A DNA stretch of 61,141 bases from Gammaproteobacteria bacterium (GTDB lineage Bacteria > Pseudomonadota > Gammaproteobacteria > Steroidobacterales > GCA-2729495): positions 1 to 61,141 of the forward strand of contig JAJFJS010000127.1 of NCBI GenBank assembly GCA_021773815.1, in the 5' to 3' direction. This document shows, in pieces, positions 1 through 61,141 of the stretch. The position numbers and the translations under genes were made by a program. Each line of letters opens with the position of its first letter. Position 1 is the first letter of the stretch. The notes beneath the pieces are model-generated. The model was not told the origin of the DNA, did not search any database, and saw only the letters and a list, made by a program, of their open reading frames with translations.

Positions 1-106
1 CATCGCTGGTACCGGGCTGCGCAGTCAAAGCAGCTCTGATGCTCGTTGATTCACTATTCGTTCCTGAAGTCCTAGTATCAGACTAATACAAAATTTTGGG
101 TTGCAT

Positions 107-937
107 CTAGTCCTCTAAATAGAAATACACTCCTACACCAACTGTCTGTGACGGCATTTCTTGATTCACATCGGGTGCCACTTCAACGGTTGAGAGAAAG
201 TCATCGGTTTCAATTGCAAATTCTTCGATCTTCTTGCGCAACGCTATCTCTAGCTCGTGCTTTTTCTCAAAAGCCACTTCCGAGCTGTGAATAAATTTTT
301 GCGGACGAGGGAGCCTGGTACTTGGGTCCCCGTTAAAATCGACTGTTGCCGCTAGCGTCTGCAGCCCATACCGAAGCCCATTAAGTAATCTTTGATCGGC
401 ATCTTTAGGCAAGTGCTCGCGTGTATTAACCTTCAACATTCCGCTACTTGTCTCGGAGATAGCCCCGGTTCGCTTTAACTCAGTCCGAATTGCACCCGCT
501 GGTATATCACCTGCACAACGCTTTACCAGCGACCAAAAGGATACTTCTCCTCCATCAAATGGAATCTCTTTTGGTTGACCATCTTCATAAATATACGCTT
601 CGTCAGTATTCCAATAGTGCAGAAGTTCAGCGAGAGGATTCCGCCGAGAAATCATGGTAGCGGAATACTCGGTATCCAATTCTCGAAGTCTTTTGACTTC
701 TTTTCGCGTTAGGCCTGTCATCACTGCCACGCGCGAAACATTCGTCGGACGACCACGAATACCATAATCCTCGGAAGCCACATGCACGAAGGCAGCCTTC
801 GAAATTTCAGAGAATTCACGAAATCCGATTCCATGCCGCAAAAGCAATCGACATATCGACCGCATGACGCCGTACATGCAACGAAGGATCTCTTGTTGAA
901 TCGATCTCGACATGGGCGGAAATATAGATAACCCCAT
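107..937 (-). CDS. DUF6502-like protein, possible DNA-binding regulator
   Basis: The protein resembles the DUF6502 family as I remember it: an N-terminal helical segment (LLLRHGIGFREFSEISKAAF), then GIRGRPTNVSRVAVMTGL followed by TRKEVKRLREL, which reads like a helix-turn-helix. The C-terminal half has no motif I can name. Function is unknown; a regulatory role is inferred only from the HTH-like stretch. The first ATG is at 937. A TTG at 949 is possible, and an ATG at 913 (MSRSIQQEI) may align better with relatives. None has a clear ribosome binding site. Base composition and codons are clearly more AT-rich than in ligA and the genes beyond, so recent acquisition is possible. It lies downstream of ligA on the same strand, 148 bases away. 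Confidence 0.6.
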   Translation of the reverse strand: MGLSIFPPMSRSIQQEILRCMYGVMRSICRLLLRHGIGFREFSEISKAAFVHVASEDYGIRGRPTNVSRVAVMTGLTRKEVKRLRELDTEYSATMISRRNPLAELLHYWNTDEAYIYEDGQPKEIPFDGGEVSFWSLVKRCAGDIPAGAIRTELKRTGAISETSSGMLKVNTREHLPKDADQRLLNGLRYGLQTLAATVDFNGDPSTRLPRPQKFIHSSEVAFEKKHELEIALRKKIEEFAIETDDFLSTVEVAPDVNQEMPSQTVGVGVYFYLED

Positions 938-978
938 AATCGCGGTCAACGCACCGCAATAAAAAGGGAAAAGAAGCC

Positions 979-1053
979 CAAAATCAGTTGGTTAGATTAC
1001 CTAAACTCACGGTGATTCTAGATATGTTTGCCAAGTGTTACGAACTGATTTTG
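979..1053. repeat. 11-bp inverted repeat in the DUF6502 upstream region
   Basis: CAAAATCAGTT (979-989) and its exact complement AACTGATTTTG (1043-1053) are separated by 53 bases of AT-rich DNA between ligA and the DUF6502-like gene. Two spaced arms in a promoter region could be a two-site operator; this is inference. No intrinsic terminator for ligA is obvious here. Confidence 0.5.
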
Positions 1054-1085
1054 TTCATATTTTTCCCAGATACAGCACTTGAAAT

Positions 1086-3832
<2,747 letters not shown>

Positions 3833-3848
3833 GAGACGCTCTCCGGTA

Positions 3849-6800
3849 TCAACTGGCTGCGAGCTGCACGGCCTCGTCGATGTCTACCGAAACCAACCGA
3901 GATACGCCAGGTTCACTCATCGTCACGCCGGTCAGTTGCTGCACCATTTCCATGGTCGCCTTGTTATGGGTAATGCACAGAAACTGTACCGACTCCGACA
4001 TCTCTCGAACGATATCGCAGAAACGACTGACGTTCGCATCATCGAGCGGCGCATCGACCTCATCGAGCAGGCAGAATGGGGCCGGGTTCAGTTCGAAGAT
4101 GGCGAACACCAGCGACACCGCCGTCAGCGCTTTCTCGCCGCCGGACAGGAGATGAATCGTGCTGTTCCGCTTGCCCGGTGGCCGGGCCATGACGGTAACG
4201 CCCGCACTGAGCACGTCTTCGCCATCGAGATTGAGGTACGCATGACCGCCGCCGAACAATTTCGGAAAGAGTCTCTGCATCCCTTTGTTGACATTGTCGA
4301 ACGTTTCCTTGAACCGCGTACGTGTCTCTCGGTCGATCTTCTTGATCGCACCCTCAAGGGTTTCCAACGCTGTCGTCAGATCGTCGAATTGTGCATCGAG
4401 GTAGACCTTGCGCTCAGACTGTTCCTTGTACTCATCAATTGCCGCCAGGTTAATGGCGCCCAATCGTTCGATCCGCCCCCGAACCTTCTCCAGTCGTTCC
4501 TCCCATTCGGCCAGCTCCGCTTCCTCGGGAAGACTTTCGACAACGACCGCCAGCTCCATGCCGGTATGATCGAATTGCTCGACGAGCCCCTCGCGCCGCA
4601 CTTCCAACTCGCGCACTTCCATGCGTAATTGATCGCACGTCTCGCGTGCCGCTGCAACGACGCCCTCGCATTCGGCACGCCTGGATTCCAGGCGTCGCAA
4701 TTCCGAATCTGCAGATTCGAGGCCGCGGCGCTGCTCGGAGAGATCCCGCTCGACGTCGATTTGCAACGTGAGTTGCTGATCGAGTTCTGACTGCATCTTG
4801 TCGAGCGGTGCCTGACTGTCGCTGACCTGCTCCTGCAGATCCGCAACTCGCCCGTTCAGCAGATCGCTCTGCGACCGAATCCGCGACAATGTCGTACTGG
4901 CCGATTCGCGCGATGCTCGCCGACTCTCGAATTCAACGTTTACCTCGGAAACCCGCGTACGATCACGATGGGCGAGATCCTTGGCTTTCTCCAACTCTTC
5001 CTGCAATTCATTGCGCTGGCTCTCGAGCTCCGGTCGGTGCGCATCGGTTCTGTCGAGCGCATCATCGGCATGTGAGAGCTTCGTTCGCGATGCACCAATG
5101 CTGTCCCGCAACACCTCGATCTCGGCACGAATCTTCTGCTCATCATTCTTCAGCAACTGCAATCGATCTCGGGCGCGCTCGAACTCCTGACGCAGGCCAG
5201 ACAGCATCGCACTGGCTTCGGCCAGCCCTCGCGATGTCTCCGTGTAACGAGTGTTGGTCTCTACGCGATCGGCCTCTAACTGGCGGAGCCGCTCCCGAAT
5301 GGCCTGCCGGTCGCTTGCCATGCGCAGAACCCGCTGTTCGTAGTCACGAATCTCACCGCGTAATTCGCGGATATCCTGCTCGCGACTGATCAGCCCACCC
5401 GCTTCTTGCTGCCCACGGCTAATCCTGACCCATCCCTGCGCGAGCCAAATGCCATCCGGGGTAATCACGCTCTCGTTCAAACCGAGTGATTCACGGATGC
5501 GCAACGCGGCGTCGAGTGATTCGGCAGTACGAACACCGACCAGAAATTCGGCGGCGCCGCCAGCATTACCAACCTTCGACAGCAGGCTGCCCGGAACGGC
5601 AGAAAAATCAGGTCCCGAAACATTCAGCAGCGAGATATCGCCGTTCGGGGGCCTGGACAGATGCTCGTCCACGCGGGTCACACAGATGGCCTGCAGGAAG
5701 TCGCCGAGAACCGTCTCGACCGCCTGCTCCCAGGGCTTCTCCACCGCGAGCTTCTGCGCCAACCGCGGCCGGTCAGCAAGTTTCTCCCGGCCGACCCATG
5801 CGTTGACGTCGTCCTGATCGTTACCGAACGCCGCCTCCTGCAATGCCTCGAGAGTCTCCACGCGTCCGCGACGCGTTTCAAGCCCAGCACGCACGTTTTC
5901 CAGGCTCGTCCCTAAAGATTGTTCTTGATCTCGAGAGCGATTGATTTCCGAATCGATGTTGGCCCGGGCTTTCTCGAGCGTTTCAACCGCCAATCGAGAC
6001 TCGTTTTCGCAACGTGTTTGCGCAACGAGTCGCTCCTCGCATTCCTCGAGAGAAATACCCTGGCGCTCGTGAGCCAGTTGCTCGTCGCGACCTTCGAGCT
6101 GGACCAGACGTGTCTCGAGCTGCTCGATCCGGGTCGTTTCGACGTGACTGATGCGCTGGTGTTCTTCGGTTTCGAGCGTGAATGCATGCCAGGTTTTCTG
6201 CCATTTATCGACAGCATCCTCAATACTCTTAAGCTTTTCCGCCGATGCCTGCTCCGCCGCCCGTGCCTGCTGCAGGTCCGGTGCCAGTCGTTCCAGGCTC
6301 GAATCCAACTCATCGAGCTGCGCTTTATCCTGATCGATTTCGAGCCGCAACTGGTTCAGCTGGCTCTCCGCCTGCGTCAGGTCTTCCTGGCGTCGCTCGC
6401 GGGTTTCACGCCCATGCTTGATCGACTGCTCGAGCTGAGCGATTTCGGCCTGCAACGCATAAACACGCGCCTGCTTGGCCTGAAACGCATCACTTGCTTC
6501 GGTATGGGTCTGCCGGGCCGATTCGATTCCGGCCTCGATACCCCGCTGGTCAGCGACGGCCGATTCCAGCATCGTCTGGCTCCGGGCGAATCCTGCCCGG
6601 TTCTCGTCGAGGCCCGCCTGCATGTCATTCAGCCGAATGGCCAGCAGCTCCGCATCGACGGTGCGTTCTTCCTGCTTGAGTTCCTTGTAACGCTCGGCCT
6701 GCCGCTTTTGCCGTTGCAGGTGCTTGATCTGCTTCTCGACCTCATCGCGCAGGTCGTTCAACCGGTCCAGGTTGTCACGGGTATGGCGAATCCGATTCTC

Positions 6801-7340
6801 GGTCTCGCGCCGCCGCTCCTTGTACTTGGATATTCCCGCCGCCTCTTCTATATAAACGCGCATCTCATCCGGCTTCGCCTCGATCAGCCGCGATATCATG
6901 CCCTGCTCAATAATGGCGTAACTGCGCGGCCCGAGGCCGGTACCCAAAAAGATCCCGGTAATGTCCTTGCGGCGGCAACGGACGTTATTCAGATAATACT
7001 GTGATGTGCCGTCACGAGAGACGACCCGCTTGATGCACAACTCGTTGTAGTTGGCATATTGCCCGCCGACCGAGCCATCGGAGTTGTCGAAGTACAACTC
7101 GATGCCCGCCGAACCCACGGGCTTCCGCGACGAGGAGCCATTAAATATGACATCGGCCATCGAGTCGCCGCGCAGGTGCTTGGCGGAGGTTTCCCCCATC
7201 ACCCAGCGAATGGCATCGATGATATTGGACTTGCCGCAGCCATTCGGCCCGACGATACCGACGAGATTGCTCGGAAATTGAATGGTTGTCGGGTCGACGA
7301 ACGACTTGAACCCGGCCAGCTTGATCTTGCTCAAACGCAT
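3849..7340 (-). CDS. smc: Chromosome segregation ATPase Smc
   Basis: SMC ATPase that compacts and helps segregate the chromosome. At 1163 residues the full architecture is visible: Walker A GPNGCGKSN (31-39), a first long coiled coil, a hinge in the middle (near residues 500-650), a second coiled coil, the ABC signature LLSGGEKALTAVSL and Walker B (PFCLLDEVDAPLDD) near the C terminus. This is the Smc family rather than MukB. Scp partners are not in this window. It starts the smc-zipA-ligA cluster and is divergent from queF across 246 bases. Confidence 0.97.
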   Translation of the reverse strand: MRLSKIKLAGFKSFVDPTTIQFPSNLVGIVGPNGCGKSNIIDAIRWVMGETSAKHLRGDSMADVIFNGSSSRKPVGSAGIELYFDNSDGSVGGQYANYNELCIKRVVSRDGTSQYYLNNVRCRRKDITGIFLGTGLGPRSYAIIEQGMISRLIEAKPDEMRVYIEEAAGISKYKERRRETENRIRHTRDNLDRLNDLRDEVEKQIKHLQRQKRQAERYKELKQEERTVDAELLAIRLNDMQAGLDENRAGFARSQTMLESAVADQRGIEAGIESARQTHTEASDAFQAKQARVYALQAEIAQLEQSIKHGRETRERRQEDLTQAESQLNQLRLEIDQDKAQLDELDSSLERLAPDLQQARAAEQASAEKLKSIEDAVDKWQKTWHAFTLETEEHQRISHVETTRIEQLETRLVQLEGRDEQLAHERQGISLEECEERLVAQTRCENESRLAVETLEKARANIDSEINRSRDQEQSLGTSLENVRAGLETRRGRVETLEALQEAAFGNDQDDVNAWVGREKLADRPRLAQKLAVEKPWEQAVETVLGDFLQAICVTRVDEHLSRPPNGDISLLNVSGPDFSAVPGSLLSKVGNAGGAAEFLVGVRTAESLDAALRIRESLGLNESVITPDGIWLAQGWVRISRGQQEAGGLISREQDIRELRGEIRDYEQRVLRMASDRQAIRERLRQLEADRVETNTRYTETSRGLAEASAMLSGLRQEFERARDRLQLLKNDEQKIRAEIEVLRDSIGASRTKLSHADDALDRTDAHRPELESQRNELQEELEKAKDLAHRDRTRVSEVNVEFESRRASRESASTTLSRIRSQSDLLNGRVADLQEQVSDSQAPLDKMQSELDQQLTLQIDVERDLSEQRRGLESADSELRRLESRRAECEGVVAAARETCDQLRMEVRELEVRREGLVEQFDHTGMELAVVVESLPEEAELAEWEERLEKVRGRIERLGAINLAAIDEYKEQSERKVYLDAQFDDLTTALETLEGAIKKIDRETRTRFKETFDNVNKGMQRLFPKLFGGGHAYLNLDGEDVLSAGVTVMARPPGKRNSTIHLLSGGEKALTAVSLVFAIFELNPAPFCLLDEVDAPLDDANVSRFCDIVREMSESVQFLCITHNKATMEMVQQLTGVTMSEPGVSRLVSVDIDEAVQLAAS

Positions 7341-7506
7341 GGCTTCAGCAACCTACAGCGTTTGAAACAGGATTTAAATTACTCGAGAACGGATCGAGTC
7401 CGAAGCGCAACACGCTGCCCCCTAATTGAGAACCAACAACAACACCCACCCCGCCGGCCCGGCGCCTTACCAAGGCATCCGTCCGGGTCCTCGACCAACA
7501 AATCCG

Positions 7507-7536
7507 TTGGTCTGCGCACGGGCCCTAGTGTAAAGT
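7507..7536 (+). promoter_or_regulatory. Candidate sigma70 promoter for queF
   Basis: TTGGTC (7507-7512), an 18-base spacer and TAAAGT (7531-7536) lie about 50 bases upstream of the queF GTG. Both boxes are weak matches (3/6 and 4/6). Confidence 0.28.
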
Positions 7537-7586
7537 AAAAATCCCTGCAAAACATCCACAGGCCGACGCCGAGTCGGATCAACCGA

Positions 7587-8006
7587 GTGAGCCAAAAAAT
7601 CAACCCAGAAATCCAGGCAACACCAGCATTGGCGCTGGAAACGTTTGCCAATCCGAACCCCGAGCGCGACTACCGGATCCAAATCGAGATCCCCGAGTTC
7701 ACGTGCCTGTGCCCCAAGACCGGTCAACCGGATTTTGCCGTCCTGGAACTCGAATACGTGCCCGACACCCTGTGCCTGGAACTCAAGGCGCTCAAGACCT
7801 ATGTCTGGGCGTTCCGTGATATTGGCGCATTCCACGAGGCTGTCACCAACCGGATCCTGAACGATCTCAGCGCCGCGGCCAGCCCCCGTTTTATGCGCCT
7901 GACGGCCCGATTTAACGTCCGGGGCGGCATCTACACGAACATCGTCGCCGAGCACCGCATGGACGGATGGGAGCCGTCTCCGGGGACGGATCCGGCCGCC
8001 GGCTGA
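7587..8006 (+). CDS. queF: NADPH-dependent 7-cyano-7-deazaguanine reductase QueF (short type)
   Basis: Reduces the nitrile of preQ0 to preQ1 in queuosine biosynthesis. The protein is 139 residues, the short unimodular QueF form. The signature [14 protein letters not shown] (37-50) supplies the thioimide-forming cysteine (C42) and the acid D49; [20 protein letters not shown] follows, with the conserved His-Glu. The start is GTG at 7587 with a weak ribosome site. A small hairpin (CCGAC/GTCGG, 7563-7577) sits just before the start. It is not co-transcribed with other queuosine genes here, but gluQ, which acts on queuosine-containing tRNA(Asp), lies about 1.1 kb downstream. Confidence 0.95.
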
Positions 8007-8023
8007 CCGCTCAGAGGATGGCT

Positions 8024-8048
8024 GTCGGGCCCGGGCCGCCTGCCCGAC
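8024..8048 (+). terminator. GC-rich hairpin after queF, no T tract
   Basis: GTCGGGC (8024-8030) pairs exactly with GCCCGAC (8042-8048), 18 bases after the queF stop. No run of T follows on either strand, so this is at best a weak or factor-dependent terminator or a 3'-end stabiliser. Confidence 0.3.
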
Positions 8049-8104
8049 CGGCCCTCTCGACCGCGGCCACCCCACCCCCTGTCCAAATGGTGGTGACAAA
8101 GCCC

Positions 8105-8132
8105 TTCAAACTGCGCGCCGCCTATGTATAAT
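8105..8132 (+). promoter_or_regulatory. Sigma70 promoter of the DksA-like gene
   Basis: TTCAAA (8105-8110), a 16-base spacer and a perfect TATAAT (8127-8132). Transcription would start near 8139, giving about 30 bases of leader before the ATG at 8169. This argues against the in-frame upstream ATG at 8124, which lies inside the promoter. Confidence 0.65.
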
Positions 8133-8168
8133 TCCGCGGTCGTTTTGTCACCGTCGGGACTCGAGCAG

Positions 8169-9071
8169 ATGGCTGCCAAGAAAAAACCCTCTCGGAAAAA
8201 GACTGTCTCCAGAACGCGGAAGACCTCCGCGAAGAAAAAGGTGAGCAAGAAAAAAGTGACTCGCAAGGTCGCGAAAAAGGCTGCCAAGCGGAAAGCATCA
8301 CGGAAGAAAACGACGACGAAGAAAGTCAGCCGGAAAAAGGCCGCGAAGAAAAAGAAGAAGACCGTCAGGAAGAAGGCCTCGAAGAAGACAACGACAAGGA
8401 AGAAGGTTTCCAAAAAGAAACCTTCTCGGAAGAAGACGTCGAAAACGAAGGCTAAAAAGAAGCCTTCCAAGAAAAGGACTTCCAAAACAAAAGTGACGAG
8501 CAAAACTGCAAGGAAGACGACCGGGAAATCCGGTACGGCAACGGCGTCCGCGAAAAATAATAAAAAAGTGACGAAACGAATAACGGCTGTCAATGTGACA
8601 GCCAAGTCGGCTGGTCCCGTGCGCAAGCGCAAAAAGTCCAACCCGGACGCGCTGATTCACGGGATCGAACCCTATCGCCCCAAGAAGGGCGAGGAGTACA
8701 TGGGCGACAGCCAACTCGAACATTTTCGGCGCATTCTACTGGCCTGGAAACAGGAATTAATGCAGGAAGTTGATCGAACCGTCCATCACATGCAGGACGA
8801 GGCGAGCAATTTTCCCGATCCAAACGATCGCGCCACGCAGGAATCCGAGTTCGGCCTGGAACTGCGCACCCGCGACCGTGAGCGCAAGCTGCTGAAGAAG
8901 ATCGCCCAGGCCATTGCTCGCGTCGATGACGGCAGCTACGGATTCTGCGAAGAGACCGGCGAGGAAATTGGTCTGCAGCGGCTCGAAGCACGCCCGGTAG
9001 CCACACTGTCCGTCGAGGCCCAGGAACGCCGCGAACTGGCGGAACGGCAGTATTCGGACCGCGACGACTAG
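8169..9071 (+). CDS. dksA: DksA-family RNA polymerase-binding protein with a lysine-rich histone-like N-terminal tail
   Basis: DksA binds the RNA polymerase secondary channel and works with ppGpp. The C-terminal part (about 169-300, PYRPKKGEEYMGDSQLEHF onward) is a complete DksA fold, with the coiled-coil tip D217, D220 and A222 (DPNDRA). The first 120 residues hold 51 Lys and 12 Arg in repeats such as SRKK and KKVSKKK; there is no acidic residue before D160 and no aromatic before Y169. This resembles H1-like tails and should bind nucleic acid (inference). The four zinc-finger positions read C260, T263, S281, A284, so zinc binding is probably lost, as in cysteine-poor DksA paralogues. The start at 8169 is chosen from the promoter position. 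gluQ follows 51 bases later, the dksA-gluQ order common in gammaproteobacteria. Confidence 0.93.
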   Translation: MAAKKKPSRKKTVSRTRKTSAKKKVSKKKVTRKVAKKAAKRKASRKKTTTKKVSRKKAAKKKKKTVRKKASKKTTTRKKVSKKKPSRKKTSKTKAKKKPSKKRTSKTKVTSKTARKTTGKSGTATASAKNNKKVTKRITAVNVTAKSAGPVRKRKKSNPDALIHGIEPYRPKKGEEYMGDSQLEHFRRILLAWKQELMQEVDRTVHHMQDEASNFPDPNDRATQESEFGLELRTRDRERKLLKKIAQAIARVDDGSYGFCEETGEEIGLQRLEARPVATLSVEAQERRELAERQYSDRDD

Positions 9072-9122
9072 TATCAGTAACGCCTCCACGGCGCCCGTCA
9101 CGACGCGCGACAAGCGCACCTC

Positions 9123-10070
9123 GTGACTGCCGGCAGAAATTCGAGTGCGCATTCCGGCGGCGACCCCGGTTACCGGGGTCGCTTCGCGCCATCCCCGACC
9201 GGCCCGCTGCACTTCGGTTCACTCATCGCGGCCACCGCAAGCTACCTGCAGGCGCTGGTCCACGACGGTGAATGGCTGCTGCGCATCGAAGATATCGACC
9301 CGCCGAGAGAAAGCCCGGGTGGCGCTGAACAGCTCATTGACGCACTCACGACCCACGGATTTTCCTGGTGTGGCCCGGTCCGCTATCAACACGCTCGGCT
9401 GAACGATTACCAGGCCGTTGTCGAGCGCCTGCTCGGAGACGGCGCGGCCTATCGATGCGCGTGTACACGAGACGAAATCCGGCGCGCGGCAAAATTATCC
9501 GGCCCGACCGGCCCGATTTACCCGGGCACCTGTCGCGACCGGAACTTGACCGACAATGATGTCACGCCGTCATCCATCCGACTGCGCACCACCAATGCGG
9601 TGATCACATTTGACGATATGTTGCAGGGACCGGTTCGCTGTCACATCGCCGACACCATCGGGGACTTCATTATTCGTCGACGCGACGGACTGATCGCATA
9701 TAACCTCGCGGTCGTCATCGACGATGCCCGACAACGCATCACCGAGGTCGTACGCGGCTGCGACCTGCTCGACATGACACCCGCGCAGATCGCATTGCAA
9801 CGGGCGCTCGGCCTGCCGACACCCCGCTACATGCATATTCCGGTTGCGACGCACAAAGACGGTCAGAAACTGAGCAAGCAAAGTGGCGCCGAGGCCGTCG
9901 ACCTGTCTCGGCCCGGCAAAAACCTGATCGCCGCTCTGCGCTTTTTGCGGCAGGAACCGCCACCGACATTGGCCACGGCGTCACTGAGCGAAATCTGGTA
10001 TTGGGCGGGAAGCCACTGGCATCCGGAAAATCTGGGCGCAAGGCGACATGCTGTCGCCATAACCGAGTAG
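9123..10070 (+). CDS. gluQ: Glutamyl-Q tRNA(Asp) synthetase GluQ
   Basis: Attaches glutamate to the queuosine base of tRNA(Asp). It is a truncated class I GluRS paralogue (315 aa) lacking the anticodon-binding domain. The HIGH-like site is PSPTGPLHFGS and the KMSKS-like site is KLSKQ. The zinc site CAC...YPGTC (C-x-C and Y-x3-C) is the GluQ-type pattern. The start is GTG at 9123. It follows the DksA-like gene on the same strand and probably shares its transcript. Confidence 0.95.
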   Translation: MTAGRNSSAHSGGDPGYRGRFAPSPTGPLHFGSLIAATASYLQALVHDGEWLLRIEDIDPPRESPGGAEQLIDALTTHGFSWCGPVRYQHARLNDYQAVVERLLGDGAAYRCACTRDEIRRAAKLSGPTGPIYPGTCRDRNLTDNDVTPSSIRLRTTNAVITFDDMLQGPVRCHIADTIGDFIIRRRDGLIAYNLAVVIDDARQRITEVVRGCDLLDMTPAQIALQRALGLPTPRYMHIPVATHKDGQKLSKQSGAEAVDLSRPGKNLIAALRFLRQEPPPTLATASLSEIWYWAGSHWHPENLGARRHAVAITE

Positions 10071-10271
10071 ATAAACAACCTTAGAAATATGAAATAGTAT
10101 ATTGTATTTATTGTTGTTTTCTGTCTTTTTTACGCTTGCTTGAAACCGTTACGTCATCTGACCGACAATGGTCCAACGAATTACTGCTTTGCCACGAACT
10201 ATCCGGGGCGGAAGCAGGTCAAAGATCGATAACAGTGTCCTTTCGTGCAATTGAATGCCAGGGGTTTCAAC

Positions 10272-10598
10272 ATGAAACAACCGAAGCTAATACGGAAGTA
10301 TGTCAATCGACGACTTTACGATACGACCCAGAGTCGCTACGTCAATCTCGAGGATTTGCGCCGACTGATTGTCAATGGCGCAGAAATCAAGGTCATCGAG
10401 CAGGCAACGGGTGACGAGATCACCACGACCGTCCTGCTCCAGATTATCGAAGAAACGCAGCGTTCCGGCTCCAAACTACTGCAACCGGAATTCCTTTCGC
10501 GATTGGTTCGCCTGGCGGCAACCGACAACGATCCAACGCTGCCGGACCGCCTGAACAACGCGTTGCGAAGTGCGACCGAGGTTCTCAGCGCCGCCTGA
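10272..10598 (+). CDS. phaR: Polyhydroxyalkanoate synthesis repressor PhaR
   Basis: A 108-residue protein beginning KLIRKYVNRRLYDTTQSRYV, the conserved PHB/PHA accumulation regulator DNA-binding domain; a short C-terminal part follows. Family members bind phasin promoters and PHA granules. The ATG at 10272 is chosen because AGGGG lies just upstream; an in-frame upstream start at 10245 would include that site. No pha synthesis genes are in the window. The 200 bases between gluQ and phaR are AT-rich (notably 10071-10140) and I see no clear promoter or terminator in them. It is convergent with pnp, 58 bases apart. Confidence 0.9.
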   Translation: MKQPKLIRKYVNRRLYDTTQSRYVNLEDLRRLIVNGAEIKVIEQATGDEITTTVLLQIIEETQRSGSKLLQPEFLSRLVRLAATDNDPTLPDRLNNALRSATEVLSAA

Positions 10599-10666
10599 CG
10601 GCGACGCTGGGAGAACCCGGGTCAGCGGAGAGCCCGCTCGAACAGAGCGCCACCCGTCAGGCGGCG
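10589..10666. terminator. Long-armed inverted repeat spanning both convergent stop codons (phaR/pnp)
   Basis: A 13-base arm (10589-10601, core CCGCCTGACGG) is repeated in inverted form at 10654-10666 (CCGTCAGGCGG). Each arm contains the Ala-Ala-stop end of one gene. The 52-base loop has no T tract. It may fold in both mRNAs as a 3'-end barrier; classical intrinsic termination is not supported. Confidence 0.4.
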
Positions 10667-12747
10667 TCTTCCAGATTGCGCATGCTCAACCGAACACGAC
10701 CCTGACGATCGACTTCGAGCACTTTGACCCGAATGATATCGCCTTCGGCCAGCTTGTCGCTGACTTGTTCGACGCGCTCATCGGAAATCTGCGAAATATG
10801 CACGAGGCCGTCCTTGCCCGGCAGAATCGTCACGAATGCTCCAAAATCCATCAGGCGCGCGACGCGTCCCTCGTAGATCGTACCCACCTCGACCTCGGCC
10901 GTAATCAACTCGATACGGCTCTTGGCATCGCGTCCGGCGGCGCCTTCGACCGAGGCAATCCTGACGGTACCGTCGTTGTCGATATCGATCGTAGCGCCCG
11001 TCTGCTCGGTGATTTCCCGGATGGTCGACCCACCCTTGCCGATAACGTCGCGGATCTTCTCCGGATCGATATGCATCGTGATAATCGTCGGCGCCCATTC
11101 GGACATTTCGTCGCGCGGCGTATCGATGACCTTGGCCATCTCACCGAGAATATGCAGACGGGCAACCTTGGCCTGTGCCAGCGCCTTCTCCATGATCTCC
11201 CTGGTGATGCCGTCGATCTTGATATCCATTTGCAGGGCGGTGACGCCTTCGGTCGTGCCGGCAACCTTGAAGTCCATATCGCCGAGATGGTCTTCATCAC
11301 CGAGAATGTCGGTCAGGACCGCATACCGTTCACCGTCTTTGACAAGACCCATGGCCACACCGGCTACCGGCGCCTTGATGCGAACCCCTGCGTCCATCAG
11401 GGACAGGCTGGTGCCGCAGACAGAGGCCATCGAACTTGAACCGTTCGATTCGGTAATCTCCGAGACCACGCGAATGACATACGGAAACTCTTCCGCGTTC
11501 GGCAGGACGGCGGCAATACCGCGCCGGGCCAGACGACCGTGGCCGATTTCGCGGCGCTTCGGGCCGCTCATGAAGCCGGTCTCGCCAACGCAATACGGCG
11601 GGAAATTGTAGTGCAACATGAACCGGTCCCGACGTTCGCCATCAAGCGCATCGATGATCTGCGAATCCCGGTCCGTGCCGAGCGTCGTGGCCACGATGGC
11701 CTGCGTCTCGCCGCGGGTGAAAATCGCCGAACCATGGGCGCGCGGCAATATGCCGACACCGATATCGATCGGCCGGACCGTCGTCGTATCACGACCGTCG
11801 ATCCGCCGCTCACCACTCAGGACCCGCTCACGAACCAGGTTGCTCTCCAGCTTGCCGAACGCACCGCTGACCTCGTCGGCGGAAAACTTCGGGGTATCGC
11901 CGGAAGCCAGTGCCGCGATGGCCGCATCGCGAGCCTCGCCGATTTTCCCGTACCGCTCCTGCTTGTCACCGATGGCGTAAGCGGCGGCGATGGCGGCCTC
12001 TGATTGCGCCTTGACGGCTGAAGCCAGTTCCGGATTTTGTTCCGGTGCGACCCAGTTCCATGACGGTTTGCCGGCTTCGGCAACCAGTTCGCCAATGGCC
12101 GTGATCGCGGCCTGCATCTGCTCGTGACCGAAAACCACGGCACCGAGCATGACATCCTCTGCCAGGCAGTTGGCTTCCGATTCGACCATCAACACGGCGT
12201 TGCTGGTGCCGGCGACGATGAGATCGAGCTTCGATTCCTGCAGCTGGGTGGCGGTCGGGTTCAGGATATAGCCACCGTCGACATAGCCGACCCGGGCTGC
12301 ACCGATAGGCCCACCGAAGGGCATACCCGACAGCGCCAGCGCTGCCGATGCACCGATCAACGCCGGGATATCCGGATCGACCTCTGTATTCAGCGATACG
12401 ACGGTTGCGATGACCTGGACTTCATTTTTGAAACCCTTGGGAAACAGCGGTCGAATCGGCCGATCGATCAGCCGCGAGGTCAGCGTTTCTTTCTCGGTCG
12501 GCCGCCCCTCGCGCTTGAAGAACCCACCCGGGATCTTGCCTGCTGCGTAGGTCTTTTCCTGGTAATTGACCGTCAGGGGGAAAAAGTCCCGGCCCGGGTC
12601 CGCATTGCGGCGCCCGACTGCCGTGACCAGCACCACGCTGTCTGCCATATTGACGACGACTGCGCCGTCGGCCTGACGTGCGATGGCGCCGGTTTCCAAG
12701 GTGACCTGATGTTCACCGTACTGAAATGTCTTCTTGATTGTCTTCAC
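10657..12747 (-). CDS. pnp: Polyribonucleotide nucleotidyltransferase (PNPase)
   Basis: A 3'-5' phosphorolytic exoribonuclease and degradosome component. The 696 residues contain two RNase PH domains (first with [20 protein letters not shown]; second from about residue 310 with [18 protein letters not shown]), a KH domain ([19 protein letters not shown]) and a C-terminal S1 domain ([19 protein letters not shown]). Length and domains are complete. It lies 99 bases downstream of rpsO; a hairpin in that gap could be an RNase III-type autoregulatory site as in E. coli. Confidence 0.98.
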
Positions 12748-12783
12748 GTGCTTGTCCTGCTGAATAACTGGTGCGCAAACGAA

Positions 12784-12805
12784 CCTACGCCATCTGAACC
12801 GTAGG
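12784..12805 (-). promoter_or_regulatory. Hairpin in the rpsO-pnp gap
   Basis: CCTACG (12784-12789) pairs with CGTAGG (12800-12805) in the leader of pnp. A stem here matches the position of the E. coli pnp leader processing hairpin, though this one is short. A second possible stem with a TTCG loop follows the rpsO stop (TAGGTACTTCGGCGCC). Confidence 0.35.
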
Positions 12806-12846
12806 GCGTCAGCGCATCCGAAAAGATTGAAAAGGCGCCGAAGTAC

Positions 12847-13116
12847 CTAACGGCGTAAGCCGAGCCGAGCAATCAGTTGACGATATCGATCGCTATCCTG
12901 CTCTTTCAGATAGTCCAGCAACTTGCGTCGCCGATTAACCATGCGCAGCAAACCCTGTCGCGAATGGTGGTCTTTCTTGTGAGAATTAAAGTGCTCGGTC
13001 AGGTCAGAGATCCTGTTGGACAGAATGGCGACCTGAACTTCCGGGGAACCCGTGTCGGATTCACCTAACCGGTACTCTTCGATGATATTGGCCTTCTTCG
13101 TTCCCGAAAGGGACAT
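12847..13116 (-). CDS. rpsO: 30S ribosomal protein S15
   Basis: An 89-residue S15, the usual length, which binds the central domain of 16S rRNA early in 30S assembly. The conserved block [23 protein letters not shown] is present (residues about 42-64). A strong AGGAGGT ribosome binding site lies 8 bases before the ATG. It sits between truB and pnp, the conserved order. Confidence 0.98.
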
Positions 13117-13171
13117 GCTACGGACCTCCTGTGTGTCCTACTTCTTTGTTTATCCTTGTAATTCGCGCGAC

Positions 13172-13177
13172 ATTGTA
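13172..13177 (-). promoter_or_regulatory. Candidate -10 box for rpsO-pnp
   Basis: TACAAT on the minus strand lies in the 100-base truB-rpsO gap, about 55 bases upstream of the rpsO ATG. No good -35 box is seen. Confidence 0.3.
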
Positions 13178-13216
13178 CCTAGACCGAGGCCATAGATACA
13201 CCCTTTTCTGCCCCGA

Positions 13217-14167
13217 TCAGCCCACGGCTGGCTCGCTGGCAACAAACAGTCGTTTCGGTGCGATCCGGCCATCCAGAAGCGCCTCGCCGACGCCGAGAAA
13301 ACGGGCCCGGTCATCGTAGATTCGGCAGAATCCGGCACGGGGTGACCGACCCACCTGCACCGGATTGCCCTGACAGACGTACCAGGCCTGCTCGCGGTTC
13401 AGATCGACCGCCGGCCAGTTGCTGAGGGCCGAATCCGCCGGCACCAGCAGGGCATCCAGCGCATCGTCACCGGCCGCCGCCGCCGCCTCCACCTGCTCCA
13501 TTGTCACGAGTCCGGTATTGACGAACGGGCCGACGGACAGTCGCCGCAAAGCGGCAACATGGCCGCAGGTGCCCAGTTCGGCAGCCAGGTCCTCGACCAG
13601 CGTGCGCACGTACGTACCTTTGCTGCATTCTACCCTCAGCACCGGCGCCTGCGGATCGAACCGTTCGATCGTCAGCCTGTGAATCGTTACCGGCCGCGCC
13701 TCGCGCTCCACTTCAATGCCCTGGCGCGCCAGTTCGTACAACCGCTTACCATCCTTTTTCAACGCCGAATACATCGGCGGCACCTGTTCGATCTTGCCGG
13801 TCAGCCGAATCAGCGCCGTTTCCAGCGCCGTGCGTGCGATCGTATTGATGTCCGATTCCTCGATCACGGTGCCGTCGGCATCGGCGGTGTCGGTGCGAAT
13901 GCCGAAGCGCGCGGTCACCCGATAGGACTTGTCCGCATCGAGAAGATACGCCGATACTTTCGTCGCCTGGCCGAGGCATATCGGCAGCATGCCGCTGGCC
14001 AGGGGATCCAGGCTACCCGTATGACCGGCCTTGCGCGCCCGGAACAGCCACTTGACCCGCTGCAGGGCGCCATTAGAGGTCACGCCCACCGGCTTGTCGA
14101 GCAACAGGACGCCGTCGACAGATCGCCGCTGGCGCTTCGGCAGGCCTTCCGTCTTGCGCCCGGTCAC
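13217..14167 (-). CDS. truB: tRNA pseudouridine(55) synthase TruB
   Basis: Makes pseudouridine 55 in the T loop of tRNAs. The catalytic aspartate is D54 in HTGSLDPLASGM; GVLLLDKPVGVTSN precedes it, and KGTYVRTLVEDLAAELG carries the conserved YVR element. The C-terminal region is PUA-like. The 316 residues are normal for the family. It follows rbfA by 25 bases. Confidence 0.97.
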   Translation of the reverse strand: MTGRKTEGLPKRQRRSVDGVLLLDKPVGVTSNGALQRVKWLFRARKAGHTGSLDPLASGMLPICLGQATKVSAYLLDADKSYRVTARFGIRTDTADADGTVIEESDINTIARTALETALIRLTGKIEQVPPMYSALKKDGKRLYELARQGIEVEREARPVTIHRLTIERFDPQAPVLRVECSKGTYVRTLVEDLAAELGTCGHVAALRRLSVGPFVNTGLVTMEQVEAAAAAGDDALDALLVPADSALSNWPAVDLNREQAWYVCQGNPVQVGRSPRAGFCRIYDDRARFLGVGEALLDGRIAPKRLFVASEPAVG

Positions 14168-14192
14168 AGTCGATCACCGGTCGACAACGCGA

Positions 14193-14579
14193 TCACCCGC
14201 TTTCTCCCGAATCGTCTTCCTTACGCATGTCACTGGCCACAGCGTCGTCGATCAAGCGGTCCATGGCCCGACTGGTCTGACTCAGGTCGTCATAGACAAA
14301 CCGCAACTCCGGTACATGCCTGACGGTCAGTTGCGCTGCCAACTGGCCGCGAAGAAACTTCATTGCGGAGGCGAATGCCTGCTCGAGATCGTCCCGACCA
14401 TGCTCCGGATCCAGAGCCGTGAAATAGACCCAGGCGACACTGAGATCACGGCTTACCTTGACCGAGGAAATGATCGCATCATGCAATCGCGGATCACGTA
14501 CGCTGACACGCATCACATCATTAAGAATCCGCAGAATCTGATCTTCGATTCTCCGGCTACGAGGAAAATCTCGCGGCAT
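14193..14579 (-). CDS. rbfA: Ribosome-binding factor A
   Basis: A KH-like cold-shock protein that assists late 30S maturation near the 5' end of 16S rRNA. It is 128 residues. Recognisable stretches are RSRRIEDQILRILNDVM, VSVRDPRL and the C-terminal VRHVPELRFVYDDLSQTSRAM. It sits between infB and truB, as is usual. Confidence 0.96.
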   Translation of the reverse strand: MPRDFPRSRRIEDQILRILNDVMRVSVRDPRLHDAIISSVKVSRDLSVAWVYFTALDPEHGRDDLEQAFASAMKFLRGQLAAQLTVRHVPELRFVYDDLSQTSRAMDRLIDDAVASDMRKEDDSGESG

Positions 14580-14609
14580 GGTATCTCTCCAGCGACGGGC
14601 TCACCCCGT

Positions 14610-17150
14610 TCACAAGGTACGCGCCACTTCTACCCGCTGGTAGCACTCGATCTGATCTCCGACCTTGACGTCATTGTAATTCTTGACGCCGATACCGCAC
14701 TCGGTGCCGGCCCGAACTTCATTGACGTCATCCTTGAAACGCCGCAAAGACTCGAGATCGCCCTCATAGATCACGACATTGTCGCGCAACACGCGAATGG
14801 GATTGCTCCGTTTTACCAGCCCGTCGACAACGAGACAGCCGGCAATGCTGCCGAGCTTCGGCGAACTGAAAACATCTTTCACCTCGGCAAGGCCGATAAT
14901 CTCCTCACGTACCTCGGGCGACAGCATCCCGGTAATCGCGGCCGTGACGTCATCGATGACCTCATAAATGATGCTGTAGTAGCGGATATCGACGCCGGTC
15001 TCTTTGACCGCATTACGTGCTGATGCGTCAGCACGTACGTTGAAGCCGATAACAATCGCATTCGATGCCGCCGCGAGATTTATATCCGATTCGGTGATTC
15101 CGCCGACGCCACTCGCGATAACATTGACCTGCACTTCTTCATGGCTGAGATTCTCCAGAGAGTCCTTGATCGCCTCAGCGCTGCCGTTCGCATCGGCCTT
15201 GATCAGTATCTGCACCGACTGAAGATTGGCCGATTCCATCCGACTAAAGAGATCGTCGAGCTTGGCGGCCTGTTGCTTGGCCAGCTTGACGTCACGGGAT
15301 CGGGAGTGCCGGAATTCTGCGAGGTCCCTGACTTTTCGCTCATCATCCAGCGCCAGCACCTCATCACCGGCCGCGGGTGTACCGGACAGACCCAGCACCT
15401 GAACGGGCATCGACGGACCAACCAATTCGACCGACTCACCGACATCATTGAGCATATTGCGCACGCGGCCGTACTCTTGGCCGGCGACGATTGAAGCGCC
15501 TCGCTTGAGTTGACCGCGGGTAACAAGAATCGTTGCTACGGCTCCGCGCCCCTTCTCCAGTGTCGACTCAATGACGACGCCGGCGGCCGGACCGCTATCG
15601 ACGGCCTTCAGGTCAAGCAGTTCGGCCTGCAGCAAAATCGACTCGAGCAGCTTGTCGATACCCTCGCCCGTATGGGCCGACACATCGACAAACAGCGTGT
15701 CACCGCCCCAGTCCTCCGGCACCACATCCTTGGCGGCCAACTCACTACGGACCCGATCCAGATCTGCTCCGGATCGATCGATCTTGTTTACCGCGACGAC
15801 GATCGGCACTCCGGCAGCCTTGGCATGCTGAATGGCTTCCTCGGTCTGCGGCTTGACGCCATCGTCCGCGGCAACCACCAATATCACGATATCCGTCACC
15901 TGGGCGCCTCGCGCACGCATCGCCGTGAACGCTGCGTGCCCGGGCGTATCGAGAAACGTGATGTTCCCGCCGCCCACCTGAACGTTATAGGCGCCGATAT
16001 GTTGCGTAATACCCCCCGCTTCCCCCGCGGCCACCTTGGTCCGCCGGATGTAATCGAGCAGGGAGGTCTTGCCGTGATCGACATGCCCCATGATGGTCAC
16101 CACCGGTGGACGCGACACGGCGTCACCGGACACCTCGACATTGCCGATGATCTCGGCTTCGACGCCACCCTCCTGCATCGGCTTGGCGGTGTGACCCATT
16201 TCCTCGACGACCAGAACAGCCGTGTCCTGATCAATGACCTGGTTGATCGTCGCCATAACCCCCAGGTTCATCATTGCTTTGATGACTTCACTGGCTTTGA
16301 TCGCCATCTTTTGCGCCAGTTCGGCAACGCTGATCGACTCGGGAATCTCGACGTCACGAATCACCGGGGCGGTCGGCCTCTCAAAGCCGTGTTGCGAATC
16401 CACGGACACGGAAACAGGTCTGCGTCTGCTCTTGCGTTTCTTGCGTCGCGCGTTGGCGCCCGACGCGACATGCAATTCTTTGCGTCCGTAACGCGTGCCG
16501 GCATCACCTTTCTTGCCCCGCCCGTCGCCGTGCGCCGGCCTGGCATCGGATTTCTTGGAGCGATCGGGCTTGGGCGTTTCGCCGGGCACGGGCATGACCG
16601 CGGCCGGCTCCTGCCGCTGCTGCTCCTCCTGCTGCCGCTGACGCAGTTCTACCGCCTGACGCTCGAGCTCGGCGGCCTTTTCCTGCTGCTCCGCCTCCAC
16701 CTGCTTGCGCTGCTCCTCGGCCTCTAGCGCTTCGCGTTCCGCCTGCAACGCGCGCTCCTGATCGAGGCGCTTCTCCTCCTCGGCCTTGCGCTGTTCGTCG
16801 AGCTCCTCTTTCTCCTTCCGGGCCGCATCCTCGAGAACGTTACGGTTAACGTATGTTCTCTTTTTGCGAACCTCGACATTGACCGTTCGCGACCGACCCT
16901 GGTTGCCCGCTAACCGAAGTTCGCTTTGCGACCGTCGCTGCAGCGTGATCTTTTTGGGCGTCGCTTTCGTCGAATCACCCTGACGCCCATGACTGCGACG
17001 CAGGTACGTCAACAACTCAAGCTTCGCATCATCGCTGATGACCGAATTCGGACCGTGGTTCGATATGCCGGCCTCATCGAGCTGCGACAATAACCGCTCG
17101 ACCGACACCTTCAGCACTTCGGCGAATTGCGAAATCGTCACATTGGACAT
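14610..17150 (-). CDS. infB: Translation initiation factor IF-2
   Basis: A GTPase that brings fMet-tRNA to the 30S subunit. The 846 residues have an N-terminal IF2_N domain (1-50), a long charged E/Q/R/K linker (about 110-240), a second IF2_N-type domain ([18 protein letters not shown], about 268) and the G domain with [20 protein letters not shown] and NKID, followed by domains II to IV. It lies 28 bases after nusA. Confidence 0.98.
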
Positions 17151-17178
17151 AAAAGAATACTCCGCTTAGGCAAGGCCG

Positions 17179-18690
17179 CTATTCGGCCGTTGCCTCGTCT
17201 TCATTCTGGAACCAGATTTCCCGGGCGGTCATGATCAGCTTCGCCGCTCTTTCACTATCCAGATCCTCGATATCCTCGAGTTCGTCGACCGCCTGCTCCG
17301 CCAGATCTTCACGTGTGACAATGCCCTTGCTGGCCAACACGAAGGCGAGCGCGCGATCCATGCCCTCCAGTTCGAGCAGGTCATCGGCCGGCTCTGCATC
17401 ATCGATAACTTCTTCGGTCGCAATCGCGCGCGTCAGCAACACGTCCCGTGCACGATTGCGCAATTCCTCGACGATATTCTCATCGAATTCATCGACCGCC
17501 AGCAGCTCGGAAGTTGGCACGTAGGCGACTTCCTCAATGCTCGAAAATCCTTCCTGAACGAGAATCAAAGCAACGTTCTCATCAACATCGAGTTGCTTCA
17601 TGAACATCTCCAGCAACTCGCGCGCCTCGCCCTCGCTTTTCTCGTCAGCATCCGCTTCCGTCATGACATTGAGCTCCCAACCTGTGAGCTCACTCGCCAA
17701 ACGAATATTCTGTCCGCCTCGGCCGATCGCCTGCGACAGCTTGTCCTCCTCGACGGCGACATCCATGCTGTGCTTCTCTTCGTCGACGACTATCGACGTC
17801 ACTTCAGCCGGTGACATCGCATTGATCACGAACTGCGCCGGATTCTCATCCCAGAGAATGATATCGACACGCTCACCGGCCAGCTCGTTCGAAACAGCTT
17901 GGACGCGCGAACCGCGCATGCCGACACATGCACCGACGGGATCGATACGTGGATCATTACTCTTGACGGCAATCTTGGCGCGCAGCCCCGGATCCCGCGC
18001 GGCACCGAGAATCTCGATCAGGCCCTGACCGACTTCCGGCACCTCGATCTTGAATAATTCGAGCAGAAAGCCCGGCGATGAACGCGTCATGAACAACTGC
18101 GGCCCGCGCTGCTCGGATCGAACCTCGCGCAGGAGTGCCTTGATGCGATCGTTCTGACGAACCGGTTCGCGGGGAATCATGTCTTCACGCGGCACGAAAC
18201 CCTCGGCACTACCGCCGAGATCGACATAAACGCCGTTTCGATCGACGCGCTTGACGATGCCGCTGATCAACTCGCCCTCGCGTTCGCTGTACTCCTCGAC
18301 GATCTTGCTGCGCTCGGCTTCACGCACCTTCTGGACGATAACCTGTTTGGCCGTTTGCGCGGCAATACGTCCGAATTCCACCGACTCAATCGGTTCTTCG
18401 ACATAGCCGTCGACTTCCGCATCCGGATTGATATCGACCGCATCGATCATGCGCAGTTCGCAATCGGGCGTCTCGAGCTCCGTCGAATCGTCGGCAAAAA
18501 CCTTCCACTGGCGGAAGGTGTCATATTCACCGGTCTCGCGGTTGATACAGACACGCACGTCGATTTCTTCGCCGTAACGCTTTCGCGTGGCCGACGCCAA
18601 CGCCGCCTCCATCGCTTCGAAGATAATCGATTCGTCGACACCCTTCTCATTCGAGACGGCCTCGACGACCATTAAAATTTCCTTGCTCAT
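17179..18690 (-). CDS. nusA: Transcription termination/antitermination factor NusA
   Basis: Binds RNA polymerase and modulates pausing, termination and antitermination. The start is set at 18690 ([17 protein letters not shown]), where all relatives begin; the open frame extends 60 codons upstream through rimP's 3' end and is not coding. The 503 residues hold the N-terminal domain, S1 ([19 protein letters not shown]), KH1/KH2 ([27 protein letters not shown]) and two C-terminal acidic repeats ([31 protein letters not shown]) of the gammaproteobacterial type. It follows rimP by 22 bases. Confidence 0.97.
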
Positions 18691-18712
18691 GCTATTTAAC
18701 CCGCAATTGAAC

Positions 18713-19195
18713 CTATGCCGTTCCGGCCCGGAGAAATTCGTTCCAGTCCGGCACCAGCCTCGCTGTTTCGATATCACCGAGATCGACCGAGACCGTGACA
18801 TCTTCGGATCGTACGGCGATCCGGCTGCCTTCTCGACCCAGTAGCTGCCCTCGTATCCGCCGACGACCATCGACCAGTCGCCGCAAACGCGCCTTGATCA
18901 TGCTGCCGGCAAAGCGGTCGAAATGCTCTGGCTTGACCAGTTTCCGATCCGCCCCGGGCGATGAAACCTCGAGATTGTAATCAGCGGCGATCGGATCCTC
19001 GACATCCAGCAAACCGCTGACCTGATGACTGACCCGCTCGCAATCCTCCAGGGTGATGCCCTCGGGACTGTCGATAAACAAACGCAGCGTCCCGTGGCCG
19101 TGGCCCAGGTTGAGCTCGAGTTCCGCCAACTCATAGCCGAGCATCTCGACCTCGGGTTCGAGCAGGCTGATCAATTTTTCGCGCGTCACACTCAT
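18713..19195 (-). CDS. rimP: Ribosome maturation factor RimP
   Basis: Needed for 30S assembly. The start at 19195 ([19 protein letters not shown]) gives 160 residues, close to the family norm; the open frame extends 67 codons further up through terminator hairpins and is not coding. Conserved parts are [39 protein letters not shown] and [14 protein letters not shown]. It is the first gene of the rimP-nusA-infB-rbfA-truB operon. Two intrinsic terminators lie directly upstream, so expression is probably controlled by read-through. Confidence 0.95.
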
Positions 19196-19228
19196 GCTTC
19201 GCTCGTTCCCGGCAACCGTCTCCGGGAT

Positions 19229-19250
19229 AAAAAAATGGGCCAGCGGCCCA
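19229..19250 (-). terminator. Intrinsic terminator/attenuator 33 bases before rimP
   Basis: On the minus strand TGGGCC-GCT-GGCCCA is followed directly by seven T. It lies between any upstream promoter and the rimP ATG, and the 33-base gap leaves little room for a promoter, so it looks like an attenuator. GGCC-rich segments just upstream could pair with its 5' arm as an alternative fold. Confidence 0.75.
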
Positions 19251-19329
19251 CTTGCTAATTCAACCGGCCACATTCGGCCAGCGATGCCGCCCGGCATCCC
19301 AATCCTCGTTCGCATCCGAGCGAGCAAAT

Positions 19330-19348
19330 AAAAAGCCCCATCCGGGGC
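19330..19348 (-). terminator. Intrinsic terminator upstream of the rimP leader
   Basis: On the minus strand GCCCC-GGAT-GGGGC is followed by TTTTT. It would stop a transcript arriving from higher coordinates, either a leader RNA or the 3' end of whatever once stood upstream. Confidence 0.65.
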
Positions 19349-19503
19349 CCTTGCAACCGACGCTCGGTCGCGGAAATCCGTGCTGACTGAGTTCAATTCA
19401 GCTCGGGGAATTCCGCATAAACTACTGATTCTAATAAAGAAAAAGCAAGTCTTCCGGTCCCGTTTCTTAAACGGACGGTCATTCTATCAAAGCCTCGGGG
19501 TAA

Positions 19504-19710
19504 ATGGCAGACGCGACGGCGTTTTATACACCTGGTGCGCCGATCGGCGAGTGGCCGAGCAACCGGCATTTCGGCGCTGTCGCGGCGGGCGAAGCGACGA
19601 TCGGAGCCGGACCGTTTAGAAAAAGGCTGATTGCGGGGACCGGCAGCCGATGCTATCTAGCATTGATCAAGACTCTTGATAATACTTCTAACCGCACCGC
19701 TCCGCCGTGA
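19504..19710 (+). CDS. Possible small protein, unknown
   Basis: A 68-codon frame (MADATAFYTPGAPIGEWPSN...) starting with ATG 4-7 bases after GGGG. The first 45 or so codons have GC-rich third positions like real genes of this genome; the end is AT-rich and less convincing. I recognise no family. It could be the truncated 5' end of a lost gene. Confidence 0.2.
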   Translation: MADATAFYTPGAPIGEWPSNRHFGAVAAGEATIGAGPFRKRLIAGTGSRCYLALIKTLDNTSNRTAPP

Positions 19711-19782
19711 GAACAGACCCGGAGCGCGACAGGGCAATGCTCGGCAGGCAATCTTGAGCAAGCAAAAACACATGGTTCCGAA

Positions 19783-19800
19783 TTATTTTATTTAAAATAA
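19783..19800. repeat. 18-bp AT palindrome
   Basis: TTATTTTA-TT-TAAAATAA is a perfect palindrome made only of A and T, 57 bases beyond the stop of the giant gene. It is not a typical terminator (no GC stem). Role unknown. Confidence 0.5.
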
Positions 19801-19857
19801 ACCGGTACTAATACCATTATCACGATAGTCCCGGACGTTCCTCGATTGCAGAAAGCC

Positions 19858-22800
19858 CTAATTAGGGAAAAATGCAAACGCGCCCGCATACTTTTTGCCC
19901 TGGGTCCGATCATCAACAATCACCAGAACCGGCGCCGGGAAGACGCCTGAAGTATGGACGACGGGGAAGCCAAACCCGAGGACGAGTTCAATGCACTCGG
20001 GTGACGAATCCAGAATACAGCCACGAATTCGATCGTGAACCTGCGCCGTTTGAATTCCCGCTTCACTGCTACTGGCAATATCTTCGAGCGTTTGCCCCAA
20101 ATCAGCCACGTCTTCGAGAGATTCCGGAATCCCGAACTCCAGAATTGCTTCCAGCGCAGCCTGGTATCGATCGGGCCCGATGACCAAGACCGTAAACGAC
20201 CTGGAATCGCGACTAAGACCCGGAATTTCGACCACCGAGTTATCCGCATTAAAAATATGGAAACTCAATGAAGCACCGGTAATGATGCCAGCGATCGGCC
20301 CCACGGTCTGATCGGCGAGCAGGGCACTCGCGGCCTCTAATACGAGACTGGCCGAAACCAGTCTTGTGATGTGAGGAACATAGAGGTCCTTGATCAGGGT
20401 CATGCGAATCGAGCTGGCCGTCATCAAGCCGCCAAACGAGAAGAAGGCGTTTCTTGTTTCACGATAGAACTCTGCCGGCGTTTGATTCGCGAATCTTGCT
20501 GAGTCGTCGGCATCAAGCTGCATTGCAAGAAATCCGTTGTCTGCCAGCACACCAATCATCGCCTGCAGATCCGCATAAACCATCTGCGGTACAAGTTGCG
20601 ATAGCAGCACGTAGTTTTCTGCGTTGTAGTAGACCCGGGCGCCCACGGAATAACCGCCAACCTGGCTATTAAATTGAGTGATGCGCGAGCTAAGTGAGTT
20701 ATTCAATGCTCGGGCGCGAATATCGTCATTACGACCAAGCGCTGGATTTAAGTTTTCAAGGAAAGAAATGTTTTCCTCAATGGAATTTTCCAACGTGGAA
20801 TACAACACTGAACCCTGATCGAGCTCTCCAAAACCAGCGCTAAAGCCTGATGCCGCAGACTGCAGGTATGTTGGAATAAAGCCGACTTCCGGTGCAAACG
20901 CATTGATTTTTGCCAGCGCTTCAGGGTCCACTCCATCGCGGAGCACTACCAATTGTTGAGCGAGCGACTGAATTGCGAAAACGTCATTGCTCTCCACTGC
21001 TACGACCAGTTGCGAGTACACCGTAACCACATCATCGATGGTCTCTGCGAACTGCGCGATTGGCTCAAAATAGTCGCCAGGTACCAGTCCCGAACGCACG
21101 ATAAAGGGAATTGAAGCAGATCCGAGAACTCCGGCGTCAACTTCAAACCTGAACGAACCCCTCGTATCTGCAGACGTGGTTACTGCCGTCGTGCCTGCAA
21201 CCGGCAAGGCTCCCACAGCACCGACGTCTGGAGCAACGGTGATAACGACCGGGGGCTGCGGCGCCAACGGAATCCCGTCGTTGTCAAAAACCGTTACCGA
21301 AGCGGCAATTGTATCGCCGGAACCTACTATGACCTGGTCGAGTGTCACGAGCAGCGCAGGTCCTGAGGAAATCGTAACGTCGATAACTGACTCAAACGCT
21401 ACCTCGGTGAACGGCGCAATACTCTGAGTGACCACGACGCCCGCCGGAGCGGTGTCGCTATTTGCGCGCGTCACATTTCCCAGGAGCAAACCAGTGGATT
21501 CGACGACTGCCTCAGCCGCACTCTGGCTGAGATCGGTCAAGGTTGGGACAAGAATCGGACGCGGACCGAGCGAGATAACGTAGTTGATAAAAGCGCCTGC
21601 TGCGCTGGTCAGGCCGTCAGTAACACTTTGCGATATGACTTGGCCCACAGGAACGGTAAAGCTGTACCCTTGAGTCACACTGCCTACCGCAAGCCCGGCA
21701 TCGATCAAAGCGTCGCCAGCTGTTGCTTCGTCCAACCCGATTAACGGGGGCACGGTCACCGGCGGCACAACAGCTATTTCATAGGACTGCTCGTCGCTAT
21801 TGCCTTGAAGGTCGGTCACCACGATATGCACGCGGTGAGTACCGAGATCAGCCTGTTGTGGCGCCCAATCGGTGACGCCGAATTGATTCAGTGTCATACC
21901 CTGAGGCGCATCGACCAGCGCCCAGGCGAATACGTCGCCAAAGTCCCCATCCGTTGCCAGCGCGCCGTAGCTATAAGGGAAACCCGGTGACGCCCCCAAT
22001 GGCGGATTCGAAATAATCGTCGGCGCATTGACGTTGGTAACGGCTATGGAGACGGTCGCCTCGTTTGAAGACGCAACGCCATCGTCGGCATAGTAAGTAA
22101 ACGCATCGGTCAGACCGGGATCTTCAAAAGGAACGACCGCAACGCCGTTGTATTGATTCAATCCGGGAATTAGCCACTGCGGAGCCGGATATGCCGGAAT
22201 ATAACCATCGAGCCCAACGTGAGTTGGCTGATTGATCAACTGATTACGAATAGCACGCGCCGGCGGAAATGGATTCGCGGCGATTCCTTCGACAATGTAC
22301 AACGGGCCGATTCCAAGGTTGGGAGCAATCGGATAGGTAATCTCCGCGGCTCCGTCATCGTCGAGATCCGCAATAAGCGGAAAAATCTGACGACCCGCCA
22401 GAATTGAGTTGGGAAACGGAGCCGCATACCTGGCTACTTCCAGCCCGGTGTCGCCCCGAAAAATGAAGACGCCCGAAACCGCGGGGGCATCAGTACGAAG
22501 ATAACTGGTAATTTCATCGATTCCGTCGCGGTCATAGTCAAAGGCAACCGTGGTGATGCCGATATTGAGTTCCGCTGCGGAGGACCTGTATACGGTGTCG
22601 CGATGCGACCACATCTCGCTGCCGTCGGTATCGAAAGCCGTGATATAGGACCTGCCTGGCCCGGTTCCGGAGCCGCCGTGAAAAGCGAATTCCGGTTGTC
22701 CGTCCCCGTCAAAGTCTCCGATCGTCATTTCGCTGGTTGCGCCCGAAAATTCCACATTGGGCACAGTCCACGTCGGCGGGCCCGGCGTATGCTCAAACAG

Positions 22801-25599
22801 GTAAATATTGACGGAATCTCGGCCCAGGATCTCGGGAAAGGGATCGTTATCGAAGTTGGCAATCGCCACCGTCAAATGCTGGGGCAAAAAATTAGAACCC
22901 TGGTCGGTTTGAAGACTGAACTCCAGGTTACCGTTGTGATCGATCACGTTGGTGTGATAGATGATCTCCACAGTGCCATCGAGGTCCAGATCGACGACCG
23001 CGAGCGGTTTCTCATCGTGATCTCCACCCTGTTCCGCGCCGGAAAACTCCCATCGAATGGTGCCATCGGAGTTGTAGGCGATAACGGCGCCTAACGCACC
23101 GAACACACTGCTCGGGCTATACGAAAGTGGCATCAGTATTTCCGTGCTGCCGTCACCATCCAGGTCAATCACGGTCGGTCCAATTCCGTAGTAGTAGTTT
23201 AGACCGCCATTCGGAAGCGGCAGACTGACTGACTCCGACGCACCGTCTGGTAAGGACCAGACTAAAGAGCCGTCGCCGATGTTGATCGCAACGAGACGCG
23301 CTTTATCAGTGCCGCCGCCGGGCGGCCCATTGCGCACCAGAATCAACTCCAGGTCCGGGTCAGAATCGAGGTTGGCCATTGCCATTGGCGTGCTCGACGG
23401 AAAAGAACCGTAGGTTGCGTAAGCGAGATTCAACGGGGGCTGCTTCAAGGAACAATCCGCGCCGTTCAGTACGTTCACCTGCCCGTTGAAAAGATTTAAG
23501 TTGTTAAATCCGATGATTTCGGTTGTGCCGTCGTGATCCCAATCACCGACGAGCGGCATCAACCCACCGTGAAGGCCCGCCGACTGGCACCGAAATTGCA
23601 GGCCGACAGTGATATTCGGGTTCGCCGGAGGCGTATAGAGGAACCCGCCATCACCCGGGAAACTGTCCAGCGTCCCCAGCGTTGTTACACTCGTGTTTGA
23701 CGCCGAGAGGGGGTCATTGTTCGGATCAGTATCGTTGGCAAGCACACCAAGGGCAGGAATTTGAAGCTGGAAATCACGATCAATCGTATAGGCGTCATCG
23801 ACCGCGACCGGGGGTAACTGCGGCTGCGCAACTGTAATCGAGAAAGTCATGCTGTCCGTCGCGCCGGCACCATCGGTAACGCCGGCCGTAAGAGCGACCG
23901 TACCTGCGTCGCTGGAACTGGAGGTCCAGCTAAATGCGCCGCTTACCGGGTCAAACTGCATCCCCGCAGGCGCACCGTCCAAGGAAAATGTGAGCACATC
24001 GTTTTCGTCGCCGTCGGTTGCGGCGAGGGTGCGCTGGATGGTGGTCTGGGGGCCGATCGATATGTCTGCCACCGGATCGATCACCGGCGGACTATTGAAC
24101 GATTCAGCCAATACCTCGATGCTAAAGGAAGTTGCCGCCGATTGACCGCCCGGATCCGTCACCGTCACGGTCGCTGAATAGTTGCCTGCTTGTGCGGCAG
24201 TCGGCGTCCAGGACACTGCCCCGGTTGCGACGTTAACGACCAGTCCCGCAGGTGATGCGGTTATACCGTAGCGCAACGCCTCCCCTTCAGGATCAAAGCC
24301 TGCAGCGGTCGCCATTACAGTCTGATTGATAACCGTCACCTGATTGGCAATCGGCGCAATAGACGGCGGCTGGTCACCGTCGCCATTATTGACGACCAAC
24401 AGATAGATCTGGCGATCCGTCAGTCCGACAGAGTCCGTCACGAGCACGTCAACGTCCGCGGGACCCGCAACACCAGGAGTCCAGCTGATCATGCCGGTTA
24501 CGGAATTCATGCTCATCCCCGCCGGTGCGAGCTGAAGCGAATAGGTCAGGACGTCACCGAGATCGGGATCCGTGGCCGTTACGTTGTACGCATACGCCTC
24601 GCCGACGCTCCCGGAGGTATTTGCGCTCGAAGTAATCTCCGGCGGATTGTTCCCGGAAAATATCGCCGTGACCGTTGTGCCATCCAGGGCGCTGTCATCG
24701 ATACCGTCGTTGACAACCAGGGTCGCTAGGTAACTACCGGCAATATCGGCCGTGAAGCTTGGCGTCGGACTCGTGCTGTCGGACAAGGCCGCCGCGCTAC
24801 CTGCGGGAACCGTCAGGTTCCACTGAAACGTTAACGGGTCCCCGTCACCATCGGTCGATCCGAGACCGTTTAGATTCACTGGAGAACCGATGCTTACCAT
24901 CTGATCCGGACCCGCATCTGCGACGGGCGGCGTATTCACGAAGACGTCTCGAGCCGTGATAGTGACGGAATCAGGTGTACTGCTGTCCGCGCCGTCACTG
25001 ACGACTAGCGTCGCAATGTAGATGCCCGGAATATCCGCGGTGAAACTTGGCGACTCGGTCTGGTCGCCCGTCAGACTGGCCGACGATCCAACAGGGATCG
25101 ACAGCATCCATGAATACGCTATGGAATCTCCATCAGGATCGAACGAACCCCCGCCGAATAAACTGACAACGCTGCCCTCGTCGACAGCCTGATCCGGTCC
25201 TGCATCCGCCGTCGGCGGCGTATTGCTGCTCGGTTCGTCTGCCGTGAAAGACCAGACCAGGTTGCTCTGATCAAACACGTAGCGTCGGTTGTGGACAACG
25301 GTAAAGGTATCTGGCGAGCTGGTTTCCCCGCTGAGGATATTGCCGAAGACCACCACCCCTTCCACAACCTGCGTGACAGGATTGACGGAACTCACGGTGC
25401 CGACAACGTTATTCAATGCCCCGCCCGCGTTGCTGACCGCTGCAGTAAAGGTGTATTCGTAGTTGGTGCGGCCGACGCGGCGCGAACTGACTGGCTGAAT
25501 ATCGTTGACCGCCAGGTTGGCAACCTGGGCAAGAACTACGGGGGCTTCCGAAAGAAATGCAATCGCAATAACTGCGAGCAGAAGTGTCATGCGACGCAT
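19858..25599 (-). CDS. Giant secreted protein with PKD/cadherin-like repeats, an FG-GAP propeller and PASTA domains
   Basis: 1913 residues. Starts at MRRMTLLLAVIAIAFL, with GAGG 8-11 bases upstream; a signal peptide ends near VLA-Q (24-25). Layout by residue: an N-terminal beta domain (25-125); two PKD-like repeats beginning ADAGPDQ (about 129 and 221); three putative-Ig (He_PIG-like) repeats (about 316-590); a cadherin-like domain opening at VAVDDAYTIDRD (595); an FG-GAP/VCBS propeller (about 667-1156) with eight DxDxDG-type calcium motifs (e.g. DWDHDGTTE, DLDGDGSTE, DFDGDGQPE); the end of the cadherin-like domain (DAFTYYADDGVASSNEA, about 1160); another Ig repeat; two PASTA domains (VPPLIGLDEA, VPTLTDLSQS; about 1280-1413); an Ig-like domain; and a 400-residue helical C terminus I do not recognise. 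It is probably an extracellular adhesin or matrix protein. No PEP-CTERM, autotransporter or membrane anchor is seen. It is more AT-rich than the flanking core genes and divergent from the PEP-CTERM gene. Confidence 0.85.
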   Translation of the reverse strand: MRRMTLLLAVIAIAFLSEAPVVLAQVANLAVNDIQPVSSRRVGRTNYEYTFTAAVSNAGGALNNVVGTVSSVNPVTQVVEGVVVFGNILSGETSSPDTFTVVHNRRYVFDQSNLVWSFTADEPSSNTPPTADAGPDQAVDEGSVVSLFGGGSFDPDGDSIAYSWMLSIPVGSSASLTGDQTESPSFTADIPGIYIATLVVSDGADSSTPDSVTITARDVFVNTPPVADAGPDQMVSIGSPVNLNGLGSTDGDGDPLTFQWNLTVPAGSAAALSDSTSPTPSFTADIAGSYLATLVVNDGIDDSALDGTTVTAIFSGNNPPEITSSANTSGSVGEAYAYNVTATDPDLGDVLTYSLQLAPAGMSMNSVTGMISWTPGVAGPADVDVLVTDSVGLTDRQIYLLVVNNGDGDQPPSIAPIANQVTVINQTVMATAAGFDPEGEALRYGITASPAGLVVNVATGAVSWTPTAAQAGNYSATVTVTDPGGQSAATSFSIEVLAESFNSPPVIDPVADISIGPQTTIQRTLAATDGDENDVLTFSLDGAPAGMQFDPVSGAFSWTSSSSDAGTVALTAGVTDGAGATDSMTFSITVAQPQLPPVAVDDAYTIDRDFQLQIPALGVLANDTDPNNDPLSASNTSVTTLGTLDSFPGDGGFLYTPPANPNITVGLQFRCQSAGLHGGLMPLVGDWDHDGTTEIIGFNNLNLFNGQVNVLNGADCSLKQPPLNLAYATYGSFPSSTPMAMANLDSDPDLELILVRNGPPGGGTDKARLVAINIGDGSLVWSLPDGASESVSLPLPNGGLNYYYGIGPTVIDLDGDGSTEILMPLSYSPSSVFGALGAVIAYNSDGTIRWEFSGAEQGGDHDEKPLAVVDLDLDGTVEIIYHTNVIDHNGNLEFSLQTDQGSNFLPQHLTVAIANFDNDPFPEILGRDSVNIYLFEHTPGPPTWTVPNVEFSGATSEMTIGDFDGDGQPEFAFHGGSGTGPGRSYITAFDTDGSEMWSHRDTVYRSSAAELNIGITTVAFDYDRDGIDEITSYLRTDAPAVSGVFIFRGDTGLEVARYAAPFPNSILAGRQIFPLIADLDDDGAAEITYPIAPNLGIGPLYIVEGIAANPFPPARAIRNQLINQPTHVGLDGYIPAYPAPQWLIPGLNQYNGVAVVPFEDPGLTDAFTYYADDGVASSNEATVSIAVTNVNAPTIISNPPLGASPGFPYSYGALATDGDFGDVFAWALVDAPQGMTLNQFGVTDWAPQQADLGTHRVHIVVTDLQGNSDEQSYEIAVVPPVTVPPLIGLDEATAGDALIDAGLAVGSVTQGYSFTVPVGQVISQSVTDGLTSAAGAFINYVISLGPRPILVPTLTDLSQSAAEAVVESTGLLLGNVTRANSDTAPAGVVVTQSIAPFTEVAFESVIDVTISSGPALLVTLDQVIVGSGDTIAASVTVFDNDGIPLAPQPPVVITVAPDVGAVGALPVAGTTAVTTSADTRGSFRFEVDAGVLGSASIPFIVRSGLVPGDYFEPIAQFAETIDDVVTVYSQLVVAVESNDVFAIQSLAQQLVVLRDGVDPEALAKINAFAPEVGFIPTYLQSAASGFSAGFGELDQGSVLYSTLENSIEENISFLENLNPALGRNDDIRARALNNSLSSRITQFNSQVGGYSVGARVYYNAENYVLLSQLVPQMVYADLQAMIGVLADNGFLAMQLDADDSARFANQTPAEFYRETRNAFFSFGGLMTASSIRMTLIKDLYVPHITRLVSASLVLEAASALLADQTVGPIAGIITGASLSFHIFNADNSVVEIPGLSRDSRSFTVLVIGPDRYQAALEAILEFGIPESLEDVADLGQTLEDIASSSEAGIQTAQVHDRIRGCILDSSPECIELVLGFGFPVVHTSGVFPAPVLVIVDDRTQGKKYAGAFAFFPN

Positions 25600-25765
25600 T
25601 ATGTTACCTCGATAGTTTTCGCGAATGCTGATCAGGCCTGAACAACGAGTTCGCAATAGTTTTTATTCTGCGATTACTCTATCATAGCGCAGCAATAATA
25701 ATAGCCTGATATTAAATAGCTACCCAATATTGGTTAGAGGGAAAGCTAAAGGGCAGAGGTTTTTT

Positions 25766-26383
25766 ATGCGACCGATACGGAACGTTTCATTGGGTGTAGC
25801 TCTACTTTGGTGCATGACCAGTCAGGCCTCCCCGATTTTTTATACGGCAACTGACCTCGCCGACGATATAGCCGGTGAAGATCTTTGGCGTTACGACTAT
25901 GAAGTAGCGAACACTACCGGATTTGATATCGGCTACTTCGCTATCTACTTCGATATTTTCGATACGGATTTTCGTCTGATTTCCGACCCTTTTTTCGGCG
26001 ACGAAATCGATCCAGCCGATTACACCACTCCCCTGGGCTGGTCCGGAACAGGCTTGCCTCACGACTTTTTCTTCGGCGATGAAGGCCAATTCATATTCGG
26101 CATGGATGCGGGGCTTTTCGGTCCGACTTCCGCCGCCAATGCAGTCCCGGGGTTCTCGGTAACGTTTATCTGGAATGGTCTCAGCGGCGTTCCGACCAGT
26201 CAGTTTTTTGAGTACTTCGATGATCCGGAGGGATTCATTCCAGTGGGCTCTTCGTTCACTCAGCTCAGAGAGCCCCCGCAATCTGTACCCGAACCGGGTA
26301 ATACCGCCCTGTTAATTGGCCTGGGACTCCTCGCGCTCGCCGTGCGCCGCAGGCGGACTGTCCCCATCAGGGACGGCGCCTGA
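25766..26383 (+). CDS. PEP-CTERM sorted secreted protein
   Basis: 205 residues. The ATG at 25766 is chosen for AGAGG 7 bases upstream. A Sec signal peptide (MRPIRNVSLGVALLWCMTSQA) is followed by an acidic, aromatic-rich beta domain with no cysteine. The C terminus has VPEPGNTALLIGLG, a hydrophobic helix and RRRR, the PEP-CTERM signal cut by exosortase. The exosortase and matrix genes must be elsewhere. Family proteins are usually exported with exopolysaccharide. It shares a 166-base AT-rich intergenic region with the divergent giant gene and is convergent with the protease gene. Function beyond sorting is unknown. Confidence 0.88.
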   Translation: MRPIRNVSLGVALLWCMTSQASPIFYTATDLADDIAGEDLWRYDYEVANTTGFDIGYFAIYFDIFDTDFRLISDPFFGDEIDPADYTTPLGWSGTGLPHDFFFGDEGQFIFGMDAGLFGPTSAANAVPGFSVTFIWNGLSGVPTSQFFEYFDDPEGFIPVGSSFTQLREPPQSVPEPGNTALLIGLGLLALAVRRRRTVPIRDGA

Positions 26384-26420
26384 CTTCATTTTGCGGTCGC
26401 CCTATCCCTGTCATTCAAAC

Positions 26421-26449
26421 CGGAGCCCGATCGTTACGGCCGGGCTCCG
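26421..26449. terminator. Bidirectional terminator, PEP-CTERM gene / protease gene
   Basis: CGGAGCCCG (26421-26429) pairs perfectly with CGGGCTCCG (26441-26449). TTTAT follows on the plus strand and GTTTG on the minus strand. The loop contains the protease stop codon, so one hairpin serves both convergent genes. Confidence 0.65.
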
Positions 26450-27159
26450 TTTATCTGCCCTTGAAGCAAAACCACAAGCTCATTAACCGAAAGCGCAAAA
26501 CCTACTCCGCTGCCAATCGCCCCGCGGTTCGTAACGACGCCGACGATTTCACCCTGCAGATTAATTAGCGGCCCCCCGGAATTTCCCGGATTGATTGCAG
26601 CATCAGTCTGCAGGAACCACGGTCGCCGTATCGCGTCCGGCAGCGCGCTGATAATCCCGGTCGAAGCAGCCAACCCGGTCCCAAACGGATTGCCAATTGC
26701 AATAACAGGCTCGCCGACTCTCAGTACGTGCTCTTCAACCGGCAACACGACAATAGCTTCGTAGTCGGACACACGAAAAATTGCAATGTCCTGTTCTGCA
26801 TTGCTGAACACTTGTTGCATCAAACTCCGGCGACCATCAGCATGTACGATATAGGTGCCTCCGGCGCGCCACACATGTTCGTTCGTGACGACCAACTGCG
26901 GTGTCACAAAAAAACCACTGGCTAAGGTTTGCGTGCCGTCACCAACAGCAACCACTGCCCCAGACACGCTATCGATAACGTCGGCCGCACTCGGGACATG
27001 CGGTTGTGAGTAAATGCAACCGCTGCAGAACAAGACCAGACCGGCAACGAGCCCGTTGCGGACAGTTTTTGCCGCGATCCTGACGCGGGAAGGCACATCG
27101 ATGAATCGCCAACCGAAGTGCCACGAAAAATGAAGCATACTCAAGTTCCATTCATTCAT
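26434..27159 (-). CDS. Trypsin-like serine protease, secreted or lipoprotein, no PDZ domain
   Basis: An S1-type (HtrA-like) protease domain with the full triad: His in VVTNEHVW, Asp in AEQDIAIFRV and Ser in NPGNSGGPL. Export is shown by a hydrophobic stretch NGLVAGLVLFCSGC; the final Cys could be lipidated, though Cys at -3 is not a standard lipobox. The protein ends right after the protease domain, so it lacks the PDZ domains of DegP/DegS. The start is uncertain: ATG 27159 (241 aa), ATG 27138 or GTG 27186. It may process or police the secreted proteins encoded beside it (inference). Confidence 0.85.
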   Translation of the reverse strand: MNEWNLSMLHFSWHFGWRFIDVPSRVRIAAKTVRNGLVAGLVLFCSGCIYSQPHVPSAADVIDSVSGAVVAVGDGTQTLASGFFVTPQLVVTNEHVWRAGGTYIVHADGRRSLMQQVFSNAEQDIAIFRVSDYEAIVVLPVEEHVLRVGEPVIAIGNPFGTGLAASTGIISALPDAIRRPWFLQTDAAINPGNSGGPLINLQGEIVGVVTNRGAIGSGVGFALSVNELVVLLQGQINGARP

Positions 27160-27360
27160 TGGGATAATACATCTCGTGATGGTCACTAAAAAACGTGGTT
27201 TGGAGCGTAGCGCAATGGCACATGTGCATCAAACGAACCACGAACACCAAGCCAGGGAGCGAAACTCAGACGTCGTTCGGCACGAGACCACCGCGATGGA
27301 GCCTGAAAGCCGTAGGCTCTGTGAGTCTTAATATCGGACCCGGAGCGTTTGAAAAAGGTG

Positions 27361-27482
27361 GGCAACGGCGGCAGGATTTGACCCGGAAAAGCACGCTTTT
27401 CCGGGCATTAATTCGACTACAGATATTTTCAGCCGCCTGCGGCGACTGAAAATATAGTCTCATTAAAACCTGCGACCTTCGG
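27361..27482 (-). pseudogene. 3'-half copy of tRNA-fMet, interrupted by an 85-bp palindromic insert
   Basis: 27370-27381 equals 27583-27594 of the working tRNA gene (12 of 12), and 27467-27482 equals 27594-27609 (16 of 16). The two pieces are contiguous in the tRNA, sharing one base, and are split in the T loop by 27382-27466. The acceptor-end side (27361-27369) is partly similar. The 5' half is absent, as expected of an attachment-site duplication. Confidence 0.7.
27382..27466. repeat. Two-hairpin palindromic insert (MITE/REP-like)
   Basis: First hairpin: CCCGGAAAAGC / GCTTTTCCGGG, perfect, loop AC (27382-27405). Second hairpin: 27406-27466, with ATATTTTCAG (27423-27432) pairing CTGAAAATAT (27446-27455), CGCC/GGCG near the loop TGC, and further imperfect pairing of ATTAAT and GACTA outward. 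No open reading frame. It resembles a small non-autonomous palindromic element. Confidence 0.6.
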
Positions 27483-27500
27483 CCCCCTTAATAGACAAGC

Positions 27501-27533
27501 GAGCCCGACCTGGTCGGGCTCATAACCCGAAGG
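27501..27533 (+). repeat. Inverted copy of the tRNA-fMet anticodon arm within a 9-bp hairpin
   Basis: 27513-27533 (GTCGGGCTCATAACCCGAAG plus G) is identical over 21 bases to the tRNA-fMet anticodon region, but in the opposite orientation to the working gene. Its first 9 bases pair with GAGCCCGAC at 27501-27509 (loop CTG). Confidence 0.7.
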
Positions 27534-27535
27534 CC

Positions 27536-27560
27536 AAAAAAAAGCGCTGAAATTCAGCGC
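27536..27560 (-). terminator. Intrinsic terminator of tRNA-fMet
   Basis: On the minus strand a GCGCTGA/TCAGCGC stem with a 3-base loop is followed directly by eight T, 12 bases after the tRNA 3' end. Confidence 0.85.
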
Positions 27561-27572
27561 CTGGAAAGAGAT

Positions 27573-27649
27573 TGGTAGCGGGGGCAGGATTTGAACCTGC
27601 GACCTTCGGGTTATGAGCCCGACGAGCTGCCAGACTGCTCCACCCCGCA
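27573..27649 (-). tRNA. Initiator tRNA-fMet (CAT)
   Basis: A 77-base cloverleaf with CAT anticodon, three G-C pairs closing the anticodon stem (GGG/CCC), T arm GCAGG-TTCAAAT-CCTGC and encoded CCA. The 1-72 position is unpaired, the initiator hallmark, but here as T1-T72 rather than the C1-A72 of E. coli. It lies after nuoN and has its own promoter and terminator. Confidence 0.95.
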
Positions 27650-27663
27650 CCAGCAGGCTGCGC

Positions 27664-27692
27664 ATACTACGCCTTTATTCAAAGGCTCGCAA
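27664..27692 (-). promoter_or_regulatory. Promoter of tRNA-fMet
   Basis: TTGCGA, a 17-base spacer and TAGTAT on the minus strand, with a GC-rich discriminator (GCGCAG) typical of stringently controlled stable RNA promoters. The predicted start is about 8 bases before the tRNA. The spacer contains an inverted repeat GCCTTT/AAAGGC. Confidence 0.55.
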
Positions 27693-27735
27693 GCGTTATG
27701 CCCCGCTCCAGGGCGCCAACCCGGTTCAGCTCGAA

Positions 27736-29184
27736 TCAGTTAAATACCTGCGCGCAAATCGCCAGCAAGCGGTCGGGAAACAGTCCGAGTACCAGCACGA
27801 GCAGGCCGTTAATCGTCAATACGACCTGCAGGTCTGCGGGGGCCTCGATCGGCAGCGTATCCTCCGGTTCGTCGAAATACATCAACTTGATGACCCGCAG
27901 ATAGTAAAACGCGCCAATCACCGAAAAAACAACACCGACAATCGCCAGCCACAGGTAGCCGGCATCGAGCACCGCCTGCAACACCCACCACTTCGCGTAA
28001 AATCCGGCCAGCGGCGGAACGCCAATCATGCTCACCATGATCAACAGCGTGATGAATGCGAACCAGGGACTGCGCCGGCTCAAGCCCTTGAAGTCATCCA
28101 GCAGATCTGCATCGAACCCGCGGCGACTCATTAACAGCAATATCCCGAATGCACCGGCGGCCATGATGACATAGATGATCGTGTAGTACAGGGCCGCTCG
28201 CAGCCCGTCCGGCGAGTTGGCCAGCAGACCCATAAAAATGAATCCAACATGCCCGACAGTCGAATAAGCCAGCATGCGGCGAATGTTCGTCTGCGCAATA
28301 GCGACCAGGTTGCCGATCGACAGCGACAGCACCGACAGGATGACCAACATCGGCACCCAACCCGGTGCGGCCGGCCCGAGGGCGTCGACGAACACGCGAA
28401 TGGCCAGCGCGATCGCCGCAAGCTTGGGCGCGGTCCCGACGAGGAGCGTCACGCAGGTTGGCGCGCCATGATAAACATCGGGCAGCCACATGTGAAACGG
28501 CACCGCGCCAAACTTGAATGCGACACCCACGACAATAAATGCCAGGGCGACGATCAGCGCCGTTCCGTCAGCGCCACCGGCCGTCAGCGCCGCATTGATC
28601 TCCGCAAATTGCAGGCTGCCGGTCACGCCGTAAACAATAGAAATACCGTACAACAGCGACCCTGATGCGATGGCGCCGAGCACGAAATACTTGATGGCCG
28701 CCTCCGCAGCCACCGGCGATTCACGATCGAAGGCAACGAGCGCATAGAGTGACAGAGAGAGGATTTCGAGGCCGAGGTACATCGTCAGCATGCTGTAGGC
28801 CGAGATCATGACCATGATCCCGAGCAGCGCGAACAGTCCGAGCAGAAAATACTCGCCCTTGTAAACGCCCCGCTGCCTGAGCCAGGCGCGCGAATATAAA
28901 AACACCGTCGCCATAACGACCAGTGCGATCATTTTCAGGACGCCGGCCAACGGGTCGAGCACGAAGCTGCCGCTGAAGGTCACCAGCTGCCCCTCGGCGC
29001 CGATGCCGCCCACCGCCCAGATCGTCGCCGCCAGCGTGACGGCCAGCACAAACATCGTCAGGGCATAGGTCACATCTCGCGATCGATCCGAGATGAACAA
29101 GTCTGCAACCAGAACGATGCACAACCCGATACCGAGGACGATCTCGGCCATGGCCGGACCCAATGCTGGAGCTTCGAATACCAT
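27736..29184 (-). CDS. nuoN: NADH-quinone oxidoreductase subunit N
   Basis: A 482-residue antiporter-like proton-pumping subunit of complex I with about 14 membrane helices. Conserved features include LGLEILSLSLYALVAF (the helix with the key Glu), the SEAAIKYF-like motif AEAAIKYFVLGAIASG and the proton-path stretch FKFGAVPFHMWLPDVYHGAP. It is the last nuo gene, 18 bases after nuoM. Confidence 0.97.
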   Translation of the reverse strand: MVFEAPALGPAMAEIVLGIGLCIVLVADLFISDRSRDVTYALTMFVLAVTLAATIWAVGGIGAEGQLVTFSGSFVLDPLAGVLKMIALVVMATVFLYSRAWLRQRGVYKGEYFLLGLFALLGIMVMISAYSMLTMYLGLEILSLSLYALVAFDRESPVAAEAAIKYFVLGAIASGSLLYGISIVYGVTGSLQFAEINAALTAGGADGTALIVALAFIVVGVAFKFGAVPFHMWLPDVYHGAPTCVTLLVGTAPKLAAIALAIRVFVDALGPAAPGWVPMLVILSVLSLSIGNLVAIAQTNIRRMLAYSTVGHVGFIFMGLLANSPDGLRAALYYTIIYVIMAAGAFGILLLMSRRGFDADLLDDFKGLSRRSPWFAFITLLIMVSMIGVPPLAGFYAKWWVLQAVLDAGYLWLAIVGVVFSVIGAFYYLRVIKLMYFDEPEDTLPIEAPADLQVVLTINGLLVLVLGLFPDRLLAICAQVFN

Positions 29185-29202
29185 CCGTTTACCGCTGCCT
29201 CG

Positions 29203-30723
29203 TCAGAATTTCTGTCGCATGATGTGTTCGACCAGGTTCTCGACCGAGGCCGACATGACATCGACGAGCGGCGCCGGCCACAGGCCCAGTCCGAGAACAA
29301 ATACCGCAAGCACGCCGAGCACGAAGAATTCGCGCATGTTGATATCACTCAGGGCCGCAACACGCTCGTTGGCCACTGCGCCGAAAATCACGCGCTTGAC
29401 CAGCCATAACGTATAGGCGGCGCCGAGAATCAGAGTCGTTGCCGCAAGGAACGCATACCAGAAATTTGCCTTGAAGCTGGACAGAATCACGAGAAACTCG
29501 CCGACAAAACCGGATGTTCCCGGCAGACCGGCATTGGCCAGTGCGAAGAAAACCATGAATGCGGCAAACTTGGGCATGGTATTGATCACGCCGCCGTAGT
29601 CATCGATTCGCCGGCTGTGCATACGGTCGTACATGACGCCGACACACAGGAACAGCGCGCCGGAGATGAAGCCGTGCGAGATCATCTGGACCATCCCGCC
29701 GGTGATGCCCATCGCGATTCCCGATGTTTGCCCGGTATTCGAGAATATCGCCCACGCGATGAAGAAACCAAGCGTCACAAACCCCATGTGGGCGATCGAA
29801 GAATACGCGATCAGCTTCTTCATATCCTGCTGCACCAGCGCCACAAAACTGATGTAGACGACGGCAACCAGTGACAGGCCGATCATCATGATATCGAGCG
29901 AGTGGCTCGCGTCCGGGACGATCGGCAGACTGAACCTTACGAATCCGTAGCCGCCCATCTTCAGCAGGACGGCCGCGAGGATCACCGAGCCGCCGGTCGG
30001 CGCCTCGACATGCGCATCCGGCAACCAGGTGTGTACCGGCCACATCGGCACTTTGACCGCGAAGGCCACGAGAAATGCCAGGAAGATCGGTATCTGCTGC
30101 TGCAGTGTCAACGGCGCCGCATGGAAATCCAGAATGCTGTAGCTGCCGGTCTGCAGATACAGGTAGATCAGCGCGATCAGCATGAAGACCGAGCCGAAGA
30201 ACGTGTACAGGAAGAACTTCAACGTCGCATAAACCCGACGTTCCCCACCCCACACGCCGATGATTATGAACATCGGGATCAGCATCGCTTCCCAATACAC
30301 ATAGAACAACAGGGCATCGAGCGCGGCAAAAACGCCGATCATCAGTCCTTCGAGAATCAGGAACGCGCCAAAATACTGCGCGGGACGCTTCTTGATGACC
30401 TCCCAGCCCGCGATAACCACGAGCGGCGTCAAAAACGTCGTCAGCATGATCAGCGGCATCGAAAACCCGTCGACACCGAGGAAGTACTCGACGTTGAACG
30501 ACTCGATCCACGACCAGCGCTCGACGAACTGCATCGCCGCCGTGGCTGTCTCAAATTCGCTGTACAGCGGGATACTGAGCAGGAAGGTCAGCACCGAGAT
30601 GCCGAGCGCCAGCCAACGCTCCAGCGGGAAACCGGGACGCGGGGACGCATCGTCCCGACCGGACAACACGACGGCAATCCCGCCGACGATCGGCAACCAG
30701 ATCAGAGTGCTAAGTAATCCCAC
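29203..30723 (-). CDS. nuoM: NADH-quinone oxidoreductase subunit M
   Basis: A 506-residue antiporter-like subunit (ND4 type). Conserved parts are YWEAMLIPMFIIIGVWG (pumping Glu), FAVKVPMWPVHTWLPDAHVE, TGGSVILAAVLLKMGGYG and AYSSIAHMGF. It pumps protons in the membrane arm of complex I and lies between nuoL and nuoN. Confidence 0.98.
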   Translation of the reverse strand: MGLLSTLIWLPIVGGIAVVLSGRDDASPRPGFPLERWLALGISVLTFLLSIPLYSEFETATAAMQFVERWSWIESFNVEYFLGVDGFSMPLIMLTTFLTPLVVIAGWEVIKKRPAQYFGAFLILEGLMIGVFAALDALLFYVYWEAMLIPMFIIIGVWGGERRVYATLKFFLYTFFGSVFMLIALIYLYLQTGSYSILDFHAAPLTLQQQIPIFLAFLVAFAVKVPMWPVHTWLPDAHVEAPTGGSVILAAVLLKMGGYGFVRFSLPIVPDASHSLDIMMIGLSLVAVVYISFVALVQQDMKKLIAYSSIAHMGFVTLGFFIAWAIFSNTGQTSGIAMGITGGMVQMISHGFISGALFLCVGVMYDRMHSRRIDDYGGVINTMPKFAAFMVFFALANAGLPGTSGFVGEFLVILSSFKANFWYAFLAATTLILGAAYTLWLVKRVIFGAVANERVAALSDINMREFFVLGVLAVFVLGLGLWPAPLVDVMSASVENLVEHIMRQKF

Positions 30724-30747
30724 TATCGTCCTTCCGGTCGTTTCGGC

Positions 30748-32703
30748 CTATCTGAGGTACAAAACCCAGAAAATCAGGGTGGCAAGCCCGATAATCATCG
30801 CGAATGCATAGGTGTACAGGTATCCGGTCTGTATCTGCCGGACGACTGACGCCACCCAGCCAACCACGCGCGCACTTCCGTTCACGGCGGCGCCGTCGAT
30901 CAGCGTGACATCGCCGATACGCCACAAAAGGTTACCGAGACCGGTGCTGCCGCGCGGTATCCACTTCTCGACCAGCGTGTCGAAATGGTACTTGCTCATC
31001 AAGAACCCATGCAGCGCCGCAAACCGGTTGCGAATCGCGGCTGGAATATCCGGCCGCCGCAGGTACAGGTACCAGGCAACGACAACACCGGCGGCTGCCA
31101 GCAACAGCACCGGCGACATCAGGCCATGCAGCAGGAATCCCAGCGGGCCATGATAATCGGTGCCGATCGCGGCAAGTACGTCGTTGGCCGGTAGCACAAA
31201 AATCGCGTCGCCGAAGAAGTCGCCGAACAACATCGGCCCTATCATCGGCCAGCCGATGATGACCGACGGGATCGCCAGCATGACGAGCGGCAGCGTCACG
31301 ACCCACGGCGACTCGTGCAGATGCTCGCGGGTGTGTTCATCGGTCCGTTCCTTGCCATGGAACACGAGGAAGAACATCCGGAACGAGTACAACGCCGTCA
31401 CAAAGACACCGGTCAGGACGCAGAAATAGGCATATCCCGATCCCGCGCGACTCGCATGACCGACCGCCTCGATCAGGGCATCTTTCGAGAAAAAGCCGGC
31501 GCTGCCCGGAAAACCGATCAGGGCCAGCGACCCGACCAGGCTTGTCCAGTAGGTAATCGGCAGGTATTTCCGCAGACCGCCCATGCGCCGAATATCCTGC
31601 TCGTGATGCAACGCGATGATGACTGAGCCGGCGGCCAGGAACAGCAGCGCCTTGAAGAACGCATGCGTGCCGAGATGAAAGATCCCGGCCGCATAGGCCG
31701 AGGCGCCGAGCGCACAGGTCATGTAACCGAGCTGCGACAGCGTCGAATACGCCACCACGCGCTTGATATCGGTCTGCACGACGCCGAGAAATCCCGTAAA
31801 CAAAGCCGTCGTCGCGCCGATCACCAGCACGAAAGACAACGCCGCTTCGGAGTACTCGAACAACGGCGACATCCGCGCCACCATGAAGACGCCGGCCGTC
31901 ACCATCGTCGCCGCATGAATCAGCGCGGAAATCGGCGTCGGGCCCTCCATGGAGTCCGGCAGCCAGACGTGCAGCGGCATCTGGGCGGACTTGCCCATCG
32001 CGCCGACGAACAGCAGGATGCAGGCCACACTGAGCGCCGACCACACGCGACCGTCGAAGATCTCAATGGTCTCACGCTGTAACTGGCCGGCCATGCCGAA
32101 CACCTCGGCGTAGTCCAGCGAGCCCGTATACATCAGAATCGTGGCAATACCCAGCAGGAAGCCAAAATCACCGACCCGATTGACCAGGAACGCCTTCATG
32201 TTCGCAAAGATCGCCGTCGGACGCGTGTACCAGAAACCGATCAGCAGGTACGACACGACACCGACCGCCTCCCAGCCAAAGAACAGCTGGAGGAAGTTAT
32301 TCGCCATGACCAGCATCAGCATCGCGAAGGTGAACAGCGATATGTAGCTGAAGAAACGCTGGTAGCCCGGATCGTCCTTCATGTAGCCGATGGTGTAGAT
32401 GTGCACCATCAGCGACACGAACGTCACCACCGTCATCATTAATGCGGTCAGCCGGTCGACGAGAAACCCGACCTCGAGATGGACGCCGCCGCTGACCATC
32501 CAGGTGTAGACGGAACCGTTGTAAGCCGGATTACCGTCGAGCCACAGCCCCTTCAGGACGTAGACGGACAGTGCAAATGCGACGCCAACACCGGAAATCG
32601 TCAGCCGATGCGACCATGAGCGGCCGATCAGGCGACCGAAAAATCCGGCCAGTATCGCCGCCGCGAGCGGCGTCAGGACGATAGTAAGATAGATCGATTC
32701 CAT
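30748..32703 (-). CDS. nuoL: NADH-quinone oxidoreductase subunit L
   Basis: A 651-residue distal antiporter-like subunit (ND5 type), including the C-terminal lateral helix and last membrane helix (TLIFWVLYLR). Motifs: FFGWEAVGVVSYLLIGFW, GKSAQMPLHVWLPDSMEGPT, SALIHAATMVTAGVFM and KRVVAYSTLSQLGYM. Four bases separate it from nuoK. Confidence 0.98.
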   Translation of the reverse strand: MESIYLTIVLTPLAAAILAGFFGRLIGRSWSHRLTISGVGVAFALSVYVLKGLWLDGNPAYNGSVYTWMVSGGVHLEVGFLVDRLTALMMTVVTFVSLMVHIYTIGYMKDDPGYQRFFSYISLFTFAMLMLVMANNFLQLFFGWEAVGVVSYLLIGFWYTRPTAIFANMKAFLVNRVGDFGFLLGIATILMYTGSLDYAEVFGMAGQLQRETIEIFDGRVWSALSVACILLFVGAMGKSAQMPLHVWLPDSMEGPTPISALIHAATMVTAGVFMVARMSPLFEYSEAALSFVLVIGATTALFTGFLGVVQTDIKRVVAYSTLSQLGYMTCALGASAYAAGIFHLGTHAFFKALLFLAAGSVIIALHHEQDIRRMGGLRKYLPITYWTSLVGSLALIGFPGSAGFFSKDALIEAVGHASRAGSGYAYFCVLTGVFVTALYSFRMFFLVFHGKERTDEHTREHLHESPWVVTLPLVMLAIPSVIIGWPMIGPMLFGDFFGDAIFVLPANDVLAAIGTDYHGPLGFLLHGLMSPVLLLAAAGVVVAWYLYLRRPDIPAAIRNRFAALHGFLMSKYHFDTLVEKWIPRGSTGLGNLLWRIGDVTLIDGAAVNGSARVVGWVASVVRQIQTGYLYTYAFAMIIGLATLIFWVLYLR

Positions 32704-32707
32704 GCCT

Positions 32708-33013
32708 CTATCCCTTCATCACGTCGAGATCTTCGACGTTGATCGTCCGTTTCGAGCGGAACAATACGACGAGGATGGCAAGGCCGATCGCCGCCTCGGC
32801 TGCGGCCACGGTCAGGATAAAGAACACGAATATCTGGCCGTCCGTATTACCGAGAAACCGTGAAAATGCGATGAAGTTGAAGTTGACCGACAACAGCATC
32901 AATTCGATACACATCAGCAGCAGGATCACGTTCTTCCGGTTCAGAAAGATGCCGGCCACGCTGACCGAAAACAGAACCGCAGAGACCGAGAGATAATTCG
33001 CCAGCGTAAGCAT
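32708..33013 (-). CDS. nuoK: NADH-quinone oxidoreductase subunit K
   Basis: 101 residues with three membrane helices. The conserved membrane Glu residues lie in [13 protein letters not shown] and [13 protein letters not shown]. Its first base overlaps the last base of nuoJ, indicating translational coupling. Confidence 0.97.
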
Positions 33014-33612
33014 CAGTCCTTCTCCGCCTCCATGCTGACGAGCCGCACGCGATCCTGGCGGCGCACAGCCACTTGCCGGGCAATATTCTGGACCTTCAGT
33101 CCCGGGCGCTTGCGCATCGTCAGCACGATGGCGGCGATAATGGCGAGCAACAGGATGAACGACGCCAGCTCGAAGGCGTACACATGCTCGGTGTACAGAA
33201 CGGCGCCAAGTTCCTTGGTATTGCTATAGCCTTCCGGGTGCGGCGGCGGATTCGAGAGCACCGGCAGCCCGGAGTTGCGCACGAGGAATACCGTAATCAA
33301 TTCGACGGCCACGACCAGAGCCACAAACCCGCCCACCGGCGCGAATCGCGTGAATCCTTTGCGCAGTTCCTCGGTATTGATATCGATCATCATCACGACG
33401 AACAGGAACAACACCATGACGGCGCCGACATAAACCAGCACCAGCACGACGGCCAGAAACTCCGCCTCGATCAGCAGCCACATCACGGCGCTCGTGAAGA
33501 AGGCCAGAACGAGGTACAGCGCCGAGAAGACCGGGTTCCGCGACGTAATGACGCCGATTGATGCGCCGAGCAACACGGCGGCCAGGGACCAGAAAAACAT
33601 CTGTATCAACAT
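33013..33612 (-). CDS. nuoJ: NADH-quinone oxidoreductase subunit J
   Basis: 199 residues, five membrane helices in the ND6-type fold, including [19 protein letters not shown] with the pi-bulge helix involved in coupling. A soluble basic tail follows the last helix. It lies 6 bases after nuoI. Confidence 0.96.
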
Positions 33613-33618
33613 CGTGAT

Positions 33619-34107
33619 CTACCTGTACTTCGCGTCCGCGGCCTTGTCGGCGTTAATCTGCTCGGCATATTTGTCACCGATCGCCAACAACTTTTCCTTG
33701 GTCATGATGTTCTCGCCGCGATTCTCCATGTGGTATTCGAAGATTCGCGTCTCGACAATCGCATCGACCGGACAGGCCTCTTCACAGAACCCGCAGTAGA
33801 TGCACTTGAACAGGTCGATGTCGTAGCGCGTCGTGCGGCGCGTACCGTCCTCGGCGACCTCCGATTCGATGGTAATAGCCGCGGCCGGGCAAACCGCCTC
33901 GCACAATTTACACGCGATGCACCGCTCCTCACCGTTCGGATAACGCCGCTGCGCGTGGAGACCGCGAAACCGCGGCGACATCGGCGTCTTTTCCTCGGGA
34001 TACTGGATCGTGAACTTCTTGACGAAGAGATTCTCCAGCGTCAGCCGCAGACCCTTGAGCAACTCCCACAACGTAAACGTCTTGATGATGTTTGCCAGTG
34101 CATTCAT
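33619..34107 (-). CDS. nuoI: NADH-quinone oxidoreductase subunit I
   Basis: A ferredoxin-like subunit carrying clusters N6a and N6b, shown by [12 protein letters not shown] and [12 protein letters not shown]. The start at 34107 ([11 protein letters not shown]) gives 162 residues, with GGAG about 9 bases upstream; an ATG at 34131 is also in frame but lies within nuoH. The gene overlaps the nuoH stop region. Confidence 0.96.
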
Positions 34108-34108
34108 C

Positions 34109-35188
34109 TCAGGTACTCCAGGGACCGACACCGATCAGCGCCAAGCCGCCCTCGATGAATATCCAGACGATCGTGACCGGAATAAAGACTTTCCAGCCCA
34201 GGCGCATGATCTGGTCATAGCGGTAGCGCGGAAATGTCGCCCGCAGCCACAGAAAACAGAACAGGAAGAACGCAACCTTGATGCAGAGCCAGTGCAGACC
34301 GCCCGCGGCCAGCATGGATCCCTCGAGGGCGGCGATGCCCGAAAATGGCGAATCCCATCCGCCGCAAAACATCACGGACGTCAGGGCTGCAATCAGGATC
34401 ATGTTCGCGTATTCGGCAAGGAAAAAGATCGCGAAGGCTACGCCCGAGTATTCGACATGGAACCCGGCGACGATTTCCGACTCGCCCTCGGCGACGTCGA
34501 ACGGTGCGCGATTGGTTTCGGCGACGCCGGAGATGAAGTAGACGATAAACAGCGGGAACAACCACAACAGGAACCAGCTGTTGTCCGGCCCGGCCTGCGC
34601 GGCGACGATCTCGCCGAGATTCAGGCTGCCGCCCGCCATCAGCACGCCGACCAGCGCGAACCCCATCGCAATCTCATACGACACGATTTGCGCCGCCGAA
34701 CGCATGGCGCCGAGGAACGCGTATTTCGAGTTGGTCGCCCAGCCGGCAATGATTACGCCGTAGACGCCGAGCGAAGTCAGCGCCAGTACGTACAGCAGCC
34801 CTGCATCGACATCGGCGATCGCGAAATCGGGAAACAGCGGCACCACGGCCCAGGCCGCCAGCGCCGGAGATATGGACAACAGCGGCGCGATCAGGAACAG
34901 GAAGCGGTTCGCGTCCCGCGGAACGATCACTTCCTTCAGGATCAGCTTGATGGTATCGGCAAACGGCTGGAACAGTCCCCAGGGGCCGACCCGATTCGGG
35001 CCGATGCGGTTCTGCATCCAGCCGATGATCTTGCGCTCCCAGAACGTCAGGTACGCGACGCACAGGATGATGACCACGAGCAGCGGCGCGATCTGCAGGA
35101 CCACGATAATCACATCCTGGATCAGCGTCGGCAGCCAGTTCCAGTATGGCTCGATGATCGCCCAAAGGCTGTTGATAATACCCGTCAC
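34109..35188 (-). CDS. nuoH: NADH-quinone oxidoreductase subunit H
   Basis: 359 residues, eight membrane helices; it forms the quinone chamber with NuoB and NuoD. Diagnostic stretches are [26 protein letters not shown]-like [19 protein letters not shown] and the C-terminal [18 protein letters not shown]. It lies 10 bases after nuoG. Confidence 0.98.
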
Positions 35189-35198
35189 CGCCGCCGCC

Positions 35199-37337
35199 TC
35201 ATGCTATCCGGCGGCCGCCGGCCGCCTCCGTTGCCGCCAACGTTCCGTCGCGCGTCAGCTGCAGGCACTGCGCGCGACGCACGAGGGCGTCGATCTGGTA
35301 CATCGGCACATCCCCGGCATTCGCTGCGGCCGGCGCGGCGCTATCGACGCGCAGCGCGGCGAATGAGTCCTGCCCGGGCTGCGCATTGCCCACCGCGGTG
35401 CGCAATTCGTCGCGAATCGCATCGGATGTCTGATAGTCGCAGTTCGGCAAATCGATGAGATTGCCCAGCACCCGCAGCACCTTCCAACCCGGCCGGCTGT
35501 CGCCGCAGGGCATCGCGACGCCCGTGAAGCTCTGCCAGTCGCCGGCGGCATTCACATACGTACCCGACGTCTCGGCAAAGGTGCCGATCGGCAGGACGAC
35601 ATCGGCATGCGCCCGCAGCGTCTCGTCGACAAATGGCGAGAAAGCGATGACGAAACCCGCCGCAGCGACAGCGCGCCGGCCCGCGGCGCCGTCGGCACAA
35701 TCAAACTGTGGTTCGACGCCGAACAGGATCAGTCCCTGCGCGGGATGGGCGACGATGTCTCCGGCATGTGCGCCCGTGACCTCGGCCGGTCGGCCCGCTG
35801 CCGCGCGGTGCGGGAGTACGCCGGCGAGACTCAGGCCGGCCGCATTGGCCCCCTCCGGGATAAAACCCAGCCGGGCGCCGGTCAATTGGGCCAAGTCACT
35901 TGCCAACGCGCGAATCTCCGCGAAGCGCGGGTGGCGCATGGCGATCTGCCCGACCAAAACGGCCGTCGTGACGCCGTCTCGCAGCGCCGCCACAACGTTG
36001 TCCGCAGCCGTACCCGACGCGCCCGCCTGTCGAGCCGCCGCCACCAGTCGACCGAGTTCGGCAACCAGGTCTTCGCCGGCCAGGTATTCACCGACCTTGA
36101 ACAGGTATTCATCCCGTGCGGTATTCACGAACGAGATGTGTGCGCCGCGCTGCGCCGCCTTGCGAACCCGATGCGCGAGCAGCGGTACTTCCCGGCGCAG
36201 GTTGGAGCCGACGACACAGACGGCATCGAGCGTTTCGACATCCGCGACGGCCATGCCCAGCCATGGAAACAGCGGGTCCTCGTCCTGCGCCCGGAAATCA
36301 CTGCGCCGCAACCGGTGATCGATGCTGGCCGTACCGAGATGCCGTGCGATCCTGGCCAGCAGGTAGCCCTCCTCGGTCGTCGCGCTCGGCGACGCAAGCA
36401 CGCTCAGATTGCCGCGCAGGCGACGCAGCCCCTCGGCCGCCACGTCCAGTGCTTCTTCCCAGGTCGCCTCGCGCAAGCCGCCCTGATCCCGGACCAGCGG
36501 TTTGTCCTGACGATCCGGCGCATAGACAGCCTCGCAACTGAAACGATCACGATCGGCCAGCCACGTTTCATTGAGCGCATCATTGGTACGCGGCACGATC
36601 CGTTTCAGCCGGCCACCGATCACATGGGCATTCAGATTGGAGCCGAGGCAGTCATGCGGCGCGATCGTCGGCAGCTGCACCATCTCCCAGGCCCGCGCCG
36701 AAAAGCGGTACGGCTTGTTGTTGAGGGCGCCGACCGGACACAGGTCGATGATATTGCCGGACAATTCGTGGTCGACCGTGGTCTCGACAAACGTGCTGAT
36801 GACAGTACGGTCGCCACGCCCGATCGTGCCGATTTCCTGAATGCCGGCAATCTCCTGACCGAATCGCACGCAGCGCGTGCAATGAATACAACGCGTCATG
36901 TCCGTGGAAATCAGCGGACCGATGTTCTTGTCCGCCACGACCCGCTTGCGCTCGGTATAACGCGACACGCCGCGTCCGTAGCCCATGGCGATATCCTGCA
37001 ACTCGCACTCGCCCCCCTGGTCGCAAATCGGGCAGTCCAGCGGATGGTTGATCAGCAGGAACTCCATGACCGCTTTTTGCGCGGCGATCGCGGCCGGCGA
37101 TTTCGTGTGCACCTTCATACCATTGGTAACCGGTGTTGCACAGGCCGGTAACGGCTTGGGCGCTTTTTCGACCTCGATCAGGCACATCCGGCAATTGGCC
37201 GCGACCGACAGGTGCCGGTGGTAACAGAACCGGGGCACATAGATGCCCGCGGCATCGGTGACCTCGATCAGCATCTGACCGGGCCGGGCATCCAGTTCAA
37301 TGCCGTTGACTTCGATGGTGAAGGTGTCTGCGCTCAT
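35199..37337 (-). CDS. nuoG: NADH-quinone oxidoreductase subunit G
   Basis: 712 residues. The N-terminal ferredoxin-like part carries a 2Fe-2S site ([20 protein letters not shown]), a His/Cys-ligated 4Fe-4S site ([14 protein letters not shown]) and another 4Fe-4S set ([16 protein letters not shown]). The remainder is a degenerate molybdopterin oxidoreductase domain without cofactor function. The gene passes electrons from NuoF/E to NuoI. The C-terminal third is more GC- and Ala-rich than the N terminus, as in relatives. Confidence 0.97.
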
Positions 37338-37369
37338 ATCTGGTGGATCAACTTTTCACAGGCCGACCG

Positions 37370-38671
37370 TCAGGCCGCCTCGGCTTGGTTGTCGACAATC
37401 GAACGGCCGCCATTGTCGATCATGTACTCGAACTCATGCCGGAAATGGCGCAGGAAACTCTGTACCGGCCATGCCGCCGCATCGCCGAACGCACAGATCG
37501 TGTGGCCCTCGATCTTGCCGGCCACCGCTTCGAGTTTTTCCAGGTCTCCCCGCGTGCCGCGACCCTCTACGATGCGGTCGAGCACACGCCACAGCCAGCC
37601 CGTGCCTTCACGGCACGGCGTGCACTGACCGCACGACTCGGCATAGTAAAAGCGCGACAGCGTGCGCAATGCGCGCACCATGCAGGTCGTCTCGTCCATG
37701 ACGATCATCGACCCCGTGCCGAGCGCGGAACCGGCCTGCTGCACCGACGTGTAATCCATGGTGATGCCCTGAATCAGCTCGGCAGGCAGCACCGGCACCG
37801 AACAACCGCCCGGTATCACGGCCTTGAGCTTGCGGCCGTCGAGCACGCCCCCGGCCATTTCGAGCAGATCGGCAAATGGCACGCCGAGCGGGAGTTCGAA
37901 ATTCCCGGGCTTATTGACGTGACCCGATACCGAAAAAATCAGCGTACCGCCGGACCCTTCGACGCCGAGATCGGCGAACCAGTCGGCGCCCCTGCGGATG
38001 ATCTCGGGCACCGACGCATAACTCTGGGTGTTGTTGATCGTCGTCGGCTGCCCGTAGAGACCGAAATTCGCCGGGAACGGCGGCTTGAAGCGCGGCCGGC
38101 CTGGCTTGCCCTCCAGCGACTCGAGCAATGCCGTTTCTTCGCCGCAGATATACGCACCGGCGCCGACAAACATGTGCAGGTCGAAGTCGATCCCGGAACC
38201 CCGGACATTACGGCCCAGCAACCCGGCCTCGTATGCCTCTTTGAGCGCCGCCTCAAAGCGCGGCACAGGCTCATCAAGAAACTCGCCGCGAATATAGTTG
38301 TAACCGACCGTCGCACCCATCGCGAAGCCGCCGATCGCCAGCCCTTCGATCAGCGCATGCGGGTTGTAACGCAAGATGTCCCGATCGTGGCAGGTACCCG
38401 GTTCGCTTTCGTCGGAGTTACAGACCGCGTACTTCTGGCGGTCATCTTTGGGCATGAAGCTCCATTTCAAGCCGGTCGGGAAACCGGCCCCGCCGCGCCC
38501 GCGCAGACCGGAGGCCTTGACGATCCCGACGATCTCTTCGGGCGTCAGCTCACCTTTCAGGATGCGTTGCCACGATTCGTAGCCGCCGATCTTCAGATAC
38601 GAATCGAGCGACCACGGTTCATCCATGCCGAGGGTACGAAGACAGACCAGGTTTTGTTCGAAACTACTCAT
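37370..38671 (-). CDS. nuoF: NADH-quinone oxidoreductase subunit F
   Basis: 433 residues; binds NADH and FMN and carries cluster N3. The glycine-rich site is [13 protein letters not shown], the second nucleotide motif [13 protein letters not shown], and the cluster ligands are in [12 protein letters not shown] with a later Cys (TICAFGDA). It overlaps nuoE by four bases. Confidence 0.98.
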
Positions 38672-39174
38672 GTCTTTTTGATCGAATTCAGTATGTCGTC
38701 GACGACGGCCGGCGTCAGGTTCTCGTAGTATTTATGATCCACCATCATCATCGGTGCACCGGTGCAGGCAGCGAGACATTCCTCTTCCTTCTTCAGGTGA
38801 ATACTGCCGTCCGGTGTACTCTCGCCGACCCTGATGCCGAGCCGATTCTCGATATGGTTCAGGATCTTCTCTCCGCCGCGCAGCATGCAAGAGATATTCG
38901 TGCAGACCGAAATGCTGTGCCGGCCGCACGGTTCGGTCTCGAACATTGAGTAGAACGCGGCCACCTCGAACACCTCGATCGCCGGCATTTCGAGATACGC
39001 GGCCACCGCCTCCATCAACTCGCGAGTCAGGAAGCCGTGATTCTGATGCTGAGCGGCATGCAGCGCCGCGATCACGGCCGAACGCTGCCGTCCTTCCGGG
39101 AACTTGGCCCGCCAGGCATCGATCTCGCCGCGCGTGTGCGCGGTCAAAAGCGTCTGGTTTTCTGCTGCATCCAT
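38668..39174 (-). CDS. nuoE: NADH-quinone oxidoreductase subunit E
   Basis: 168 residues, a thioredoxin-like subunit holding the 2Fe-2S cluster N1a. Ligands are in [11 protein letters not shown] and [11 protein letters not shown]. It partners NuoF and overlaps it (ATGA type). Confidence 0.97.
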
Positions 39175-39195
39175 GATTGCTTCCTCGCGGCCGCG

Positions 39196-40449
39196 CTACC
39201 TGTCGATCTCGCCGAACACGATGTCCTGTGTTCCGATCACGGCCACGACATCGGCCAGCATATGACCGACCACCATTTCGTGCATCGAAGAAATATGCGC
39301 GAACCCGGGTGCGCGAATCTTGAGTCGATAGGGCTTGTTGGCCCCGTCGGAGATAATGTAGGCGCCGAACTCGCCCTTCGGATGTTCTATCGCGGCATAT
39401 GCCTCGCCTGCGGGCACCGTATACCCCTCGGTGAACAGCTTGAAGTGATGAATCAGCGACTCCATTTCGCCTTTCATCTGCTCCCGGCTCGGGGGCGCGT
39501 ATTTGTGGTCATCGACAATGACCGGCCCTGGATGCTCGCGCAGCCAGTCGACACACTGCTTGATGATGTGGTTCGACTGGCGCATCTCTTCGATACGGAC
39601 GAGATACCGGTCATAACAGTCGCCATTGACGCCGACCGGAATATCGAAATCGACGTCCGCGTAGGTCTCGTACGGCTGTTTCTTGCGCAGGTCCCACTCG
39701 ACACCCGAACCGCGGAGCATGGGACCGGTGAATCCGAGTTGCATCGCGCGCTCGGGCGAGACGACGCCGATATTTACCGTTCGCTGCTTCCAGATGCGGT
39801 TATCGGTCAACAGCGTCTCATATTCGTCGACCCGGCCCGGGAACCTGACCGTAAAATCCTCGATGAAATCGAGGAATGACCCTGTCCGGTTGCGGTTGAG
39901 CCGCGCAATTTCCTTTTTTGAGCGCCAGCGGTTGGGCTCGTAACGCGGAATCTCATCGGGCAGGTCACGATAGACGCCGCCGGGCCGGTAATACGTCGCG
40001 TGCATCCGCGTGCCCGAAACCGCCTCGTAGCAATCCATGAGATCTTCGCGCTCGCGGAAGCAATACAGAAACATCGTCATCGCGCCGATGTCGAGTCCGT
40101 GCGCGCCGAGCCACATCAGGTGGTTCAGGATTCGTGTGATTTCGTCGAACATCACGCGGATATACTGCGCTCTGATCGGCACTTCGATACCGAGCAGCCG
40201 TTCGATCGCCAGCACGTACCCGTGCTCGTTGCACATCATCGAAACGTAATCGAGCCGGTCCATGTAGCCGATGCTCTGATTGAACGGCTTCGATTCGGCG
40301 AGTTTTTCGGTCCCCCGATGCAGCAACCCGACATGCGGATCCGCGTTCTGGATCACCTCGCCATCCATCTCGAGCACGAGGCGCAGCACGCCGTGCGCGG
40401 CGGGATGCTGCGGACCGAAATTCAACGTGTAATTTTGAATCTCGGTCAT
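39196..40449 (-). CDS. nuoD: NADH-quinone oxidoreductase subunit D
   Basis: 417 residues, the 49-kDa-type subunit lining the quinone site. The conserved N terminus [20 protein letters not shown] contains the quinone-site His, and [10 protein letters not shown] and the C-terminal DIVFGEIDR are characteristic. It is separate from nuoC, which it overlaps by four bases, unlike the fused E. coli NuoCD. Confidence 0.98.
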
Positions 40450-41144
40450 GCCGACTCATCCTTCAGATCGTCCGAGTACCGGTTGTCGTCGCGAATGACA
40501 CGCGGTACGAGCGTGCGTGGCTCGATGCTGACAGGCTGGTAAATGACCCGGCTGCGCTCGGGGTCGTAGCGAACCTCGACATTGCCCACGAGCGGGAAAT
40601 CCTTGCGGAACGGATGGCCGATAAATCCGTAGTCGGTCAGGATCCGGCGAAGGTCGGGATGCCCGTCGAACAGGATACCGAACAGGTCAAACGTTTCCCG
40701 CTCGAACCAGTTGGCGACGCTCCAGATCTCGACTACGGACGGCACGACCGGCGGATTATCCGGCCCGGTGAATACGCGCAGGCGCAACCGGTAATTGCCG
40801 CTGATCGACAACAGGTGATAGACCACTGCAAAACGACGCGGCTCGAACGTCGCATCGTCATCCGGCACGATATTTTCGGGCACGGCGCCACGACTGAACC
40901 CGGTCGATGTGGCCTCCTCCGTCTGCCATTCCGCCTTGCCGTACGTCAGGTAGTCGACGCCACAGACGTCGACGAGCATCTCGAAGCGAAAATCCTCGTC
41001 ATCGCGCAGGCGCAGGGCGACGTCGAGCAGGTCCGCCTTGTCCAGCTCGTACGTCAATTCCCCGCAGGTCGAATCGACGGCGCTCAGCCGGTCGCCAAAG
41101 CGCGCGGATATCCTCTGCGCCAATGCCTCGTAACGTGGTTTCAT
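40446..41144 (-). CDS. nuoC: NADH-quinone oxidoreductase subunit C
   Basis: The 30-kDa-type subunit of the peripheral arm. The start is placed at 41144 ([17 protein letters not shown], 232 aa), overlapping the nuoB stop as ATGA; the open frame runs 57 codons further, within nuoB, and is not coding. The signature [20 protein letters not shown] is intact. Confidence 0.96.
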
Positions 41145-41695
41145 CGAGATATCGTATTGGTCCGGCGAATCTTGTCCTGAAGCTGCATGATGCCGTACAT
41201 CAGAGCTTCCGCGGTCGGCGGGCAGCCGGGAACATAGACGTCGACGGGCACGATGCGATCCACGCCCCGCACAACGGCATAGGAGTAGTGGTAGTAGCCG
41301 CCGCCATTGGCGCACGAACCCATCGAAATGACCCAGCGCGGCTCGGGCATCTGGTCGTAGACCTTGCGCAGCGCAGGCGCCATCTTATTCGTCAGCGTAC
41401 CGGCGACGATCATCACATCGGACTGTCGCGGACTCGGTCGGAATATCACGCCGAAGCGATCGAGATCGTAACGGGCCGCACCCGCCTGCATCATCTCGAC
41501 GGCGCAACAGGCCAGACCGAAAGTCACCGGCCACATGGAACCGGTCCGCGCCCAGTTGTACAGCGCATCGATACTCGTCACGAAATATCCACGCCGCTCG
41601 AGCACATCCGCCGGCGTTTCGTCGGGCCGCAGCTCAGCGGGCGCGAGCGTCTGATTCGAAGTCGTCAGTCCCACTCCAGCGCACCCTTCTTCCAT
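41141..41695 (-). CDS. nuoB: NADH-quinone oxidoreductase subunit B
   Basis: Carries cluster N2, the last electron donor to quinone. Ligands are in [25 protein letters not shown] and [11 protein letters not shown]. The ATG at 41695 gives 184 residues; a GTG at 41674 (VGLTTSNQ) is an alternative closer to the usual length. Either start overlaps or abuts nuoA. Confidence 0.97.
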
Positions 41696-42021
41696 TCGTA
41701 GACAAAGCCGACGACGAGGACGGTCAGGAATACTGCCATCGCGATGATCCCGAAAGCGCCGATTGCGTCCAGCGACACGGCCCAGGGAAACAGGAAGGCA
41801 ATTTCGAGATCGAAAATGATGAACAGGATCGCGACCAGGTAATAGCGCACATCAAACTTGATGCGGCTGTCCTCGAACGGCTCGAAACCGCATTCATACG
41901 GAGACAGTTTCTCATCATCCTTGCGGCCGCCGCCGAGAATGAGGCCGAGGGCGAGCAATACGACGCCGAGCGCAATCGCAATGCCCAAAAAAATGAGAAC
42001 CGGCAAATATCCGTATAGCAC
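41665..42021 (-). CDS. nuoA: NADH-quinone oxidoreductase subunit A
   Basis: 118 residues with three membrane helices and the conserved [14 protein letters not shown] loop. An in-frame ATG exists at 42042, but the codons between it and GTG 42021 spell GAGGAACAGGAA, a clear ribosome binding site for the [16 protein letters not shown] then aligns with the normal N terminus. First gene of nuoA-N, about 105 bases after tRNA-Leu. Confidence 0.96.
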
Positions 42022-42125
42022 TTCCTGTTCCTCAGGACACAATCACGACGCTCGAAGGCAGCAGATTGTAACCAACGCCTGTCTCGTCCGTTTTCCTCTA
42101 GAGCGGGTATCTAAGGAGTTCTATA

Positions 42126-42210
42126 TGGTGCCGATGGCCGGACTCGAACCGGCACGGCTTACGCCACTGCCCCCTCAAGACAGCGTGTCTACCAATTCCA
42201 CCACATCGGC
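42126..42210 (-). tRNA. tRNA-Leu (GAG)
   Basis: 85 bases with encoded CCA, a long variable arm, the class II D arm (GGTGGAATTGGTAGACACGC) and anticodon stem CTGTC/GGCAG around TTGAGGG, giving anticodon GAG. It sits between secG and nuoA, corresponding to E. coli leuU after secG. Confidence 0.96.
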
Positions 42211-42283
42211 TGATTCAATTAACTACGTAGATGCCCGTAACCGGTAAACCCTAATCGGTAATTAAAGGATCCGGGCCGGTCGA

Positions 42284-42709
42284 TCACGAACCCGACTCCT
42301 CTTCCGCCTCCGTAGCAGCCGGCGGCAGTTCATCGGGGACCGACAATTCGAGATCCGGCATCTGCGGCAGATCGTCCATCACGCCCGGCGCTTCATCCGT
42401 TACCGGAAGCGCACTCGGCATCTCCGATACCGGCGTCGTCAGAGCGTCCATCAAGCTCTTGGACTCCGGCGCCCGCGAACCGAGATAAGCCAGACCGAGA
42501 CTCGTGGCGAAAAACAGTGTCGCCAGCGCGGCCGTCGTACGCGACAGGAAATTTGCCGAACCCTTCGCGCCAAACACGGTGCCCGAGGCGCCGGAGCCGA
42601 ATGCGGCGCCCGCATCGGCACCCTTGCCACGCTGAAGGAGAACGAGCGCGATAATCGCCCCCGATACGGCCATGTGCACAATGAGCGCAACCGAATGTAA
42701 ATTGAACAT
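42284..42709 (-). CDS. secG: Preprotein translocase subunit SecG
   Basis: 141 residues, small membrane subunit of SecYEG. Two membrane helices (about 6-25 and 57-77) flank the conserved LLQRGKGADAGAAFGSG...VFGAKGS loop. The C-terminal tail is acidic and proline-rich and longer than needed. Its start abuts the tpiA stop. Confidence 0.95.
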   Translation of the reverse strand: MFNLHSVALIVHMAVSGAIIALVLLQRGKGADAGAAFGSGASGTVFGAKGSANFLSRTTAALATLFFATSLGLAYLGSRAPESKSLMDALTTPVSEMPSALPVTDEAPGVMDDLPQMPDLELSVPDELPPAATEAEEESGS

Positions 42710-43471
42710 CTAATTATTTCCTGCGGCGGCCCGGCAGATCGTCAGGAATTCCGCGGCATCCAGTGCCGCCCCGCCGATCAGTCCGCCGTCAATATCCGCC
42801 ATGGCAAACAGCTCGGCAGCATTTGCTCCCTTGACGCTGCCGCCGTACAAAATCCTGAGGCCAGCGGCTATTTTAGCATCGCGCGCGGCAATTATTGATC
42901 GAACATGGGAATGGACTTCCTGGGCCTGTTCCGGGGTCGCCGTCAGGCCCGTACCGATCGCCCAGACCGGTTCGTAGGCAATGACGCTGGCGGCCAGCGG
43001 CTCGACGCCCACGGCATCCAGCACGGCACCGATCTGGCGCTCGATAACGGTCATCGTCACGCCGGATTCGCGCTCCTCGAGACTCTCGCCGATACACAGG
43101 ATCGGCGTCAGGCCTTGCTCATGGACGGCCCGGAATCGTCCGGCGACGATCTCATCCGTGTCGCCGAACAGCGCGCGACGCTCGGAATGGCCGACGATGA
43201 CATGACTGCAGCCGACATCGCGCAGCATCGCGGCCGACACCTCGCCCGTGAACGCGCCACTGGCTTGTGCGGCAGCGTTCTGGGCACCGAGCTGCACGTT
43301 GCTGCCGGATATCTGCTCGCCGACGGCCGGCAGATAGACGAAGGGCGGGCACAGGATGATTTCCGTGTCCGACAGGTCTGCTGCGCCGCCAAGGATGTCG
43401 GCGACGAGACGCTGATTGGCCAGCCGGGAGCCGTTCAGCTTCCAGTTTCCGGCAACTATTCTGGTTCTCAT
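42710..43471 (-). CDS. tpiA: Triosephosphate isomerase
   Basis: 253 residues, interconverts DHAP and glyceraldehyde 3-phosphate. Active-site residues are visible: Lys in GNWKLNG, His in VIVGHSERR, Glu in AYEPVWAIGTG; the phosphate loop is LYGGSVKGANA. It follows glmM by 113 bases. Confidence 0.98.
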   Translation of the reverse strand: MRTRIVAGNWKLNGSRLANQRLVADILGGAADLSDTEIILCPPFVYLPAVGEQISGSNVQLGAQNAAAQASGAFTGEVSAAMLRDVGCSHVIVGHSERRALFGDTDEIVAGRFRAVHEQGLTPILCIGESLEERESGVTMTVIERQIGAVLDAVGVEPLAASVIAYEPVWAIGTGLTATPEQAQEVHSHVRSIIAARDAKIAAGLRILYGGSVKGANAAELFAMADIDGGLIGGAALDAAEFLTICRAAAGNN

Positions 43472-43584
43472 TGGTTTGACCTGGCGATCGCCGCACGGGC
43501 GGTCAGAAAAGGTGCGCGAAGGTTAGCTGCCCGGACCCGGGAAATCAATGCGGTGTATACCGCTCCGCGCCCGAATGGCGCCGG

Positions 43585-44919
43585 TCAGAGCGCGATGCGA
43601 CCGATCTCGTCGGCCAGGTGTCGCGCGAGTTGCTGCACTTCCGCCTCATCCTCGCCCTCGACCATAACCCGGACCACCGGTTCGGTGCCCGATGCCCGAA
43701 CCAGGACCCGGCCACGGTCGGCGAGCGTGCGCTCGACCGCATGGATCGCGCCCTGGATATCGGTCGAACCGTCCAGGTCGATAAAGGATTCTGTGCGCAC
43801 GTTGATCAGGGTCTGCGGCAGGCGCGACATGCCCTCGACCAGCTCGGCCAGCGAACAACCGGTCTCGACCATGACCGTCAGCACCTGCAGCGCGCCGATC
43901 AATCCATCGCCGGTCGTCGTCTTGTCCAGGCACAACAGGTGCCCGGACGTCTCGCCGCCCAGGATGCCGCCGGTTTCGTTCAGCATCGCCATGACATAAC
44001 GGTCGCCGACGTTAGCCCGCCGGAAGTCGATACCCAGTTGCCCCAGCGCCCGCTCCAGGCCCAGATTGGTCATCAGTGTGCCGACGACAGGCCCGGTCAG
44101 CGCCCCGCTGCCGAACCGCGCCTTGGCGAGCAGGTACAACAACTGATCGCCGTCGACGAGCCGCCCCAGGTGATCGACCATCAACACCCGGTCGCCGTCG
44201 CCGTCGAACGCGATGCCGAGATCCGCACCGACGGCCTTGACCGTCACGGTCATCAGTTCCGGATGCGTCGATCCACAGCCGTCATTGATATTCCTGCCAT
44301 TCGGCGAGCAACCAATCGGCACGATTTCGGCGCCGAGTTCGGTCATAACGCGTGGCGCAACCTTGTAACCGGCGCCATGCGAGCAATCGAGCACGATCTT
44401 GAGCCGCTCGAGGCTGAACCCGGCGGGCACCGTCGACAGGCAGAATCGCTGGTAGTCCTCGCGAGCGCTGTCGATACGCTTGGCGCGACCCAGCGAGCTC
44501 GAATCTCGCGTTATCGCGGGTTGCGACATGAATTGCTCGATCTGCTCCTCGACTGCATCCGGCAACTTCGTGCCTTCGGCGTCGAAAAACTTGATGCCAT
44601 TGTCGTAATACGCGTTATGCGAAGCGCTGATGACGACGCCGACATCGGCATCCAGCGCCTTCGTCAGGTACGCAATACCCGGTGTCGGCAGCGGCCCCAG
44701 CAACTGCACATCCATGCCCGCCGCCACGAATCCCGCTTCCAGGGCCGATTCGAACATGTAACCCGATACCCGCGTGTCCTTGCCGATGACGACCCGCCCG
44801 CCTTGCGGAGCGAGGACCTGCGCGGCGGCGCTGGCCAGCCGCAGCGCGAACTCCGCCGTCATGGGCTCGACGCCGACGCGACCGCGAATCCCGTCGGTAC
44901 CGAAATACTTTCTAGCCAT
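43585..44919 (-). CDS. glmM: Phosphoglucosamine mutase GlmM
   Basis: 444 residues; converts glucosamine 6-phosphate to glucosamine 1-phosphate for UDP-GlcNAc. The active phosphoserine is S100 in VISASHNAYYDNG, the metal loop is DGDGDRVLMVD, the sugar loop GGETSGH and the phosphate loop RASGTEPVVRVM. It starts three bases after the folP stop. Confidence 0.98.
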   Translation of the reverse strand: MARKYFGTDGIRGRVGVEPMTAEFALRLASAAAQVLAPQGGRVVIGKDTRVSGYMFESALEAGFVAAGMDVQLLGPLPTPGIAYLTKALDADVGVVISASHNAYYDNGIKFFDAEGTKLPDAVEEQIEQFMSQPAITRDSSSLGRAKRIDSAREDYQRFCLSTVPAGFSLERLKIVLDCSHGAGYKVAPRVMTELGAEIVPIGCSPNGRNINDGCGSTHPELMTVTVKAVGADLGIAFDGDGDRVLMVDHLGRLVDGDQLLYLLAKARFGSGALTGPVVGTLMTNLGLERALGQLGIDFRRANVGDRYVMAMLNETGGILGGETSGHLLCLDKTTTGDGLIGALQVLTVMVETGCSLAELVEGMSRLPQTLINVRTESFIDLDGSTDIQGAIHAVERTLADRGRVLVRASGTEPVVRVMVEGEDEAEVQQLARHLADEIGRIAL

Positions 44920-44922
44920 GCT

Positions 44923-45774
44923 TCATTTCCTGCTTGATGACGCCAGCGATTGCAGGATCTGCAATACGTCGACGGTCGGCCCAACATCATGGACCCTGAT
45001 TATAGCGGCGCCCCTCTGCGCCGCGAGCAACGCGAGTGCGAGACTGCCGGGAAGCCGGTCGCCGACGTCGCGCCCGGTCATGAGCCCGATCATCGACTTC
45101 CGCGACAGCCCCACGAGCAACGGTAATCCGAGTTCGGAAAACCGATCCAGTGCGCCCAGCAACTGCAGATTGTGCGCCAGGGTCTTGCCGAAGCCAAAGC
45201 CCGGGTCGACACACAGATTGTCCGCTTCGATACCCGCGGCGACACACGCGGCCACGCGCCGGCGCAGATAACCGATGACCTCGTCGGTCACATTCTCATA
45301 TTCGGGCGCCTCCTGCATCGAGCGCGGATTGCCGCGCATATGCATCAGGCACACGAGCACGCCGAGGTCCGCAGCCGCGCTCAGCGCACCATCGCACTCG
45401 AGCGCGCGCACATCGTTGATCATTGCCGCACCAGCGCCGACGGCCTCTCGCATCACATCCGCCTTGCTGGTATCGATCGACAGGGGCACATCCAACTCCG
45501 CCGCCAGGCGCTCGATGACCGGCATCACCCGATCCAGTTCGGCCGCCGCCGACAGCGGCGCCGCACCCGGCCGCGTGGACTCACCGCCGACGTCGATGAT
45601 ATCGGCGCCGTCAGCGACCATCTGCGACGCCTGGGTGAGCGCGACCGACGGATCAGTGTAGCGGCCGCCGTCGGCAAACGAATCCGGGGTAATGTTCAGC
45701 ACGCCCATGACAAGCGGCCCGTCATGACGGGCCACAAGGTGCGCAAGGGAGTGTGCTGTGCGGACGACGGACAC
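44923..45774 (-). CDS. folP: Dihydropteroate synthase FolP
   Basis: 283 residues; condenses p-aminobenzoate with the pterin pyrophosphate in folate synthesis (the sulfonamide target). Signatures are MGVLNITPDSFADGG, VGGESTRPGAAPL and DPGFGFGKTLAHN. The start is GTG at 45774, with only a weak ribosome site. It follows ftsH by 63 bases, the order usual in gammaproteobacteria. Confidence 0.97.
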   Translation of the reverse strand: MSVVRTAHSLAHLVARHDGPLVMGVLNITPDSFADGGRYTDPSVALTQASQMVADGADIIDVGGESTRPGAAPLSAAAELDRVMPVIERLAAELDVPLSIDTSKADVMREAVGAGAAMINDVRALECDGALSAAADLGVLVCLMHMRGNPRSMQEAPEYENVTDEVIGYLRRRVAACVAAGIEADNLCVDPGFGFGKTLAHNLQLLGALDRFSELGLPLLVGLSRKSMIGLMTGRDVGDRLPGSLALALLAAQRGAAIIRVHDVGPTVDVLQILQSLASSSRK

Positions 45775-45837
45775 TGGGGCTGACGAGACGCGGCCGCGTG
45801 TGCCGGGTCAGCGCGGCGAGCCGGTCACGGATCCAGC

Positions 45838-47760
45838 CTAATGCTGCTCAGCCGGACCGCCGATCGACGCATCGTCCTTCTTGTCGATGGAATCATCATC
45901 GGCCTTGCCCGCGCGCGGCGGATCGTTGTTTTCCCAGTCCTCCGGCGGGCTCGGCTCCTTGCCTGCCATGATTTCCTTGAGCTGGCCCTCATCGATCGTT
46001 TCGTACTTCATCAACGCGGCCGCCATGGCGTCGAGTATCTCGCGGTTTTCGGTCAGGACCTTCTCGGCGCGACGGTAGTTCGTGTCGATGATCTGACGAA
46101 TCTCCTTGTCGATCGTATGGGCTGTTTCGTCAGACACCTGCTTGTGCTGGGTCACGGATCGGCCCAGGAAAAGCTCCCCGTCATCCTCGCTGTAGGTCAG
46201 CGGGCCGAGAAGTTCAGACAAGCCCCATTTCGTGACCATATTGCGCGCGATCTCCGTCGCCCGCTCGATATCGTTCGAGGCCCCGGTCGTGACCGCATCC
46301 GCGCCGAACACCATCTCTTCGGCGATCCGTCCGCCGAACAGGCTGGAGATCTGACTGTTGAGGCGGCGTTTGCTGAAACTGTAACGATCCTGCTCGGGCA
46401 GGAACATCGTGACGCCAAGCGCCCGGCCACGCGGGATAATCGACACCTTATATACGGGATCGTGGTCGGGCACCGACAGACCGACGATGGCATGACCGGC
46501 CTCGTGATACGCCGTCAGGCGTTTCTCGTCGTCGCTCATGACCATCGAGCGCCGCTCGGCGCCCATCATGATCTTGTCCTTGGCCTGCTCAAACTCGTCC
46601 ATGCTGACCGTGCGACGGTTGGCGCGCGCGGCAAACAGGGCGGCCTCGTTGACCAGGTTGGCCAGATCGGCACCGGAGAATCCCGGCGTACCGCGGGCAA
46701 TGATCGACGGCCGGACATCCTCACTGACTGGGATCTTGCGCATGTGCACACGCAGAATCTGCTCACGGCCGCGTACGTCCGGCAGCGGCACGACAACCTG
46801 GCGATCGAAACGCCCGGGGCGCAGCAAAGCGGGATCCAGAACATCGGGCCGGTTGGTCGCCGCGATGACGATCACGCCCTCATTGCCCTCGAATCCGTCC
46901 ATCTCGACAAGCAGCTGATTGAGCGTCTGCTCGCGTTCGTCATGACCGCCGCCGAGGCCGGCGCCGCGATGACGGCCCACTGCATCGATCTCGTCGATAA
47001 AAATTATGCACGGCGCATGCTTTTTCGCCTGCTCGAACATATCGCGCACGCGCGACGCACCGACACCGACGAACATCTCGACGAAGTCAGAGCCGGAGAT
47101 CGTGAAAAACGGAACCTTGGCTTCGCCGGCGATGGCACGGGCGAGCAGCGTCTTGCCGGTGCCAGGCGAACCCACCATCAGCACGCCGCGCGGAATCTTG
47201 CCGCCGAGACGCTGGAACTTCGACGGATCCCTCAGGAAATCGACGATCTCGCCGACTTCTTCCTTGGCCTCCTCCACGCCGGCCACGTCCTGGAACGTGA
47301 CGTTGACCTGATCCTCACCGAGCAGCCGCGCCTTGCTCTTGCCGAACGACATGGCTCCGCGACCGCCGGTGCCGCCCTGCATCTGGCGCATGAAGTACAC
47401 CCAGACGCCAATCAGCAGCAGCACGGGGAACGAGTTGATGAACAGGCTGACAAGAATATTCTGGCCTTTGGGCGCCGTCGCGCGAATCCGGACGCCGCTC
47501 TTCTTAAGCTCGCCGATCAGGGCCGTATTGTCGGTCTCGGGGCTGTAGGTGACGAAGCGATTACCCGAGACCTGCTCGGCCTTGATCATGTCGCCCTCGA
47601 ACGTCACATCGGAGATCTGACCGGTCTCGACCAGACTCAGGAACGTCGAGTAATCCAGCGGTTCGGACTGACGCCCGCCGGTGCCAAAACTCTGGAATAC
47701 GGTCAGCAGGACAATCGCGATGACGATCCAGAGGATGATATTCTTTGCCAGGTCGTTCAA
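45838..47760 (-). CDS. ftsH: ATP-dependent zinc metalloprotease FtsH
   Basis: 640 residues, inner-membrane AAA+ protease for membrane proteins and unstable regulators. Two membrane helices (about 6-26 and 108-127) flank a periplasmic domain. Walker A is GSPGTGKT, Walker B IIFIDEID, the arginine-finger region [19 protein letters not shown] and the zinc site HEAGH. A proline/acid-rich tail ends the protein. It follows rlmE by 63 bases. Confidence 0.98.
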
Positions 47761-47823
47761 AACAGACTCCGTTCTTTCACCGCTGACGCGGTGTTTTTGG
47801 CTCGATTCGGGCGTAGAACCTTA

Positions 47824-48444
47824 CTATAACCGAATATTCCGGGCTACGAGGTAGGTCTCACGGCTATTCGCCCGCGAGGCCTTGGGTTTGCGGACCTTTA
47901 CGGTCTCATAGCGCTGCCGCATGGCCCGCACGAATGCGTCGAATCCCTCACCGTGAAACAGCTTCAGGACGAGGCTCCCACGCGGCACCAGCGCAGTCTG
48001 AGCCAGATCGGCGGCCAATTCCGCCAGATACATGGCACGCGGCTGATCCACCGAACGATTACCACTGATATTGGGGGCCAGATCTGACATAACAAGGTCG
48101 AGACGCTCCGTTCCTATGCATTGCAGCAGTGCGTTGAGTATGTCTTCGTCGCGAAAGTCTCCCTGGATGACCTCAACGCCGGGAATTTCCACAATCGGCA
48201 GCAGGTCGACCGCGATAACCCGCCCGGCGTCACCGGCAACGCCGGCTGCGTACTGGCTCCAGGCGCCGGGCGCCGCGCCGAGGTCGAGGACGCGGGCGCC
48301 GGGTCTGATCAGGCGGTCGCGCTCCTGGATCTCCATAAGCTTGTAAACGGCGCGCGATCGCCAGCCCTCGGCCCGCGCCCGTTTGACGAACTCGTCCTGA
48401 TCCTGACGCCGGCGCCAGTTTTTACTGGATGAACCCTTGACCAT
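47824..48444 (-). CDS. rlmE: 23S rRNA 2'-O-methyltransferase RlmE (RrmJ/FtsJ)
   Basis: Methylates U2552 of 23S rRNA using SAM. The start MVKGSSSKNW at 48444 gives 206 residues; the longer open frame lies antisense to yhbY. The SAM site is RVLDLGAAPGAWSQYA, RSRAVYKLMEI holds the first catalytic Lys, VMSDLAPNISG the catalytic Asp and GSLVLKLFHGEG the second Lys. It is divergent from yhbY with only 19 bases between start codons. Confidence 0.96.
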   Translation of the reverse strand: MVKGSSSKNWRRRQDQDEFVKRARAEGWRSRAVYKLMEIQERDRLIRPGARVLDLGAAPGAWSQYAAGVAGDAGRVIAVDLLPIVEIPGVEVIQGDFRDEDILNALLQCIGTERLDLVMSDLAPNISGNRSVDQPRAMYLAELAADLAQTALVPRGSLVLKLFHGEGFDAFVRAMRQRYETVKVRKPKASRANSRETYLVARNIRL

Positions 48445-48450
48445 GAACGC

Positions 48451-48456
48451 TATAAT
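48451..48456 (+). promoter_or_regulatory. -10 box of yhbY
   Basis: A perfect TATAAT ends 7 bases before the yhbY ATG, so the predicted start point coincides with the first codon (leaderless mRNA). The -35 region is poor. Confidence 0.5.
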
Positions 48457-48463
48457 CCGCCCT

Positions 48464-48757
48464 ATGCAACTCAGCGAAAAGCAAAAGAAACACCTGCGCC
48501 GCCTCGCGCACGATCTCAAACCCCTGATCCATGTCGGCACGGGCGGCATTTCGCCGGGACTGACGGCCGAACTGAGCCAGACGCTCGAGCATCATGAACT
48601 CGTCAAGGTTCGGCTGCGGGTCGGTGCGCGCGAGCAACGCAATTCGGCCATCGAGCAATTGCTCGACGCGACGCGTGCCAGTCTTGTCACGCGCATCGGC
48701 AATACCGCAGTGCTGTACCGCCAGCGCCCCGAGAATCCGGGCATCGAGTTGCCCTGA
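48464..48757 (+). CDS. yhbY: CRM-domain RNA-binding protein YhbY
   Basis: 97 residues from MQLSEKQKKHLRRLAHDLKP. The conserved IHVGTGGISPGLTAEL (GxxG loop) marks the CRM domain, which associates with pre-50S particles. The ATG at 48464 is chosen because in-frame upstream codons (TTG 48437, ATG 48443) lie upstream of the -10 box or across it. It is encoded opposite the greA-rlmE direction, a conserved arrangement, and is convergent with greA (20 bases apart). Confidence 0.95.
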   Translation: MQLSEKQKKHLRRLAHDLKPLIHVGTGGISPGLTAELSQTLEHHELVKVRLRVGAREQRNSAIEQLLDATRASLVTRIGNTAVLYRQRPENPGIELP

Positions 48758-48777
48758 ACGGACGAGCGGCGGCGTAA

Positions 48778-49250
48778 TCAGAGATAGCGAACGGCGACGA
48801 TCTCGAACGTTTTTTCACCGCCGGGCGCGTTGACGACCGCCACATCATCCACTTCTTTACCGATTAGCGCACGGGCAATCGGCGAGCCGACGGAAATCAG
48901 ACCGGCGGCGATATCCGCCTCATCCTCGCCGACGATCCGATAGGTCAGCTCCGCACCGGATGCCTCGTCGATCAGATCGACCGTGGCGCCGAAAATGACC
49001 CTGCCGGTCGTGCCGAATTGAGTCACGTCGATGACCTGGGCATTTGACAACTTGGCCTCGATATCGCGAATGCGCGCCTCGATAAAGCCCTGCTCATCCT
49101 TGGCCGCGTGATACTCCGCGTTTTCCTTGAGGTCGCCGTGTGCGCGCGCCTCGGCTATGGCCTGAATCACGCGCGGCCGATTGACCGTCTTCAGCGTGCG
49201 TATTTCCGCGCGCAGACTCTCCAGCCCGCGGATCGTGATAGGCACCTGAC

Positions 49251-49254
<4 letters not shown>
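48778..49254 (-). CDS. greA: Transcription elongation factor GreA
   Basis: Rescues backtracked RNA polymerase by stimulating transcript cleavage. The start is GTG at 49254 ([18 protein letters not shown]), giving 158 residues, the family length; the open frame upstream lies inside carB. The coiled-coil tip is present ([18 protein letters not shown]), as is the C-terminal FKBP-like domain ([15 protein letters not shown]). Its GTG overlaps the carB stop (GTGA), indicating coupling. Confidence 0.97.
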
Positions 49255-52475
<3,221 letters not shown>

Positions 52476-52481
52476 ATCGGC

Positions 52482-53651
<1,170 letters not shown>

Positions 53652-53704
53652 TTACTTCACCTCATAATCTCTGAACTGCACAAATATCGAGCGCAGACGT
53701 ACAA

Positions 53705-53730
53705 ACGGGAGGGACCCGGACCCCTCCCGT
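53705..53730 (-). terminator. Hairpin between dapB and carA
   Basis: ACGGGAGGG (53705-53713) and CCCTCCCGT (53722-53730) form a perfect 9-bp stem. On the minus strand TTTGT follows. It could be a leaky terminator after dapB or an attenuator ahead of carAB. Confidence 0.5.
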
Positions 53731-53785
53731 CGACAGTCAATTCGCATTGGGACCCGGCGTATTGTAGCGGCCGGATCGCCGGAAG

Positions 53786-54595
53786 TCATCGGCCGGACAG
53801 ACCGAGAACGTCATCCATTGAATAAAAACCCGGTTGGCGGTTCGCCGCCCATGCGGCGGCCCGCAGCGCGCCGCGCGCAAATACCGCCCGATCCAGCGCG
53901 CGATGCCGCAATTCGACCAGTTCTTCATCCCCGCCGAACAGGATGCTGTGATCACCGGCGATATTGCCGGCACGGACCGACGCGAACCCGATGCTGCCGG
54001 GTGCGCGGGCGGCGCCCTCGGCATGCCGATCGAAGACCGCAACTGAATCCAGCGCCACGCCGCGACCGGCGGCCACCGCTTCGCCGAGCTGCAGCGCCGT
54101 GCCCGACGGCGCGTCGACCTTGAGGCGGTGATGCGCCTCGCTGATTTCGCAATCGAAACCATCCCCGAGCGCCCGTCCCGCCTGCCGGGCGAGTGCCGAC
54201 AGTACGTTGATGCCGATACTCATGTTACGCCCGTAAACAATGGCAATGGCTTCGGCCGCCGTTTTCATCGCATCGTACTCGCCGGCCGCAAGGCCGGTCG
54301 TGCCGACCACCATGGCAACGCCGTTCGTCGCGCAGGCCGAGACGTTACCCGTCAGCGCCGCCGGCAGCGTGAAATCAATGGCGACATCGGCGCCCGCAAC
54401 GGCCGCCGCCGCATCGTCGGTGACCGCGACGCCGAGCGTACGCACGCCGGCGACGCTGCCCGCGTCATCACCGACCGCGGCGTGACCTGGTTCGGTCGCG
54501 GCGCCGACCAGCGACAGATGCTCGTCATCGGCGATCAGCCGAATCAGCGTCTGTCCCATCCGTCCGGTCGCGCCAAAAATCGCGATTCGAGTCAT
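53786..54595 (-). CDS. dapB: 4-hydroxy-tetrahydrodipicolinate reductase
   Basis: 269 residues; NAD(P)H-dependent step of lysine and diaminopimelate synthesis. The nucleotide site is FGATGRMGQ, and the catalytic region ISEAHHRLKVDAPSGTA is intact. It lies 9 bases after dnaJ and before carA, the usual gammaproteobacterial order. Confidence 0.97.
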   Translation of the reverse strand: MTRIAIFGATGRMGQTLIRLIADDEHLSLVGAATEPGHAAVGDDAGSVAGVRTLGVAVTDDAAAAVAGADVAIDFTLPAALTGNVSACATNGVAMVVGTTGLAAGEYDAMKTAAEAIAIVYGRNMSIGINVLSALARQAGRALGDGFDCEISEAHHRLKVDAPSGTALQLGEAVAAGRGVALDSVAVFDRHAEGAARAPGSIGFASVRAGNIAGDHSILFGGDEELVELRHRALDRAVFARGALRAAAWAANRQPGFYSMDDVLGLSGR

Positions 54596-54604
54596 CTGCG
54601 CTCC

Positions 54605-55738
54605 TCAGGATCCGATGTTTTCGAAAAAACGCTTGACGCCATCCTTCCATGACGTCACGCGCGGCCGATGCCGGTCTCCGCCGGCGACGATCGCATCGTT
54701 GAACCGGTTCAACAAATTCTTCTGGTCCGACGTCAGTTTGACCGGCGTCTCCACTTCGACCCGACAGTACAGATCGCCCGTCGCATGCGCCCGGACCGGT
54801 TTGACGCCCTTGCCGCGAATTCGAAATACCTTGCCCGATTGCGTCTCGGCCGGAATTTTCAGGCTGACCTCGCCGTCGAGCGTCGGGACCTTGACGTTAC
54901 CACCCAGGGCCGCGTGCACAAAGGCGATGGGCACGATGCAGGACAGGTCCGCGCCCTCGCGCTCGAAAATCGGGTGCGGCGTGACGCGAATATCGACGTA
55001 CAGATCGCCCGGCGGACCGCCGTTCTGGCCGGCCTCGCCCTCGCCGCCGAGGCGAATTCGATCGCCGATATCCACGCCCGGCGGCACCTTGACCGCCAGC
55101 GTCTTGGTGCGGGGACTGCGTCCGCGCCCGCCGCAGTCCGCACATGGCGACTCGATTCGGCGACCGGTGCCCCGGCAACTCGGGCAGGTCTGCTGGACCG
55201 AGAAAAAGCCCTGCTGCCGGCGCACCTGGCCGTGTCCGCCGCAGGTATCGCAGGTGACGGGGCTGGTGCCCGGCTGCGCGCCGCTGCCGTCACACGTCTC
55301 GCAGGATTGCAGCGTCGGCAACTCGACGTTGACGGTGTCGCCAAACACCGCCTGGCGCAGATCGAGCACCAGTTCGTAGCGCAAGTCCGCGCCACGGTAG
55401 ACGTTGCTCTGGCCGCGCCGGCCGCCGCCGAAAATATCGCCGAACACGTCGCCGAAGATGTCGCCGAAGGCATCGCCGGTGTTGAACCCGCCGCCCGGGC
55501 CGCCGGCCTGCTGCTCCAGCCCCGCATGGCCGAACCGGTCATACGTGGCCCGCTTCTGGTCGTTCGACAGGACTTCATAGGCCTCCTTGGCCTCCTTGAA
55601 GTCGGACTCGGACGCCGTGTCGTCGGGATTGCGGTCCGGATGATGCTTCATCGCCAGGCGGCGATAGCTTTTCTTGATATCGGCCGCGGTCGCGTCACGT
55701 TCGACGCCGAGCACCTCGTAGTAATCACGCTTGGACAT
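54605..55738 (-). CDS. dnaJ: Chaperone DnaJ
   Basis: 377 residues, type I Hsp40 co-chaperone of DnaK. The J domain has HPD ([10 protein letters not shown]), then a G/F region ([15 protein letters not shown]), four CxxCxGxG zinc motifs ([32 protein letters not shown]) and the C-terminal substrate domain. It is 119 bases after dnaK. Confidence 0.98.
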
Positions 55739-55813
55739 TGCTTGTCGCCGTCAATCCGTCTGGCGACCCGAATCCGGGCCGTTCCGCGTTGCAATATAGC
55801 CGAAAACGCCGAA

Positions 55814-55836
55814 GCCGCGCCCGCTAAGGACGCGGC
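55814..55836 (-). promoter_or_regulatory. Hairpin in the dnaK-dnaJ gap
   Basis: GCCGCG (55814-55819) pairs with CGCGGC (55831-55836). There is no T tract, so it is more likely an mRNA processing or stability element that sets the DnaK:DnaJ ratio than a terminator. Confidence 0.35.
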
Positions 55837-55857
55837 CACGGCGCATCATCCATTGGC

Positions 55858-57801
55858 TCAGTCCGCTTTGGACTGATCGTCGCCCTTGACCTCTTCGAAC
55901 TCCGCATCGACGACGCCGTCGTCGGCCGCGCCCTGCGCGCCCGCTCCCGCATCGCCGCCCGCGGCGCCGCCTTCGGCCGCCTGCGCCTGTTCGTAGGCCT
56001 TCTGGGCCAGTCCCGCCGACGCTTCGCCCAGCGCCTTGGTTTTTGCCTCGATGGCCGCCTTGTCGTCGCCCTTGAGCGCCTCTTTCAGATCGCCGAGCGC
56101 AGACTCGACCTGGCTCCGTTCGGCCGGCTCGACCTTCTCGCCCAGATCCGCGAGCGACTTCTCGGTCGCATGCAACAGCGCATCGCCCTGGTTGCGGGCC
56201 TCGACGAGCTCGCGGAACTTCGCGTCCTCCTCGGCATGGGCCTCGGCATCGACAACCATCTGTTCGATCTCCTCATCGGACAGGCCGCTCGACGCCTTGA
56301 TGACGATTTTCTGTTCCTTGCCGGTCGCCTTGTCCTTGGCCGACACATTCAGGATGCCGTTGGCGTCGATGTCGAACGTGACCTCGACCTGCGGCATGCC
56401 GCGCGGCGCCGGCGGAATATCCGCCAGATCGAAACGGCCGAGTGACTTATTGTCGCTCGAACGCTGGCGTTCGCCCTGCAGCACATGAATCGTCACGGCC
56501 GTCTGGTTGTCGTCGGCCGTCGAAAACACCTGCGAGGCCTTGGTCGGAATCGTCGTGTTCTTTTCGATCACGCGCGTCATGACACCGCCGAGCGTCTCGA
56601 TGCCCAGCGACAACGGCGTCACGTCGAGTAACAGCACGTCCTTGACCTGTCCCGACAGCACGCCGGCCTGGATTGCGGCGCCCACGGCCACGGCCTCGTC
56701 GGGATTGACGTCCTTGCGCGGCTCGGCGCCAAAGAAGTTTTTGACCTCCTCGGCCACCTTCGGCATGCGCGTCTGTCCGCCGACGAGGATCACGTCGTCA
56801 ATATCGCCGACCTTCAGACCGGCATCCTTGAGCGCGATCTTGCACGGCTCGATCGTCCGGCTGACCAGTTCACCGACCAGCGCCTCGAGTTTCGCGCGCG
56901 TCAGCTTGATACTGAGATGCTTCGGACCGCTGGCATCGGCCGTGATATAGGGCAGATTGACCTCGGTCTGCTGCGATGACGACAGTTCGATCTTGGCCTT
57001 CTCACCGGCCTCCTTGAGGCGCTGCATCGCCAGCGGGTCACGGCTAATGTCGACGCCACTCTCTTTCTCGAACTCGGCCGCGAGATAGCGGATGATGCGC
57101 AGGTCAAAATCCTCACCACCGAGGAACGTGTCACCGTTCGTCGCCAGCACCTCGAACTGATGCTCACCGTCAATTTCCGCAATCTCGATAATCGAGATGT
57201 CGAACGTACCGCCGCCCAGGTCGTAGACCGCGATCTTGCGGTCGCCGCGCTGCTTGTCCATGCCATAGGCCAGCGCCGCCGCGGTCGGCTCATTGATAAT
57301 CCGCTTGACCTCGAGGCCGGCAATCTTGCCCGCATCCTTGGTCGCCTGGCGCTGCGAATCGTTGAAATAGGCCGGGACAGTGACGACGGCCTCGGTCACC
57401 GGCTCACCGAGATAATCCTCGGCGGTCTTCTTCATCTTCATCAGCACGCGCGCCGATACCTCCGGCGGGGCCATCTTCTTGCCGTTGGCCTCGACCCAGG
57501 CATCACCGTTATCGGCCTTGACGATGTTGTAGGGCACCATTTCAAGGTCGCGCTTGACGACCTCGTCATCGAACCGCCGGCCGATCAGTCGCTTGATCGC
57601 AAACAGCGTGTTCTTCGGGTTCGTCACGGCCTGGCGTTTTGCCGCCTGGCCGACGAGCACCTCGTCGTCCTTGGTGAAGGCAACAATCGACGGCGTGGTG
57701 CGGTCACCCTCGCTGTTCTCGATGACCTTGGCCTTGTCACCATCGATAATCGCCACACACGAGTTCGTCGTGCCGAGATCGATTCCGATCACTCTTCCCA
57801 T
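55858..57801 (-). CDS. dnaK: Chaperone DnaK (Hsp70)
   Basis: ATP-driven chaperone. The start at 57801 ([17 protein letters not shown]) has GGAGA 5 bases upstream, giving 647 residues; the ATG 12 bases earlier lacks this spacing. Phosphate loops [10 protein letters not shown] and [12 protein letters not shown], the linker [15 protein letters not shown] and the C-terminal EFEEVKGDD-type tail are present. A sigma32-type promoter lies directly upstream. Confidence 0.98.
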
Positions 57802-57854
57802 GGGTATCTCCAAATACTGGTCGGTAATTAAAAGGTAAAAATCGCTTTGTCGTT

Positions 57855-57883
57855 AAATGCGGGTCCGGGGACGGTTTTTCAAG
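57855..57883 (-). promoter_or_regulatory. Sigma32 (heat-shock) promoter of dnaK
   Basis: Minus strand: CTTGAAA (57877-57883), 13-base spacer, CCCGCATTT (57855-57863). Both boxes and the spacing match the RpoH consensus. The predicted start near 57847 leaves about 46 bases of leader. Confidence 0.8.
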
Positions 57884-57890
57884 CCCCGCG

Positions 57891-58469
57891 TCACGTCGAA
57901 TCAGGCTCTCGCGCCACGATGACGCGAGCCGGCCGCAGCAGTCGCCCGTTGAGCTGGTAGCCCTTCTGTATCACCGTCAGGACAGACCCCGGTTCGGCGA
58001 CATTCGACGGCTGCATGGTCATTGCCTCGTGCAGGTTCGGGTCGAACGGCTCCCCTTCCGGATCGAGCGATTCGACGCCGGATTTCTCCAGCGCACCGAG
58101 CAGTAGTTTCAGCGTCGCCGCGCTGCCCTCGAGCAGCGTCTCGGCCGCCGCGCCGGTACCCGCTTCGATGCCCATCTCCAGGCTGTCGACAACGGCCAGC
58201 AATTCCTGGGCGAAACGCTCTATGCCAAACTTGTGGGCATGCTCGACCTCGCGAATCGTACGTTTACGTAGATTCTCCATTTCCGCGGCTAGTCGCATGT
58301 ATTTACTGTTATTTTCTTCCGCTTCTGCCCGCGCGGCCTGCAGCTGCTCCCACAGATCGTCACCCGCTACGCCCGCCTCCCCGGCAGCCGCCGCCTGATC
58401 GAATCCATCTTCCGCATTGCCGTCTGGCGTATCCGCCGCGTCGACCGCCTTCTCGGTGCTGTCCGTCAT
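57891..58469 (-). CDS. grpE: Nucleotide exchange factor GrpE
   Basis: 192 residues; releases ADP from DnaK. A disordered acidic N terminus (1-45) is followed by the long helix (ENNSKYMRLAAEMENLRKRT), the four-helix region and the beta wing (LHEAMTMQPS...GSVLTVIQKGYQLNGRLLRPA). It lies between hrcA and dnaK. Confidence 0.97.
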   Translation of the reverse strand: MTDSTEKAVDAADTPDGNAEDGFDQAAAAGEAGVAGDDLWEQLQAARAEAEENNSKYMRLAAEMENLRKRTIREVEHAHKFGIERFAQELLAVVDSLEMGIEAGTGAAAETLLEGSAATLKLLLGALEKSGVESLDPEGEPFDPNLHEAMTMQPSNVAEPGSVLTVIQKGYQLNGRLLRPARVIVAREPDST

Positions 58470-58497
58470 CCCAACCCTCCGTGCACGACAAAACCGG

Positions 58498-58513
58498 GCC
58501 GCGCATGCGCGGC
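58498..58513. repeat. 16-bp perfect palindrome between hrcA and grpE
   Basis: GCCGCGCATGCGCGGC, flanked by CCGGG and CCCGG, forms a strong hairpin in the 71-base hrcA-grpE gap. It is not a CIRCE sequence. It could limit read-through from hrcA or act as a processing site. Confidence 0.45.
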
Positions 58514-58540
58514 ACCCGGGCCTGACGGCAAGATGGGGGT

Positions 58541-59599
58541 CTAACGATCCGAATTCAAGGCCGCGCCGATCAATTTCGCGGTGATATCGACGATCGGGAT
58601 CACGCGTTCGTAAGCCATGCGGGTCGGGCCGATGACGCCAAGCACGCCGACTGTGTCCTCATCGACCCGATACGGCGCCGTCACGATGCTGCATTCGTCG
58701 AGGATCCGGTAGCCCGATTCCTCACCGATAAAGATCTGTACGCCATGCGCCGCTACGCTCCGGTCCAGCAGGTGCAGGATCTCGCGCTGCTGGTTGAAAG
58801 CGTCGAACAATTGCCGCAGTGTGCCAATATCCGACAACTCGTTGAACTGCATGAGCTGGGTCTCCCCGGCCATGATGTATTCGGCACGATCGATATCCGA
58901 ATCAAACGCCTTTTGCGCGATGCTGACGGCGTCAATCATCAACTCGTTCATCGTCTCGCGCGTGTCGCTGAGGCTGTCGATGATCTGGGCACGGATCGTA
59001 GCCAGATCCTTGCCCGAATAATGCTCGTTCAGGTAATTGGCCGCCTTTTGCAGTTGCGAGGCGGTGTAGTCGCGCTCGACCTGCAGAATCCGGTTTTCGA
59101 CCTCACTGTCATTAATAACGAGGATGGCCAGCACCCGCCGGTCCGAGAGCGGCAGGAATTCAACCTGGCGCAGCTGAATGCGCGTATGCCGCGGGATCGT
59201 CACGACCCCCGCCAGGCTGGTCAGCGACGACAACGTCAGGGAAACAGTCGATGCGACCTCTTTCGCGCCGCCGCGGATATCGTCCGTCAGCTGATGCTGC
59301 AATTCCCTGATCTCGCGGGCCGCGAGCGGCTGCAGCTTCAGCAACGTATCGACGAAGAAGCGATAGCCCTTGGCGGTCGGCACGCGGCCGGCCGACGTGT
59401 GCGGCGAGACGATGAAGCCGAGGTCCTCGAGGTCCGCCATGACATTGCGAATGGTGGCCGGACTCAGTTCCAGTCCGGCCGTCTTGGCGAGCGTTCGCGA
59501 GCCGACCGGCTGACCGTCGCGGATATATTGCTCGATCAGCACGCGCAGGATCTGGCGCGAACGATCTGAAGGTTCTGTGTCAGTGCGACCCGGGCTCAT
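58541..59599 (-). CDS. hrcA: Heat-inducible transcription repressor HrcA
   Basis: 352 residues. The winged-helix N terminus (SDRSRQILRVLIEQYIRDGQ; LSPATIRNVMADLEDLGFI) and the dimerisation/GAF-like C terminus (VGVLGVIGPTRMAYERVIPI) are typical. HrcA represses chaperone operons by binding CIRCE (TTAGCACTC-N9-GAGTGCTAA). I see no good CIRCE in the upstream regions of hrcA, grpE or dnaK, so its target may be groESL elsewhere. A possible -35 TTGACA (59654-59659, minus) has no good -10. Confidence 0.96.
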   Translation of the reverse strand: MSPGRTDTEPSDRSRQILRVLIEQYIRDGQPVGSRTLAKTAGLELSPATIRNVMADLEDLGFIVSPHTSAGRVPTAKGYRFFVDTLLKLQPLAAREIRELQHQLTDDIRGGAKEVASTVSLTLSSLTSLAGVVTIPRHTRIQLRQVEFLPLSDRRVLAILVINDSEVENRILQVERDYTASQLQKAANYLNEHYSGKDLATIRAQIIDSLSDTRETMNELMIDAVSIAQKAFDSDIDRAEYIMAGETQLMQFNELSDIGTLRQLFDAFNQQREILHLLDRSVAAHGVQIFIGEESGYRILDECSIVTAPYRVDEDTVGVLGVIGPTRMAYERVIPIVDITAKLIGAALNSDR

Positions 59600-59707
59600 G
59601 ATAAATGGGAAACCTGTTACCGCTGCGGGAAGCTAGCAACGCCGTCTCGAGACTGTCAAGCAATGCGCCGTAAATTGCAATGCAGCACGAATAAGTGCTT
59701 GATGAGC

Positions 59708-59725
59708 CGAATTTTGTTAAATTCG
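59708..59725. repeat. Inverted repeat CGAATTT-TGTT-AAATTCG
   Basis: Perfect 7-bp arms with a 4-base gap in the hrcA/nadK intergenic region; a plausible operator by position only. Confidence 0.4.
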
Positions 59726-59744
59726 AGCCGTAGTATGCTGGTGG

Positions 59745-59758
59745 GTCGATTAATCGAC
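59745..59758. repeat. 14-bp perfect palindrome GTCGATTAATCGAC
   Basis: Lies 20 bases from the inverted repeat at 59708-59725, in the AT-rich core of the hrcA/nadK intergenic region. The shape suits a dimeric regulator site; the regulator is unknown. Confidence 0.4.
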
Positions 59759-59837
59759 GCACTGACCCGTCCGGATCGGCAGATCGTGACGGTAACAGCC
59801 GATGTTCTGCATGCACGAAGCTCGAGGTGATGGAAAC

Positions 59838-60011
59838 ATGACACATCGAATTCCAAATCGGCGCTGGCTGGATAACCCGGAACATCGGGTCGGCACAGCA
59901 CAACTCAATCACGTTCAGGAAGCCGCCCAGCGCAGCGAACCGGATGCCACCCCCAGGCAACGGACGCCGTCACGTCGACGGCCGGATCCCGTTCGTAACC
60001 CGACCCGATAA
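59838..60011 (+). CDS. Possible small Arg-rich protein, unknown
   Basis: 57 codons (MTHRIPNRRWLDNPEHRVG...), preceded by GAGGTGATGG at a suitable distance. Very basic and proline-rich towards the end, ending just before an A run. No family recognised; it could be chance. Confidence 0.25.
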   Translation: MTHRIPNRRWLDNPEHRVGTAQLNHVQEAAQRSEPDATPRQRTPSRRRPDPVRNPTR

Positions 60012-60012
60012 G

Positions 60013-60039
60013 AAAAAAAAGCGGCCGACGATCGGCAGC
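60013..60039 (-). terminator. Orphan intrinsic terminator, minus strand
   Basis: On the minus strand GCTGCCGA-TCG-TCGGCCGC (one T-C mismatch) is followed by eight T. No minus-strand gene lies upstream; nadK is on the plus strand. A small RNA antisense to the nadK 5' region is one explanation. Confidence 0.6.
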
Positions 60040-60158
60040 CTGCCCGCCACCGCGCGCGGCACGGGGCCGGTTGTGTTGCTGACCCTGAATTTCCTGCCTG
60101 ACGGGGAATCCCGAAAATAGGCTTGCCCCGGCAATCCCCGGAACGATAATGTGCCCCC

Positions 60159-61055
60159 ATGAGCAAAGCTTTTGCGAAAGTTGCGTTGATGGGCAATACC
60201 GGGGACACCCTGGTGCTCGAATCAATGCGTTCGGTGGCTCGCCACCTGATCGACCGGGGGCTGGCCGTATTCGCTGCCGCCAACAGCAAACTCAACGGCC
60301 TGCCCGCCGCCGTCACGCGGGTTCCGGATTCCGAACTGGCCGCCTCGGGCGACCTGGTGATCGCCGTGGGCGGCGATGGCTCGATGCTGCATGCGGCGCG
60401 GGCCGCCGTTGCGGCCGGCAAACCTCTGCTCGGCATTAACCGGGGGCGACTGGGTTTTCTTGCCGATGTCAGCCCGAGCGACGACTTCTCGGCGCTCGAC
60501 AGCGTCATCGACGGACAGTACGACAGCGAACGGCGGATGTTGCTCCGGGCCGAGATCCTGGCCGCGCACGAGGTGCGGGACTGCGGGCTGGCGCTCAACG
60601 ACGTCGTCGTGAAGCGTCAGGACACCGGCCGACTACTCGAATTCCAGACCTTCGTCGACGATCGCTTCGTCAATGCCCATGCCGGGGACGGCTTTATCGT
60701 CGCCACGCCGACAGGATCCACGGCTTACGCACTGAGTTGCGGTGGACCGATTGTCGCCACCGGGCTCGATGCGATCGTGCTTGCGCCGATTTGCCCGCAC
60801 ACACTCAGCGACCGACCGATTGTCATCCCCGGACCCAGCGTCACGGATATCAAGTTACAGAACGACAAGGACTGCGCCGCCGTCAGCTGTGACGGGGAAG
60901 TCACCGGGCAGATCGAAGCCGGTGATCGGCTGCGCGTCGCCGTTGCCGAGCAGCGCGTCGAACTGATTCATCCGGTCGGCTATGACTACTACGGCATTTT
61001 GCGCAACAAGCTGCACTGGGGGCGCGGTAATCGCGCCGCCAAGCGTGACCGCTAG
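60159..61055 (+). CDS. nadK: NAD kinase
   Basis: 298 residues; phosphorylates NAD+ to NADP+. Motifs are VGGDGSMLHAAR (catalytic Asp), INRGRLGFLADV, LNDVVVKR (binding) and TPTGSTAYALSCGGP. The end DYYGILRNKLHWG is typical. It is divergent from hrcA, a neighbourhood seen in other gammaproteobacteria. The start at ATG 60159 has a weak ribosome site. No terminator is seen in the last 86 bases of the window. Confidence 0.97.
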   Translation: MSKAFAKVALMGNTGDTLVLESMRSVARHLIDRGLAVFAAANSKLNGLPAAVTRVPDSELAASGDLVIAVGGDGSMLHAARAAVAAGKPLLGINRGRLGFLADVSPSDDFSALDSVIDGQYDSERRMLLRAEILAAHEVRDCGLALNDVVVKRQDTGRLLEFQTFVDDRFVNAHAGDGFIVATPTGSTAYALSCGGPIVATGLDAIVLAPICPHTLSDRPIVIPGPSVTDIKLQNDKDCAAVSCDGEVTGQIEAGDRLRVAVAEQRVELIHPVGYDYYGILRNKLHWGRGNRAAKRDR

Positions 61056-61141
61056 CCTGCATTATTCATGAAGGCGGCGCCGACCACGGCCAATTGCATG
61101 CTGAGTCAAAGCTTGTGACAAGACGAGAACTTAACAGTCGG

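Follow-up and report, generated by a model that had tools for sequence, protein, structure and literature searches.

The stretch of DNA analyzed here (the window, 61,141 nucleotides) encodes on its plus strand, at 8169-9071, a DksA protein of 300 residues in a single open frame, in which approximately 163 lysine/arginine-rich residues are followed by a canonical DksA core that has lost its zinc ligands. A basic N-terminal tail was found in 61 of 148 gammaproteobacterial genomes and in 52 of 122 families (among the matches listed), mostly on zinc-type DksA; the initial annotation had regarded the tailed protein as a special fusion, and it is instead an instance of a widespread lineage trait. 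The frame, the composition and the zinc-ligand, tip and tail residues are all as that annotation had given them. The components are of known kinds and their combination is a lineage variant; the main interest of the tailed DksA lies in its breadth and in the link to the residue at the E. coli K139 position. No description of a lysine-rich DksA tail was found among the titles and abstract openings listed from the open-licence literature.

Reading frame and translation start

The other two frames of the plus strand contain stops within the tail region. The tail frame reaches 29 lysines in 60 residues, the next best of the 307 open reading frames of at least 60 residues in the window having 9. 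This lysine density, together with the protein-level selection described below, rules out a low-complexity frame that arose by chance. A sigma-70 promoter was predicted on the plus strand at 8105-8132, with the -35 element TTCAAA (8105-8110), a 16-nt spacer and the -10 element TATAAT (8127-8132); it matches the consensus at 10 of 12 positions and is the sole promoter-like site in 7900-9200, for which shuffling gave a mean of 0.2. Among the 28 upstream regions of the same family, every one contains TATAAT and 25 contain TGTATAAT; in these 28 regions the conserved element ends 32-48 nt before the ATG and the codon next to the ATG encodes Ala (20) or Pro (8). An in-frame upstream ATG at 8124 falls inside TATGTATAAT, the TATAAT of which is the -10 element. 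As this ATG overlaps the conserved promoter element, 8169 was taken as the start, and a wrong start codon or frame is ruled out by the conserved promoter lying over the upstream ATG and by the stops in the other frames.

A longer DksA N-terminus was also described in Xanthomonas euvesicatoria, a genus that we take to be placed near the window's order. There, dksA was shown to start well upstream of its annotated start by MS peptides and start-codon mutagenesis, and a table row of the study gives 256 and 147, which we read as new and old length (PMC5559785). A translation start inside the core, which the initial annotation had named as the observation that would speak against the tail, is contradicted in this species by the peptides and the start-codon data. 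The lysine/alanine tails that had been mentioned for Xanthomonas-type DksA proteins are backed as far as a longer translated N-terminus is concerned, the likeness being one of length and translation. A processed form of DksA was also seen in X. euvesicatoria (PMC5559785), and for this reason the tail is possibly removed from part of the protein.

On the minus strand, a phenylalanine-rich open frame of 236 residues (7931-8641) mirrors the lysine tail and is likely an annotation trap. It was rejected as a gene by inference, since its phenylalanines mirror the lysine codons. For X. euvesicatoria, deletion of a comparable ORF annotated opposite dksA was proposed (PMC5559785).

The DksA core and the former zinc site

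Residues 164-300 (8658-9068, plus strand) constitute the DksA core, which was assigned by TIGR02420, by sequence matches to PDB entries 1tjl and 4ijj and by fold matches to 1tjl, 5vsw, 7khi and 4ijj. It passes TIGR02420 with 161.4 bits (cut-off 115.5), lies below the cut-off of the stricter NF008045 (183 vs 289) and is identical to E. coli DksA at 84 of 142 aligned residues. In Foldseek the predicted model matched E. coli DksA, both alone and in polymerase complexes, and P. aeruginosa DksA2 (4ijj, E 9.6e-8). The coiled-coil tip D217-P-N-D220-R-A222 (DxxDxA; 8817-8834, plus strand), which aligns with E. coli D71, D74 and A76, is intact as had been claimed. By alignment, the former zinc site (8946-9023, plus strand) consists of C260, T263, S281 and A284, followed by Q285 at the E. 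coli K139 position, which confirms the reported loss of the ligands; the four-cysteine zinc site of classical zinc-type DksA is absent (C-T-S-A). C260 is the sole cysteine of the whole 300-residue protein, and an intramolecular disulphide is therefore impossible.

The likeness to E. coli DksA (1tjl, 5vsw, 7khi) covers core sequence, fold, the DxxDxA tip and R91, L95, K98 and R129. The E. coli protein differs by its 151 residues, four zinc cysteines and K139, whereas a tail of ~163 residues, one Cys and Q285 are present here. With P. aeruginosa DksA2 (4ijj) the protein shares a zinc-free fold and Thr and Ala at ligand positions 2 and 4. DksA2 reads C-T-C-A followed by Lys, while the window's protein reads C-T-S-A followed by Gln, carries a basic tail and is the sole canonical copy. 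Fold match and ligand letters place it with the DksA2-type proteins, which have a DksA fold without the C4 site, but it is not the extra copy beside a zinc-type DksA that is also characteristic of this type. P. aeruginosa DksA2 was reported to fold and function without zinc (PMC9239242; PMC9213440) and, according to the latter study, is an accessory copy produced under zinc starvation. We regard it as very probable that the protein encoded in the window is a zinc-free, otherwise canonical housekeeping DksA.

Of the 56 loci of the window's order, which represent 53 genomes with second copies included, 50 are zinc-less (26 CTSA, 22 CTCA, 2 CTTA) and 6 have CCCC at the zinc positions, as do 138 of 151 in the class set (among the matches listed). 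As judged from the sequences, loss of the zinc ligands is a mark of the window's order. On the weakly supported core tree the zinc state changes twice. Between ELRT and ALARLDDG, the core of one further locus (L057 of genome G042) is ~13 residues shorter, the R91-L95-K98 stretch being among those missing, and the profile match is split; this is either an assembly error or a real deletion.

The K139 position and ppGpp site 2

All 109 unique zinc-less (CTxA) cores have Gln at the E. coli K139 position, and Lys occupies it in all 146 unique C4 cores and in 2 of 2 CSTM cores (all among the matches listed), DksA2-like proteins being mostly below the sampling cut-off of this comparison. P. aeruginosa DksA2 has Lys at this position according to the alignment; since it is zinc-free, zinc loss does not force the loss of K139. 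The association of Gln with zinc loss probably goes back to one or few events and is common by descent. In published work, R91, K98 and K139 were named among the residues coordinating the ppGpp phosphates at site 2, and L95 and R129 are the remaining DksA contacts of this site (PMC7676912). The window's protein keeps four of these five, R91, L95, K98 and R129, and K139 is exchanged for Gln (Q285, codon 9021-9023, plus strand). Because of this exchange a full ppGpp response is not to be assumed, and the residue pattern suggests that the ppGpp response may be retuned in zinc-less DksAs. The pattern of Gln in zinc-less and K139 in zinc-type proteins is, on the cores compared, new here.

Composition and predicted structure of the tail

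The tail comprises residues 1-163 (8169-8657, plus strand) and is lysine/arginine-rich, of low complexity and probably disordered. A recount of residues 1-120 gave 51 Lys and 12 Arg, and no acidic residue occurs before position 160, in agreement with the initial annotation. The first 166 residues contain 59 Lys and 15 Arg, the net charge of the tail is about +73, and the densest stretch has 11 Lys in 20 residues. The tail DNA contains an imperfect tandem repeat with a 30-nt unit (8355-8450). The tail is a long basic low-complexity segment as seen in histone H1-like and AlgP-type tails. The description as histone-H1-like, which had been given to it, holds for the composition and does not denote homology: the tails of AlgP, PhaF and histone H1 are likewise long, of low complexity and lysine-rich, but these are C-terminal, have KPAA-type repeats and belong to unrelated proteins, so that the likeness is one of composition only.

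AlphaFold assigned pLDDT values below 50 to residues 1-4, 11-18 and 77-157 and a helix of moderate confidence to residues 19-77; the helix was left out of the interpretation, as no other alignment row spans the tail. A charge-hydropathy test was dropped, since it classed the folded core as disordered too and did not discriminate. On the predicted model, the tail may be flexible or disordered.

Selection on the tail

For the analysis of selection, tails were aligned as DNA, without amino-acid scoring, in 27 sister pairs with no shared members. Tail dN/dS ranged from 0.12 to 0.61 (median 0.27) and was below 1 in 27 of 27 pairs; these values may be biased low as Lys codons favour synonymous transitions. 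As a fairer comparison, A<->G exchanges at Lys codon positions 1, 2 and 3 occurred in the ratio 5 (Glu) : 29 (Arg) : 161 (synonymous), that is 161 synonymous against 34 nonsynonymous exchanges, and K/R exchanges (29) outnumbered K/E exchanges (5; p = 3.9e-5). Lysine is thus kept and, when it is replaced, positive charge is preferred. The tail is a real protein segment that is maintained by selection. All 158 unique tails of at least 40 residues are net positive and 155 of the 158 have at least +10; the others are L013 (+7 over 146 residues), L110 (+9 over 178) and L201, which is also below +10. The lysine share falls with core GC3 (Spearman -0.45) and so does K+R (-0.40), and because K+R drops as GC3 rises the charge density of the tail is not constant. 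Tail dN/dS exceeded core dN/dS in 20 of 20 computable pairs (3 of 23 were not computable). L002 and L058 (score <250) were excluded from these selection and charge counts as well as from the K139/PPK1 and the zinc-site and upstream counts.

Distribution of the tail

A basic tail was defined by at least 40 residues, at least 18% K+R and a net charge of at least +10, and the starts for the tail calls were picked by a scoring rule of our own. The class sample consists of the 148 genomes among the matches listed, out of 168 over the cut-off and 184 searched; the set of genome contigs consists of the best 80 of 461 relatives. In the window's order, a tail of at least 40 residues is present in 49 of 55 usable loci, L052 being left out of this count as it is truncated within the core. 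Three of the 6 loci without such a tail (L007, L027, L050) run off the contig end. The other three, L049, L051 and L053, have little or no tail, with an upstream stop and in frames that are not cut by the contig, and since these frames are intact the tail is dispensable. The genomes carrying L051 and L053 are small (1.6 and 1.4 Mb), which hints that the tail was lost there through streamlining. Beyond the class, a phylum sample was compared by length: its best matches fall within open frames of 124-193 residues, apart from four of 211-307. Because of these order, class and phylum counts, the tail is to be seen as a trait of many Gammaproteobacteria and not of this organism alone.

In one set of 62 basic tails, 56 sit on C4 (zinc-type) DksA, which rules out that the tail was gained together with zinc loss. 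A comparison of tail and zinc state on the tree comprised 3 supported independent pairs and had no power. The class-wide core tree is short and has weak support; on it, tail presence requires 37 changes, compared with a shuffled mean of 47.6 (38-56).

Genomic context

The gene next to dksA is gluQRS, encoding the tRNA glutamyl-Q(34) synthetase (9123-10070, plus strand; profile match). It is the usual neighbour of dksA, and E. coli presumably has the dksA-gluQRS order as well. Of 58 related full-length loci, 36 have a gluQRS motif 3' of dksA in the same orientation. The upstream gene (7587-8006) resembles queF by eye, and dksA would then be flanked by queuosine-related genes on both sides. In the related full-length loci, a queF-like motif was present in 30 of 58.

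The initial annotation had raised the question whether the genome has a second, zinc-type dksA. No second canonical dksA over the dksA cut-off was found in the genome (98.95% complete, 149 contigs). The only other hit, a short TraR/DksA-like protein that scores below this cut-off, is the second PF01258 match at L002:1486-1848 (minus strand); it has an intact C4 zinc motif (CxxC...CxxC) and is without the DPxDRA tip. The genome has one PPK1 match. The only RelA/SpoT-domain match in this nearly complete genome lies at G000:C127:45632-45961; two RelA/SpoT proteins are usual in a gammaproteobacterium. In three genomes of the same genus (G001-G003, 73-80% complete), nothing scored above the dksA cut-off; G003 has a contig in which a partial gluQRS-like match starts at base 6. 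We lean toward absent sequence, and not gene loss, as the reason for the missing dksA in these genomes.

Proposed role of the tail

Apart from the special fusion, the earlier reading stands with regard to a zinc-less DksA with intact tip, and the tethering it had put forward is sensible as a hypothesis. The core would fold without zinc like P. aeruginosa DksA2 and would enter the secondary channel of RNA polymerase, resulting in ppGpp-linked control of stringent promoters. The flexible tail (~+73) would bind the phosphates of DNA and/or RNA irrespective of sequence, and once bound it would keep DksA near transcribing or initiating polymerase and raise its effective concentration, comparable to what is considered for the AlgP, PhaF and H1 tails. 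With less weight, site 2 may bind ppGpp more weakly without K139, and the lack of paired cysteines may free the regulator from zinc supply and thiol oxidation. The tether is suggested by charge, selection and the precedent of AlgP, whose tail peptides bind DNA, and of PhaF, whose tail is thought to do so (PMC9239181). Binding, localisation or transcription data on any tailed DksA were not found in the open-licence literature. We give a DNA/RNA tether as the main role of the tail about an even chance; that both parts hold together, a zinc-independent housekeeping DksA and a tail acting as non-specific polyanion tether, we likewise consider a balanced proposition.

The main rival, possible but rather unlikely in our view, is that the tail is a tolerated low-complexity extension, which grows by repeat slippage and is purged of acidic, hydrophobic or truncating changes without having a specific partner. 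A tail length of 41-307 residues, a drifting composition, the imperfect 30-nt DNA repeat, short or absent tails in some relatives and the higher dN/dS of the tail than of the core in all computable pairs agree with this explanation. However, the strong lysine retention, with K/E rarer than K/R, and the occurrence of tails in so many of the sampled families (52/122 among the matches listed) argue against it. The tail might also bind polyphosphate, by lysine polyphosphate modification, and link DksA to polyP stores in starvation. A shift with polyP was reported for EngA and SrmB of P. aeruginosa, in which nine of 20 residues are Lys, and work cited in the same paper concerns DksA control of polyP in E. 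coli (PMC12077175). The window's tail attains 11 Lys in 20 and its genome has a PPK1 match, but nine Lys in 20 are attained by only 32 of 75 tails of at least 40 residues (best 80 of 461 relatives). Moreover, 26 of 61 tailed class genomes are without a PPK1 match, and PPK1 occurs in 35 of 61 tailed vs 63 of 87 tail-less genomes (p = 0.08), which is the opposite direction (all among the matches listed). This PPK1 distribution disfavours polyP as general tail partner; binding of polyP fits this genome and not the general pattern, and we consider it improbable. Similarly doubtful is a contact of the tail at one defined place, either with RNA polymerase or with nascent rRNA or ribosomal proteins, that modulates DksA affinity instead of tethering the protein to bulk DNA. 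Site 2 has DksA on one side and the beta' rim of the secondary channel on the other (PMC7676912), and a tail as long as this one (~160 residues) could extend to surfaces of the polymerase and to its exit channel. By eye, however, what the tails have in common is their composition and an M-(A/P)-x-K-K-like start, and no longer motif.

Implications for DksA in Gammaproteobacteria

DksA is the textbook partner of ppGpp and the model of its action derives from E. coli. If a basic tail under selection is present in about two fifths of gammaproteobacterial families, assays with E. coli-type protein, which has no such tail, miss a part that may decide where DksA acts. Because of the K139-to-Gln exchange in zinc-less DksAs, it can be tested directly whether this ppGpp contact is needed and how it is linked to the zinc site. 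As a tentative generalization, less likely to hold than to fail, DksA of many Gammaproteobacteria may consist of a core plus a basic anchor, through which the stringent response would be linked to a polyanion such as the nucleoid or nascent RNA. Zinc and K139 would have been lost together in the window's order, rendering the response independent of zinc and thiol state and maybe less ppGpp-dependent, and E. coli DksA would be one variant and not the rule.
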